From Quercus robur (lineage: Eukaryota > Streptophyta > Magnoliopsida > Fagales > Fagaceae): a DNA stretch of 64,000 nt. This document shows, one piece after another, positions 1 through 64,000 of this stretch. The DNA is taken from positions 86,520,862-86,584,861 of the forward strand of contig NC_065535.1 in NCBI RefSeq assembly GCF_932294415.1. Reading direction: 5' to 3'. Position 1 is the first letter of the stretch. Each line of letters begins with the position of its first letter. A program made the translations under genes and the position numbers. Under the pieces are notes generated by a model. The model ran no database searches. It saw nothing but the letters and a program-made list of their open reading frames with translations, and was not told where the DNA came from.

Positions 1-129
1 GGACAAACCAAAAATAATATAGCAAATATACTACAACTTTATGCATTCACACAAATAAAAAAGGGCCAGAAAGTTAAACAAACCATAACTACTGTAACGA
101 AATTACTGTAACTTTTCTCATTCACTCTT

Positions 130-169
<40 letters not shown>

Positions 170-329
170 TACAATGTAAATTTATATTGTAAACACATAA
201 AAACTGGTAAATGTTGTACACATTTGCAAAATTTGTACAATTTTTTTTTGCAAATGTATATAATATTTGCTATTTTTTGTGTGTATACAGTGTAAACTTA
301 CATTACAAGTAGAAAGTAAACATATAGAG

Positions 330-389
<60 letters not shown>

Positions 390-560
390 GGTGAACTTGA
401 AGGAAAAAAAAAAACATGATGAGTGGGTTTGTTCCCGTGGGGCTTAGTCCCCTTTCACTTCTCTTTTGCAACCCAAAAAAAAAAAATAAAAACGTTATGA
501 TGAGGAGTAGCATTTGGTGTGCACTTGCATAGCAGTTTTCCCTTTAGTTTTCTTTCATTT
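1..560. repeat. AT-rich low-complexity flank with microsatellites
   Basis: No gene is visible. The stretch holds a (TA)n tract running into (CA)n at about 129-168 and an A-run of about 50 bases at 336-386, in otherwise AT-rich sequence. The apparent reading frames here are translations of homopolymers. Confidence 0.8.
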
Positions 561-639
561 CTAAATAAATAGATTCACAGAAGAAAGTTGTAGAAGGATT
601 TGAAATGTGAATTCATGGAGTCTTGTATGAGAAGGACAG

Positions 640-1640
640 ATATGGGCATAAACCATGTAAATTTCAAGTGGTAACTGCCCGAGATAGCACCTAATTATCA
701 TTATTGATGACCTGAAACATATTGCAACCGTGCAGCTTCTTCTGCTTGTCATAAGAAATCTTAGTTCTGATAGTCTCCACATCATTGAAATTAATCCAAA
801 TCGATCCTGTAATGCAGTAATTCACAACATTTAACATTGAATATTGTTTTAGCATTATAACTTCGAATATGAAACTTGATGTACTTGTAACTCATTGGAA
901 CTTTTGGGATTCACAAATATCCAAGCGTATCCATGGTAAGATAAACCAAAAACCAGCTTGTAACCTTGTTAGCTGGAAATCCTTTAGCCAACATAATCTT
1001 ATACCATCATCACTGTTCACAAGGCTTGATGAATCATATAAAACAGCATGAGCATGAGTCAATTGGGTAACTCTTAAATTCAAAACTTGGCAAGTAATGA
1101 AGAGCCATCTTTAATATCAATTTTGACTTGCCTGACTTTGTTGACTCAGAATTCACAGCAGCTTGCCACTCTTCCAACAGGATTCCCATGTTGGTCATGT
1201 CCAAGTTCGTGTTAGGCCAAAGCCAGAACAAATCTATACCTTGAAATCCATATTGCCTTGCTGCATTCTTTTATTGAGGATTCAATGAAAGACTTTCTGT
1301 AAGAAGATTGGCTAAGCATTGAAGACAATACTGTAGTGTCAACTTTTTCACCCAACATCTATTTAGCAGTTGCAGCTTGTACATTCCAGATGGATAGAAG
1401 TGCAACAACCAAATACGTTTGACAATGTTTGCGAAGCGAGAAAAGTATTGTTCCTGTTCTGAGGGAACGGAAAGTGGTGGAGCTGACATTAGCAAAAGCA
1501 GGCACATATAAGGTGTTTGAACAAAGCAGAATTTCTACGAGGAATCGGGGACTCACTGCCAGCAAACCAGTAACCAGATTTAATCCAAGGTGAGCATTAC
1601 AATGGTGCAATTGATAGGAAAGGATCAAGATGAAGAAGAG
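640..1640 (-). pseudogene. Decayed GH18 (class V chitinase-like) exon related to copies A and B
   Basis: Read on the minus strand in shifting frames, this stretch matches the chitinase-like exon of copies A and B in order. Around 1500-1620 is the N-terminal strand region, then at about 1230-1060 a segment with GIDLFWLW followed by DMTNMGILLEEWQ. At about 990-900 is a YHGYAW segment, and at about 790-670 the last strand, with a stop inside the NDNW motif. Several frame changes and stops are visible, so it is not a working gene. No kinase exons lie downstream of it (below 640). The catalytic glutamate position is already lost, as in the other copies, so that loss predates the duplication. It is the most diverged member of the cluster. 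Confidence 0.75.
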
Positions 1641-1876
1641 GGGGTGCTATTCTTGGATGCCATGTGGAAAGATAGCTAGTTAGTATCTTCTATCAAAAAA
1701 GGCTTTGTGGAAGAAGTTGTGGAATCTGAATGCAGCTAATAAAATATAATTGTGGACGTGGCAAGCATGTAAGGAAGTCCTGCCTACAAAAGCCAATTGT
1801 ATAAAAGATCACAAATGATGACGTGTGAAAGATGTAGCAAAGAGATGGAAACAAAATTGCATGCATGCGTTATGAG

Positions 1877-2258
1877 TTTGCCAGAAATTCATGCAGATTT
1901 GAGGGCTAGACGGCAAGTGCAGAGAATCGCAAGAAATAGCCATGGGAGCAGAGGAATATCTAAAGAAATATCAAGAACACATAAAGCAAGTGAGCCAAAA
2001 TACCTATGAACTCCACCAATAGAAGGCATATATATAATTAACACTGATGGTGCCATGTTTCAAGACACTAAAGAAGCGGCAATAGTAGGGGTAGTAAAAT
2101 CTTGAATAACAGAACACATTTCTTTTGTTCTTTTTTGCTCAACTCTACCATTATCATCCTCCCAACGTTTGACCTTGATGGCAGCAACGTATAGTTATAT
2201 GCCCCTAACCATATGGATATGGGTACGGATAAGGGTACGTGAACATATTTCTTTTGTT
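1877..2258. repeat. Shared block X, first copy
   Basis: This non-coding stretch matches 37079-37590 in the same orientation. Shared words include GCAAGAAATAGCCATGGGAG, 'gagccaaaatac' and 'ctttgatggcagca'-like text. The second copy carries an extra ~170-bp piece. The match stops at about 2258, immediately before block Y. No reading frame in it looks like a gene. It marks an old segmental duplication around the receptor-kinase cluster. Confidence 0.75.
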
Positions 2259-2281
2259 GGCTATTGGATATTCTTTTCGTT

Positions 2282-2492
2282 GTTAATAAAAATAAAATAA
2301 AATATAGTAAATTACCAATTAGCCCCAAAGTTTTACAGGTTAGAAAAGATGAATTTAATTGTTTAACAAATATCCTAACAATCCCCTTATGTGTGCGGGT
2401 CTAAAGATTCTTAACTCATCATTCATAACTGGGGCCCAATATTAGATTTTTATTTTTTTAAATGGGAGGAACTGAGGACCACATGATACATG
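2282..2492. repeat. Shared block Y, first copy
   Basis: The stretch matches 55955-56122 in the same orientation, including GATGAATTTAATTGTTTAAC and AATGGGAGGAA.TGAGGACCA. Block X lies about 20 bases to the left here but 18 kb away in the second copy. The remaining sequence to about 2700 is AT-rich with no visible gene. Confidence 0.7.
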
Positions 2493-2848
2493 ATAATTTA
2501 CTGAATGTTCCAAAAACTTAAACTATTTAGGAGATTGTGAATTTATCATTAAATAAAAATGCTGCTGCAAAATTAGGATAACTTTACAACATCGAAAGTG
2601 TCATGGAGTTGAGATGAACAATAAGTTCATTGGGCAATATGGGAGACTCATTTGCCCTTTTAACATGGGAATCACTCGAGGCAACTTGGATGGAAGGATT
2701 ATCTTTATTTGGCCAAAGGAAAATGAAGGCAGTAAAGGTGTATGAATTTATGATAAGGCTTCCTTAGCACAAATATTAACATGAAGTAAGAATAATCAAA
2801 GCTATACATTTTCTTTCATACTTTAAATATTTCCACAGTCATCAACAG

Positions 2849-5800
2849 TCATCGGGGTACTACTTGAGAAATTGTTGCATCATCTACTGAACACATCTTT
2901 TCCTGCAATATACATTTTTCTTCCTCATTTTCATCTCTTTGAACCGAAAAGGCAGGCTTTTTAGGATTGTTGATGGCTCCAGTTTCATTCTTGAGCATTG
3001 AAGAAACCTCTAACATGGATGGTCTATCAATAGGGTTTTCCTGGACACATAAGAGGGCCACTTGCATGCATCTTAGGAGTTTATAACAAGAACAAGAATC
3101 ATCCAGTGCTGGATCAATAAACTCGAACCCTTTGCCCTCTTTCCACAGCTTATATGCCTGCAATAATTACCATATTTATAGCTCAAATACAAAACTTCAA
3201 ATTACAATAATCTAAATCACAATATGCTAGAATTATAGAAAGTATTAGCAAGTAATTCACTTACATAGTCTAAAAGGTTCAAATTATCATGTGTCCCATA
3301 ATAACGTGTATTTCTCTTGCCACTTATGATTTGCAAAAGTAGAACTCCAAAACTATAAACGTCGTATTTCATGGAGTATATTCCTTTTTTTACATATTCC
3401 GGAGGAACATAACCACTGCAAAGCATGTCATAATGAAAACGATGAGTATTCAAAAAATAAAAATAAATAACAGTTGTATATTTCGTTAACAAGCATTTTA
3501 CTTATTATGTTCCAACAATCCGACCTGTGTTTGCTTCATGTTCATCCTTTCTGAAAATTCTAGCCATCCCAAAATCAGATATCTTAGGTTTCATCTCATT
3601 GTCCAATAAAATGTTACTAGCCTTTAGATCTCGATGAATTATAATAAAATTTGAGTATTCTTGGAGATATAGAAGCCCCTGAGTAACACCTTCAATAATG
3701 TCTACACGTTTCCTCCAATCTAAAAGAGAGCATCTAGGTGGATCTGCAGCAAGTCAAATTAGTACTTTATTAGTTATTAAAAAGTGTGGGGAAATGAAAT
3801 TCACAAATAATGACACCTCTTTGAACTTAATTGTCTAGCTTTGGTTCTTTGAAGCTTAAGTGAGTGCCATCCTCTTGAGGCTTTGTTGTGGAAATGGTTA
3901 GACCCATTTAAGCTTTTGAGTAAAAAATTACAAGTTACTCAGCATATGTATGCAGAAACTATGATGGGAAGCATGAAAATTAATTTGCTGACCAAAGAGG
4001 TAGAGATCCAAGCTTCTGTTTGGCATATATTCATAGATCAACATATTTTCTTCTCTCTCAGTGCAATATCCCAAAACTCTAACAAGATTTACATGTTGCA
4101 GTCTTGCTGTAAGTGTAACCTCATTTTTGAACTCTTCAAGGCCTTGGTTTGAAGTTCTTGAAAGTCTCTTTACTGCTATCTCCTGGCCATTCCATAAATT
4201 GCCCTACGAAACCAACACTCATCGTTAGTATTATATGCCAAAGATAGACATTTGAGCCATACACAATTCTGATCATTATTTACCCCAATAATATTATCTG
4301 ATATAACTATCAGTTGAAATATAATGTGCACAAACAGATACACGTGCAAATGTCTAGTCCCTTTCATGGTGCAGCTGTTTCATGGTGCTGCTGTTCAGAG
4401 AAAAGAAGATAGCTAAAAGGAAGGGTAAGACAAACAAATTGGCTATTTGGTATGAGGTCTTAAACTAACACAAAAATTGTTCAGAAGACAATGTTAACAG
4501 CATAAGAATCCTCATAAAGAGTTGGAGATTATCAGTAGCAGTCTCTTGCAGAAGGGTTGCTTATGTATTCAGCAAAAAAAGAAAAAAGAAAAAATGGTTG
4601 CTTATGTCTTCAAGTTAATATTACATGATAATTTTGATGGGAGAGGGATTTTAACCCTAGATGTCTCCATTGGAAACACTAGGAGATGCCAACCAATTGA
4701 GCTACAAGGTTCTTGGCAATGTTACATGATATTTTAAAAGGGAACTCTATAAAGTGTCAAGCATGCCTTTTATACAGAGTTAAGCATGCAAAAAGTTATG
4801 CACTTTGTGGTTGGAGAATTTTAATAAGCAAATAGAAGACCGAAACCTTCTAATGCGATGTAAATAAAACGAAGTGATTACTCACCCAACTTATCCTGAT
4901 CTCCCTAGTTTCCATGATCTGACATTGATGGACAGGTTTTTTTTTTTTTTTTTGGTTAAATAGTATTTGGACTCTGTATCTCAAAATCAATATCCACATA
5001 AAGCATTAAACAATGGATGGATTGCCAAATAATACCTTGTAAACAGGTCCGTATCCACCTTCGCCAAGCTTATTCTCACTTGAAAAGTTATTGGTAGCTG
5101 CATTAATGTCAGAATAACTGAATACTTGCAGATTAGAAGCATTGCCATTAAGATCTTCAGCAGCTAATATTTTAATTCGGACTTTATATAATAATCTTTT
5201 GACACTATCTATACAGCCTGTAACCAAAAAGAAAAGGCGAGAGAAAAATGTTTAGCATCTCCATCTTATAAATGGATGTCGTGAACTTCATCATGAGGTG
5301 GTCTCAGACTCAGATTTGGAAAAATTACCTCTTGACTTGATGACTCTGCTCCGTAAGTAACATATCATGGTGCCCAGCAGAAGCACGACTGCAACAGTTG
5401 TAGGCAGAGCTATTAACAATGTATGACTCTTATTATGTTGATCTTCGTCTTCCCCTTGAGCTACAAAGGTAGTTCAATTATGTTGATTAGAATGTCAAAA
5501 GAGGATGCCTAATATGTGCAAATGGGCAGGCCGCAAGAATATAACGATATAGAATAATAAATAATTTGTCATCAAATTCAGAACCAGGCCTTTTGGCAAA
5601 AATGTAATGATAAAGTTCTTATGGCCTTAAATGTAATTTTATATTTGGAATTAATTCTAATTCAACCACCATTAACTATATTTCTGATGTATCACTCTCT
5701 TCATGTGGCAAGTACAAGCTCAATGAGACATCAAAGCCAAAGCATGAACTCTGTTTTATTTAACAAAAATGATTATGATATTCAACCCCTGTTCCCTTTT

Positions 5801-8786
5801 AGCAAGCAGTTAGTTGGGGTCACAACCGAAACCTGAGTCTGTCTCCAATTGTTGGGAAAAACTACCCACTTTATGGTGAGAGCAAAGTCTCAACCAAAAT
5901 TTTGCTAATCAAGAGTGAATTTACCAATACAAAGGTAATGAAAGCTAACCACAACAAATACCGAGACTAAGCTAGCAAGATATGTAATATGGAATGTAAG
6001 AGACAAACCATCAAACACAGAAGGCCATTCACAATATGTTCGATGATTTGCCTCCTAAATTTCGTATTACATATCTTACTAGTTTAGCCTTACTATGTGT
6101 TGGGGCTAACCCTTTTTTTTGGCTAGGTAACTAGGGTGAGTCTGGTAGAGCTTGAACCTTAATGCCCAGATACCATAATAGATGTTTTTTTTTTTGGTTG
6201 GATAATTAAATAGTTACAATGGGGGCAATGGGAGATGAGAATTTAAATTTTAGACGTCTATTGAAAACACCCGCAAGTGCCAACTAAGCTGCAAGACTCT
6301 TAGCCACTATGTTGGAATCACTGGGATATGCCTTGAACGCTTGACTAATTTCTATTAGCTAATGTGTTGGTAAATTCACACATGCTTGATAATACTGGTC
6401 GGATAAGATGAGACTTTGCTTACCATTAGGTAGTTTTTTCCAACACCAATATCATATATATGACCAAGGTTGTCAAAATTGGGATCCTAAGTAGGATCAT
6501 TGAAAGTAGGTGGCATTGTAAATCGTAGGATCAGATCGTGAATTGTAAAATCCTACATATTTTCAAATTTAAAGCAAAAAACATATTGATAATAACTTTG
6601 TATATTGAATAATCACGTAAATTATAAATTCATTCATAAAGAAATAAAAAATAAAAAATAAAAAATAAAAGTTGCATCATATTATGTAATTTGCATGTCA
6701 TACATTAAGTCTATACTAACAAAACAAATATATTTAAGTTTTGACTCAATATATCTAAAAAGTTCAATAAATGTTTAATTAGCAACCAAATACCAAAATA
6801 TTTATCAAAACATATGGAAAATATTTTCCAAGTTCTAAGTTCCAAGTTTGAAATCCAAAATATGTTAGCAAATGGAAACTAGCTAACTACAATATGAAAT
6901 CCAAATGCAAGATGAATATTAAGGTGAAGTGAACGTTTAATTATTCTCATTCTAAGGTTCCTATAACTACCATCCTAAATTCCTAATCATCATCATCCAT
7001 TTCATCATTTATATAGACATTATATATTTGTATACTAGAGTTAAAAGACATCAGGATACAATTTTACATTCAATTATTCAAGTTATATCACTCAACAACA
7101 ATTAAAGAGCATGCTCAAAAAAATTAATCAATCAATATACAAATACAAGCATAATTGATAAAATTATATATAAAAAACATTTTAGTAATATTATAACACA
7201 AATTAGTATATTGATCAAACAAATTTAACAACATTATAGCTTAAAAGGTAGCAAAGCTAACATCAAATTCTTTATTTAGAAATGATGAAGTTTTCCTTCA
7301 TTTTGATTACAAGTGAACTAGAAAAAATAAAAATGATTACAAGCTTTCCTTCATTTCCTTCATTTAGAAATGATGAAGCTTTCCTTCATTTTGATTACAA
7401 GTTAACATGATTTTATAAAAATAAAAATAAAAAGCCATACCATCAAAACAAAAAATTTATCCCATAAAAAAAAAAAAAAAAAAAAAATTATGTTTTTGGT
7501 AGGCTCTGATACGATCCTACGTATGATTCTACCATTTTTACGATTCTAGTGTAATCCTAATTGTTTTGGTGAGGTGAAATCGTAAAATTGACATGATCTA
7601 TATCGCAATTTTGACAATCATGTATACGACTATGTCAAAATAAAATGAAAAAGAAAATGACCAATGGATTCCAAGTAGTACATTGTAACCTACCTGCTCT
7701 AGAAAGCACCCAATTATCATCATTCCCGACTTGAAAAACATTGAAACCAAGTAGCCCGCTCTGCTTTGCATAAGAGACTTTAGCTTTAACAGCCTCCACA
7801 TCGTCATAGTTAATCCAAGCCGGCCCAATTGTGCAGAAATTCACCACATAGGTAGCATTATACACTGGAGCAGCTTCAGAAGGAAAGCTTCTAAGATACG
7901 ATTTTATGAACTTATAGCCCATGGAACCGTCGACTGTAACAGCTGGACCGATAGCCGGTGCACCCATTGCATTATTATTGGGGTCCAAAAGCGTCCACGC
8001 ATAACCATGGTAAGGCAAGCCCAAAACCAATTTGCTAAGCAAAAATCCTCTTCTCTTCCACTCTTTTATGCCACTATCAGTATTAGCCCCATTCATTGGG
8101 TCATATAAAGCCGCATGAGTGTATGTGAAATTGTCGATTCTAGGCACATGGTAATCATATGCTGTAACATGTACCCAATCCAAGTTTTTCATCATGGACT
8201 CAATTGGGTAACTCACTGAATCCAAAGCTGGCAAGTAATAACCAGCCATGACCAATAGCAACTCTGACTTGCTAGAGTTTTTTGCCTCAGAAACCACAGC
8301 AATTCGCCACTCGTTCAAAAGGGTATCTAAATTGGTCATATCTGAGCTTTTGCTTGGTAGAACCCCAAAAAGGTCTATGCCATGAAACCCATAAAACCTT
8401 GCTGTTTCAATAGAGGACTGAATAAAAGAATTTCTAAAAGAGGACTGGTTGATCATTGAAAAGAAGATTGGAGAGTCTTCTCTGCCAACCCATACGGACA
8501 AAAGCGTTGTAACCAATGGGTTCTTGAGCTTTACAGTGTTGATGAAAGTAGAGAACTTTTGTTCGGTGGAGGAGTTGATAGAGAGGTGGTAGTTGGAAGA
8601 GTTTATGTAAGCAAAAGCGCATAGTAGGTGAGTAAAGAGCTTAGAGTTTATGTCAGAAATGACAGTTTCACTACCTGAATAATAATAACCAGCTTTAATC
8701 CAGGATTGTTGGGTTGAACTTGAACAGTAGGATTTGAGTTGCAGAAAGTTGAGGAGGAAGAGTAGGGTGACAAGTTTGGAAGCCAT
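2849..8786 (-). CDS. Copy A: GH18 chitinase-like receptor-like kinase (CHRK1-type), possibly splice-defective
   Basis: Seven exons read on the minus strand: 8786-7694, 5460-5329, 5217-5036, 4203-3993, 3743-3506, 3415-3265 and 3157-2849. Together they give 2316 bp, about 771 residues, with consistent phases. Exon 1 carries a signal peptide (residues 1-20) and a GH18 fold. At the catalytic loop it reads HGIDLFGV (135-142) where active enzymes have DGxDxDWE, so only the middle Asp remains. The second exon encodes a membrane span (about 378-400). The kinase keeps GEGGYG, the VK lysine (481), HRD (578), DFG (596) and a PPEY activation segment. Tobacco CHRK1 has this architecture with an inactive chitinase domain. 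The role is inferred to be cell-surface perception of a glycan or glycoprotein. The donor after exon 5 reads AT rather than GT, so the transcript may be mis-spliced. The ATG at 8786 was chosen because copy B starts there; the frame stays open upstream to 8960. Confidence 0.85.
3504..3505 (-). promoter_or_regulatory. Altered 5' splice site in copy A
   Basis: On the minus strand the exon ends GGAACATA and the intron begins ATAAGT. Copy B reads GTAAGT at the same place (58461-58460) and fragment C reads GTAAGT too (35225-35224), so A carries a G-to-A change at donor position +1. Reading through gives an immediate stop. Confidence 0.8.
4617..4730 (-). mobile_element. Short tRNA-derived SINE-like insert in an intron of copy A
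   Basis: Read on the minus strand it contains an A-box-like TAGCTCAATTGGTTGGCATC and a B-box-like GGGTTAAAATCCC, spaced as in a tRNA-derived pol III promoter. It is flanked by near-identical 13-bp direct repeats (4617-4629 and 4718-4730, one mismatch). The same insert sits in copy B at 59554-59667, so it predates the duplication. Confidence 0.6.
6185..6312 (-). mobile_element. tRNA-derived SINE-like insert with A-rich tail, copy A
   Basis: On the minus strand an A-box-like GCAGCTTAGTTGGCACTTGC is followed by a degenerate B box. It ends in a tail of A residues, seen as a T-run at 6185-6196 on the plus strand. Copy B has the same insert at 61153-61284 in the equivalent intron. It therefore predates the A/B duplication. 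Confidence 0.5.
6465..7620. mobile_element. TIR-bearing insertion (probable Mutator-like non-autonomous element)
   Basis: Copy B lacks this ~1.15-kb AT-rich stretch: there, sequence matching 6450 runs directly into sequence matching 7621. The ends are inverted copies (TTGTCAAAATTGGGAT at the left; the complement of ATTGTCAAAATTGCGAT at the right), each followed by subterminal 'ggatccta/gatcctac' words. The flanks carry an imperfect direct repeat (about ATCATATATATGAC versus ATCATGTATACGAC). No transposase frame is visible. It includes a local tandem repeat of 'gatgaag.tttccttcattttgattacaag' at about 7280-7410. The family is inferred from long subterminal similarity and flank repeat length and is uncertain. 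Confidence 0.6.
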
Positions 8787-10296
8787 TGAAAAATGATGTC
8801 TCATGCTTAATGCGTTAGTACCATGTGTCAAAGCGTAGCTATTTAGCTTGAAAGAATTAAGAAACAAGACCGCAAGGAAAAAGAGGGAGCTTTGATTAGG
8901 TCCGGAGCAGGCGTAGAAGTGTGTTTCACGCCAGCTAATGAGAATGTGCCACATCATCATTTTAACAAATCCTCAATTTTGCAGGACCTTCACACATTTC
9001 ACACACAAAAAAAAAAAAAAAAAGCCATCACTGTTTGCAGGGCTTGCTGACTAGTCTTCTTACTTCTTTGCTATGATGTTTCAATAATTTTACATTGGCT
9101 TGTCAAAAAGAAAAAAAAAATTACATCGGGAATTTGTTAAGATGATGATGTGATGCCTCCTCATTGGCTGGTGTAAAACCCACTTTTTATGCTAGATCTG
9201 GACTGAGTTTGGAAGCCATTGAAAAATGATGTCTCATGCTTAATGCGTTAGTACCATGTGTCAAAGTGTAGCTATTTAGCTTGAAAGAATTAAGAAACAA
9301 GACCGCAAGGAAAAAGAGGGAGCTTTGATTAGGTCCGGAGCTGGCGTAGAAGTGTGTTTCACGCCAGCTAATGAGAATGTGCCACATCATCATTTTAACA
9401 AATCCTCAATTTTGCAGGACCTTCACACATTTCACACACACAAAAAAAAAAAAAAGCCATCATTGTTTGCAGGACTTGCTGACTAGTCTTCTTACTTCTT
9501 TGCTATGATGTTTCAATAATTTTACATTGGCTTGTCAAAAAGAAAAAAAAAATTCACATTGGGAATTTGTTAAGATGATGATGTGATGCCTCCTTATTGG
9601 CTGGTGTAAAACCCACTTTTTATGCTAGATTTGGACTGAGTTTGGAAGCCATTGAAAAATGATGTCTCATGCTTAATGCGTTAGTACCATGTGTCAAAGT
9701 GTAGCTATTTAGCTTGAAAGAATTAAGAAACAAGACCGCAAGGAAAAAGAGGGAGCTTTGATTAGGTCCGGAGCTGGCGTAGAAGTGTGTTTCACGCCAG
9801 CTAATGAGAATGTGTCACATCATCATTTTAACAAATCCTCAATTTTGCAGGACCTTCACACATTTCACACAAAAAAAAAAAGCCATCACTGTTTGCAGGA
9901 CTTGCTGACTAGTCTTCTTACTTCTTTGCTATGATGTTTCAATAATTTTACATTGGCTTGTCAAAAAGAAAAAAAAAATTACATTGGGAATTTGTTAAGA
10001 TGATGATGTGATGCCTCCTCATTGGCTGGTGTAAAACCCACTTTTTATGCTAGATCTGGACTGAGTTTGGAAGCCATTGAAAAATGATGTCTCATGCTTA
10101 ATGCGTTAGTACCATGTGTCAAAGTGTAGCTATTTAGCTTGAAAGAATTAAGAAACAAGACCGCAAGGAAAAAGAGGGAGCTTTGATTAGGTCCGGAGCT
10201 GGCGTAGAAGTGTGTTTCACGCCAGCTAATGAGAATGTGCCACATCATCATTTTAACAAATCCTCAATTTTGCAGGACCTTCACACATTTCACACA

Positions 10297-10331
<35 letters not shown>

Positions 10332-10747
10332 CCATCACTGTTTGCAGGACTTGCTGACTAGTCTTCTTACTTCTTTGCTATGATGTTTCAATAATTTTAC
10401 ATTGGCTTGTCAAAAAGAAAAAAAAAAATTTACATTGGGAATTTGTTAAGATGATGATGTGATGCCTCCTCATTGGCTAGTGTAAAACCCACTTTTTATG
10501 CTAGATTTGGACTGAGTTTGGAAGCCATTGAAAAATGATGTCTCATGCTTAATGCGTTAGTACCATGTGTCAAAGTGTAGCTATTTAGCTTGAAAGAATT
10601 AAGAAACAAGACCGCAAGGAAAAAGAGGGAGCTTTGATTAGGTCCGGAGCTGGCGTAGAAGTGTGTTTCACGCCAGCTAATGAGAATGTGTCACATCATC
10701 ATTTTAACAAATCCTCAATTTTGCAGGACCTTCACACATTTCACACA

Positions 10748-10783
<36 letters not shown>

Positions 10784-11191
10784 CCATCACTGTTTGCAGG
10801 ACTTGCTGACTAGTCTTCTTACTTCTTTGCTATGATGTTTCAATAATTTTACATTGGCTTGTCAAAAAGAAAAAAAAAATTACATTGGGAATTTGTTAAG
10901 ATGATGATGTGATGCCTCCTCATTGGCTGGTGTAAAACCCACTTTTTATGCTAGATCTGGACTGAGTTTGGAAGCCATTGAAAAATGATGTCTCATGCTT
11001 AATGCGTTAGTACCATGTGTCAAAGTGTAGCTATTTAGCTTGAAAGAATTAAGAAACAAGACCGCAAGGAAAAAGAGGGAGCTTTGATTAGGTCCGGAGC
11101 TGGCGTAGAAGTGTGTTTCACGCCAGCTAATGAGAATGTGCCACATCATCATTTTAACAAATCCTCAATTTTGCAGGACCTTCACACATTT

Positions 11192-11224
<33 letters not shown>

Positions 11225-11846
11225 GCCATCACTGTTTGCAGGACTTGCTGACTAGTCTTCTTACTTCTTTGCTATGATGTTTCAATAATTTTACATTGGC
11301 TTGTCAAAAAGAAAAAAAAAATTTACATTGGGAATTTGTTAAGATGATGATGTGATGCCTCCTCATTGGCTGGTGTAAAACCCACCTTTTATGCTAGATT
11401 TGGACTGAGTTTGGAAGCCATTGAAAAATGATGTCTGATGCTTAACGCGTTAGTACCATGTGTCAAAGCGTAGCTATTTAGCTTGAAAGAATTAAGAAAC
11501 AAGACCGCAAGGAAAAAGAGGGAGCTTTGATTAGGTCCGGAGCTGGCGTAGAAGTGTGTTTCACGCCAGCTAATGAGAATGTGCCACATCATCATTTTAA
11601 CAAATCCCCAAGTTTGCAGGACCTTCACACATTTCACAAAAAAAAAAAAAAAAAAAAAAAAGCCATCACTGTTTGCAGGACTTGCTGACTAGTCTTCTTA
11701 CTTCTTTGCCATGATGTTTCAATAATTTTACATTGGCTTGTCAAAAAGAAAAAAAAAAATTACATTGGGAATTTGTTAAGATGATGATGTGGTGCCTCCT
11801 CATTGGCTGGTGTAAAACCCACTTTTTATGCTAGATCTGGACTGAA
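8774..11846 (-). repeat. Seven tandem ~440-bp units of the copy A 5' end and upstream region
   Basis: Units begin at about 8774, 9206, 9640, 10064, 10515, 10965 and 11409 and end near 11846. Each contains the first five codons of the receptor gene (MASKL), the leader and the upstream sequence. The one at 8774 runs into the real gene; in the other six MASKL is followed by SPDLA or SPNLA and a stop. On the minus strand each unit has two CCAAT boxes, two TTGAC cores and an A-run of variable length (about 11 to 35) that explains most of the length variation. Internal variants (GTGCCAC/GTGTCAC, AGATCTGG/AGATTTGG) alternate between neighbours, suggesting growth by dimers. Copy B has a single diverged unit (about 62580-62690). 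Confidence 0.92.
8784..8960 (-). promoter_or_regulatory. Leader of copy A with an upstream in-frame extension
   Basis: The frame of the receptor is open for 58 codons upstream of the chosen ATG, starting MMMWHILISW and including a hydrophobic stretch (SSLFFLAVLFLNSF). Four of the other array units (near 9393, 10251, 11152 and 11637) keep an open version, and two (units at 9640 and 10515) have a stop right after its first codons. Copy B does not preserve it, so a function as an alternative N-terminus is doubtful. Confidence 0.4.
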
Positions 11847-11908
11847 TTTAAGCTCCAAGGAAAAAAGGAATACCTACAATGGCTTGTTCTAGATTTCATT
11901 GAAGATTA

Positions 11909-12233
11909 GGTGAGTGTTTGGATACAACTTATAATTCTTACGTTTACGTTTTTGCGTTTTTTTCTTTTTTTTTTGCTTGTCATTGTTTTTGACTTTTCAA
12001 CTTGTTTACTATTCACTTTTCATCAACCCATGCACAGTTCACAGCAAAATAAGCAGTGGAGTGCACACCAATGGGTCCCGTGAATAGCAAACCTCACTTT
12101 TTAGCTATTTTTTCATTAAAAATGGGTCCCACGATACTATTCACACATTTAAAAATTATTTTGCTATAGTGTTTTCAATTTTCAGTTTCAGTTTTTAATT
12201 TTCAGTAAAAATAAATTGTATCCAAACAAACCC
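11909..12233. mobile_element. Small TIR transposon (MITE), ~325 bp
   Basis: The insertion is bounded by inverted ends (GGTGAGTGTTTGGATACAA at the left; complement of GGGTTTGTTTGGATACAA at the right). Flanking trinucleotides are TTA and TAA. The matching place upstream of copy B (about 62740) lacks it and reads TAA, so the site is an empty/filled pair. The interior is AT-rich and non-coding. A Harbinger-type TWA target duplication with one change fits best. Confidence 0.7.
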
Positions 12234-12239
12234 TAACAA

Positions 12240-12794
12240 TTCTTTCCGAACTCGAGAAACATAGAGAATTCTAACTCATGATGTAGCGCCTTCAAGTTTT
12301 TGCTACATTTTTCTCCCAATTGATTGTGCATTAGCAAAAGGATAAATATGTAACGTACATTTTTTTGAATTAAAATTGTGAGTTAAACAAATAATTTCAA
12401 TTTTGAAATTGTGAGTTAAAGACACAATTTCAGTTAAAAAATTAAGTGTGTAACGGTGTATGTAAAACACGATAATCGACTAGTATATCTCTTGTATATA
12501 TATATAATAAGAGAAATGCTACATACACAACAAATTTTACACCAACTTACATTATTTTATTATTAACCATTAACAACTTGTCACATTAAACATGTGTGAA
12601 ATTTGTTGTCAATTTTGGCGTACCTTTAGACTTATTGATATAATAATGTGGACACGTGATCATCTATTAAAGCATATCAAGGATTTATTAAAATTGTGAG
12701 TTATAAACATTATTTCAATTTTGAAATTGTGTCTTAAACTCACGATTTCAGTTAAAAAAATAGGTGTATAACAGTCAGTGTATGTGTGTGTATA
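12240..12794. repeat. Upstream region of copy A with an internal tandem duplication
   Basis: Bases 12240-12480 match 62745-62990 upstream of copy B. A unit of about 300 bp (about 12370-12680) is then repeated as 12685-12794 continuing at 22659-22990, the second copy being split by the gypsy element. No gene is seen. Confidence 0.65.
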
Positions 12795-12799
12795 ATAGG

Positions 12800-13263
12800 T
12801 GATGGGAGTGACGAGAATGCATTACCTTGACGAAGCAAACACTAATGATGAGGTCATCCCAAGCGACGAGGAAATTAGCCATCAGTGACGAGGTAAGGAA
12901 AGTCATTCAATGATACCAGCCAGTAGCCTAGGCAGTTACGAAACCAGCAAAACAGACCGTTGGGAGCCTAATAAAAGCCCCATAATTGGTCTAGAGACGT
13001 TACCAAAAGAGGCATTAACACTCCAATGGCTAGCAACCAAAATCACATATATAAGGCCCTTGCATTGGCAGCACAAGGTACACATACTGATATTCTGAGA
13101 AAACACCTATTACTTTTCTAGTTTGGCAAATTGCTTTCCTGTTCTAACTTTAGCATCGGAGGCGTTGTGGCAGGCACCACACCGGTGACTCTTTTAAAGG
13201 ATACATTGGTGCTGACGGGGAGTTCCATCTGCCCATTTCAACTGACGAGTTCACACTTCATCA
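12800..13263 (+). repeat. 5' LTR of the gypsy element
   Basis: The repeat is 464 bp, starts TGATGGGAGTGA and ends CTTCATCA. A TATA-like ACATATATAAGG lies at about 13044-13055, a likely promoter core. It matches the right LTR with about a dozen substitutions and no length change. Confidence 0.95.
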
Positions 13264-13265
13264 GT

Positions 13266-13285
13266 TTGGCGCCGTCTGTGGGAAA
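13266..13285 (+). promoter_or_regulatory. Primer binding site of the gypsy element
   Basis: TGGCGCCGTCTGTGGGAA follows the 5' LTR within a few bases. This motif is common in plant gypsy elements of the Tat/Athila branch. Confidence 0.8.
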
Positions 13286-13339
13286 CGACATTTTCAGATT
13301 CATATTCGAAAACGTAGTTTCCATCAACCCTCTACATTC

Positions 13340-15400
13340 AGATGGAATCCAACCCAGATTCAGTAGCCTTGGCCCAACAAGTTCAGGCCCTTGCGGCCAC
13401 CATTGAAGAACTCACCAAACAAAACCAGGAAATGAAGCTACGACTCCAGCAGGTTCAACAAGCTCAACAGGAAGAAAACCGGTCCAAGGGTAACCTAGAG
13501 GGAGAAGGGGGTAGCCACAGGAGAGGTACCCCTCAAAGGCAGATTACTCCGGACGAGCAGAACTCAGATCTCCTTCGAGAAATGAGGAAGGAAATGGACA
13601 AACTAAGGAGCGCCATTAAGGAGAAGACGGACCGAAGCGTAGACAAAATGGTAAGGGCTACTGATTCGCCTTTCACCGCAGCGGTACTTGAATGCCCTGT
13701 ACCGTCAAAGTTTTGCTTACCTCAACTTGAGCCATTCGACGGACTCAAAGACCCTCAGGATCATCTTAATACCTTTAAGACGACTCTAGGTCTTCAACAA
13801 CCACCTGACGAGATACTGTGTCGTTCCTTCCCCACCACTCTCAAAGGAGCTGCAAGAGAATGGTTCACGAAGTTGCCAACCTCGTCCATAGACAACTTCG
13901 ATCAATTAAGTAGTGCCTTCTTGCGCCATTTCATAGGGGGGCAACGTCCAAAAAGGCCGGTAGACTACTTACTCACCATAAGACAGGGAGAGAAGGAAAC
14001 TCTGAGGTCGTATGTCAAACGATTCACCCAGGAGACTCTGGAGGTGGACGAAGCCGATGACAAGGTGCAGCTGACGACCTCCAAGGCGAGACTGAGATCC
14101 AGAGATCTCGTGGCCTCCCTCGCAAAGAACCCACCAAAGACGATGGCGGAAATGCTCCTGAAGGCACAGAAGTACATGAATGTTGAAGATGCGTTAGCTG
14201 CCATAAAGGATGCCGAGAAGCCAGGCGACAAGGCTAAGAGGGAAGACGACCGTAGGGGGCAGAAGAGAGATCGACTAGATCGTCGGAACAATGACGGGAA
14301 CAGGAGGAAAGATGATAAAAATCCTCGGACGGTAAGGTTTACTCCTTTGGTTATGCCTGTTGACAAAATTTTCACGCAGATCAAGGATGAACATTATCTC
14401 AAATGGCCCAGACCATTGCACTCATCCCCCAATGTCCGTGACAAGAACAAGTACTGTCGGTACCACAAAGATCACGGCCACAACACGAAAGATTGTAGAG
14501 ACCTAAAGGAGCAAATAGAAGAGTTAATACAGAAAGGGAAGTTACAGAAATATGTGAAGAAAGGAGAGTATAGCAAGTTCAGGGACGACAATAAAATCCA
14601 GCATGAATCTTTTTCCCGAGATGACGACCGATCATCCCAGTCTCCAAACAAGGTGATCGGGGAGATAAACACGATTACAGGAGGGTCATTTTCAGGAGGA
14701 TTGTTTAAATCACTCAAGAAGGCATACCAGAGGCAGGTAAACAGTGTCCACGCCGTACCCCCGTCTAAGCACAAACGAACATACCAGGACGTGTCCTTCA
14801 GTGAAGGAGTCGCCATGAGAGTGAAGCAGCCCCACAACGATCCCTTGGTCATAATGTTGAATGTAGAAGGGTTCAATACCAGGAGGATCCTCGTCGACAA
14901 TGGCAACTCCGCAGACATCATCTACCTCCCAGCCTTCCAGCAGCTGAGACTAGATCCGAAAAGACTGTGTCCTTTGACTCTCCATTCGTCAGCTTCAGCG
15001 GAGACAGTGTCTAACCTAAGGGCATAGTGACATTGACGGTGACGGCGGGGGCCTACCTAGTGCAGTTGACACGTCAAGTAGACTTCTTGGTGGTAGATTG
15101 TCCCTCATCCTACAATGTCATCATTGGGAGGCCCACACTCAACAAGTGGAAGGCGGCGACGTCAACCTACTGTTTGAAGGTAAAATTCCCAACAGATAAT
15201 GGCATCGGTGAAGTGAAAGGAGATCAAGTCCTGGCAAGAGAATGCTATCAAGTCGTCCTGGCTGCAAAGGAGAACCACACATGGATGATTAAAGAGAAGG
15301 AGGAAGACAGGATAGAGGCCCTGGAAACGGTGGAATTGGTAGAAGGAGAGACAAACAAGACGACCAAGATAGGAACGACGTTAAGCCCCGAGATGAGAAC
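13340..15400 (+). mobile_element. gag and protease region of the gypsy element (fossil)
   Basis: The gag part starts [13 protein letters not shown] and has a coiled-coil Gln-rich N-terminus, the retrotransposon gag capsid block ([16 protein letters not shown]) and a basic linker. A Cys/His knuckle-like [14 protein letters not shown] follows near 14455-14500. The protease active-site motif appears as LVDNGNSAD near 14890. The region is part of a broken element. Confidence 0.85.
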
Positions 15401-15499
15401 AAGACTCATAAGGTTCCTTAAAGAGAATCTAGATGTCTTCGCATGGAGCCACGATGATATGTGGGTATATCTCCAGAAGTCATCTAGCATAAGTTGAAT

Positions 15500-18400
15500 G
15501 TGAATCCAGAACGGAAGCCTGTCCAGTAGCGACGAAGAACCTTCGCCCCAGAACGAGATCAGGCAATTGCAGAGGAAGTGACCAAACTCCTGACGGCAGG
15601 GTTCATCCGAGAGGTATACTATCCTGAATGGCTCGCAAACGTCGTCCTAGTAAAGAAAGCAAACGGGAAATGGAGAATGTGTGTAGACTTCACCGACCTG
15701 AACAAGGCATGCCTAAAAGACAGCTTCCCTCTACCACGAATAAACCAGCTTGTGGACTCCACAGCCGGGCACAAGTTACTGACGTTCATGGACGCCTTCT
15801 CAAGGTACAACCAGATAAAGATGGCTGAGGAAGATCAGGAGAAGACCGCCTTCATCACAAGTCAAGGACTATACTATTACAAGGTAATGCCTTTTGGATT
15901 GAAGAATGCCGGGGCTACGTATCAGAGGTTGGTGAACAAAATGTTCAGCCAACAAATTAGCAGGAACATGGAAGTGTACGTGGACGATATGCTCATCAAG
16001 AGCAGAGAAGAGCTGGCACATCTGGACGACCTGAAAGAAACATTTACAACCCTCAAAACACACCAGATGAGGTTGAATGCAAGTAAGTGTGCTTTTGGGG
16101 TAGCTTCGGGAAAATTCATGGGATTCATGGTGTCCCAAAGAGGAATAGAAGCAAACCTAGAGAAAGTTTGAGCCATCATCGATATGGCGTCACCCAGGAC
16201 CGTCAAGGAAGTTCAAAAACTCATAGGAAGGATAGCAGCTTTGAACAGGTTCGTCTCCAGGTTTACGGACAAATGCCTGCCCTTTTTCAAGACCTTGAAA
16301 CAGGCTTTCGCCTGGACCGATGAATGTGAAGCTGCGTTCCAGGAACTAAAGCGATACCTGAGCAGTCCACCCCTCTTAAGCCCGTCCAAAGAAGGGGAGA
16401 ACCTATACTTATACCTGGCGGTTTTAGCCTCGGCAGTAAATGCAACCCTGATCAGAGAAGAGGGCACGAAGCAGCTCCCAGTTTATTATGTCAGCCAAGC
16501 CTTCCAAGGAGCTGAGTCCAGGTACCCAAGAATCGAAAAGATCGCGTTTGCACTAATAGTAGCCTCGCACAAGCTAAGGCAATACTTCCAAGCAAACCCC
16601 ATTCTCGTAATGACGGACCAACCAATCAAGAAATCAATGAACAAGCCCGAAGTAGCAGGAAGAATGGTCCAGTGGGCGATTGAACTGAGTCAATTTGACA
16701 TTGAGTACCATCCCAGAACGGCGATCAAGGCGCAAGCTCTGACGGACTTCATCACAGAGTTCACTCTTTCAGACGAAGACGGAATTACCGACGAGGTAGA
16801 TAGATGGACAATACAAACTGATGGTTCATCAGCCCAGAGGAAGGGGGGAGTAGGGGTCGTCATAACCACCCCCGACGGAGAAGTGCTGAAATATGGGGTC
16901 CAACTGAAATTTTCGGCTACCAACAATGAAGCTGAATACGAAGGGATACTGACGGGATTAAGGCTTGGGAAGGCACTTGGAGCTAAGAACCTGTTAGTCC
17001 AAAACGATTCAAAACTAGTAATCGGGCAGATTAGAGGGGAGTATGAAGCAAAAGAAGAAAGAATGCAGAAGTACCTCAGGCTGACGAAACATTTAGCTCA
17101 GGAATTCGATACGGTGGAGTTCGTGCAAATCCCAAGAAGCCAGAATATGGGGGCAGACGAAGTCTCGAAGCTAGCGTCGTCAATAAAAGAAGAGAGTAGC
17201 ATGGATTTGACGATGGAGATCCAGAAACACCCCAGTATTGAAGAGGTCTCGACATTTACCATCCATTGCGTAAACAGCTGGATGACGCCCATAATATCCT
17301 TCCTTCAGGACGGGCACCTCCCTCAGAACACAGAAGAAGCTAAGAAGGTCAGGAAGAGGGCAGCCAGGTTCACGATCCTTAATGACGCCTTATACAAGAG
17401 GGGCTTCTCCATGCCTTATTTGAAGTGTGTCGACGAAGAAGAAGCTAGATACATACTGGAAGAAATCCATAGAGGAGTTTGTGGCGACCACGCTGGTCCC
17501 AGATCACTAGTGAAAAAGGTAATATGGATAGGATCTTTCTGGCCAACTACGCAGGTGGACGTTTCTGAGATCGTCAAGAAGTGCGACAAGTGCCAACGAT
17601 ACGGGAACGTGCAACGGCTTCTAGCGGAGAAATTGACGACCATATCCTCCCCGTGGCCATATGTACAATGGGGGATTGACATCGTCGGCCCACTACCGCA
17701 AGGTAAAGGTCAGGTAAAATTCCTACTTGTTGTTATTGATTATTTCACGAAGTGGGTTGAAGCAGAGGTTTTAGCAACGATCACTGAGGCTCGAATTCGG
17801 AGCTTTGTGTGGAAGAATATAATCTGCAGGTTCGGGATTCCCTTGACGATCATATCAGATAATGGGAGGCAGTTCGACAGTCAAGACTTCAGAGAATTCT
17901 GCTCAAACCTTGGGATCAAGAATCAGTTCTCATCCCCAGGGCATCGTCAGGCAAATGGGCAGACGGAAGTGATGAACCGAACGCTACTCAAGATTATCAA
18001 AACCAAGCTGGACGATGTAAAGGGTGCCTAGCCAGAAGAATTGCCAAATGTCCTGTGGGCTTACAGAACCACAGCTAGAACCCCGACAGGAGAGACCCTC
18101 TTCAGGCTTACCTATGGCACAGAAGCAGTAATCCCAGTCGAAGTGGGGATAACGAGCATCAGACGAGGAACATTCAACGAAGGGCTCAATGACGATGAAC
18201 TGTGACTTAACTTGGACTGTCTGGACGAAGTAAGAGACAATGCATCCAGCAAGATGACGAAGTAGTAGAAAAAGATGGTCGAGTACTACAATAAGAGGGT
18301 TAAACTTAGATGACTGGACATAGGAGACCTCGTCCTGCGCAAGACCACCATAGCAACTAAAGACCCTACCCAGGGAAAGCTGGGTCCTACGTGGGAAGGA

Positions 18401-18515
18401 CCTTACCGAGTCATTCAATACTCAAGACAAGGAAGTTACCACCTGGAAACCATGGACGGACAAAGGCTCCCTCGACCATGGAACATTGAGCATTTAAAAA
18501 AGTACCACCAGTAGA
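15500..18515 (+). mobile_element. pol region of the gypsy element: RT, RNase H, second RNase H, integrase (fossil)
   Basis: Reverse transcriptase motifs include FMDAFSRYNQI and YVDDMLIKS (near 15790 and 15980). A connection/RNase H block follows (LPVYYVSQAF near 16480), and then a second RNase H-like domain (TDGSSAQRKGG near 16815, ATNNEAEYEG near 16920). The integrase has the zinc finger (GDHAG..KCDKCQRYG), the catalytic core (GIDIVGPLP, ISDNGRQF, GHRQANGQTE) and a C-terminal GPYRV block near 18400. The dual RNase H arrangement supports the Tat lineage. Confidence 0.9.
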
Positions 18516-18599
18516 TGTAATAGACGAATGCATTCATTCTTGAATTCAATAAAAGAATTATTCCTCTGATGTCTTTTTGCAAACAGGTCTAGTCAATCA

Positions 18600-19085
18600 T
18601 AAGGCATACAAAAACTAAGTAATAAGATTCCGCCTCGACGGATGTAAGTTACTGATGACAACCCCAACGGGAATTAGAAAAACTAAGTAACAAGATTCCG
18701 CCTCGACGGATGTAAGTTACTGACGACAACCCCAACGAGAATTAGACAAACTAAAGTAACAAGATTCCGCCCTGACGGATGTAAGTTACTGACGATCCTT
18801 ATAACGGGTACAAAGTCTATAAAAGCTAAGTGATAAAATTTCACCAAGACGGATGTAAATCACTGACGTAGCCTGAAGTGACGAAATTCCTTAAGTGGAT
18901 GTAAGTCACCAAAAATGGCCAAGTGACAAGATTCCGCTTTGACGGATGTAAGTCACTAACGAAGCCATGAAAGAAGCAAATGTCCCTAGAACAAGCCGAT
19001 GACAAAAACACAATCCTTAAGCTTGCGCAAAGGGCAAAATCCCGCTTGACGGACTCAGGATACTGACGAATCCGCAAGAGAAAAG
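18600..19085 (+). repeat. ~66-bp tandem repeats in the gypsy element, downstream of integrase
   Basis: About six to seven imperfect copies of a unit containing AAGATTCCGCCTCGACGGAT and GTAAGTTACTGACGA occur, becoming more diverged to the right. Tandem repeats between integrase and the 3' LTR are usual in Tat-type elements. Confidence 0.8.
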
Positions 19086-19426
19086 ATAAAGAGAAAACGA
19101 AGAAGGATAAGAACTCTCCTTAAGGATAGAGAGTGACGAACGAATCACTGACACAACTAAGAAATTTATGCTAAGTACAAGGTATGGACGAACTTAAATA
19201 TCACAAACACAAGCATAGTCATAAGCACAAGCATAGTCATAAAAACAGGTAAGTACAAAATCACAAAAAGCCCAAAAATGACGGGCAATTATCCTTGTTC
19301 TTCCTACAGACCCATGAAACACAGGGCCAAGAGACATTGTTCTGAAAATAGATAAAATATATATATACATCACCAAAAAAGCCCAAAACATAAAGGGCAT
19401 ACATAACAAATAAATTTTCCTAAGTA

Positions 19427-21480
19427 TCAGGTTCGGGTGTCAGGAGCGTCAGTGATGGGATCGTCAGCGTCAGGAGCGTCACCAGTAGAAGGAGCGTCAC
19501 CAGCAGCAGGAGCGTCATCAGCAACAGGGGCGTCACCTTCAGGGGCTGATGACTGAGCAGCCTCGTCAGCAGCCATCTCTTGATCTACCACTTCTAGATC
19601 CAGATTCGGCAGATCAACCCCGGTAGGATGCTTGACGAGATACCTACGTAGGAGCTCGAAGCCCTTGAAGTACCAGCTGAAAAGCACTGTGGAGTACTCC
19701 TCGGTTTGCTGGAAGGCTTCAACGAACCTAGCAGCGATCGTCTTTAGCTTCTCCTTTGCCGCCTGTAGCTGGTCGTCCTTCTCCAGGTTCAGCTGACGCT
19801 CGACCCTAAGATTGGAATTCAAGGCCTTGACCTTCTCCTTCAAACTGGCAGCCTCATCCATCGACTCTATGAGGTCCTTTTTTAGCGTGGAGTTCTCCTT
19901 CTCCAAGACCTCCATCCTGGACGCCAAAGAAGCCACCTTAGCCTCTTGAGTGAGACACTCAGAAGCAAGGTGAAGGCTCTCCCCCAACACCTGACGAAGT
20001 AAATTAAGTTTGTCAATAAAAAGAAGGGGTGGGGAAATTTATGTGAAAAGAAACCAAGGAAAATACAGAAGTAGTTTTACCTGCACGATCTTATGTACAT
20101 GCTGGCTCGCAACCACGTTGAAAGGCACTCCAGAAAAGACCTTAAGGTCCTCAGCCTTCACAACGTTATGTGCCCGCTCCACGGCCACACCCTCGTCGTC
20201 CCAAACGGACGAACCCACTCTCTCCTTCTCCTTCTCTTTGGCTGACAGTCGCTGCCTTTTTGATAACGGGGTGGGGATCTCCTCAACTGAAGTAGTCGGC
20301 GAAGCCACCCATAGGCTCTCAACTCCCGAGACGATGGGAGTGGCATCTGCAGAAGGGAGGACGGACGAACCCTTCCCCGTGATGCGAACCCCCTTTTTAC
20401 CAATGTTCGCCAAGGGTTCGTCCTTCTTGGACCTCATCTTGGCGTACATATCTTTGTTGAACCTGGTCGTCATCTCTATAAAAAAAATAATAAAAAAGAG
20501 AGAGAGAGAAACTAAGAAATCCAAAGTACACAAGTGAAGATCAGTACTGACGAGGTAAACACTTACTCTTCTTCTCCTCGATGTTAATGCTGCACAAAAC
20601 GTAAGGAGATGGGTCCGGGCCTAAGCAATAGAAAGCAAGCATCCGTGGGTCAAGAAGGTCGTCCCAACTCTCAATCGACTTTGCGTATTCTATTGCCTTC
20701 TCAACACAACCCTGGTACTTGCTCTTCAATTTGGGGTGTCTTTTAACTGCAAAAGAAAGTGAACATATGGTTAGGGACAACCAAATATGCAAAACGAAAA
20801 TTAACAGACGAGGAGGAACATGGACGCACCTAAGTTCGGGTTCCCCACCAACGAAGTAACCTTGGGATATCACCCCAAGCCTCGCTAGAAGGGGTCTCAA
20901 AATCGTCCCCGGACACGAAAAAGAAACATGATTTCCAGTACCTGAATGACGGGGCTAAACCCTTAATGATTCTATTTCTCCTCGTCCAAGGGACTAGCTC
21001 ATAATACCCAAACTCTTTCGATTCCTTTAAACGGTAAAGGTGGACGAGCTCACTCACTTTGATCATATCCTCGTGACAGCCAGCCATATCTCCATACAGT
21101 TGATAACTATCTTCCAGGAATTAGGCATGAGTTGCCCGGGGGCAATACCAAAATAACCCAAGAGCTCCATCACCAAAGGATGGACGGTTAGCCTAAGCCC
21201 AGAAGTGAAAGCAGCCTCGTAGAAGCATACTTCACCAGGAAAGAAGTGGCAGGCCCAATCCTCAGGACCAGGCCGACGAACGCGGACTCGCACAGGAAAA
21301 TGAAACCTATCCTTGAACCTAGCCATGGTGTCAGCATCCAGCCCACACTCCTCGTTAAGAGCGTAAAAAGCCCTAACCTGACGAGGGGTGGAAACGGCTG
21401 TATCGCTTTCAACCGGGTCGCCGCTAGACGACAACCCAGTGTTCAGTTCACTGGATCTCACCTCCGACATCCTCTTCGTC
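19427..21480 (-). mobile_element. Antisense gene of the gypsy element (putative gypsy-type 'transposase' family, coiled coil)
   Basis: On the strand opposite to gag-pol lie at least four exon-like blocks separated by short AT-rich gaps with intron-like ends. The first block (starting MSEVRSSELN near 21470) contains FKDRFHFPVRVRV and ACHFFPGEVCFYEAAFTSGL. These are typical of the plant family annotated as putative gypsy-type transposon protein (PF04195 by recall). The last block (19990-19427) is a coiled coil (MEVLEKENSTLKKDL) ending in an acidic GDAP-repeat tail. Tat/Retand elements are known to carry such spliced antisense frames of unknown function. A host gene is unlikely because it lies wholly inside the LTR pair. 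Confidence 0.75.
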
Positions 21481-22177
21481 TCTCCCTCAAACCAAGCTAG
21501 TGACCGGCCTAAAATTGGAGATAGTTCCCCTAAAACTACACTTAACCCACAACCTTCAAAAAGATAGTCTCCAACCAAAGGAAAAAAATCGCCGGAAACA
21601 CCCAAAGCAGCCCCTAAACGAGCAAAAAAGAAAGAGATTGAAGGGCAAGCTACCCAAACCTCAGAAGAACTAACCATGAAAAGGGTACACAATCCTAAAA
21701 ACCCCAAATACCAAACACAAGAGCAACAAAAGCAAAAAACCAAGGAAAAATCAGGAACTCATAAGGATACCGTTAAGAAAAAGGATCTGAAGGTGAATAA
21801 AAGAGTAGCGTACCTTGAAAAGCGGAATGGTCGAAACCGGAAAAATTCGGAAAAAATCGTCGCCGGAGCAAGGTCGAGGTTGCCGGAGCAGAATCGGAGT
21901 AGTCGCAGAAGAAAGTGAGAAAGACAACGCTCGGAGCAAAAATCAAAGTAAAGGAAAAAGAAAAGTTTTGAAACCAAAAAACAAGGGAAACTGAAAAGTA
22001 GCGGGAAACCCAAGGGTCATGCCATCAACGCCTTCAATCAGCATATGCCACGTGGCCATATTGCATACTGCGCCGCCGTCATGCATTAAATTTGGAGCAG
22101 AACCCCAAGCGTCACAGACAACTCAGGAAAAACCTTTCACTTTCTGTGGCCCTCATGACACGTCACTGACGACCGCA

Positions 22178-22194
22178 GAACTTGGGGGGGCAAC
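22178..22194 (+). promoter_or_regulatory. Polypurine tract of the gypsy element
   Basis: A run of seven to eight G residues (GAACTTGGGGGGGCAAC) ends next to the TG of the 3' LTR, the place where plus-strand synthesis is primed. Confidence 0.75.
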
Positions 22195-22658
22195 TGATGG
22201 GAGTGACAAGAATGCATTACCTTGATGAAGCAAACACTAATGATGAGGTCATCCCAAGCGACGAGGAAATCAGCCATCAGTGACGAGGTAAGGAAAGTCA
22301 TTCAATGATGCCAGCCAGTAGCCTGGGCAGTTACGAAACCAGCAAAACAGACCGTTGGGAGCCTAATAAAAGCCCCATAATTGGGCTGGAGGCGTTACCA
22401 AGAGAGGCATTAACACTCCAATGGCTAGCAACCAAAATCACATATATAAGGCCCTTGCATTGGCAGCACAAGGTACACATACTGATATTCTGAGAAAACA
22501 CCTATTACTTTTCTAGTTTGGCAAATTGCTTTCCTGTTCTAACTTAAGCATCGGAGGCATTGTGGCAGGCACCACACCGGTGACTCTTTTAAAGGATACA
22601 TTGGTGCTGACGGGGAGTTCCATCTGCCCATTTCGACTGACGAGTTCACACTTCATCA
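22195..22658 (+). repeat. 3' LTR of the gypsy element
   Basis: The repeat is 464 bp, begins TGATGGGAGTGA and ends CTTCATCA, followed by the target duplication ATAGG. It is about 97% identical to the 5' LTR by eye. Confidence 0.95.
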
Positions 22659-23219
22659 ATAGGATAATTGATTACTATATCTCTTGCCTATATAATAAGA
22701 GTAATGATTACTATATCTCTTGCCTATATAATAAGAGTAATGTTACATACACAACAAATTTTACACCAATTTACACTACTTTATTATCTACCATTAACAA
22801 CTGACCACATTAAACATGTGTGAAATTTGTTGTCAATTTTAGTGTGCTTGCAGACTTATTGATATATATATATATATATATATAATTTTTGTTTTTTGAG
22901 AAACAAGACTTATTGATATAAGAATCAATAATGTGAACACATGACCATCTATTAAAGCATATTAATGATTTATTATCAAAAAAAGAAAAAAGAAAAAAAC
23001 ATGTCAAGGATTTAAGATACATATATCAATAAGCTCAGCTTGATGTTAATCTGATGACAATGAATTGGAACTTGTGATTTTGACAAGCTAACATGATAGT
23101 GATTTAGTGAATATGAATCATATGATGTTAATTGGTATCACCTCATCCACATAAAAAGGTAAAGATAGAGAGGAGTGAGGAGCAGTGGATGGCGGTGACA
23201 ATAATAAATAATGTTTGAA
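22659..23219. repeat. Right half of the split tandem unit, with a 36-bp doublet and (TA)n
   Basis: Bases 22664-22990 match 12474-12690. A word of about 36 bp (ATTACTATATCTCTTGCC plus TATATAATAAGAGTAATG) occurs twice in a row at 22670-22741. A (TA)n run lies at 22861-22884. The remaining part to 23219 is AT-rich and without a visible gene. Confidence 0.65.
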
Positions 23220-26200
23220 AATTTTCTTTTCAGGTGGTTGGTAGAATAGGTATACAATTGGCTATGCTAGGGGTTTGTGGATTCTCTGGAAAATCAGAAG
23301 AGGTGGAAGTTCTTCCTTTATCATCCACAGAGTAGGAAATACATGCTACTGTTAAGGTGCGTTCCTCCAACCTTACCTGGCTTATGTCTGCTATTTATGC
23401 TAGTCTTAGGTTGGCTGAAAGAAGAATATTATGGGAGAATCTTAAAACTGTAGTCCATCTCCATAATTTACCTTGGCTCATGTTAGGAGACTTTAATGAA
23501 GTTCTGTGTGATGAAGATAAGTTTGGTGGCAATCATGTCAATTTGAATAGAGCTTTAGAATTTAAGGAATGTTTAGATGAGTGTAATATGTTGGATTTGG
23601 GTTTTGCGGGTCCAAAGTTCACGTGGACAAACCGTAGACCCATTCAAATCTGATATTAGAAAGAATAGACAAGTGTTTTGCTAATCTTGTGTGGCGTATT
23701 CTTTATCCAGAAGCCTTAGTGACTCACCTCCCAAGGACCTTCTCAGATCATTGCCCGATCTTAATTGAGTTATGTAGAGTTAGTGCTAACCATCATAATA
23801 AACCTTTTCGCTTCCAAACAATGTGGTTACTCCACCAAGACTTTCCGAGGGTTGTCCAGCAAGCTTGGACTAAAGATAGAGTTTTACAGGAAGCAATCTT
23901 GGATTTTGTAGTTAGAGCTAGAAAGTGGAATTGTGAAGTGTTTGGGAATTTGTTTGCTAAAAAGAGGAGAATATTAGCTAGACTTCATGGTGCCCAAAAA
24001 GCTCTAGCTAATAATCCTAATGACTTTCTTTTGGAGTTGGAGCAACAGTTGATTTCAGAATACTCTCTAATCCTGATGCAGGAGGAGGAGTATTGGGCAC
24101 TCAAATCTAGATTAAATTCTACCACTTTTGGAGACCGCAACACATCTTTCTTCCATGTTTCTACATTAGTTAGGAGACATAGAAATAAGATTAGGTGCAT
24201 TAAGGATGTTGATGGCAATTGGCTAACTGATGAAGCAGAAATTAAGGATTACATCAGCAATGGCTTTAAAAAAATTTATATGACTAAGCTAAATGTGTCC
24301 TCCATGACCTTGGATGTTTCAGAATTTTCTTGTTATTTTCTGGAAGAGGAGGATAGAGCTAGAATTGATGGTGATGTGACTGAAAAGGAGATCAGAGCCG
24401 ATTTATGGGCTCTTAAGCCTTTCAAGGCACCAAGACCAGACGGGTTGCATGCGAGCTTTTATCAACTCTTTTGGATGGAGGTAAAAAATTCTGTTTACAA
24501 AGAGATTAAAGGAATTTTTGAAAAGGGTTGTGTGCCGAGTTACCTTAATGAGACTTTGATTTCTTTGTTCCCCAACTGTCAAAACCCAGAAACTTTGAGC
24601 AATTATAGGCCTATTAGTTTATGCAACTCGGTCTATAAGATTGTGTCGAAGATCTTGTGGCTGGGGTTAGGCCTCTGCTTGGCAGTTTGATATCGCCTGT
24701 GCAGACCGCTTTTGTTCCTGGCAGAAGAGGCACTGATAACGTGCTGATTGCTCAAGAATTGTTTCATGCTTTGGATAAAAATAGAGGAAAAATAGGCTTC
24801 ATGGTTGTGAAGTTGGATTTGGAAAAGGCTTACGACAGATTAGAATGAAGTTTTATTCATAGAGTGCTCCAAGCCTTCTACTTTCCCCCAAAAATTTATA
24901 GGATCATCATGAGCTGTGTTACATCCTCAAGCACTTTTATATTGGTTAATGGGGGTGCCTTAAAGCGTTTTAAGCCACCTAGGGGCATAAGGCAGGGGGA
25001 ACCTTTGTCTCCGTACCTTTTTATACTATGTATGGAGTATTTGGGGCATCTATTGAACAAAAATGTGTGAATGGAGATTGGACTCCTTTAAAGGCTTCGA
25101 AGGACAACTTAGGCTTTTCCCATCTTCTTTTTGCGGGCATAAGGCAGGGGGAACCTTTGTCTCCGTACCTTTTTATACTATGTATGGAGTATTTGGGGCA
25201 TCTATTGAACAAAAATGTGTGAATGGAGATTGGACTCCTTTAAAGGCTTCGAAGGACAACTTAGGCTTTTCCCATCTTCTTTTTGCAAATGATATCATCC
25301 TTTTTAGCAAATTTGATGCCAATGGGTGTGAAGCAATTTTAGATGTGCTCGAAAAGTTTTGTTTAGAATCTAGCCAAAAGATTAGTCCCGATAAGTCTAG
25401 AATTTATTTTTCTCCTAATGTTAGTAATGAGATGAAGGAGGAAATAAGTGAAAGACTGGGCATCCGTGAGACCAATAATATAGGGAAGTATCTCGGGCTT
25501 CCTCTCAAGCACCGAGGGGTCCCTAGAAATCCCTATAATTTCATTATGGAGAGGGTCATGAGTAAGCTTGCTGGATGGAAGGCAAAGTTCCTCTCCTTTG
25601 TAGGTTGGGCTATTTTAATAAAGTCAGTAATGTCTGCCATCCCAAATGATGTGATGCAAGGGGCAGTTTTACCAGTGCATGTTTGTGAGAAATTGGACAA
25701 AATCAATTGGGATTTTTTATGGGGGTCCACAAATGAAAGAAGGAGGATGCACACGATGGGCTGGAGTAAAATTATGAAATCCAAAGAAGAAGGGGGACTG
25801 GGACTTCAAGAAGCAAGAGCTAAGAACATAGTCTTGTTATCCGAATTGAATTGGAGAATGAATCATGAACATGATGCATTGTGGGCAAAGGTCATTCTAA
25901 AAAAATATTGCTCCACTTCAAGAGTTAGGTAGAGAGATCCTGAAAAACTCCCATCGTCCCCTAATTGGAAAGCCATCAGTTTAGGTTTCCCTATTTTCAA
26001 AAAAAGGGATTGTCTAGGGGATTGGAAATGGCTCGGGGGTCAATGTATGGATGGAAAATCAGGTTAATGTTGATTCACTTTGGGTTATGATTGAAGGTCC
26101 TCTTAAGCAGGAAGAGCAAAATTTGAGGGTTTCGGATCTGCGTTGTGGTCAAGAATGGAAATGGGAGCTTATTTCCTTTGACCTCCTTGAGTTCATTAAA

Positions 26201-27412
26201 GATAAGATTAAAGCAACTCCAATTCAATTGTATGGGAGTGGAAGAGATACTGTGATGTGGAGGTTCTCCAAGAATGGAGAATTCACTACTAGTTCAACAT
26301 ACCGACTTGCAAACCAAGGTGAAGAAGCTATCACTCAATTCCATGGGCAATGGATTTGGAAATTGGACATTTTACCTAGGATTACAAACTTCCTTTGGTT
26401 GTGTTTACATGGTAGCATCCCAGTGAAAGAAGTGTTAGCAGCAAGAGGTATTAATTGTGACAAGATTTGTCCAATGTGTAGAGCACAAGATGAATCAATA
26501 GTACACCTCCTCCGAGATTGTGTATTTGCTCGTGATCTATGGAGAAAACTGGAGGTTCCTCCCCCTCATGTGAATTCCTTTGCTGACAGTTTTGAGGTTT
26601 GGTTGAAAACCAATTGTTTGAGTGAAGTGAGACATAAAGCCTCCATCCCTTGGTGCACTCTCTTCCTCTTTGCTATCTGGACTTTGTGGAAAAACCAAAA
26701 TAAAGTTATGTTTGAAAATTCCATTCCAAACCCCATTCTTGATAAGGTGTGTTTTGGTCAAGCTAAGGAATATTTTTATTGTGTGAGTAAGGTCAAGTAG
26801 ATAGCATCTAGGATTGCTATTCCTATAAGGTGGTCCAAGCCTCTCCCGGGTTGGCACAAGCTCAACAAAGATGGTGCTTCACTCGGGAATCCAAGTAAGG
26901 CTGGCGGTGGAGGGTTAATTAGAAACAGTGAAGGGAGATGGATTAGGGGGTTTTCGAGGTCTATTGGATACACAACAAGTGTTATGACTGAGTTATGGGC
27001 ATTGAGAGATGGCTTAACTCTTGCCATCCAGTTGGGAATAAGGTGTTTGGAAGTGGAGCTTGATGCCAAGGTTATTGTGGAGATGCTAAATAATGCTGAC
27101 AGCTTTAACAAAAAATTTTCTCCATTGCTACTTGATTGCAGGTCCCTTATAGCAAGCCTCACACAGGTTCGAGTAGTTCATGTATATAGAGAAGCGAACA
27201 GGTGTGCAAATTTTTTGGCCAAGAAGGGATGTTGCATGAGGGAGGATTTTGTTATATTTGATGTTTCCCCCTCGGATGACTTAGATAAATTGCTTGTATT
27301 TGATATCAATGGTTTGTACTGTTATAGGTGGGTAGCCACTACTTTGGCCTCTGTGGTCAATTTGTAGCTTTCTTTTGTTGTTTTATATCATGCCTATTAA
27401 CCAAAAAAAAAA
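23220..27412 (+). mobile_element. Plant L1-type LINE, 5'-truncated and broken
   Basis: The element begins inside the endonuclease domain (PWLMLGDFNEVLC near 23470 and KFTWTNRR near 23620). The reverse transcriptase follows (YRPISLCNSVYKIVSKIL near 24605, DLEKAYDR near 24820, GIRQGEPLSPYLF near 24985). The YADD-type motif reads FANDIILFSK near 25290. A zinc-finger region (WIWKLDILPR, CPMCRAQDESIVHLLRDC, 26350-26550) and an RNase H (KLNKDGASLG, MTELWALRDGL, EANRCANFLAKKG, 26840-27230) come next, then an A-run at 27402-27413. Frameshifts and stops occur near 23650, 24690, 24846, 25930 and 26800. The RT also carries a 152-bp tandem duplication. ORF1 and the start of the endonuclease are missing. 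It cannot be active. Confidence 0.92.
24983..25286 (+). repeat. 152-bp tandem duplication inside the LINE reverse transcriptase
   Basis: The stretch beginning GGGCATAAGGCAGGGGGAAC at 24983 recurs without visible change at 25135, so two copies of 152 bp lie head to tail. The length is not a multiple of three, so it shifts the reading frame. The near identity suggests a recent event. Confidence 0.9.
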
Positions 27413-28614
27413 AATTATTATTTAAGCAATATATTATACTTTACAGAACATTTCCATAGTAATACGCATATTAATTTAGTATAGACAATAAATAAAACAT
27501 GATGAATAGATACATGATTATAATAGTGAAAATCATATATAACTCTGGCTGCTTGTATGGTTCTTTGTATTTATTAAGTATATGATTTTCACTATTATGG
27601 TCATGTCATTAGACTATAATATCATGGCCCAAGTTCAAATTAGTTGAATCTTCTTAGATAAATCCAACTGAGTCTGGCAACAGGGAATTGTATGGACAAT
27701 GACAACTTACGATTAAAATTAATGTGTTCAACCAAAAACAAAGATTATTACATCAAAAAGAATCATTCAATTAAGCCTGCATTTCAGCATTTGTTTGACT
27801 TATTAGTTATTTCACATACCCAACTTTCATGATTTATTATAATAGAGTATATGTGGTTTGCATTTTGACTTAAATAAAGGTATATATGAAATTTCACAAT
27901 ACAAAGTTACAGGTTCCACTTGAGTTATGACTCTTTTTTTATTTATATAATTTGATAATTAAAAAAAGAAAATTTGTACTTTAGACGTCTCTATTGAAAA
28001 TACCTACCTAAAATATTTGTTGAATAACAACTGACAAGTGACAAGTCTCTTGACCACTCAAAAATTATGAATCTTGAAAGTGAGAAAAAAGTTTTGTAAG
28101 TCTGGAGAAGGAATCAACTATTATAGGCTATCATTTGGAGAAAGGCTGCATAGGCTTTAGACCTTGTGGCTTGGGCTTTGCTAAAAGGCTACATATAAAC
28201 TTGAGAGTGGCCCAATCTATCCCTCAATCCTACCTAAATGGCACAAAATCGTCATCCATTGCTACATTAATTGAATCAATTGAATTTCTGTCTGATCTCG
28301 CCAGGTTGGACGATTTTGTCGGGTTTAGGTTATGGATAAACAACCGTAATTCTACCATTTTTCTCCCTTTTTTTAATAGCTTATTCTTCAATCCTACCAT
28401 TCATTGTTAGAAAATGGTCATTCCTTTCAATTATCAACAACACAAGATCAGAGCTTTAATTTCACATGCACGTGTATACGCGCACACACACACAAAGACA
28501 GATCCACAAATTTCCTCTCAAACTTACTTAGGAAAATTAGTTCGTAACTTCATATCCTCACTTGCATCATAGCATTAGTTTTAGAAAAATGCCTAATCTA
28601 TATGTTGAGACTTA
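27413..28614. other. AT-rich intergenic stretch
   Basis: No gene is recognised. Bases 27925-28065 resemble, weakly, the SINE-like insert at 6185-6312 (AGACGTCTCTATTGAAAATACC and a GACAAGTCTCTTGACCAC end). A (CA)n run lies at 28480-28492. Confidence 0.5.
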
Positions 28615-29695
28615 CACTATGTTTGGTTGGAGGGATTATAGGGAGGATGGAAAATAATGGGTGGAAAATGGTGTGGAAAACAGTATTTTCCACTGTTTGG
28701 GAAGCAAAGGAAAACAGAGAGGATGGAAAATCCGGGAGAAAATTTTCCTCCCGGACCCACCAATTTTTTTCCTCCCAAATCGGGAGGAAAACTGTGGAGA
28801 GAAAGCTGCTCTTACCGTGAAATTACACAAATGCCCTCTCCCACCTACCCTCCTCACAAACACAACGGCTGTCCTGGAATCAAGTAAAAAAAAAAAAAAA
28901 AAACCAAAGACCGAGAGCTGGAGAAAAAAAAAGAGAGAAAGCACTTCTTGAATGAGGGAGAAAAAGAAAGAAAAGAAGGGGGAGATAAAGAGATAAGGAA
29001 AATCGTGTATGGAGGAAGAAGAAGAAGAAAAAAAAAAAAAAAAAACCAGAGAGAGCGAGCTGGAGAAGATGAAGGGAGAATGAGAGTGCTGGAACGTGTG
29101 TGGAGAAAAAGAAAAAGAAGGGGTGGGGATAGAGATAACGTGTGTGGTGGAGGAGATAGCATAAAAAAAGAAAAAGAAAAACGTATGGCTGTAATGAAAA
29201 GATTGAAAAGAGAAATAATATAAAAAATAAAAAATCCTAATTGAGAAATGTTACTACAATATTTTCACAATAAATTTTAAGTAACAGATTGTTATTAGTT
29301 AATATTGGTGAGCAAAAAAATAATTTCTGTGGTGGGTTCAAATTAGAACTAGTAACAATTTTTCACATAAATTTTGTTGTGAAAATATTGCAAAAAATAT
29401 TGTGGACGTAACACTTCTTATTGAAAAATATAATAGTTGGTAAATTTTATATTATTTAATGAGTATAAATAAATCTATTTTTTACCAATTATGTAATAAG
29501 GGTATAATAGTCAATTTATATAAACTACTTTTTCTATCCTCTCACTTTTCTTTTCAACCAAACAAAAGAGTTTTCCATCCTCCCACTTTTCCATCCCTCC
29601 AACCAAACACACATGAGGGAAAACTAAATATTTTCCATCCTCCCATAATTTTCCATCCTTCCACTTTTCCACTCCTCCAACCAAACAGACCCTTA
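28612..29695. mobile_element. Non-autonomous PIF/Harbinger-like transposon, 1078 bp
   Basis: The ends are long inverted repeats: CACTATGTTTGGTTGGAGGG at 28615 and the complement of GGGTCTGTTTGGTTGGAGGA ending at 29692. Both continue inward as GGATGGAAAAT-rich sequence for tens of bases. TTA flanks both sides (28612-28614 and 29693-29695), the target duplication typical of Harbinger elements. The interior is a purine-rich block (about 28870-29220), followed by AT-rich sequence. No transposase is encoded. Near the right end the subterminal repeat is doubled (29540-29605 and 29630-29692). Confidence 0.8.
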
Positions 29696-29918
29696 ATTTG
29701 TGTTGTGCCACTTATCAGTCATTGGAGGACTTAACATTTTAATTGCAAATTTGTTTTTGACAATTAAGACTTAAATTTGATACCATTCCCAAGTAAAACT
29801 AATGTCTATCAATGCCTTTAGGACTACAGAAGAAAAAAAAAAAAAGCCCAAAATTCAAGAGAGAAAGTACGAACATTAAAGAAACTTTGATTTATATTTG
29901 ATGAGGATAATTTTTGAC
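29696..29918. other. Short AT-rich spacer
   Basis: I see no gene or repeat here, apart from an A-run at 29831-29844. Confidence 0.5.
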
Positions 29919-30617
29919 TGATCGGTACGGGGAGCCCATAAGGGAAGACCACCTTCAAAAGGGATGATCAACCCCCAAAAGGGAAGATCAACCCCAAAAG
30001 GGAAGACCACCTTCAAAAGGGATGATCAACCCCTGAAAGGGAAAGGGAAGATCAACCCCATAAGAGAAGACTACCCTTAAAAGGGAAGATCAACCCCAAA
30101 AAGGAAGACCACCCTCAAAAGGGATGATCAACCCCTGAAAGGGACGATCAACCCATGGGCCTACGGATCAGGTAACCCCCGATCCTAACGACCCATCCCC
30201 TAGGGTTTCCATGGGGCTTGTGTGGGGCCCACTCACACATTCTTACATGGAAATTGCTTACACAACACGACCAAAGGCCCTACCACACAATTAGATCTTT
30301 TATATATGGAAAGGTGATCCGGAGTATATCGGGATCCTTCTCTTTACAAGGAAATTCACTCGTATAAAGGGATCCGAGTCAACTCTCTACCACTATATAA
30401 ACCACAAACCTTACCCTTCTTGAGGTATGCGAATTCTTCCTAGCTTTTGCTCTTTTGAGTTCTTGGAGATTCTTTTATCACTAACTTAACCTTTGGAGGG
30501 TCTTTGGCTAGTACCCCACTGGTGCCCTTTGATTGGTTCTTCTTTTTTGTTCTTTTAGGTACCTCCATTGACATATGTGTGGACGATGAACTCATTGACG
30601 ATTTTTGTGTATCATCA
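29919..30617 (+). repeat. Probable 5' LTR of the decayed gypsy element
   Basis: The left edge (TGATCGGTACGG) is uncertain; the right edge is fixed by the primer-binding motif. It contains about ten copies of a short word, GGGAAGATCAACCCCAAAA and variants with GACCACC or GATGATC, at 29940-30165. A TATA box (CTATATAAACC) lies at about 30393-30403. Confidence 0.65.
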
Positions 30618-30618
30618 G

Positions 30619-30640
30619 TTGGCGCCGTCTATAGGGACGA
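30619..30640 (+). promoter_or_regulatory. Primer binding site of the decayed gypsy element
   Basis: TTGGCGCCGTCTATAGGGAC lies directly after the CATCA end of the LTR. It is the same type as in the element at 12800. Confidence 0.75.
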
Positions 30641-32389
30641 GTGATAAGCCATATTGCCGTTTCAAAGACAAAGAGTTGTATGGTCTTAACACGATCAATG
30701 GCTACCATTAACCAAGAGCTTGAAAACCCACCCAACACCTTGGAGAAGCAAGTGCAAACCCTCGCCACGATGGTTGAACAACTCACCCAACGAAATCATG
30801 GGCTGGAGCGAAAGTTGGGCCAAAATGAACAACATCCGATTGATCAAAATGACAAACAAGGCAGTGGCGAACGCAACAACAATCGTCCCCCAACGAACAA
30901 TCACCAAGAAAGGGACAACCAAGATGAAAGCATTTGAGTGGACCAACGATTACCAAAAAGCATTTGAGGAATTAAGGCGTACCTCACATCTCCACCACTC
31001 CTTAGTCCATCCAAACCTGATGAATAGCTTTCCCTCTACTTGGCCATATCCCTCATGGCTGTTAGTTTAGCTCTTATTCGAAAGGAGGATCGTGTGTAAT
31101 TACTCGTATGCTACACCAGCCGAGAGCTTAGGAAGCAGAAGAAAGATTTGCCCTTATGGAGAAGTTGACCTTTGCTCTAATCACAGCAGCACGTAAGCTT
31201 AGGCTATACTTTGAAGCGCACACCATAGTAATCTAGACGAACAAACCCTTTAGCCCAAGCATTAGCTGACTTCGTCGTAAAATTTACGACGAACAAGTCG
31301 AAAGGCTAGGGGGCAGCCCCATGGAAGGTCTGAATAGACAGATTATCCAATAGACATGCTGGAGAGATCGAAGTAGTCCTACAATCTCTTGAAGGGGACA
31401 TCATAGACTGTGCCGTCCGACTCTAGTTCCTGACAACCAATAATGAAGCTAAGTACAAAATTGTACTAACAAGACTCGACTTAGTTAAAGTAGCTAGGGC
31501 TTCATCAATCGTCATCCATAGCGGCTCCTGAGTTGTCATCGGGCATATCAACGAAGACTACGAAGCCAAGGGATCGAATGAAGAAGTACCTTAGCCTTGT
31601 CAAGAGACGGACAGATCAAAATTTTGTAGCAGAATTTGTACAAGTCTCATGGGAAGAAAATGAACATGCTGATTGATTGGCCAAGGCCGCATTTGTCGAA
31701 CACATGACTATCGGTCTTCAGGTACTATCCTTCACCCAACACTCCCCTGCCATTGAGGAATTGGAAACACAAGTGATATCAGCAGGTATTAATTGGACGA
31801 TTCCGATCACCTCCTACCTTAAGAATGGGACGCTTTTAGAGGACCACAATGCATCCCAAAGGTTGAAAGTTTGGGCATCGTGCTTTATGTTGATGGGAAA
31901 CGTTTCTCCCGACCATACTTAAGGTGTTTGATCCCTGACGAAGTAGACTACGTCATGAGGAAAGTCCATGAAGGGGTGTGTGGAAACCACTCGAGGGCGC
32001 AATTGTTGGTCCATAAGATCATACGAGTAGGGTATTATTGGCCTACCATGCAAAAGGATGCCCAATCCTACGTAAAAGCATGCAACAAGTGTCAACGCTT
32101 CAGCAAGACCTCATGGCTAAACACTATAAAGGGAAGAACGAAGAAGGGATCTGTCTACACTTGGATTAACTGGATGAGGTCATAGCGATTGCTGAACAAT
32201 GAATGGTCCATTACCAAGACCTCATGGTTAAACACTATAACGCCAAGGTCAAACCTTAACACTTCAGCATCAGGGACCTTGTTTTGAGGAAAGTGACCAT
32301 AGCCGCAAAGGATCCCGCACAAGGAAAGTTAGGACCCAACTGGGAAGGACCATATAGAATCATTGATTGCAACAAAAAGTTTACCTAAT

Positions 32390-34560
32390 CCTTATCCCAA
32401 CAGGATGGATCGACAACCAAGGATGCGCATGGGTACCTAATTTTCATCCTTGTGGGATGGATCGACAATCAAGGATATCGACAATCAAGGATGCCAATGG
32501 CACCTAATCCTCATTCAAAACTAAGTCCTACCTACGAGATGGACTAACAATCAAGGATGCCTACGGGCATCTGATCCTCAACCAAAACTAAGTCCTACCT
32601 ACGGGATAGACCGACAATCAAGAATGCCAACGGGCACCTAATCCTTATCCTTATGAGATTGATCAATATTCTAAAATGCCAACGGGCACTAAATCCTCAT
32701 AGCAAGCTAAGTCCTAGACAGATGATCAAAGTCACCTATGAGAGGATGGTCCAATGTAAAGTCATCCCCAAGAGGGAAAGACAATGACCAAAGTTGCCTA
32801 TGGGTGGATGAACGACCAAAAGTTGCCTATGGGTGGATAGTCTAATGTAAGGTCATCCCCAAGAGGGAAGGACAACGACCCAAGTTGTTTATGGGTGGAC
32901 CGATGACCAAAATCGCCTATGGGTGGACGGTCTAACATAAAGTCATCCCCAAGAGGGAAAGACAATGACCAAAGCCGCCTACAAATAGACAAACAACCAA
33001 AAGTCACCTACAGGTGAACAATCCAACATAAAGTCATCCCCAAGAGGGAAGGACAACGACCTAAGTTGCCTATAGGTGGACGAACAACCAAAGTTGCCTA
33101 CGAGTGGATGGTCCAACATAAAGTCATTCCCAAGAGGGAAGGACAACGACCAAAGAACCCTATGGGTGGATGGTCCAACGTAAAGTTATCCCCAAGAAGG
33201 AAGGACAGCGACCAAAGTTGCCTATAAGTGAACGGACGACCAAAGTCACTTACGGGTGGATAGATGACCAAACTCGCTTATGGGTGGACAGTCCAAAGTA
33301 AAGTCCTACCTAAGAGAGAAGGACGACGACCAAAGTAAAGTCATCCCTGAAAGGGAAGGATGACGACCAAAGTCACCTACGGGTGAATGAACAAACCAAG
33401 CCACTCATGAGTGCCTTGGTAAAAAATTTAAGTCTTCCTATCGACAGGTGGAGGGACGAACTAAACCATGCACGAGTGCCTTGGTGAAAAATCTAAGTCT
33501 TCCTACCGACGGGTGGAGGAACGAACCAAGCCACGTGAGAGTGCCTTGGTGAAAAATTCAAGTCTTCTTATCGATGAGTAGAGGGACGAACCAAGCCATG
33601 CGCGAGTGCCTTGGTAAAAAATCTAAGTCATCCTACTGACGAGTGGATGGACGAACCAAGCCACCCACAAGTGCCTTGGTAAAAAATTTGAATCATCCTA
33701 CCAATGGATGAAGGGACAAACTAAGCCACCCGCAAGTGCCTTGGTGAAAGATTTAAGTCTTCCTACCCATAGGTGGAGGGACGAATTAAGCCACTTATGA
33801 GTGAAGGGACGAACCAACCCACGGGTGGAGGGACGAACCAAGCCACCGTTGAGTGTGTTGGTAAAAAATCTAAGTCTTCCTACCTATGGGAGGATGGATG
33901 AACCAAGCCACCCACAAGTGCCTTGGTGAAAGATTTGAGTCTTCCTACCTACAGGGTGACAAATAAACCAAGTCACCAAGGTGATGAACGATCCAAGAGC
34001 TCCTCTAAAGATGATTGACTCAAGTAGAGATCGTCTAATCAAGTCACCAAAGTGACGAATGATCCCAGGGATCGTCTAACCAAGTCACCAAAGTGACAAA
34101 CGATCGAAGTGATCCTCCCAAGATGATCACAATTGTAGATATCATCTAACCAAGTCACCAAGGTGATGAATGATCCAAGAGATCCTCTAAAGATGATCGA
34201 CTCAAGTAGAGATCATTTAACCATGTCACCAAGGTGACAAACGATCCAAATGATCCTCTAAAGATGGTCGACTCGAGTAGAGATCATCCAACCAAGTAAC
34301 TAAGGTGACGAATGATCCAAGAGATCCTCCAAATATGATCGACTCAAATAGAGATTGTTGAACCAAGTCATCAAGGTTACAAACAAACCAAGTGATCCTC
34401 CAAAGATGATTGACTCAAGCAGAAATCATCGAATCAAGTAAATAAGGTGACAAACAATCCAAGTAACCCTCCAAAGACAATTGAGTCAAGTAGCAATCCT
34501 TTGAAGACAATCAACTTAAGTAATGATCCTCCAATTAAGTCGCTAAGATGACTAAAAAAA
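32390..34560. repeat. Complex short tandem repeats in the tail of the decayed gypsy element
   Basis: Four successive repeat families can be read. About 32400-32700 has 'ggatgccaacgggcacctaatcc'-type units. About 32740-33400 has units with GTCATCCCCAAGAGGGAAGG and GCCTATGGGTGGA. About 33400-33960 has units with AACCAAGCCAC and GTGCCTTGGTGAAAAAT. About 33960-34540 has units with ACCAAGTCACCAAGGTGACG and GATCCTCCAAAGATGATCGA. They are diverged, spaced 60-110 bp apart, and non-coding. Confidence 0.8.
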
Positions 34561-34899
34561 AAGCCAATCATTGGTATGCGTAAGTGGTGGTCATTTGATC
34601 AAGTTACACTAAATGTTCATGGAATAGGGGGCAAATAAATGAACCCCTGACACTCTACGATTACAACGAAAACCTTCATATTCCGCACTCATCCATTTGC
34701 ATGACGACCACAGAATAGGGAATATTTTCACCATCTAGAAAGTTTTTAACACCCTAGAGTCTTCGGTTACCAAGAGCATCATGAGCTCACCAAAAGAGTT
34801 TTTGATCACCAAAAGCGTTGTTAAGTGCCTTCCCTGACACCATGTGGCACACTCTGCCCTGACAGTCGTCATGTATCAAGAGGTCGTCAGCAAATCTAA

Positions 34900-35217
34900 C
34901 CCATTAGATCGTGACCATATTGATCGACTCTGTTATTAGGGATCTGTCACGCATCCTCCTGACCCATAAGATTGTGACCATGTCGATCGACTCCGTTATC
35001 AGGGATCTGTCACGCATCCTTTTGACCCATCAAATTGTGACCATGCCGATCGACTCTGTCATCAGGGATCTGTCACGCATTCTCCTGACCCATTGGATTA
35101 TGACCATGCCAATCAATTCCATCATTAAGGATCTATCACGCATCCTCCTAACCCATCAAATCATTCCCATGCCAATTGACTCCGTCATCAAGGATCCGTC
35201 GAGGGATGTCACGCAGA
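34900..35217 (+). repeat. Five 63-bp tandem repeats
   Basis: The unit contains GATCGACTCTGTTATTAGGG and ATCTGTCACGCATCCTCCTG and repeats every 63 bp from about 34905 to 35210. Because 63 is a multiple of three, a reading frame of about 105 codons stays open through it, but its protein is only the repeat. It probably belongs to the decayed gypsy element or its terminal region and abuts fragment C. Confidence 0.8.
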
Positions 35218-35225
35218 GTACTTAC

Positions 35226-35790
35226 TAGGTTCCAACAATGTGGCTCGTGTTTGCTTCTTTTTCATCTTTCTTGAAAATTCTAGCCATGCCAAAGTCTGAG
35301 ATCTTGGGCTTCATCTCTTCATCCGATAAAATGTTACTAGCTTTTAAATCTTGGTGAATTATTATCATTCTTGAATACTCTTGAAGATATAAAAGCCCTT
35401 GAGTTACCCCTTCAATAATGTCAATGCGTTTTCTCCAATCCAATAGGTATCATTTGTTATATAATGAACAATTAGTTTTGCAATTATATTGGGGCTAATA
35501 GAGCACTAAGATGTGAAACATTGCATTTAACATATATCAGTAACTATAATTGGAAGAGGAAAGATATTAGACCAAAGAGGTAGAAGTCCAAGCTTTTGTT
35601 CAACATGTACTCATAGATTAGCATTTTTTCATCCATTTCAATGCAAAATCCCAAAACTTGCACAAGATTTACATATTGTAGCTTTGCAGTGAGCATAACC
35701 TCATTCTTGAACTCCTCAATTCCTTGTGTAGATGTTTTTGAAAGTTTTTTCACAATTATTTCTTTTCCATTTGGTAGTGCACCCTAACAA
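35226..35790 (-). pseudogene. Fragment C: two kinase exons of the chitinase-like receptor kinase family
   Basis: On the minus strand, 35787-35570 reads [20 protein letters not shown]...[18 protein letters not shown], matching the second kinase exon of A and B. Bases 35443-35226 read [19 protein letters not shown]...DFGMARIF...IVGT, matching the next exon. HRD appears as HQD and part of the short intervening intron is lost. The 3' donor GTAAGT (35225-35220) is intact. No GH18, transmembrane or last exons lie next to it; the downstream side is cut off by repeats at 35217. It is a relic from a third receptor copy, not a gene. Confidence 0.85.
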
Positions 35791-35989
35791 AACAAAGACA
35801 CCTATGATTGATATCTTTCAGCTGATAGGAAACTTCAAGACATTGGATGATGATAAAAGAGTAATGCTAGAAACAATGCTAGCTCAATACAATTTAAAGC
35901 CTAAGGGGACAAATTTAAGCAAATTTTTTTTTGCATATATACTTATCAATTAAAAAAATAATCATTTTATCCTTTTATATTATAATTTT

Positions 35990-36235
35990 GGGAAAAACAA
36001 AACTACCATTTTGGGGTCCACTTTTTACCATTTTTGTCCCTATATTTTGGGTCATTTTCAATTTGATCAATACTTTTTCCTAGCAGTCAATTTGATCCTT
36101 ACATTTTCCTAGCAGTCATTTTGAAAGTGACCCCAAAATATGGGGACCATATTCACTATTGGGAAAAAGTATTGACCAAATTGAAAATGACCTAAAATGT
36201 AGGTTTCAAAATGATAATTTTGCCTAAAATATACC
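35990..36235. mobile_element. Small foldback MITE-like element
   Basis: The left half reads CTACCATTTTGGGGTCC and, further in, GGTCATTTTCAATTTGATCA. The right half is its inverted, diverged copy (TTGACCAAATTGAAAATGACC). The centre holds a short direct repeat (TTTCCTAGCAGTCA twice). No coding potential or clear target duplication was seen. Confidence 0.5.
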
Positions 36236-37078
36236 ATAAGAATGGTTTTATTTAAAAAAAAAAATTCATATGAGAAACTAGAGGTCCCAACCTTTGGCAA
36301 CTCTATTCTACTCCCTACCCATGGGACGCATTGGAAATCTCATAGACCAATAGTATGGTGGATGAAACCGGGGACCTTCGGATTTAAGACACGTCCTTTA
36401 AGTCCATTGTGCCTAAGGGTGACTTTACATTGAGCTCAAGATCTTCATATGAACACACTGACTTGAATAATAATATACATGATTATTTTAAAACTAATGT
36501 GTTTTCTCTACCTTAAAAAAAATATTGAACACCATAACTTAAGAATTCCAAGAATTTGGATTTAAAAAAAATAATATTGGCCCCCCAAACATAATCCTTG
36601 TCCCCTTAAACAATAAAAATAAATAAAAGCCCAAATAACAACAATAAAAATTAGCCCAAATAATAGCAAAAATAGCCAAAACAACAACAAGACTAGGCCA
36701 AACAACAACAAATTAACAAAATATTGAACAATAATGCTCATTCAAAAACAAAAAATAAAAACCTCTAATCATTCAAATTCGTAACTCATTTAATCTATTC
36801 CATAAAAATAATTTCTAATATTTTTTTCCTAAGAAAGGTATTAACAGAGATACTGTGGCCATGAGTTCTCTTCAGCAATACTGGCAACTCTGTTCTTCTC
36901 AGCTTTGTTGTCGTAGTAGCTATGCTCTTCTTGGCAACTCGACTCAATGGTAGCAGGTATCATCCATTGCTCTATGCATCTCTCTCTCTCTCTCTCTCAT
37001 TATTTCAATATCATCCTAGATCTTTTGTTGCTTCTTAGCTTTTGATTGAATTGGGGTATTTATTAGTTTGCTATAAAT
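36236..37078. other. AT-rich intergenic stretch
   Basis: No gene is recognised. Bases 36270-36430 contain words like a degenerate pol III SINE (CTTCGGATTTAAGACACG), which is weak evidence. A (CT)n run lies at 36981-36998. Confidence 0.4.
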
Positions 37079-37590
37079 TCATGTAGATATAAGGACAAGT
37101 GCAAAGAGAATCGCAAGAAATAGCCATGGGAGCAGAGGAATATCCAAAGGAATATCAAGAACACCATATGAAGCAAGCGAGCCAAAATACAATTATTTGA
37201 TGAACTCCACCAATACAAGGCATACATAAAATTAAAGGAGCCGGATAGTAGGGGTAGTAAAATCTTGGATAACATAACATATTTATTTGAGATGTGTAAC
37301 AACAAATCATAGGCGGTAAGCTGTTATTGGTTCTAATTTGAATTTACAACTTAAATTACTTTTTTATCCACTCATAACAAGCAATACCAACCTATTGCTT
37401 AGGATTTTTTTGTAAAAGTATTGTGAAAATATTATGGATATAACATTTCTCTATTTATTTCTTTTGTTCTATATTGCTCAACTCTACCATTTTCATTATC
37501 ATCCTCCCAACGTGTGACCTTGATGGCAGCATCATACAATTTATGCCACCAATGAAATGGATATGGGTACTCGAACATATTTCTTTTGTA
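37079..37590. repeat. Shared block X, second copy
   Basis: This block matches 1877-2258 in the same orientation, up to GAACATATTTCTTTTGT at about 37590. It carries an extra segment at about 37285-37455. It lies to the right of fragment C, just as the first copy lies to the right of the decayed GH18 exon. Confidence 0.75.
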
Positions 37591-38178
37591 AATTGAGAAT
37601 TATATTAAAAAGGAATGGAATGGAAAAGAAAATTGAAGACCACGAGTTAAAAATAGGTTGAAATTAGAAAATGTAATTTATTATTTATATGGATAAAGTT
37701 TAATTACAAAATTAGTTGTAACTTTAGGTTACAACCTTAATATTTTTTTATTGGAGGTGAATTTTGACAAATTAACCATTGGATTACATCTTGTTCTTAT
37801 ATTTTCCATACTTACAAAATTTTAAAAAAATTAAAGATCAATAGCTATATTATCAAGAAATTATTTAAATTACAAATTTTTATAATTTAAAATTATGTAT
37901 AAAATATAAATTTATAGATTATAGAGTAAATAATATTTGATTAATACAAAATTTGACAATTACATTAAGAATATAAAAAACATGCAATACAACCGTTAAA
38001 ATTTTAAATTATAAAATAATATTTATTTTATTAAATAAAATTATAAACTTAAAATATAACTAATTTTATAACTAAATTTTGTCATAAAGATATTTATATA
38101 AAATAGACGTTATAAAATCTCAATTTCAACAAGACATGAATGTGTGGGGGTAGCGCAGGTTCCCCGTACGGATTTTGA
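37591..38178. other. Very AT-rich stretch
   Basis: No gene, repeat or hairpin of note is seen. Composition is dominated by A and T. Confidence 0.5.
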
Positions 38179-38365
38179 GTTTGAATAAGTTTTTTTTTTT
38201 TTTTTTTTTTTTTTGATACAAGATAGAATTCTACTCTAGCCTAATCTAAGTGTATATGTGTGTGAAGCTCCCTCCTGGAGACTTGAACCCCGGCCCTTGC
38301 CCCCCACACTCCACAAGCACTTATACCTGTGGAGTGACCATCGCACCAAGGGTGTGAATAAGTTT
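38179..38365 (-). mobile_element. Plant SINE with poly(A) tail and target duplication
   Basis: Read on the minus strand it has an A-box-like TGGTGCGATGGTCACTCC and a B-box-like GGGTTCAAGTCTCC. It ends ATTCTATCTTGTATC followed by an A-tail (T-run 38191-38213 on the plus strand). Direct repeats GTTTGAATAAGTTT (38179-38192) and GTGTGAATAAGTTT (38352-38365) flank it. A degenerate relative lies at 48655-48805. Confidence 0.75.
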
Positions 38366-38399
38366 TAAACAGTCCCTTCTACTTTCTTTCATCAAAAAA

Positions 38400-39004
38400 C
38401 ACTGAACAGTCTCCCTCTAAACACTTTTTTTTAAGTCAGCTTTCGGCGAAGCCCAACAAGTTTTCTCCCCTCTTACCTTCTTTCGTCAAAAAACACTGTC
38501 TCCCTCTAAACTCTATTCACTTTTTTTTAGTCAGCTTTCGGCGAAACCCAACAAGTTTCGCACTGTTCCAACTTGAAATATATATTTATATATATATATA
38601 TATATACATTTTTTTTTCCCTCTTAGCAAAAACTTTTCAAAATCCTTGATTTTCTTTACATTTTTGTCTTTCTAATCTCGCCTATAATCTTTTTTTTTTT
38701 TTTGATAAGTAAATCTCGCCTATAATCTTCTTCATCGTTGTTCAATTATCTTTCTGGAGAAGACATGGTTTTTCTCAGACCTTAGAGCTTCTTTTTATTT
38801 TTATTTTTTTAAAATGTATATTTTTTTTCAGTTTTATGGGCTCTAAGGTCTAAAGGGCTCAACTTTTTTTTTTTTTTTTTTTAAAGTTTATTTATCATTG
38901 GCTTTGGTTTTTATTTATTTTTTATTTTTTTAATAAGGGATTTGGTGGTTGGTTCTTGAGAGAAAAAGAAAGCTGGGATTTTTGAAGTGGGTTCTGCTGA
39001 GGCA
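38400..39004 (+). promoter_or_regulatory. Upstream region and likely 5' leader of the STRUBBELIG-family gene
   Basis: The stretch is pyrimidine-rich with long T-runs. A segment of about 95 bp containing AGTCAGCTTTCGGCGAA and CCCAACAAGTTT is repeated (about 38435 and 38530). A (TA)n tract at 38578-38606 could supply TATA function. The transcription start cannot be placed by eye. Confidence 0.5.
38674..38729. mobile_element. Tail-only retroposon scar with 18-bp target duplication
   Basis: The 18-bp word AATCTCGCCTATAATCTT occurs at 38674-38691 and 38712-38729. Between them are only 20 bases: a T-run followed by GATAAGTA. This is the expected product of a LINE-driven insertion of little more than a poly(A) tail on the minus strand. 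Confidence 0.7.
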
Positions 39005-42000
39005 ATGGGTTGCATGAAGAGGGGTCTATGTGTTGGGATCTGTATTGGGTTGATTTTGATTTTCACTGCCACATTTTGTGTTGGTCTCACTGACCCAACC
39101 GACGGTAAAGAGCAAAAATCACATTTTTCTATTTATGTTTGTTCAGTGTTCTTTTTTAGTGCGTTTGGTTCCCGGGAATGTGAAAAGGAAAATGATTGAA
39201 AGTTGCTTCTTTGATTAACATTTGCTTGATTCTCTCTGATGACTGAACTTAGAGTTAGACTTGCTAGTATTAAATTTTGTATTTGCTTGCCTTTTCTCAA
39301 TATAATTTTAAGACTTGTATGATATAGGAAGTTTTAATATGGTTGGTTGTATCTTGTTGGCCCAGAACATGAGGGTTAAAATTATGGAGCTGTGTTTTAA
39401 TCGTTTCTCTGTGTCTGTTTATTTTCCAGTTGTGGCAATCAATAGTTTATATGTTGCTCTTGAGTACCCTCCACTTCTTGGTTGGCTTCTTGTTGGAGGA
39501 GACCCTTGTGGGGATAAGTGGCAAGGTGTTGAATGTGTCTTCTCAAACATAACAGAATTGTATGTTGATTCTCTCACTTTCGAGCTCTTGTCAATAATAG
39601 AGTTTTATTCCTTAGTTGATCTTCTAACCTGTCTTGGTCTACAGAAGGCTTAGTGGCACAAATTTGGGAGGAAAGTTGGGTGATAGTTTGGGAGACTTTG
39701 GAGCGATCTTGGCAATGTATGTGTCTAACTTATTCTGTAATTTTCGATAACATGTATGTATACATGTAACATAAGGTTAGTTTCATATCATTTTCAGTGA
39801 GTAATGGTGAAATTATTTTAATTCAATTTGGTTAACATTGTCTCAAAGCTCTAATATCATATTTACTTGTTCTGTCATTGTCAAAATGTTAAGTAAATAA
39901 CAACCCCCCCCCCCCCCCCCCCCCCACCTCACATTCCAATACTCTAAGGGAACTTATTTGTTGAAAAGTGAGCTATAGTTTCACTTGTTCTGTCAATGCT
40001 GATGGCCAAATTAGGCTGTTATTGGACTTTGTGATTCTCAAGGCTTAAGCAATAAAATACTTGATTTACTAATTGAATGATCTACACATAAATTCATTAC
40101 ATGCGAGAGCATATTGAGGCAGAAGCATCAAATTACATTGCTGCTTGCTTTTGTTTAACTTCTTAAATATCTGTCTGTAATCTTATTAAGCTTTGTGCTA
40201 CATCATGGGGCAGAGATCTAAGCAACAACCATATTGGTGGGACTATTCCATCGTATTTTCCCTCCACCATCAGGAACCTGTATGTTTCACACTCATTTAT
40301 TTTTTGTATCCATGTGAAAGCTGGTTTAGCAAATTATTTTTTCCCACTAATATGCTTCTAGTATATCCTAAATTTATGGCAGTCTTGTATTTTATTTTCC
40401 TTGTTTAGTTCTCTTTCAGCTAACAAGCTCACTGGAATCATCCCCGATGCTTTGTCCTCATCCAGCCAATTGACGAACTTGTAAGTTAAAGTTTGCTCAT
40501 ATTAATGTTGTATTTTATTGTTTTCATTTTGATCTATTTCTTTATGGACAAAGTTTAGCTCCAAACTGGTATTACGTGGCGATTTATAAGACTATTTATG
40601 TGTATTATTTAAAAAGGTCATATGACTTATTAAAAAAGTCATGTTTCTAAAACTACATATGGATGGTCTATTCATGTGTATTATTTAAACAGGTCATATG
40701 ACTCATTAAAAAAGCCATGTTTCTAAAAATACACATGGATGGTCTCTTTAATTGCCACATAATGGGTTGAAGTAAGATAACTCCAAACTGGTTTGGAGCT
40801 AGACATTTTCTTTTGTTTATTCAAGGGATGTTTTCTCCTCCTGAGGTTGCTAAATAATAACATTCTAACTGTTACTGGTTTGATGGACTTGTTGCCATTT
40901 TCTTTCGGTTCAGATAGCTTTTCCTTTGTATTTTGGTTCTATGTTCATGGTTGTGATCATATATTATGGTGCAGAGATCTATCGGGAAACAATTTAAGTG
41001 GTCAATTGCCTCCCTCATTGGGAAATTTGTCATCTCTTACCACATTGTGAGTAATTATCTCAATAAGATTTCTTTTTGTATGTTTACTATACATGATAAT
41101 TCATTAACCTTATGATTTCTATGCAGGCACTTGCAGAACAATCAACTCACTGGGACCCTTGATGTTTTACAGGATCTTCTCCTGCAGGATCTGTACCCTT
41201 TTTTCATCCACTTTGATTTTTATTTTTACATTTCATAACATTTTCTTTGCAAAATTCGTATTCCAGAATTTGATTTTGATTCAGAGGTTCTAGTAGGAAC
41301 TCTGTGCTGCCTACAGCAACTCACAAATTCTTACTTGCTATGCAGGAACGTAGAGAACAATCTATTCTCTGGACCTATACCTGCAAAATTACTGAGTATT
41401 CCGAATTTCAGGTGGGGTGTGTGTGTGCATGTTTTTTCCTGCCTTATATACACATGTGCCACATTGTAAGGCTTGTTTTTGCCTTTTAACATGGATTTAG
41501 ATCTGTCATGTATGCCAAATCCTGGAACCAGTTGTAAGGCTTGGATTTGCCTTTTAACATGGATTTGGTTCTGTTGTGTATGCCAAATCCTGGAACTAGT
41601 AATGCTAGTGCTTCTCTCACGGTATCTATTTGATTTGATGCAGAACATGATACTTCTTTCTTTCTTTAATTTTTTTCCATTTCTTTTTGGATATTAAGCT
41701 AGTCTGGAGTGGTAATGTTTTTCCTAACTAGTGCTTAGTAATGCTGCCATAAATGCCTACTATACTATTTAAGATCATAGAAGAGAGCATGAGTAATCAC
41801 ATAAACTGATACGTAATTCCAAAACCTGGATGACTATTTTTTTCTTTTGTTTTGATTGGAATTTTCTGAGGAAATAGTGTATTACTATTGTAGTATAATA
41901 ATTACTTGATATCCCCATTTTCTGTATTAAAGTCCAATTGTATGTCTTAAACTTAAATTTGCATGCCCGGGGTCCATCTTATCAGCATACATTATGCTAC

Positions 42001-45000
42001 TTAATTTAAACTTCCTTGCTTCTTTCAGTAACCATAGCTTCTATCTTGCAGAAAAGATGGAAATCCATTCAATACTACAGTTATTCCATCACCTACGAAT
42101 ACGATTGCAGCTCCTCCTCTTGCTGCTGCACCATATGCTGGAAAAGCCCCTGGGAAACCAGCAATTGGACCTTCTGTCCCAGAAATATCAAAGTCTACTA
42201 GAGCTGGGAAAGTGTTCACTACCAAGAGGTTGACTTGGATTTCTATTATAGGGGCTTCAATACTTTTTTCATTGGTGCTGTGTCTTTGTGTGTTTAGATG
42301 CAAGAAAGGAAGGCAAGAGAAAGAGAATACTAAGAGGCATGATATTGGTACCTATAAGGCCTCTAGAGAAAAGCCTAAATGCACTGAATCAGTGCCTCAG
42401 CAAAATTATCCAATGGAGAAAGGTATGTCTTTTATTGTCCATTCTTTTTTTTTAAACTTGGTTAGAATTTCCTTATCTCTTGCATTCTGTTCTAAATGAA
42501 AATTTTCTTTTTGAGTATTTTTAGCAATGCCAAGAGGGAGAGTTGCGAAACCAAGTGATAGTTATGTTGAAAACAATGGAAGAAGAGGTGTATTTCCAAA
42601 GCTTCAGAATGAACAGGAGGTAGATGTGAAAAACACACCTACAGTTTCACTGCCCAAGAAGGATCATGATTCAGACATGAGCAGCATGGATATGGAGTTC
42701 TTGCCACCACCACCTCCTCCATTTTTTACTTCTGAGAAGGTCTCTGTGGAACCGATGGTACCTTTCAAAGTAACTTCGAGTAGACATCCTTCTAAGAGTC
42801 CGAATGCAAGTTCTGCAAAAGCTTTCACTGTTGCATTGCTTCAGCAGTATACAAATAGCTTTTCTCATGAAAATTTTATTGGGGAAGGCATGCTTGGTAG
42901 TGTTTATAGGGGTGAGATGCCTGATGGAAAGGTAAGATTATTTTAACTTAATAAGAACTAATTTGCCAGGTGTGGCTGTTAGATTCTCATGTATGTTTGT
43001 ATTTGTTGTCTCCCCTCCCTCCTCTTCATCTTCTGTATCCTTTTTAGGAAAATTAGTTTTGAAGTTTGAATTGCATTTACCTCCCAAGTGTGAAAATAAA
43101 TATCCGTTAGGTAGCCCCTTTATCCATCCTCCCAACCATCACTATTTCCCCAAGTTTCATGTAATGTGGTAGATTCTTCTTCATCCTCATAAGTAAAATT
43201 ATTTTTGAGTTCTCTAGCTATCTCACCTCTAAGTGTGAAAGCAAAAACCTGCAAGGCTCTCTCTTCTTCCAAACAACCCCCCCACCCAAAAAAAAAAAAA
43301 AACTTACCACTATGTCCCCAAGTTTTCAGTTATGTAGTATATCTTGTATGCTTGAGATAACCTATCCCTGAACCCCTGGCCCTCTCTCTTCCTCTCATTG
43401 GTTCTATTATCTAGTCACACATCTTTATTTGAGATCCTAATCGTTAATCCTCCATTTCTGAATTCTTTTATAGCTACTGGCAATCAAAAAACTGGACACT
43501 AAAGTTTCCGGGCAGCAGAGTGATGAGGATTTTTTTGAACTAGTTTCTAGTATCTCTAAACTTCGCCATGCTAATATTGTGGAGCTTGTGGGTTACTGTG
43601 CTGAGCATGGCCAGCGGCTACTCGTATATGAGTATTGCAGAAATGGGACACTTCATGATGCACTGCATGATGATGAGATTCAAAAGAAATTTTCATGGAA
43701 AACACGCATCCAATTGGCGCTCGAAGCTGCAAGAGTCCTGGAGTAAGTTGAACAACTAATTCACAAATAACATAAGGAAAACGAACTTGAGATATGAACA
43801 TTGTTAGTTCCTTATATTGAATGCTCACGTTGGGCTAGGAGCTCAGAAACAAGTTTTTTTGTCATTTCTTTTATTTCTGACCGAGGAGATTACAACTTGT
43901 AGGTTTCACATTTTTCTGAGGAAATCTTCTTTCATCCATGCTTGGTCAATTAGAAACTGATTTTTCCTCTTTTTTGCGGTATAGGTATTTGCATGAGATC
44001 TGTCAACCACCCATTGTTCACCGAAATTTCAAGTCTGCCAATCTTCTCCTAGATGACAAGCTTGAATTATGTGTCTCAGACTGTGGTTTGGCTCCTCTAT
44101 TATCTTCTAGTTCAGTGAGTCAGGTAATTATGTGTGTATGATGTTTTAATTTCTGTTCATATAGAGTGCTACAAATTAATGTTACTGACTGATGTTTGTA
44201 ACTGTTATTGAAACCATGTGATTCCAACTTTATGCTTTATAGCTCTGTTGATTAGAAAATAGATGGAATGCTATTGACCAATTTTAGAAAAATTTCAAAA
44301 GTGTAAAACTTTGTGGCAAAGATGCTGAAGAAAATTGAAATTGCTAGATGTTGGATCTTTTGGGAGATGAAACTGGAGAAAAGAAATCATTTCCTTTGGG
44401 GTGGGGAGGGGGGGTGATTGGGGTTACCAATATCTGGGCTTTAGGACAGGAACAAGTTGATGTTCCTTGCCTTTGAATGTTTGGAGCTTCTTTAAAGATG
44501 TTAAGCCAATTAATTTAAGGCTCCAGAGTGGTAGGAATTTCAATATAATGCTTATCTCAGTAGATCTTTGTTATTCGTTCACACCTAGGAAAAAAAATAT
44601 AACAAGCAGAAAATAGAAAGGGACACAGATCTAACATGGTTCACCAAGAGTTTGTGTTCTGCAGAGTGTGGCTGCTGAGTGCTGTTTCTTCCTCTTTTCC
44701 TGTTTTTGCATGAGTTTTGAATCTGAACTATATCAGTTTTAGTGGAGAGGGGAGATAGCCTTCAACCAATTTGTCAAGAGTGTATCTATATCTTTTTAAT
44801 ATGTGAAAAAAAAAAAACTAATAGTGATATCTTTTTTATGATATGATGTCCCATAATGAATGAATAAGTAGATATTGTCCTGATTCTGAGTAGTAGATGT
44901 GTCAATATTGTGAAAAAGGTTAGAATATGTAGAAACTGACCAATTTGTTATTATTAGTTTTTGTTTGTTAGCTGAAAAGTGCATGGATTTTGTGCAAAAA

Positions 45001-46955
45001 CATATGAAACCTTTATTCGGTAAGGCTTGCAGAAAATTAAGCTGGAATTGTGAATCTGTGACTTGTTATAATTATAGAATGTGTAGTTGATGATGGTGTA
45101 TTTACTGTCAGTTGTCTGGACGACTTCTCACTGCTTACGGTTATGCTGCCCCGGAATTTGATTCGGGAAGTTATACTTACCAAAGTGATGTCTATAGCTT
45201 TGGAGTTGTAATGTTAGAACTTCTCACTGGACGGAAGTCATTTGACAGGTTAGCAGCCCAATAAGAGAATGCATGTGTTCTGCACTTATCTTTTACCATC
45301 TAAAACCAACCCAACATAACTCGTCCGTCAGTTATGTGAATTAATTGAGTTTCAGCTAAAAATTTCTTCCCAGTTCTCACTGAAAAAAGTGTCCAGGTCA
45401 CGGCCTCGAGGGGAGCAATTTCTGGTTAGATGGGCAGTTCCTCAGCTACATGATATTGATGCATTAGCAAGGATGGTTGATCCGTCACTAAAAGGAGCAT
45501 ATCCTATGAAATCGTTATCACGTTTTGCTGATATTATTTCCTCATGTGTACAGGTGAGGGCTATTTCTGCACACTTAGTATACCTGGGTGTTTCTGGATT
45601 TCTTAAAGTTCTGTATGAACTCTTTGCGGTGCTATCTGTACTTTCTCCTGGCCTTCAAATTTTCCATAATTGTTTATGTATAGGAGAAACAGATTTTTTT
45701 TTTTTTCCTTGACAAGAAAAATGCAATTCCCTATAGGCGCACAAGTTAAATCTAGACATGGCAATATGGGTCAGAATTTACTGATCTGACCCAAAAAATA
45801 CCTGACCCGAACCTGATTTTTTAGACCTGAAGCAAAAACGTGTTGATAGGTGCATAAAGCACAAAGCATGTCAGGCTGGAGCCAATAGATCACATGTTTA
45901 CAGACAACTATTTATTAAAAAAAAAAAAAAAGAAGAAGCAATTCTGCCAATCCTCACTTGATTTGACTAGACACTTCACACTAGTACACTAACACTACTA
46001 ACACAATAACACTTTACACTACTTTATGAGTTATTGAGTTAAGACTAAGACAAAACTTATGTTTATTTGTTTTTTTGAGAATTTGACAAAACTAAAAAAA
46101 AATGTGACAAAACAAAACTGTGTGCTGTTGTAGTTGTAGTCTACAAACCACTAACCAGCTAACACACAACACGCACAGACGCTCACCATAGAACATGTGC
46201 ACTTAAGGAGGCTAATAACTTGACATGGTCCATGACATGTAGTTTTTATTTTTATTTTTATTTTTTTTATTTTTTTTCTTTCATTTGTGGGAATGATATT
46301 ATTAGTGTTGTAAACTTAAAATATATACTTTGTAGTGCTCCTTAAGATCTATCTCTTTTTGAAGTTGTAAATTAGTAATTACATGCATTTTGGCGGTGAG
46401 TTATTAACATTGAAGACTTTTTTCCATCATGAATTCGTAACTATAAAGAATTTTAGTCATGCTCAAAACTGTCAGAATTGGAAGGATATTAACAAGTGGC
46501 ATTAAGTGCAATTCATTTCCTTAATTGATTTTATTCATTTTCTCTAAAAAGGTTGCCTTGATTTGTTTTTGTAAATAAAAAAAAAAAAAGTTTGAAAAAT
46601 ACGGGTCAACCCGACCGGCAACCTGATTCACCCATTTAAAAAAGACCTGTTTTGACTCTCAAACCCGACCCGAACTTGACCCAACCCGTCCATTTGCCAT
46701 GTCTAGTTAAATCTAACATTTTTTCATCTTTTTTTTTTTCAGGAACCGGTAAGAAATCTAACATTTTCATCATAGATATTTCTAACTTACCTTGAGTTTG
46801 TAATATATATTTTGCATTTCAATTTAGCTGTGAATTGAAAACTTTTTTGTTTGCCTAGAGCTATAAGTCACTTAATATCCATCCTTTTGCAGCAAGAGCC
46901 GGAATTCAGGCCATCAATGTCTGAAATTGTCCAAGAACTCTTACGAATGATTTAA
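39005..46955 (+). CDS. STRUBBELIG-receptor family (SRF) LRR receptor-like kinase
   Basis: Fifteen exons: 39005-39104, 39430-39559, 39645-39716, 40214-40279, 40409-40480, 40975-41046, 41127-41192, 41346-41411, 42052-42422, 42525-42931, 43474-43742, 43985-44123, 45112-45248, 45397-45553 and 46893-46955. They total 2187 bp, 728 residues, phase-consistent with GT-AG ends. Order: signal peptide ([17 protein letters not shown]), SUB-type N-terminal domain ([14 protein letters not shown]), six LRRs each on a 66- or 72-bp exon, a Pro/Ala-rich linker, a membrane span ([20 protein letters not shown]), a variable juxtamembrane region and a kinase. The glycine loop (GEGMLGSVY) and AIKK lysine are present, but HRD reads HRN and DFG reads DCG. 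This is usual in this family, whose founding member acts as an atypical kinase in tissue morphogenesis. The start is the ATG before the signal peptide. One LRR exon appears damaged (40846-40890). Which SRF member this is cannot be fixed by eye. Confidence 0.93.
39903..39926 (+). repeat. Homopolymeric C tract in an SRF intron
   Basis: About 23 consecutive C residues lie in the intron between LRR exons one and two. Runs of this kind can form G-quadruplex or i-motif structures and are also hard to sequence, so the length is unreliable. Confidence 0.8.
40588..40745 (+). repeat. ~82-bp tandem doublet in an SRF intron
   Basis: The word GTGTATTATTTAAA.AGGTCATATGACT and the text around it, up to ATGGATGGTCT, occur twice in succession. 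Confidence 0.75.
40846..40890 (+). pseudogene. Remnant of a missing LRR exon in the SRF gene
   Basis: Between the third LRR exon and the [10 protein letters not shown] exon, where the family normally has another repeat, the plus strand reads [16 protein letters not shown] in the right phase, preceded by AG and followed by GT. It is 45 bp rather than 72, as if 27 bp were lost from its middle. Its splice sites are weak (CCTGAG before, GTTGCC after). Skipping or including it keeps the frame. Confidence 0.55.
41468..41605 (+). repeat. ~68-bp tandem doublet in an SRF intron
   Basis: GTAAGGCTTG.TTTTGCCTTTTAACATGGATTT through ATGCCAAATCCTGGAAC occurs twice head to tail just after the exon at 41346-41411. 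Confidence 0.75.
45745..46713. mobile_element. Non-autonomous hAT transposon in the last SRF intron, 953 bp
   Basis: The ends TAGACATGGCAA (45753) and TTGCCATGTCTA (ending 46705) are inverted copies, followed by diverged GGGTC-rich subterminal sequence. An exact 8-bp duplication GTTAAATC lies on both sides (45745-45752 and 46706-46713), the hAT signature. The interior is AT-rich and codes for nothing recognisable. It accounts for most of the 1.34-kb intron. Confidence 0.88.
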
Positions 46956-48654
46956 AGGTAACCTTTCAAATGAGGAATTATCTTAATTAGGAATTGAGTA
47001 TGACTATGATAGGTAATCAGCTAAAGAGGTGAGCTTGCAGTAGTTGCGAATTTGTTCTGAAGCCTCTTAACATAATTTACAATTCATAACTTCTTATCAG
47101 TATGAAGGTGCTAATGTAATTGTTTTATGATTATTTTGTGAATACTTCTTTGTGAAGTAATTATTTAGAGTGCAGAAATGTTTATGCCTCAATTTTGTGT
47201 TCAGTATATATATATATATATTTTGTATATCCATGTTTTATATATTTTGTATATCCATGTTTTACTTTTATCCATGCTAATCTGGCTTGAGCTATATGGC
47301 TTGTGTTCAATTTGGTGTTGATGAGCAATTTGAGCTAGATAGCTTGCTTGGCTGAAATTGATATACATGTGCGCTAAACAATTTTTGTTTTCCAGTCCCT
47401 TGAAAGGTTCGTGTGTGCTAATTTGCATGCTCCATTAAGCTAGTGGGTGTGAGTTTTATAGTTTTTATTATTATTATTATTATGATTTTTTTTTTTTTTT
47501 TTCTTTCTGGGATTTCTGCACTCGATGGTCAGACTCTAATCAATACTCATTCATTCAGGTACAACTTAATAGTTAAATACCCATTGCTCCATTGATAATG
47601 TATTGATTAGCCCTTGTCATGGATAAGGTAAATAATATCTCTCGTGTACTGGGACCTTGTAGTTGTAGGTCCCCCCAATGTACATGGTCTTGCCCTTGGT
47701 AATAATATTCTAATAACAAAAGGAAAGGAGCCAAAGTAATAAGACAGAATTCATAGGATTTGATGCTAGCTAATGTGGAATGTTGGATGCCTTTCAGACG
47801 GTCAAATGAAGTGAAATGTTTCTTTTACTTCAAGAGTTCCAAGACAGGGTTTGTGTCACGCACATTCAGCTAGGGATATGCTACAAATATATATATTTTT
47901 TTGTTTGGTATTAACAAAGTGTACAAACACGTTCTCGGTCGCTAGTGTCTTCTTCTCTTGGCAAAGAAAAACCCACTATGCATGGATGGAGCCATGGTTG
48001 GACTTTTTTTTGTGGGGGTGGGGGGGGGGGGGGGGGGGTTGTGGGGGGTTTGGCAATGCCCATATATTATTATTATTATTATATATATGGGTTCTAATTT
48101 TAGCAATTTTGTTTTAAAAAATTACACTTTTGCTCCTTTAAAAATATCATTGATTCTTTTCAGAGTATTGTTATAGTCACAAATTTTTCTATAACATTTT
48201 TACAAATGGTTAAAGTAGCAATTTCTTATTGGTTCACATTTAGACTCACCACTTACATTATCAGCAATTTGTAAAAAAGTTTATAGTTCTAACATATTTC
48301 ACATTTTAAAGACTATTAAAAAATATTTATAAGTGTAAAATCTAAAAAAGAAATATGCAAGCCCAAAAAAATTAGTACAACAAAAAAAATTATCAATAGT
48401 AAAACTAAAAAAAATTAAGTCTAATCAACTAATTTTACTTAAAACAAACAATCTGACCCTTAAAAAATTTTAAACAAGCAGCTAAGCAACTAAGTAGCAA
48501 CAAAGTTGAAGGCTGAAGTAATAGCACACAACCGACAGCAAAGCCACCCCCCTAACTCTAAGTTTTGGCTCCGTCCCTGCCACTATGTATGGAGTCATGC
48601 ATTGCAAACATTATGATTTCAAATCACACTGCTTATATATATATATATATATAT
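46956..48654. other. Downstream region of the SRF gene, AT-rich
   Basis: No gene is recognised. It holds a 28-bp doublet (TTTTGTATATCCATGTTTTA twice, 47218-47264), (TA)n tracts and a G-rich tract at about 48014-48053 with a run of about 20 G. Apparent reading frames through the G-run are Gly-rich artefacts. The polyadenylation site was not placed. Confidence 0.6.
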
Positions 48655-48805
48655 ATATTTAATATAAGATAGAAATTTTACTCTAACTTAATCTAAGTGT
48701 ATATGTGTGTGAAGTTCCTTCTTGGAAACTTGAACCTTGGTCTTTACCCCTCACACTTCATAAACATTTATACTTGTGAAGTGATCATTGCACAGAGGGT
48801 ATGCA
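48655..48805 (-). mobile_element. Degenerate SINE related to 38193-38351
   Basis: Plus-strand words AGATAGAAATTTTACTCTAAC, GTGTATATGTGTGTGAAG and CTTGTGAAGTGATCATTGCAC match the SINE at 38193-38351 with many changes. The tail is replaced by a (TA)n tract. Confidence 0.65.
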
Positions 48806-49168
48806 GTAGTTCGCTTATAATTAAAAAACAGTTTCATGTTAATTGTCCTTATATTTATAAAAATATTCTATGATGCAATGTCCAAAAGTAAGAACACTCA
48901 AAATTGTAGACATCTTGCTTACTTCACACTTTTTTTTTTTTTTATTCGTTATAGAATGTACGGAAAGTCTAATTTTCCTTTTTCCCCTTTTAATTTGTCC
49001 ACTTTTATTTCTCCCTTTAAATTTTGTGAAATTAAAAAATGCATGACATTTTAATTCTCTTGTACCATTTTGCTAAATTGGGGGGTTTTTAATATCATAC
49101 TTTGTTAAAGTAATATAGTTGGGCTTTTTAAGCAGCCAATACACATGCCACTCTTTGAAATGTTAGAG

Positions 49169-49217
<49 letters not shown>

Positions 49218-49382
49218 AGAGAGAGAGAGTTTTAATCTATGACATCCACTTCTGATGATACTTTATTATCATCAAACTAAGACATCAATCAGTTTTTGGT
49301 ATATGTGAGAGTTGAATTCCAGATCTTTTATTCAACTATCAGAGACTTAAGTCCCATATTGTTTTCGGTCTGGATTCTCAAA

Positions 49383-49413
<31 letters not shown>

Positions 49414-50022
49414 TTTATTAGAAACTTTACAGTTGAGTTAATTGGAACTCAAAAAATGTCAGAGATTAGACTTAAGATTGTTGCAAGAGTTGAGTTTGGA
49501 ACTTCTATCAATATTATGGTACATTGGTTGTTATTGTTGTTTTTTCTCCTAGGTAGTGAATTGAAATATCGTAATGAGCAGGTGAAATAGGATTAGAAAT
49601 GGTGAGGAAGAGTTTTGAGAAAATTGGGTTTTAAGAAGTGGGTGGTTGGCTAACTTTGAGTCAAATTAAAGTGAGAACAACACGACCTTTTGAGGTGGGT
49701 CTAAAACTAAGCCATGTTCCATCGTGAGAAAAATAACGTCATGTTATCTCTTGCTCAAAATCATTAATGAGTGAATAATAAATTAAATCCAAAAGAAGTG
49801 GATACTTGAACACGAGTGATGGTAGTAAAAAAAAACCATGATCCCACATTGGAAAGGTTATAAACATTTTGTGGGTTTATATACCATGACTTAAATCACT
49901 ATTTGAGGGATTAAATCTATCTTAAAAGACAATGTAAAACACTAATCAAAAACAAATTTTCCATTATGTTTTCTTTTGTCAATAAGTTTTACACCAGAAC
50001 AACACATATGTACGTACGTATG

Positions 50023-50069
<47 letters not shown>

Positions 50070-50519
50070 TGATAAGAACACATATTCTGTTTTATAGTAT
50101 ATTGTTTATACCCAACAAGATTTCTCTCCCTCCTTTGTCAAACCCAATGTTTTGAATTCCATTCCATTTCGGTTGGAATGGTCGAAATTTTTTGTTTCGG
50201 AGGGTAGTCCAGTGCAAGTGACCCCCTTGTTTTGCATCGTCCTAAATTTCGGCTAGTGCTGGCTAAATTTGGCATTCCAGGTGAAATTTTGGTATTTTCG
50301 AACGAAATGTGCATTCCGGGTTGAAATATGAATATAAGAAAATTTATAGACTGTGAGAGAGTGAAATCTTGGGAAGAAAGGAGGAGGGAGAAAAAAATAA
50401 AAGAAAAAACTTGACAAAAAGGAAACTATGAACCTAGATCTGCAACAAGAAAACACCAGCGTAAGAATTGAGAAAAACTTATTTGAAGGTGATAAAGATG
50501 GTGGGTGGAAGTAATGGCA
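48806..50519. other. AT-rich intergenic stretch with homopolymers
   Basis: No gene is recognised. It has a T-run of about 48 at 49169-49216, (TA)n at 49391-49414 and (TACA/TATA)n at 50008-50070. Around 50150-50340 lie words such as CCATTTCGGTTGGAATGG and CATTCCGGGTTGAAAT, which look like a piece of a dispersed repeat of unknown type. GATCCCACATTGGAAAGG near 49840 resembles an LTR-type motif but no pair was found. Confidence 0.5.
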
Positions 50520-53500
50520 GACTATGATTTTAGGGGGGTTTTTACTGTTCTAGTGATTTCAGGGGTATTTTTGTCATTTTAGATATTTTTGGACGATTTT
50601 GGTCATTTCGAGGTTTCCCAGGGGGTATTTTGGTCATTTTCATAAGATTTAGGGTATTTTTGGTAATTTTAGAGGTTACATGGGTATTTTGATCATTTTC
50701 TAGATTTCAAGTATTTTTTTAGATTTTAGGGGTAATTTGGTCATTTTGGGTCTTCCATGTGGTATTTTTTGGATCAAGGTTAATTTTGGCATTTTTTTTG
50801 GAGTTTTGCTATTTTCAATCAATTTGTTATTATAATAAATTTAATTATTTTTAAGAATGTTTATTTATCAATTATATGAATGCTACATTCTTGGATTATG
50901 ATTGAAATGTAATTTAATGAACCAAACACCTTAATGTCAATTATACGAATGCTACATTCATGGATTATGATTGGAATGTAATTTAATGAACCAAACACCT
51001 TAATGTCACATTAAAGTAATGTGATCACATGAATCTAAGATTATGATGATATAGCATTACACTTTGATGTAACATCAAGCGAACCAAACGCCTCTTTGAT
51101 GCGCTCTTGATGTGATGCACACCACCTTAATGTAACATTAAAGTGTTTGGTTCATTTAATTCTTTCTAACATTACCATAATTTAAGATTACAAATTATAT
51201 CACATCAATTTCTCAAATGGGGGTGATCTTACATTATTTTTGGTGGAGACGTAATAATTTATTGAATTGACAAAATTGCCCATACTAAAAAATATTTATT
51301 TTACCCATGAGAATTACCAAAAAAAAAAACCTCTAAAATACCCCAAAACCTTTATAATGACCAAAATATCCTTAGAACTGCCAAAATAACTAAAATGCAC
51401 TACGAATGTCCAAAATATCCCAAAAACCTAAAAAAAAGACCAAAATACCCCCCAAACCCTCCAAAATGACCACAATACTCCCCCTCCCCCTCCCCTCCCC
51501 CCACAAATTTCAAATGACCACAATACCATTGAAACCTCAAAAAAAAAAAAAAAAAAAACAAAACAAAAAAAACAAAAACAAAAATACCCTCCAAAACTCT
51601 AAAAATGAAGAAAATACCCCTAAACCTAAAAAATGGCTAAAATACACTCGAAACTTCTCAAACAACCAAAATACTATTGAAACCCCCTGAGCCCTCTAAA
51701 ATGACAAAAATACCCCCAAAACCTAATAAATTACTAAAATAACACTGAAACCTCTCAAACGACCAAAATACCCTAAAACCTCTAAAATGACCAAAATACC
51801 CTCAAAACATCTAAAATGGGCAAAAATACCTTGATACCTCTAAAATGACGAAAAATACATTGTAACCTCTAAAATGAAAAAAATACTCTCGAAACCACTA
51901 CAATGACTAGAATACCTTCGAATCCTCAAAAATGACTAAAATACCTCTAAAACCTCTAAAACAACGAAAATAGTCCTAAAACCACTATAATAATAAAAAT
52001 ACCCCTGAAATCACTAGAATGACCAAAATACCACCCCCCCTGCCCAAGAAACCATAAAAATGACCAAAATACCCCAAAACTTCAAATTAACCAAAAATAC
52101 ATTTAAACCACTTGAATGACCAAATTATCTCGAAACCTCTAGAGAGACCATAAAAACCTTGAAAATAGTATAATGATCAAAAATACCCTGAAACCTCTAA
52201 AAGACCAAAATACCCCTAAACCTGTAAAATGATTAAAAAAAAGAATACCCCCAATGTCACAAAAATGACCAAAATGCTCATAAATCCTCTAGAATGAGCC
52301 AAAAAAAAAACCCTGAAACCTCTAAAATGACCAAAATACCACGATATCGCTAAAATGATTAAAACACCCCAAAACTTGTATAATGATTAAAATAACCCAA
52401 AATTGCAAAAATGACCAAAATGTCATCAAAACCTCTAGAATGAGCACAAAAACCTGAAACCTCTAAAATGGCCTAAATATCCCAAAACCATCTAACTACC
52501 TTGAAACTTTTAAATTGGCCTAAAATACTCGAAACCTTCAAAATAACCAAAATATTCGGGTTATATTGTGTCATTTAGTGGTTTTAGGGGTATTGCGGTC
52601 ATTTTTGAGGTTTTAGGATATTTTTTGACCATTTTAGTGGTTAAAGAGTATTTTGGCCATTTTAAATATTTTAATATATTTTGGTCATTTTGAATATTTT
52701 AAGGGAATTTTGGTCATTTTAGTGGTTTCGGAATATTTTGGTCATTTTATAGGTTTTTAGGGATTTTGGACAGTTTAGAGGTTTCATGGGCATTTTTGGT
52801 CATTTGAGGTTTTAGGGGTATTTTGTTCATTTGTTAGATTTTGGGGGGATTTTGGTCTTTTTAGCGATTTCGAAGTGTATTTTAATCATTTTAGATGTTT
52901 GTGGTATTTTGGTCATTTTTGAGGTATCGAGTTTTTTTGCTCATTCTAGCGGTTTTAGGGGTATTTCGGTCATTTTTGAGGTTTTGGGGTTATTTTAGTC
53001 ATTTTAGAGATTTTGGGGCAATTTTGGTCATTTAAAATGTTTCGAGGTATTTTTTTTGTTGTTTTGATATTTTGGGGGTATTTTGGTAATTTTAGTGATT
53101 TCGAGGGTATTTTGGTAGTTTTTTTTTATTTTGGGAGTATTTAAGATTGTTCTAGTGATTTCAAGTTTATTTTTGTCATTTTAGAGATTTTTGGATGATT
53201 TTGGTCATTTTGAGGTTTTGGGGGGGATTTTGGTCATTTTAATAAGATTTAGGGTATTTTTTGGTAATTTTAGGTATTTTGGTCATTTTTTAGATTCAAG
53301 GGTAATTTGGTCATTTTGGACCTTCCATTGGTATTTTTTGGTTCAAGGGTAATTTTGGCTTTTTTTTGAAATTGGTGATATTTTCAATCAATTTGTTATT
53401 ATAATAAATTTAATTATTTCTAAGAATGTTTATTTATCAATTATATGAATACAACATTCTTGGATTATGATTGGAATGTAATTTAATGAACCAAACACCT

Positions 53501-55900
53501 TAATGTCATATTAAGGTAATATGATCACATGAATCTAAGATTACGATTATATAACATTACACCTTGATGTAGCATCAAGCGAACCAAGCGTCCATGTGCC
53601 CTTGATGTGATGCACATCACCTTAATGTGACATTAAGGTGTTTGATTCATTTAATCTTTTCTAACATTACCGTAATCTAAGATTACAAATTATATCACAT
53701 CACCTTCTCAAATAGTGGTGACCTTACATTATTTATTGGTAGAGATGTACAAATTTATCGAATTGACAAAATTGCCCATTCTAAAAAAATATTTATTTTA
53801 CCCATGAGAATTACCAAAATATCAAAAAAAACTCTAAAATACCCCAAAACCTCTAAAATGACCAAAATACTCTCAGAATTGCCAAAATGACTAAAATACA
53901 CCATGAATGTCCAAAATATCCCAAAAACCTAAAAAAATGACCAAAATGCCCCCAAACCCTCCAAAATGACCACAATACCCACAAAACTTTTCAAATGACC
54001 AAAATACCATTAAGACCTCAAAAAATACAAAAATACCCTCGAAACCTCTAAAAATGACCAAAATACCCCTAAACCTAAAAAAATGACTAAAATATACTCG
54101 AAACCTCTCAAAAGACCAAAATACTATTGAAACCTATAAAAAGACAAAAATGCCCCCGAACCCTCTAAAATGACGAAAATACCCCCAAAACCTAATAAAT
54201 TGACCAAAATACCCATAAACCTAAAAAATGACTAAAATACACTCAAAACCTCTCAAAAGACCAAAATACTACTGAAATCTAAAAAAAGACAAAAATACCC
54301 TCGAACCCTCTAAAATGATGAAAATACCCCCAAAACATAATAAATTACTAAAATAACATTGAAACCTCTCAAATGACCAAAATACCCTAAAACCTATAAA
54401 AGGACTAAAATACTCTCAAAACCTCTAAAATGAGCAAAAATACCTTGATACCTCTAAAATGATGAAAAATACCCTAAAACCTCAAAAATGACAAAAAATA
54501 CCTTGTAACCTCTAAAATGACCAAAATATTCTCGAAACCACTAAAATGACCAAAATACCCCAAAACCTCTCAGATGACGAAAATAGTCTACTATAATAAG
54601 GAAAATACTCCCGAAATCACAGAATGACCAAAATACCACTGACCAAAATACCCTAAAACTTCAAATCAACCAAAAATACATTGAAACCACTTGAATGACC
54701 AAATTATCTTGAAACCTCTAGAGAGACCAAAAATACCTCGAAAACAATAAAATGACCAAAAATACCCCAAAACCTGTAAAATGATTAAAAAAAAAAAAAC
54801 CTTCAATGTCATAAAAATGACCAAAATGCCCTCAAATCCTCTAGAATGAGCAAAATATCACGAAATCGCTAAAATGATCAAAATACCCCAAAACATGTAA
54901 AATGATTAAAATACCCCCAAAATTGCAAAAATGACCAAAATACCATCAATACCTCTAGAATGAGCACAAAAACTTGAAACCTCTAAAATGACCTAAATAT
55001 CCCAAAACCATCTAAATGACTAACTACCTTGAAATTATTAAACTAGCCTAAAATACTCGAAACCTTCAAAATAACCAAAATTTTGGGGTTATATTGTGTC
55101 ATTTAGTGGTTTTAGGGGTATAAAGAGTACTTTGGCCATTTTAATTTTTTAATTTTTATATTTCAGTCATTTTATAGATTTCAAGGGAGTTTCGGTCATT
55201 TTAGTGGTTTCAAAATTTTGGTCATTTTATAGGATTTTCGGTATTTTGGACAGTTTCAAGGTTTCGTGGGCATTTTTGGTCATTTGAGGTTTTAGGGGTA
55301 TTTTGTTCATTTTTTAGATTTTGGGGGTATTTTGTTCTTTTTTGCGATTTTGAAGTGTAATTTAATCATTTTAGATGTTTGTGGTATTTTGGTCATTTTC
55401 GAGATATCGAGTTTTGTCTGCTCATTCTAGCAGTTTCAGGTGTATATCAGTCATTTTAGAGGTTTTGGGGTTATTTTGGTCATATTAGAGATTTGGGGGC
55501 AATTTTGGTCATTTAAAATGTTCAGGGTTTTTTTTTTTTTTGGTCGTTTTGATATTTTGGGGGTATTTTGGTAATTTTTTGATTTCGGGGGTATTTTTTT
55601 TACCATTCTAGTGATTTTAGGGGTATTTTTGTCATTTTAGAGATTTTTGGATGATTTTGGTCATTTGGGTTTTTTTGGGGGGGGGTATTTTAGTCATTTT
55701 CATAAGATTTAGGGTATTTATGTTAATTTTAGAGGTTACATGGGTATTTTGGTTATTATTATTTTTTATTTCAAGTATTTTTTTAAGGTTTTATGGGTAA
55801 TTTGGTCAGTTTAGGTCTTCCATTGGTATGTTTTGCTTCAAGGGCAATTTTGGCATTTTTTGGAGTTGATGTTATTTTCAATCAATTTGTTTTTATAATA
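50520..55900. repeat. Inverted minisatellite complex: 29-bp repeats in alternating orientation, ~2.5-kb higher-order units
   Basis: The unit is about 28-30 bp, in one orientation like GGGGTATTTTGGTCATTTTA GAGGTTT and in the other its complement. Orientation blocks are: forward 50520-50820, spacer to 51270, reverse 51270-52555, forward 52560-53340, spacer to 53780, reverse 53780-55085, forward 55090-55850. Landmarks such as TTCTAGTGATTT recur at about 50545, 53150 and 55604, so a block of about 2.5 kb is itself tandemly repeated. The frames seen in it are low-complexity translations. Confidence 0.9.
50820..51270. repeat. Spacer of the minisatellite complex with an internal foldback, copy 1
   Basis: It holds AATGAACCAAACACCTTAAT and, near 51140, its inverted copy (TTAAAGTGTTTGGTTCATTT), forming a foldback about 230 bp across. 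A 68-bp piece is doubled here (50872-50938 and 50939-51007). The equivalent spacer at 53340-53780 has a single one. Confidence 0.75.
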
Positions 55901-55954
55901 AATTTAATTATTTCTAAGAATGTTTATTGATAAAATAAATGCAATCAATCTTTT

Positions 55955-56122
55955 CCTTATTAATAAAAAATAAATTATTAATTATTCCAAAAGTTTTATT
56001 CGTTAGAAAATGATGAATTTAATTGTTTAACAAATATTCCAACACTGTTTCATAAGTGGAGCTCAACACGTGAGATTTTTAATTTTTTGAATGGGAGGAA
56101 TTGAGGACCATATAATCAAGGT
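55955..56122. repeat. Shared block Y, second copy
   Basis: It matches 2282-2492 in the same orientation (GATGAATTTAATTGTTTAAC, GGGAGGAATTGAGGACCA). Copy B follows about 1.7 kb to the right, as copy A follows the first block Y. Confidence 0.7.
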
Positions 56123-56600
56123 TTTCAGACCCGGACCGTTCATTGAACCGTAAAAGGGAGAGGTTCAAGGTTTTTGAGGTCGAACCGAGGTCTAATTTAA
56201 GGTTATAAAAAAAGGATCATAAATAGTATTAAATTTAAGTAAGAATTTTAATATGTGACTAATTACGTCTACTTTAAAAAAACAAAACTAATTATTTATA
56301 TTTTTATGATAAAAATTGTGTTTAATTTTAAATGTATCCGTATGTATACATGTGTTACATGCTATTTTTTTTTTTTTAATAATTTGACTAATAATTTATA
56401 TTTTTATAATAAAAATTGTGTTTAATTTTAAATGCATCCATACGTTTACACGGGTTACATGCTAGTATATATAAATTATAACATGTAATGGGGTGTAATA
56501 TATAAAAAGTAATACTTACTTCAAGTATTTTCATTAAAAAAAAAAGATTTTTAAAAGTATTTTTTTTAATCTTTTTATCTATACAAATCTATCATTCTAT

Positions 56601-56631
<31 letters not shown>

Positions 56632-56632
56632 T

Positions 56633-56664
<32 letters not shown>

Positions 56665-57632
56665 TTATTAATATTTTTTAAGGTGATCATCCTTCTAACT
56701 TTTGTTATAGTGTGTTATATTTGCCGAATATGCAACTAAACTTTATAAGTTTCAAATTAATTATTCAAATTTCTCATCTCTTAAGGAATATGGAGAAAAT
56801 CATGATAATCAAAACTCATTACAAAATTACAATGTTATCTTAACCAAAATTAAAATGAAACCAAAGGAATAAAAGATAAACTTTATAATAATTTATTATT
56901 CAAACAATTGGTAGGCATATTCAAATTCATAGCAATGTAGATTGTGTTTTAATATAAACCCAAATTTCTATTTCCCAAAAAAAAAAAACTAAGTATTAAC
57001 TCAAACCATAATTCAACCAAAACTATAAAAGGAAGAGAGAAGACCTTGTAATGGGAATTTGAAAAAAACAATACCAAAACACATTTTAAAAAAAAAACCA
57101 TCAACCTTAATTAGAGTTATAAGAAAGAAAAAAAATTCACAGAGAGAGAGAGAGAGTACTCATATATGGATTGAATGAAAAAAATGATATCAAATTTATA
57201 CAAAATAAAATGGGAAGAAAAAGAGTCAAATTATAAGAAAGAGAAAATGATGAAGAAATTTTAACGGTGAAGTAGAGAGTAGTGGAGGAGGTAAAGAGGC
57301 AAAGAGGGAAGGGAAATGTTGGAGAAAATCTAACTGTAGGTGTGGATTAATAGAGAGAAGAAGAGGTTTTTGTTTTTGTTATTATTATTTTTTTTTGAGA
57401 GTAGTGAGAAAAAAAGTTTAAAGGAGAAAATAAGTGGATGATGTGGCTCAATGATTGAGTAGTAAAATTTATTGCATATATATATATATATATATATATA
57501 TTTCGAATGATGAAAAGAAAATGACACTCAATGTTTAAAGGAGCTTTCAATATAGACAATAGATAATTAGAGTTTATGATGGCGTGTAGTGCATCACGTT
57601 GGCCACCAATAATTAATTTTGCAATGGACAAT

Positions 57633-57660
<28 letters not shown>
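56123..57660. other. Very AT-rich stretch left of copy B
   Basis: No gene is recognised. A segment of about 108 bp (ATAAAAATTGTGTTTAATTT and surrounding text) is doubled at about 56290-56465. (TA)n tracts lie at 56601-56660, 57476-57500 and 57633-57663. This piece is absent between block Y and copy A. Confidence 0.6.
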
Positions 57661-57667
<7 letters not shown>

Positions 57668-57808
57668 TTTGGCCAAAGGAAGATGAAGGCAATAAGGTGT
57701 ATGAATTTGTGATGAGGCTTCCAAGCACAAATATTAACATGAAGTAAGAAAAATCAAAGCTTTACACTTTCTTTCATACTTTAAATATTTCCACAGTCAT
57801 CAGCAGTC

Positions 57809-60800
57809 TCATCGGGGTACTACCTGAGAAATTGTTGCATCATCTACTGAACACATCTTTTCCTGCAATAGACATTTTTCTTCCTCATTTTCATCTCTTT
57901 GAATCGAAAAGGCAGGCTTTTTAGGATTGTTGATGGCTCCAGTTTCATTCTTGAGCATTGAAGAAACCTCTAACATGGATGGTCTATCAACAGGGTTTTC
58001 CTGGACACATAAGAGGGCCACTTGCATGCATCTTAGGAGTTTATAATAAGAACAAGAATCATCCAGTGATGGATCAATAAACTCAAACCCTCTGCCCTCT
58101 TTCCACAGCTCATATGCCTGCAATAATTACCACATTTATAGCTCAAATACAAAACTTCAAATTACAATAATCTAAATCACAATATGCTAGAATCATAGAA
58201 AGTATTACCAAGTAATTCACTTACATAGTCTAAAAGGTTCAAATTATCATGTGTCCCATAATAACGTGTATTTCTCTTGCCACTTATGATTTGCAAAAGT
58301 AGAACTCCAAAACTATAAACGTCGTATTTCATGGAGTATATTCCTTTTTTTACATATTCCGGAGGAACATAACCACTGCAAAGCATGTCATAATGAAAAC
58401 GATGAGTATTCCAAAAAAAAAAAAAAAAGTTGTATATTTCATTAACGGGCATTTTACTTACTATGTTCCAACAATCCGACTTGTGTTTGCTTCATGTTCA
58501 TCCTTTCCGAAAATTCTAGCCAACCCAAAATCTGATATCTTAGGAATCATCTCATTGTCCAGTAAAATGTTACTAGCCTTTAGATCACGGTGAACTATAA
58601 TAAAATTTGAGTATTCTTGGAGATATAGAAGGCCCTGAGTAACGCCTTCAATGATGTCTACACGTTTCCTCCAATCTAAAAGAGAGCATCTAGGTGGATC
58701 TGCAGCAAGTCAAATGAGTACTTTATTAGTTATTAAAAAATGTGGGGGAATGAAATTCACAAATAATGACCCCTCTTTGAACTTAATTGTCTAGATTTGG
58801 TTCTTTGAAGCGTATATGAATGCCATCCTCTTGGGGATGTTGTGGAAATGGTTAGACCCATTTAAGCTTTTGAGTAAAAAATTACAGGTTGCTCAGCATA
58901 TGCATGCAAAAACTATGATGCGAAGTATGAAAATCAATTTGCTGACCAAAGAGGTAGAGATCCAAGCTTCTGTTTGGCATGTATTCATAGATCAACATAT
59001 TTTCTTCTCTCTCAGTGCAATATCCCAAAAGTCTAACTAGATTTACATGTTGCAGTCTTGCTGTAAGTGTAACCTCATTTTTGAACTCTTCAAGGCCTTG
59101 GTTTGAAGTTCTTGAAAGTCTCTTTACTGCTATCTCCTGTCCATTCCGTAACTTGCCCTATGAAACCAACATTCATTGTTAGTATTATATGCCAAAGATA
59201 GACATTTGAGCCATACACAATTCTGATCATTATTTACCCCAATAATATTATCTGATATAACTAACAGTTGAAATATAAAGTGCACAAACAGACACACGTG
59301 CTAATGTCTAGTCCCTTTCATGGTGCAGCTGTTCAGAGAAAAGATGATAGCTAGAAGGAAGGGTAAGACAAACAAATTGGCTATTTGGTATGAGGTCTTA
59401 AACTAACACAAACATTGTTCAGAAGACAATGCTATCAGCATAAGAATCCTCATAAAGAGTTGGAGATTATCTGTAGCAATCTCTTGCAGAAGGGTTGCTT
59501 ATGTATTCAGCGAAAAATGGAAAAGAAAAAATGGTTGCTTATGTCTTCAAGTTAATATTACATAATAATTTTGATGGGAGGGGGATTTTAACCCTAGATG
59601 TCTCATTTGGAAACACTAGGAGACGCCAACCAATTGAGCTACAAAACTCTTGGCAATATTACATGATATTTTAAAGGGGAATTCTATAAATTGTGTCAAG
59701 CGTGCCTTTTATACAGAGTTAAGCACAGAAAAAGTAATGCACTTATTGTGGTTGGAGAATTTTAATAAGCAAATAGAAGATCTGAAACCTTCAAATGGGA
59801 TGAAAATAAAACGAAGTGATTCCTCACCCAACTTAACCTGATCTCCCTAGTTTCCACGATCTGACATTGATGGACAGGTTTTTTTTTTTTGGGTTAAATA
59901 GTATTTGGACACTATTTTAAAATCAATATCCACATAAAGCATTAAACAATGGATGAATTGCCAAATAATACCTTGTAAACAGGTCCGTATCCACCTTCGC
60001 CAAGCTTATTCTCACTTGAAAAGTTATTGGTAGCTGCATTAATGGCAGAATAACTGAATACTTGCAGATTAGAAGCATTGCCGTTAAGGTCTTCAGCAGC
60101 TAATATTTTAATTCGGACTTTATATAATAATCTTTTGACACTATCTATACAGCCTGTAACCAAAAAGAAAGACAAGAGAAATGTTTAGCATCTCCATCTT
60201 ATATATGGTTGTTGTGAACTTTATCATGAGGTGGTCTCAGAGTTGCAAAAATTACATCTTGACTTGATGACTCTGCTCTGTATGTAACATATAATGCTGC
60301 TCAGCAGAAGCGTGACTGCAACGGCTGTAGGCAGAATTATTAACAATCTATGACTCTTATTATGTTGATCCTCATCTTCCCCTTGAGCTGCAAAGGTATT
60401 TCAATTATGTTGATTAGAATGTCTCAAGAGGATGCGTAATACGTGCGCATGGGCAGGCCACAAGAATATAACGATAAACTAGAATATTACAAGAATAAAT
60501 AATTTGTGATCAAATTCAGAACCAGGCCTTTGGGCAAAAATGTAATGATAGAGTTCTTATCCCCTTAAATGTAATTTTATATATGGTCTGAATTCTAATT
60601 TAACCACCATTAACTATATTTCTGATATATCAGTCTCTTCATGTGGCAAGTACAAGCTCAATGAGATATCAAAGCCAAAGCATGAACTCTGTTTTACTAA
60701 ACAAATGATTATGATATTCAACCCCTGTTCCCTAATTTCGCAATTTTAGCAAGCAGTTAGTTGGGGTCACAACCGAAACCTGAGTCTGTCTCCAATTGTT

Positions 60801-62584
60801 GGGAAAAACAACCCACTTTATGGTGAGAGCAAAGTCTCAACCAATATTGCTAATCAAGAGTGAATTTACCAATACAAAGGTAATGAAAGTTAACCACAAC
60901 AAATACCGAGGCTAAGCTAGCAAGATATGTAATATGGAATGTAAGAGACAAACCATCAAACACATAGAGGCCATACACAATATGTTCGATGATTTGCCTC
61001 CTAAATTTCATATTACATATCTTACTTGTTTATCCTCACTATGTGTTGGGACTAACTGTTTTTATTTTTATTTTTTTATATATATTTTTTTGTTAGGTAA
61101 ATAGGGTGAGTCTGGTTGAGTTTGAACCTTAATGCCCAGATACCATATAGATGTTTTTTTTTTGGTTGGATAATTAAATAGTAACAATGGGGGCAATGGG
61201 AGATGAGAATTTGAATCTTGGATGTTTCCATTGAAAACACCAGCAAGTACCAATTGAGCTGCAAGACTCTTGGCCACCATGTTGGAATCACTGGGATATG
61301 CCTTGAACGCTTGACTAATTTCTATTAGCTTATGTGTTAGTAAATTCACAAGTGCTTGATAATACTGGTTGAATGAGATGAGACTTTGCTCACCACTAGG
61401 TAATTTTTTCCAACGCCAATATCATAAATACGACTATATCAAAATAAAAAGAAAAAGAAAATGACCAATGGATTCCAAGTAGTACATTGTAACCTACCTG
61501 CTCTAGAAAGCTCCCAATTATCATCATTCCCGACTTGAAACACATTGAAACCAAGTAGCCCGCTCTGCTTTGCATAAGAAACTTTAGCTTTAACAGCCTC
61601 CACATCGTCATAGTTAATCCAAGTCGGCCCAATTGTGCAGAAATTCACCACATAGGTAGCATTATACACTGGAGCAGCTTCAGAAGGAAAGCTTCTAAGA
61701 TACGGTTTTATGAACTTATAGCCCATGGCACCGTCGGCTGTAACAGCTGGACCGATAGCTGGTGCACCCATTGCATTGTTGTTGGGGTCCAAAAGTGTCC
61801 ACGCATACCCATGGTAAGGCAAGCCCAAAACCAATTTGCTAAGCAAAAATCCTCTTCTCTTCCACTCTTTTATGCCGCTATCAGTATTAGCCCCATTCTT
61901 TGGGTCATATAAAGCCGCATGAGTGTATGTGAAATTGTCGATTCTAGGCACATAGTAGTCATATGCTTTAACATGTACCCAATCCAAGTTTTTCATCATG
62001 GACTCAATTGGGTAACTCACTGAATCCAAAGCTGGCAAGTAATAACCAGACATGACCAATAGCAACTCTGACTTGCTAGAGTTTTTTGCCTCAGAAACCA
62101 CAGCAATTCGCCACTCGTTCAAAAGGGTATCTAAATTGGTCATGTCCGAGATTTTGCTTGGTAGAACCCCACAAAGGTCTATGCCATGAAACCCATAAAA
62201 CCTTGCTGTTTCTATAGAGGACTGAATAAAAGAATTTCTAAAAGAGGACTGGTTGATCATTGAAAAGAAGATTGGAGAGTCTTCTCTGCCAACCCATACG
62301 GACAAAAGCGTTGTAACCAATGGGTTCTTGAGCTTTACAGTGTTGGTGAAAGTAGAGAACTTTTGTTCGGTGGAGGAGTTGATAGAGAGGTGGTAGTTGG
62401 AAGAGTTTATGTAAGCAAAAGCACATAGTAGGTGAGTAAAGAGCTTAGAGTTTATATCAGAAATGACAGTTTCACTACCTGAATAATAATAACCAGCTTT
62501 AATCCAGGATTGTTGGGTTGAACAGTAGGATTTGAGTGGCAGAGAGTGGAGGAGGAAGAGTAGGGTGACAAGTTTGAACGCCAT
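57809..62584 (-). CDS. Copy B: GH18 chitinase-like receptor-like kinase (CHRK1-type), apparently intact
   Basis: Seven exons on the minus strand: 62584-61498, 60387-60256, 60153-59972, 59157-58947, 58699-58462, 58375-58225 and 58117-57809. They total 2310 bp, about 769 residues, with every junction GT-AG and in phase. Domains: signal peptide ([21 protein letters not shown]), a GH18 fold to about residue 360, a membrane span and a Ser/Thr kinase. The kinase has [24 protein letters not shown] and PPEY. The GH18 catalytic loop reads HGIDLCGV (133-140), so the proton-donating Glu is Val and two of three Asp are replaced; hydrolysis is not expected. Several N-glycosylation sequons sit in the ectodomain (NSSNYH, NSST, NFT, NAT). 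It is the best candidate for the working member of the cluster. Its likely role, by family, is plasma-membrane signalling in response to a glycan-like ligand, which is inference. Confidence 0.92.
59554..59667 (-). mobile_element. Short tRNA-derived SINE-like insert in an intron of copy B
   Basis: It is equivalent to the insert at 4617-4730, with 13-bp direct repeats at 59554-59566 and 59655-59667 and the same A- and B-box-like words. Confidence 0.6.
61150..61284 (-). mobile_element. tRNA-derived SINE-like insert with A-rich tail, copy B
   Basis: On the minus strand it reads GCAGCTCAATTGGTACTTGC, then GATTCAAATTCTC, and ends in an A-run (T-run 61154-61162). It is better preserved than its partner at 6185-6312. 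Confidence 0.55.
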
Positions 62585-63103
62585 TGAAAAATGATGTCTG
62601 ATGCTTTGGTAGCTGGTACCTTGACAAAGCGTAACTATATTTAGCTAGAGATAAACAAGACCATAACTCCATAAGGAATAGAAAAATGTTAAGGAATACT
62701 CAACACAATGACTTGCGTCTAGATTTCGTTGGAGAATAACAATTCCTTGCCGACACGGGAAACGTTGAGAATTCAAACTCATGACGTGGCGTCTTCAAGT
62801 TTTTGGTTGCATTTTTCACGAGGTTGATCGTGCATTAACAAAACGATAAATATGTAATAATAAAGCACACATTTTTTTAATAATTAAAATCGTGAGTTAG
62901 AAATATGATTTCGATTTTAAACTGGTGTTTTCTCGCTCATGATTTCAGTTAAAAAAATAGGTGTGGTGATGTGTAACAAGATAATTTATTAAATATGTAT
63001 GAAATTTGTTGTGAATTTTTATATGCTTCCAGACGCTTTTTTTTTTTTTTTTTTTTTTTTTTAATAAAAAGAAAGACTTATTGATATAATAATGTGGATG
63101 CAT
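62585..63103 (-). promoter_or_regulatory. Upstream region of copy B (single unit)
   Basis: Bases 62585-62690 are a diverged, single version of the ~440-bp unit amplified in front of copy A. Bases 62700-63103 match 11862-11908 and 12240-12690 of the copy A side, without the MITE. A T-run of about 28 lies at 63037-63062. The match ends where the LINE fragment begins. Confidence 0.65.
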
Positions 63104-63104
63104 G

Positions 63105-63745
63105 ACTAATGGGTTGCTATGAAAAAAGGGATGGGCACTTTTAACAAGGAATGTAGATGGTTGGTGACAAAAAATAGCACTTTGAATATTTGGCATAATA
63201 ATTGGACTAATGGGGTTCCCTTAGAAAGTTGATTCAAGGACCAATTTCCCAAGAAGTTTATTGTTTGGAAATTAAAGATATTATGCTTGATGTGGGGTGG
63301 GATTGGGAGAAACTAACATTTGAACTTCCTGATGAAGTTAAGGGATTGATTTGTGCAATTCCCATTTCAACCTTAGGTGGTGGCCTAGACAAGTTGGCTT
63401 GGTCCGGGTCACCTAATGGGTCATTTGATGTCAAAAGCGCTTATGGGATTGCTATGAAGTCTTCTAATGCTACTGTTTTCTCGGTTAGCTGGATTTGGAA
63501 GATAGATTTGTTGCCAAAAGTTAGATTGTTTTTTTGGTTGTGTGCCCACAATAGTATTGGTGTTAAAGTTTGTCTAGGAAGAAGAGGAGTAGTTCAAGAT
63601 GAAGTGTGTCCTGTTTGCTGCAATGGGAGTGAAGCTATTTTGCATGCCTTGAGGGATTTCTCCCATTTGAAACATGTGTGGAATCAGCTAGGGGTTACGG
63701 CTTCTAACCATGAGTTTTTGGCATGTTAATTTGGTGGATTGGCTG
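63105..63745 (+). mobile_element. LINE fragment (zinc-finger region downstream of RT)
   Basis: The frame from 63229 reads LIQGPISQEVYCLEI, then WSGSPNGSFDVKSAYGIA, then WIWKIDLLPKVRLFFWLCAHNS and CPVCCNGSEAILHALRDFSHLKHVW. This is the reverse-transcriptase-associated zinc-binding domain seen also at 26050-26550, but a different LINE subfamily. Upstream sequence (63105-63228) has a stop in frame. RT and RNase H are absent. The right edge coincides with a possible LTR start. Confidence 0.85.
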
Positions 63746-64000
63746 TGTAACACCCCGACCCAATTTTTATAATTAAACTATGTGTTTAAGTGGTTAAGTA
63801 TTATTAATATTTTAAGCCACTTACTTACAAAAATTAATATAAAAGTATTTAATAAACATATTATTTTATAATGTCATTGAATAAGAATTTTAAAGATTAT
63901 AAATAATTGAAATGGCTATTTGTATTATAAGTACATATTTAGTATGTGCAAAATTATATTAAGTGGTTTAAGTTATTTGATTTATAATTGTTGGTGTTTA
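63746..64000 (+). mobile_element. Possible start of an LTR running off the window
   Basis: TGTAACACCCCGACCC is a frequent first word of plant LTRs, and it interrupts the LINE fragment. The following 240 bases are AT-rich with no other landmark. The right half lies outside the window, so the call is tentative. Confidence 0.35.

Follow-up and report, generated by a model that had tools for sequence, protein, structure and literature searches.

The window, the whole stretch of 64,000 nucleotides of Quercus robur DNA analysed here, contains a seven-unit head-to-tail array that is real, chance being ruled out as its source, at the start of a receptor gene (gene A). The feature that distinguishes it from known arrays is its unit, a DNA MITE fused to the leader and start codon of the gene. 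It illustrates how tandem repetition seeded by a miniature transposon can take in the start codon of the gene itself. The account that we consider probable comprises insertion of the MITE, tandem duplication, growth by multiplication of inner units, and a consequence for gene A that is more likely to be lowered or variable expression.

The array is recovered by Tandem Repeats Finder run on the window (8773–11849, period 433, 7.0 copies, 96% matches, score 5512), by a repeat search (seven copies at spacings of 433, 433, 425, 451, 450 and 443) and by blastn with unit 1 as the query (seven full-length copies, 94.7–100% identity). The sequence-only reading had described a ~440-bp unit repeated seven times head to tail, amplified in tandem beside a receptor gene; both points are borne out, with units of 425–451 bp and a gene of the receptor-kinase type. 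Its interval, 8774 to 11846, does hold the array, but whole units occupy slightly different limits (Table 1). The spread in unit length is mostly that of a poly-T tract (poly-A on the plus strand) of 11 to 34 bases. Outside these tracts, 17 of 408 ungapped columns are variable, and the pairwise difference between units has a mean of 1.4% and a maximum of 2.9%. Leaving the poly-T tract aside, unit 3 is identical to unit 5; between units 4 and 6 there are two differing sites. One search of the genome (785.7 Mb in 42 contigs) found no second array of this type.

Table 1. Positions of the array, its units and associated features in the window.
Feature	Position	Strand	Details	Evidence
Gene A	2849..8786	-	GH18-TM-kinase receptor	Manual model
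Gene A exons	8786-7694, 5460-5329, 5217-5036, 4203-3993, 3743-3506, 3415-3265, 3157-2849	-		
Tandem array	8773..11844	-	Seven units	Tandem Repeats Finder, repeat search, blastn, unit alignment
Unit 1	8773-9205	-	433 bp; adjoins gene A	
Unit 2	9206-9638	-	433 bp	
Unit 3	9639-10063	-	425 bp	
Unit 4	10064-10514	-	451 bp	
Unit 5	10515-10964	-	450 bp	
Unit 6	10965-11407	-	443 bp	
Unit 7	11408-11844	-	437 bp; outermost	
Leader part of unit 1	8773..8885	-	113 bp; 5' leader, start codon (8786) and first four codons of gene A; present in every unit	
First of six distal start-codon ORFs	9187..9219	-	MASKLSPDLA-stop	
Remaining distal start-codon ORFs	Starts at 9652, 10077, 10528, 10978, 11421	-		
Mutator-like MITE, most complete copy	11521..11856	.	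336 bp as analysed; 11522-11855 by the ends of its relatives (GAGCTT...AAGCTC)	Inverted termini, RNA fold, relatives' ends
Direct repeat, left copy	8873..8882	.	10 bp, CAAGGAAAAA; target-site-duplication-like; 3-4 bp off the element end, not flush	
Direct repeat, right copy	11856..11865	.	10 bp, CAAGGAAAAA; flush if the element ends at 11855	
Second MITE-like insertion	11909..12233	.	Tourist-like by eye; GGTGAGTGTTTGGATACAA ... TTGTATCCAAACAAACCC; flanks TTA and TAA, no exact 3-bp duplication	Sequence, blastn gap
Paralog gene B	57809..62584	-	Seven exons as in A; GT/AG at every modelled intron; no element or array upstream	

Read in the direction of the gene (minus strand), unit 7 consists of ~324 bp of foldback element followed by 113 bp that hold the leader, the start codon and four codons; the element accounts for about three quarters of each unit, the leader part for the remainder. 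In every unit the coding sequence runs from the start codon through codon 4 and two bases into codon 5. The unit had been taken for the promoter and first codons of the gene, and the start codon, leader and four codons are indeed present, but most of it is an inserted Mutator-like MITE. CCAAT occurs three times in each of units 2–7 and twice in unit 1, always within the element and in gene direction, and TTGAC twice per unit, once in the element and once in the leader. Of the two CCAAT boxes and two TTGAC cores first assigned to each unit, the latter count stands, while the former applies to unit 1 only. The remark that the TTGAC cores are not strict W-boxes is correct: TTGAC[C/T] is absent from both strands of all units, and a reading of the array as a strict W-box repeat was dropped on this ground. 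The CCAAT copies sit in the element and so, if functional at all, were brought by the transposon. Variable sites number 3 of 113 in the leader and 14 of 295 in the element (Fisher p 0.42), so that no extra constraint on the leader relative to the element is found.

Mutator-like elements have long inverted repeats and generate target-site duplications of 8–11 bp, typically 9 bp; their MITEs are mobilised by the MURA-type transposase of an autonomous relative. Judged by its ends and its relatives, the bulk of the unit is a non-autonomous Mutator-like MITE. The terminal inverted repeats are ~90 bp long, with 70 of 90 positions identical; the element is also short and non-coding, and is present in multiple places. 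Folded as RNA, positions 11518–11862 pair along their whole length with an energy of −117.5 kcal/mol (z −8.0), a stability that no sequence in 100 shuffles reached. A genome search with a 451-bp query of unit length, in which the best candidates only were scored and copies may be missed, gave 34 matches; the leader part was matched at the gene A array and paralog B alone, and parts of the element elsewhere too. At all eight fetched places outside the array (L009–L016), the terminal repeats of the element were matched, some of these copies being visibly partial. Target-site duplications were scored in two of the eight. L012, located on another contig and 508 bp long, has both ends and the interior and is flanked by a perfect 9-bp duplication, TTAAATAAA (9/9). 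L013 is 1704 bp long, with inverted repeats of 449–471 bp at 90% identity and a 9-bp duplication with one mismatch (8/9). Both terminate at the same bases as the window element. The flanks at the array share the direct repeat CAAGGAAAAA, and a common word of this length arose in one of 5000 random pairs of 16-nt stretches; that the left copy is set off from the element end tells against the account proposed here.

Paralog B, ~54 kb away and without element or array, provides a built-in control. By blastn it aligns with the unit solely over the initial 90 bp, which comprise leader and start codon (76% identity), with no match to the element part; of the one unit that B had been credited with, it thus has the leader quarter only. 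When array and element are collapsed, the flank of gene A beyond the element aligns with the region upstream of B at a local score of 48, where the best of 400 random segments reached 30, and this region of B looks like an empty site for the element. At five further paralog loci (L029–L033), neither element nor leader gave a blastn match at E 1e-4 in the ~0.6–1.2 kb covered beyond the exon-1 match. The reading as a plain promoter duplication was dropped, since the unit is mostly an inserted element that B lacks.

Structure, relatives elsewhere and the apparent empty site in B together show that a MITE inserted upstream of gene A, at a site ~100 bp from its start codon; most simply, it would have done so after A and B split. 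In the proposed course of events, this insertion would have been followed by the illegitimate joining of codon 5 to a point within the element, 11 bp short of the outer end, at a single base of homology, giving a tandem duplication of element, leader and start codon; inner units would then have multiplied to seven, probably by unequal exchange. The junction itself can be read: codon 5 and the element, which breaks off 11 bp before its outer end, meet at one shared base, and it is from this junction that we infer the illegitimate duplication. The right edge of the array in whole units (11844) lies 11 bp short of the right end of the element (11855).

The pattern of substitutions bears on the later growth. 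At column 423 the old base is found in unit 7 and B only; the change in units 1–6 adds another ATG, in frame and six codons ahead of the start. At column 391, a new base is common to units 2–6 but absent from units 1 and 7 and from B, for which the sequence itself was read, the alignment being one base off there. End units thus keep old states and inner units share new ones, which fits growth from the middle, and the sharing of new changes makes unequal exchange of inner units the probable route. Divergence row sums for units 1–7 are 39, 37, 24, 27, 24, 27 and 54 (permutation p 0.048), unit 7 being by far the most divergent and unit 1 the next, with unit 2 close behind. A dimer-wise higher-order repeat (3 with 5, 4 with 6; odd/even alternation) was also considered and is a hint only (permutation p 0.06). 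The divergence between A and B (Ks 0.063; 0.065 across five introns) exceeds that between units; the array therefore probably postdates the A/B duplication, provided that the clock was not reset by exchange between units.

The manual models of genes A and B have seven exons each and encode 771 and 769 residues, with a signal peptide (by eye), a GH18 domain, a membrane segment (by eye) and a kinase domain. Pfam, for gene B only, returned PF00704 (E 1.9e-48) and PF07714 (E 1.8e-44), that is, GH18 and kinase in one protein, as in the CHRK1 type. Of twelve genome matches to exon 1 of A, ten fall within ~280 kb of the contig that carries A. The identity between A and B is 97%, and the other eight on the contig are 67–74% identical to A. 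Genes A and B, on these matches, belong to a cluster. The vicinity also holds a third, fragmentary GH18 copy.

Active class V chitinases have a DxDxE catalytic motif. In the Arabidopsis enzyme 3aqu it reads HGLDLDWEYP, and its DWE aligns with CGV in B; A has FGV. The catalytic chitinase motif is lost in both. Gene A has suffered further damage. The exon-5 donor at 3505 is not GT, while it is GT in B, L029, L030 and L031 (B and three of the five fetched paralogs, those with a readable exon 5). A read-through product would end at a stop just behind ...RIVGT, and a transcript that skips the 238-bp exon 5 would be out of frame; with the donor absent, the kinase of gene A is probably truncated and thus incomplete. 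Its reading frames are otherwise open, and the A/B Ka/Ks of 0.41 does not suggest that A has long been decaying neutrally.

Ninety-one plant GH18 receptor kinases have been counted, and the GH18 part of such receptors is predicted to be enzymatic (PMC5485988). Gene B resembles them in having GH18 outside and the kinase inside (B by Pfam; PMC5485988), but differs, as does A, in that the catalytic motif is lost. The likeness to CHRK1 is one of domain plan. The description of gene A as a likely immune receptor is weak, as the sole named relative of the same plan, tobacco CHRK1, has an assumed role in development (PMC5485988).

Some consequences of the repeated start codon may be predicted. All six distal start codons open a frame of 10 codons, MASKLSP[D/N]LA, followed by a stop within the next element. 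Between the true start and 11880 there are 76 ATGs, 72 of which do not lead into gene A; the remaining four all lie in unit 1, in frame and open into the gene, and longer products from them are possible. Upstream AUGs lower translation and invite decay, unless the leader is spliced out. Productive mRNA would be expected only from the gene-proximal unit 1, as a transcript with a distal start would present the start context of gene A as many as six times ahead of the real one, together with dozens of other AUGs, and should be poorly translated; a point against this decoy model is that a many-AUG leader can be removed by splicing. Extra start sites and short aberrant products from the array are plausible.

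A repeated, hairpin-forming element would moreover be a natural target for small-RNA-directed methylation, and we infer that the array is a candidate silencing platform of the FWA or maize b1 type. Unit anatomy argues more for repression than for raised expression, although such repeats can also enhance (b1, PWL2). Lowered or epigenetically variable expression thus appears more likely than a boost, the expected net effect being repression or none and a boost possible. The ratio of observed to expected CpG is 0.38 for the array, 0.40 and 0.39 for exon 1 of A and of B, respectively, and 0.49 for the window; as the array resembles exon 1 of both genes, there is no clear methylation footprint, and CpG depletion is uninformative in this respect.

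The kinase part of gene A being already damaged, the array may simply be tolerated. That it is a neutral by-product, without an effect that matters, beside a gene that is already a pseudogene, is a reading we take seriously while doubting it. It draws on the loss in A of an exon-5 donor that is GT in all four readable paralogs, on the lack of a difference in variation between the two parts of the unit and on the fragmentary third GH18 copy. It has to contend with the otherwise open frames and the Ka/Ks of gene A; moreover, truncated receptors can still act as decoys, as is generally known.

For the preferred account, of insertion, duplication, inner growth and lowered or variable expression, the nearest known system is Arabidopsis FWA. 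Its promoter contains a SINE with tandem duplications over the transcription start, and species differ in repeat structure (PMC3431836). As in the window, a transposon at the start of a gene was tandemly duplicated in place. FWA differs in having a SINE rather than a DNA MITE and, in A. thaliana, two pairs of repeats rather than seven units; a repeated start codon is not mentioned for FWA in the cited part of that source (PMC3431836). Methylation and silencing have been shown for FWA (PMC3431836), whereas for the window array they would be predictions. A larger number of repeats has been suggested to stabilise silencing, yet A. halleri FWA is silenced without tandem repeats (PMC3431836).

The maize b1 hepta-repeat (7 × 853 bp) likewise has seven tandem units that act on one gene, and across its natural allelic series paramutation requires several repeats (PMC3798267). 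A 413-bp sub-fragment, as seven ligated repeats, suffices in transgenes, in which copy number does not strictly track activity (PMC3798267). Unlike the window array, the b1 repeats lie ~100 kb upstream, and they are also needed for high expression (PMC3798267). The common number seven may be coincidence. Given the b1 requirement for high expression and the silencing of A. halleri FWA without repeats, repeat number need not mean silencing. A natural, copy-number-dependent epiallele of the FWA/b1 type built from a DNA hairpin element, in which seven units would silence A in cis through small RNAs and through distal decoy start codons, two layers of repression whose strength tracks unit number, is an improbable extension of the preferred account. 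Unit number, methylation and output can be compared across individuals and between A and B, which would distinguish an enhancer, a decoy and a silencing platform.

As a source of tandem arrays, a foldback DNA element is also known from Tetris of Drosophila virilis, whose repeat lies between the element's ends, inside the inverted repeats, and was amplified in beta-heterochromatin (PMC4079207); the unit in the window links an element to a gene's start. Satellites for which MITE-like elements are the probable origin have been noted in a review (PMC5615363). The combination of DNA MITE, gene leader and start codon as a unit was found in none of the open-access literature matches listed.

Multiplication of a promoter, with repeated CCAAT and other motifs adding transcription-factor sites that raise or re-time expression of gene A, is in our judgement unlikely. 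Each unit does carry two or three CCAAT and two TTGAC motifs, and precedents exist: in Magnaporthe, expression of PWL2 requires sequences that lie in tandem repeats of its promoter, a minisatellite in the apple MYB10 promoter leads to red flesh (PMC11321683), and the b1 repeat region is itself required for high expression (PMC3798267). However, all CCAAT copies lie within the transposon and short motifs are common, each distal unit brings a decoy start codon, the leader shows no measurable excess of conservation over the element, and the gene that would benefit has a damaged splice donor. An assembly artefact, the plant having fewer units, is very improbable: one pair could have been falsely repeated, given the match of units 3 and 5 and the near-match of 4 and 6, but the 17 substitution columns tell units apart, and a genome in 42 contigs, six of them of 43.6–98.2 Mb, points to long reads.

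Two minor observations concern the surroundings of the array. Upstream of it lies a second MITE-like insertion, also missing from paralog B (by eye, and as a blastn gap between A and B). Among nine other ORFs of the window, Pfam identified domains of Ty3-type gag-pol and of non-LTR-type retroelements.

Gene A, the GH18-TM-kinase receptor gene, lacks the GT of the exon-5 splice donor at 3505; sequence comparison finds this dinucleotide kept in paralog B and in three fetched paralog loci with a readable exon 5 (L029, L030 and L031). Gene A is predicted to encode a GH18 receptor whose kinase is truncated, a possible decoy.

The window covers part of a cluster of approximately 280 kb that contains GH18 receptor-kinase copies and fragments (G000:C2 86.51-86.79 Mb; loci L017-L025 and L027, which match gene A exon 1). 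At 650-1700 lie the remains of a third GH18 copy, with 286 bp at 71% identity to gene A exon 1 (blastn) and no open frame of 110 codons in the ORF listing; judged by its sequence, this copy is a decayed paralog. At 35219-35771 the same blastn comparison aligns two further fragments, at 75-81%, with the kinase part of gene A in exons 4-5; it showed no match to the remainder of the gene.

The 336-bp Mutator-like MITE of the array has a longer relative elsewhere in the genome, whose terminal 31 bases are present once more internally (L013:1711-1741). A second MITE-like insertion near the array is missing from paralog B.

Location of the MITE relative and of the second insertion
Feature	Position	Details
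1704-bp relative of the MITE	L013:551-2254 = G000:C40:4386350-4388053	inverted repeats 449-471 bp
Second MITE-like insertion	11909-12233	directly upstream of array; Tourist-like termini by eye

Tandem Repeats Finder also reported a perfect 152-bp tandem duplication (24983-25286; 100% matches) within a retroelement-like stretch, which is either very recent or an assembly slip. At 51405-55666 it listed a 28-29-bp unit (AAAATGACCAAAATACCCC...) that is repeated in long, degenerate arrays and occurs in both orientations.
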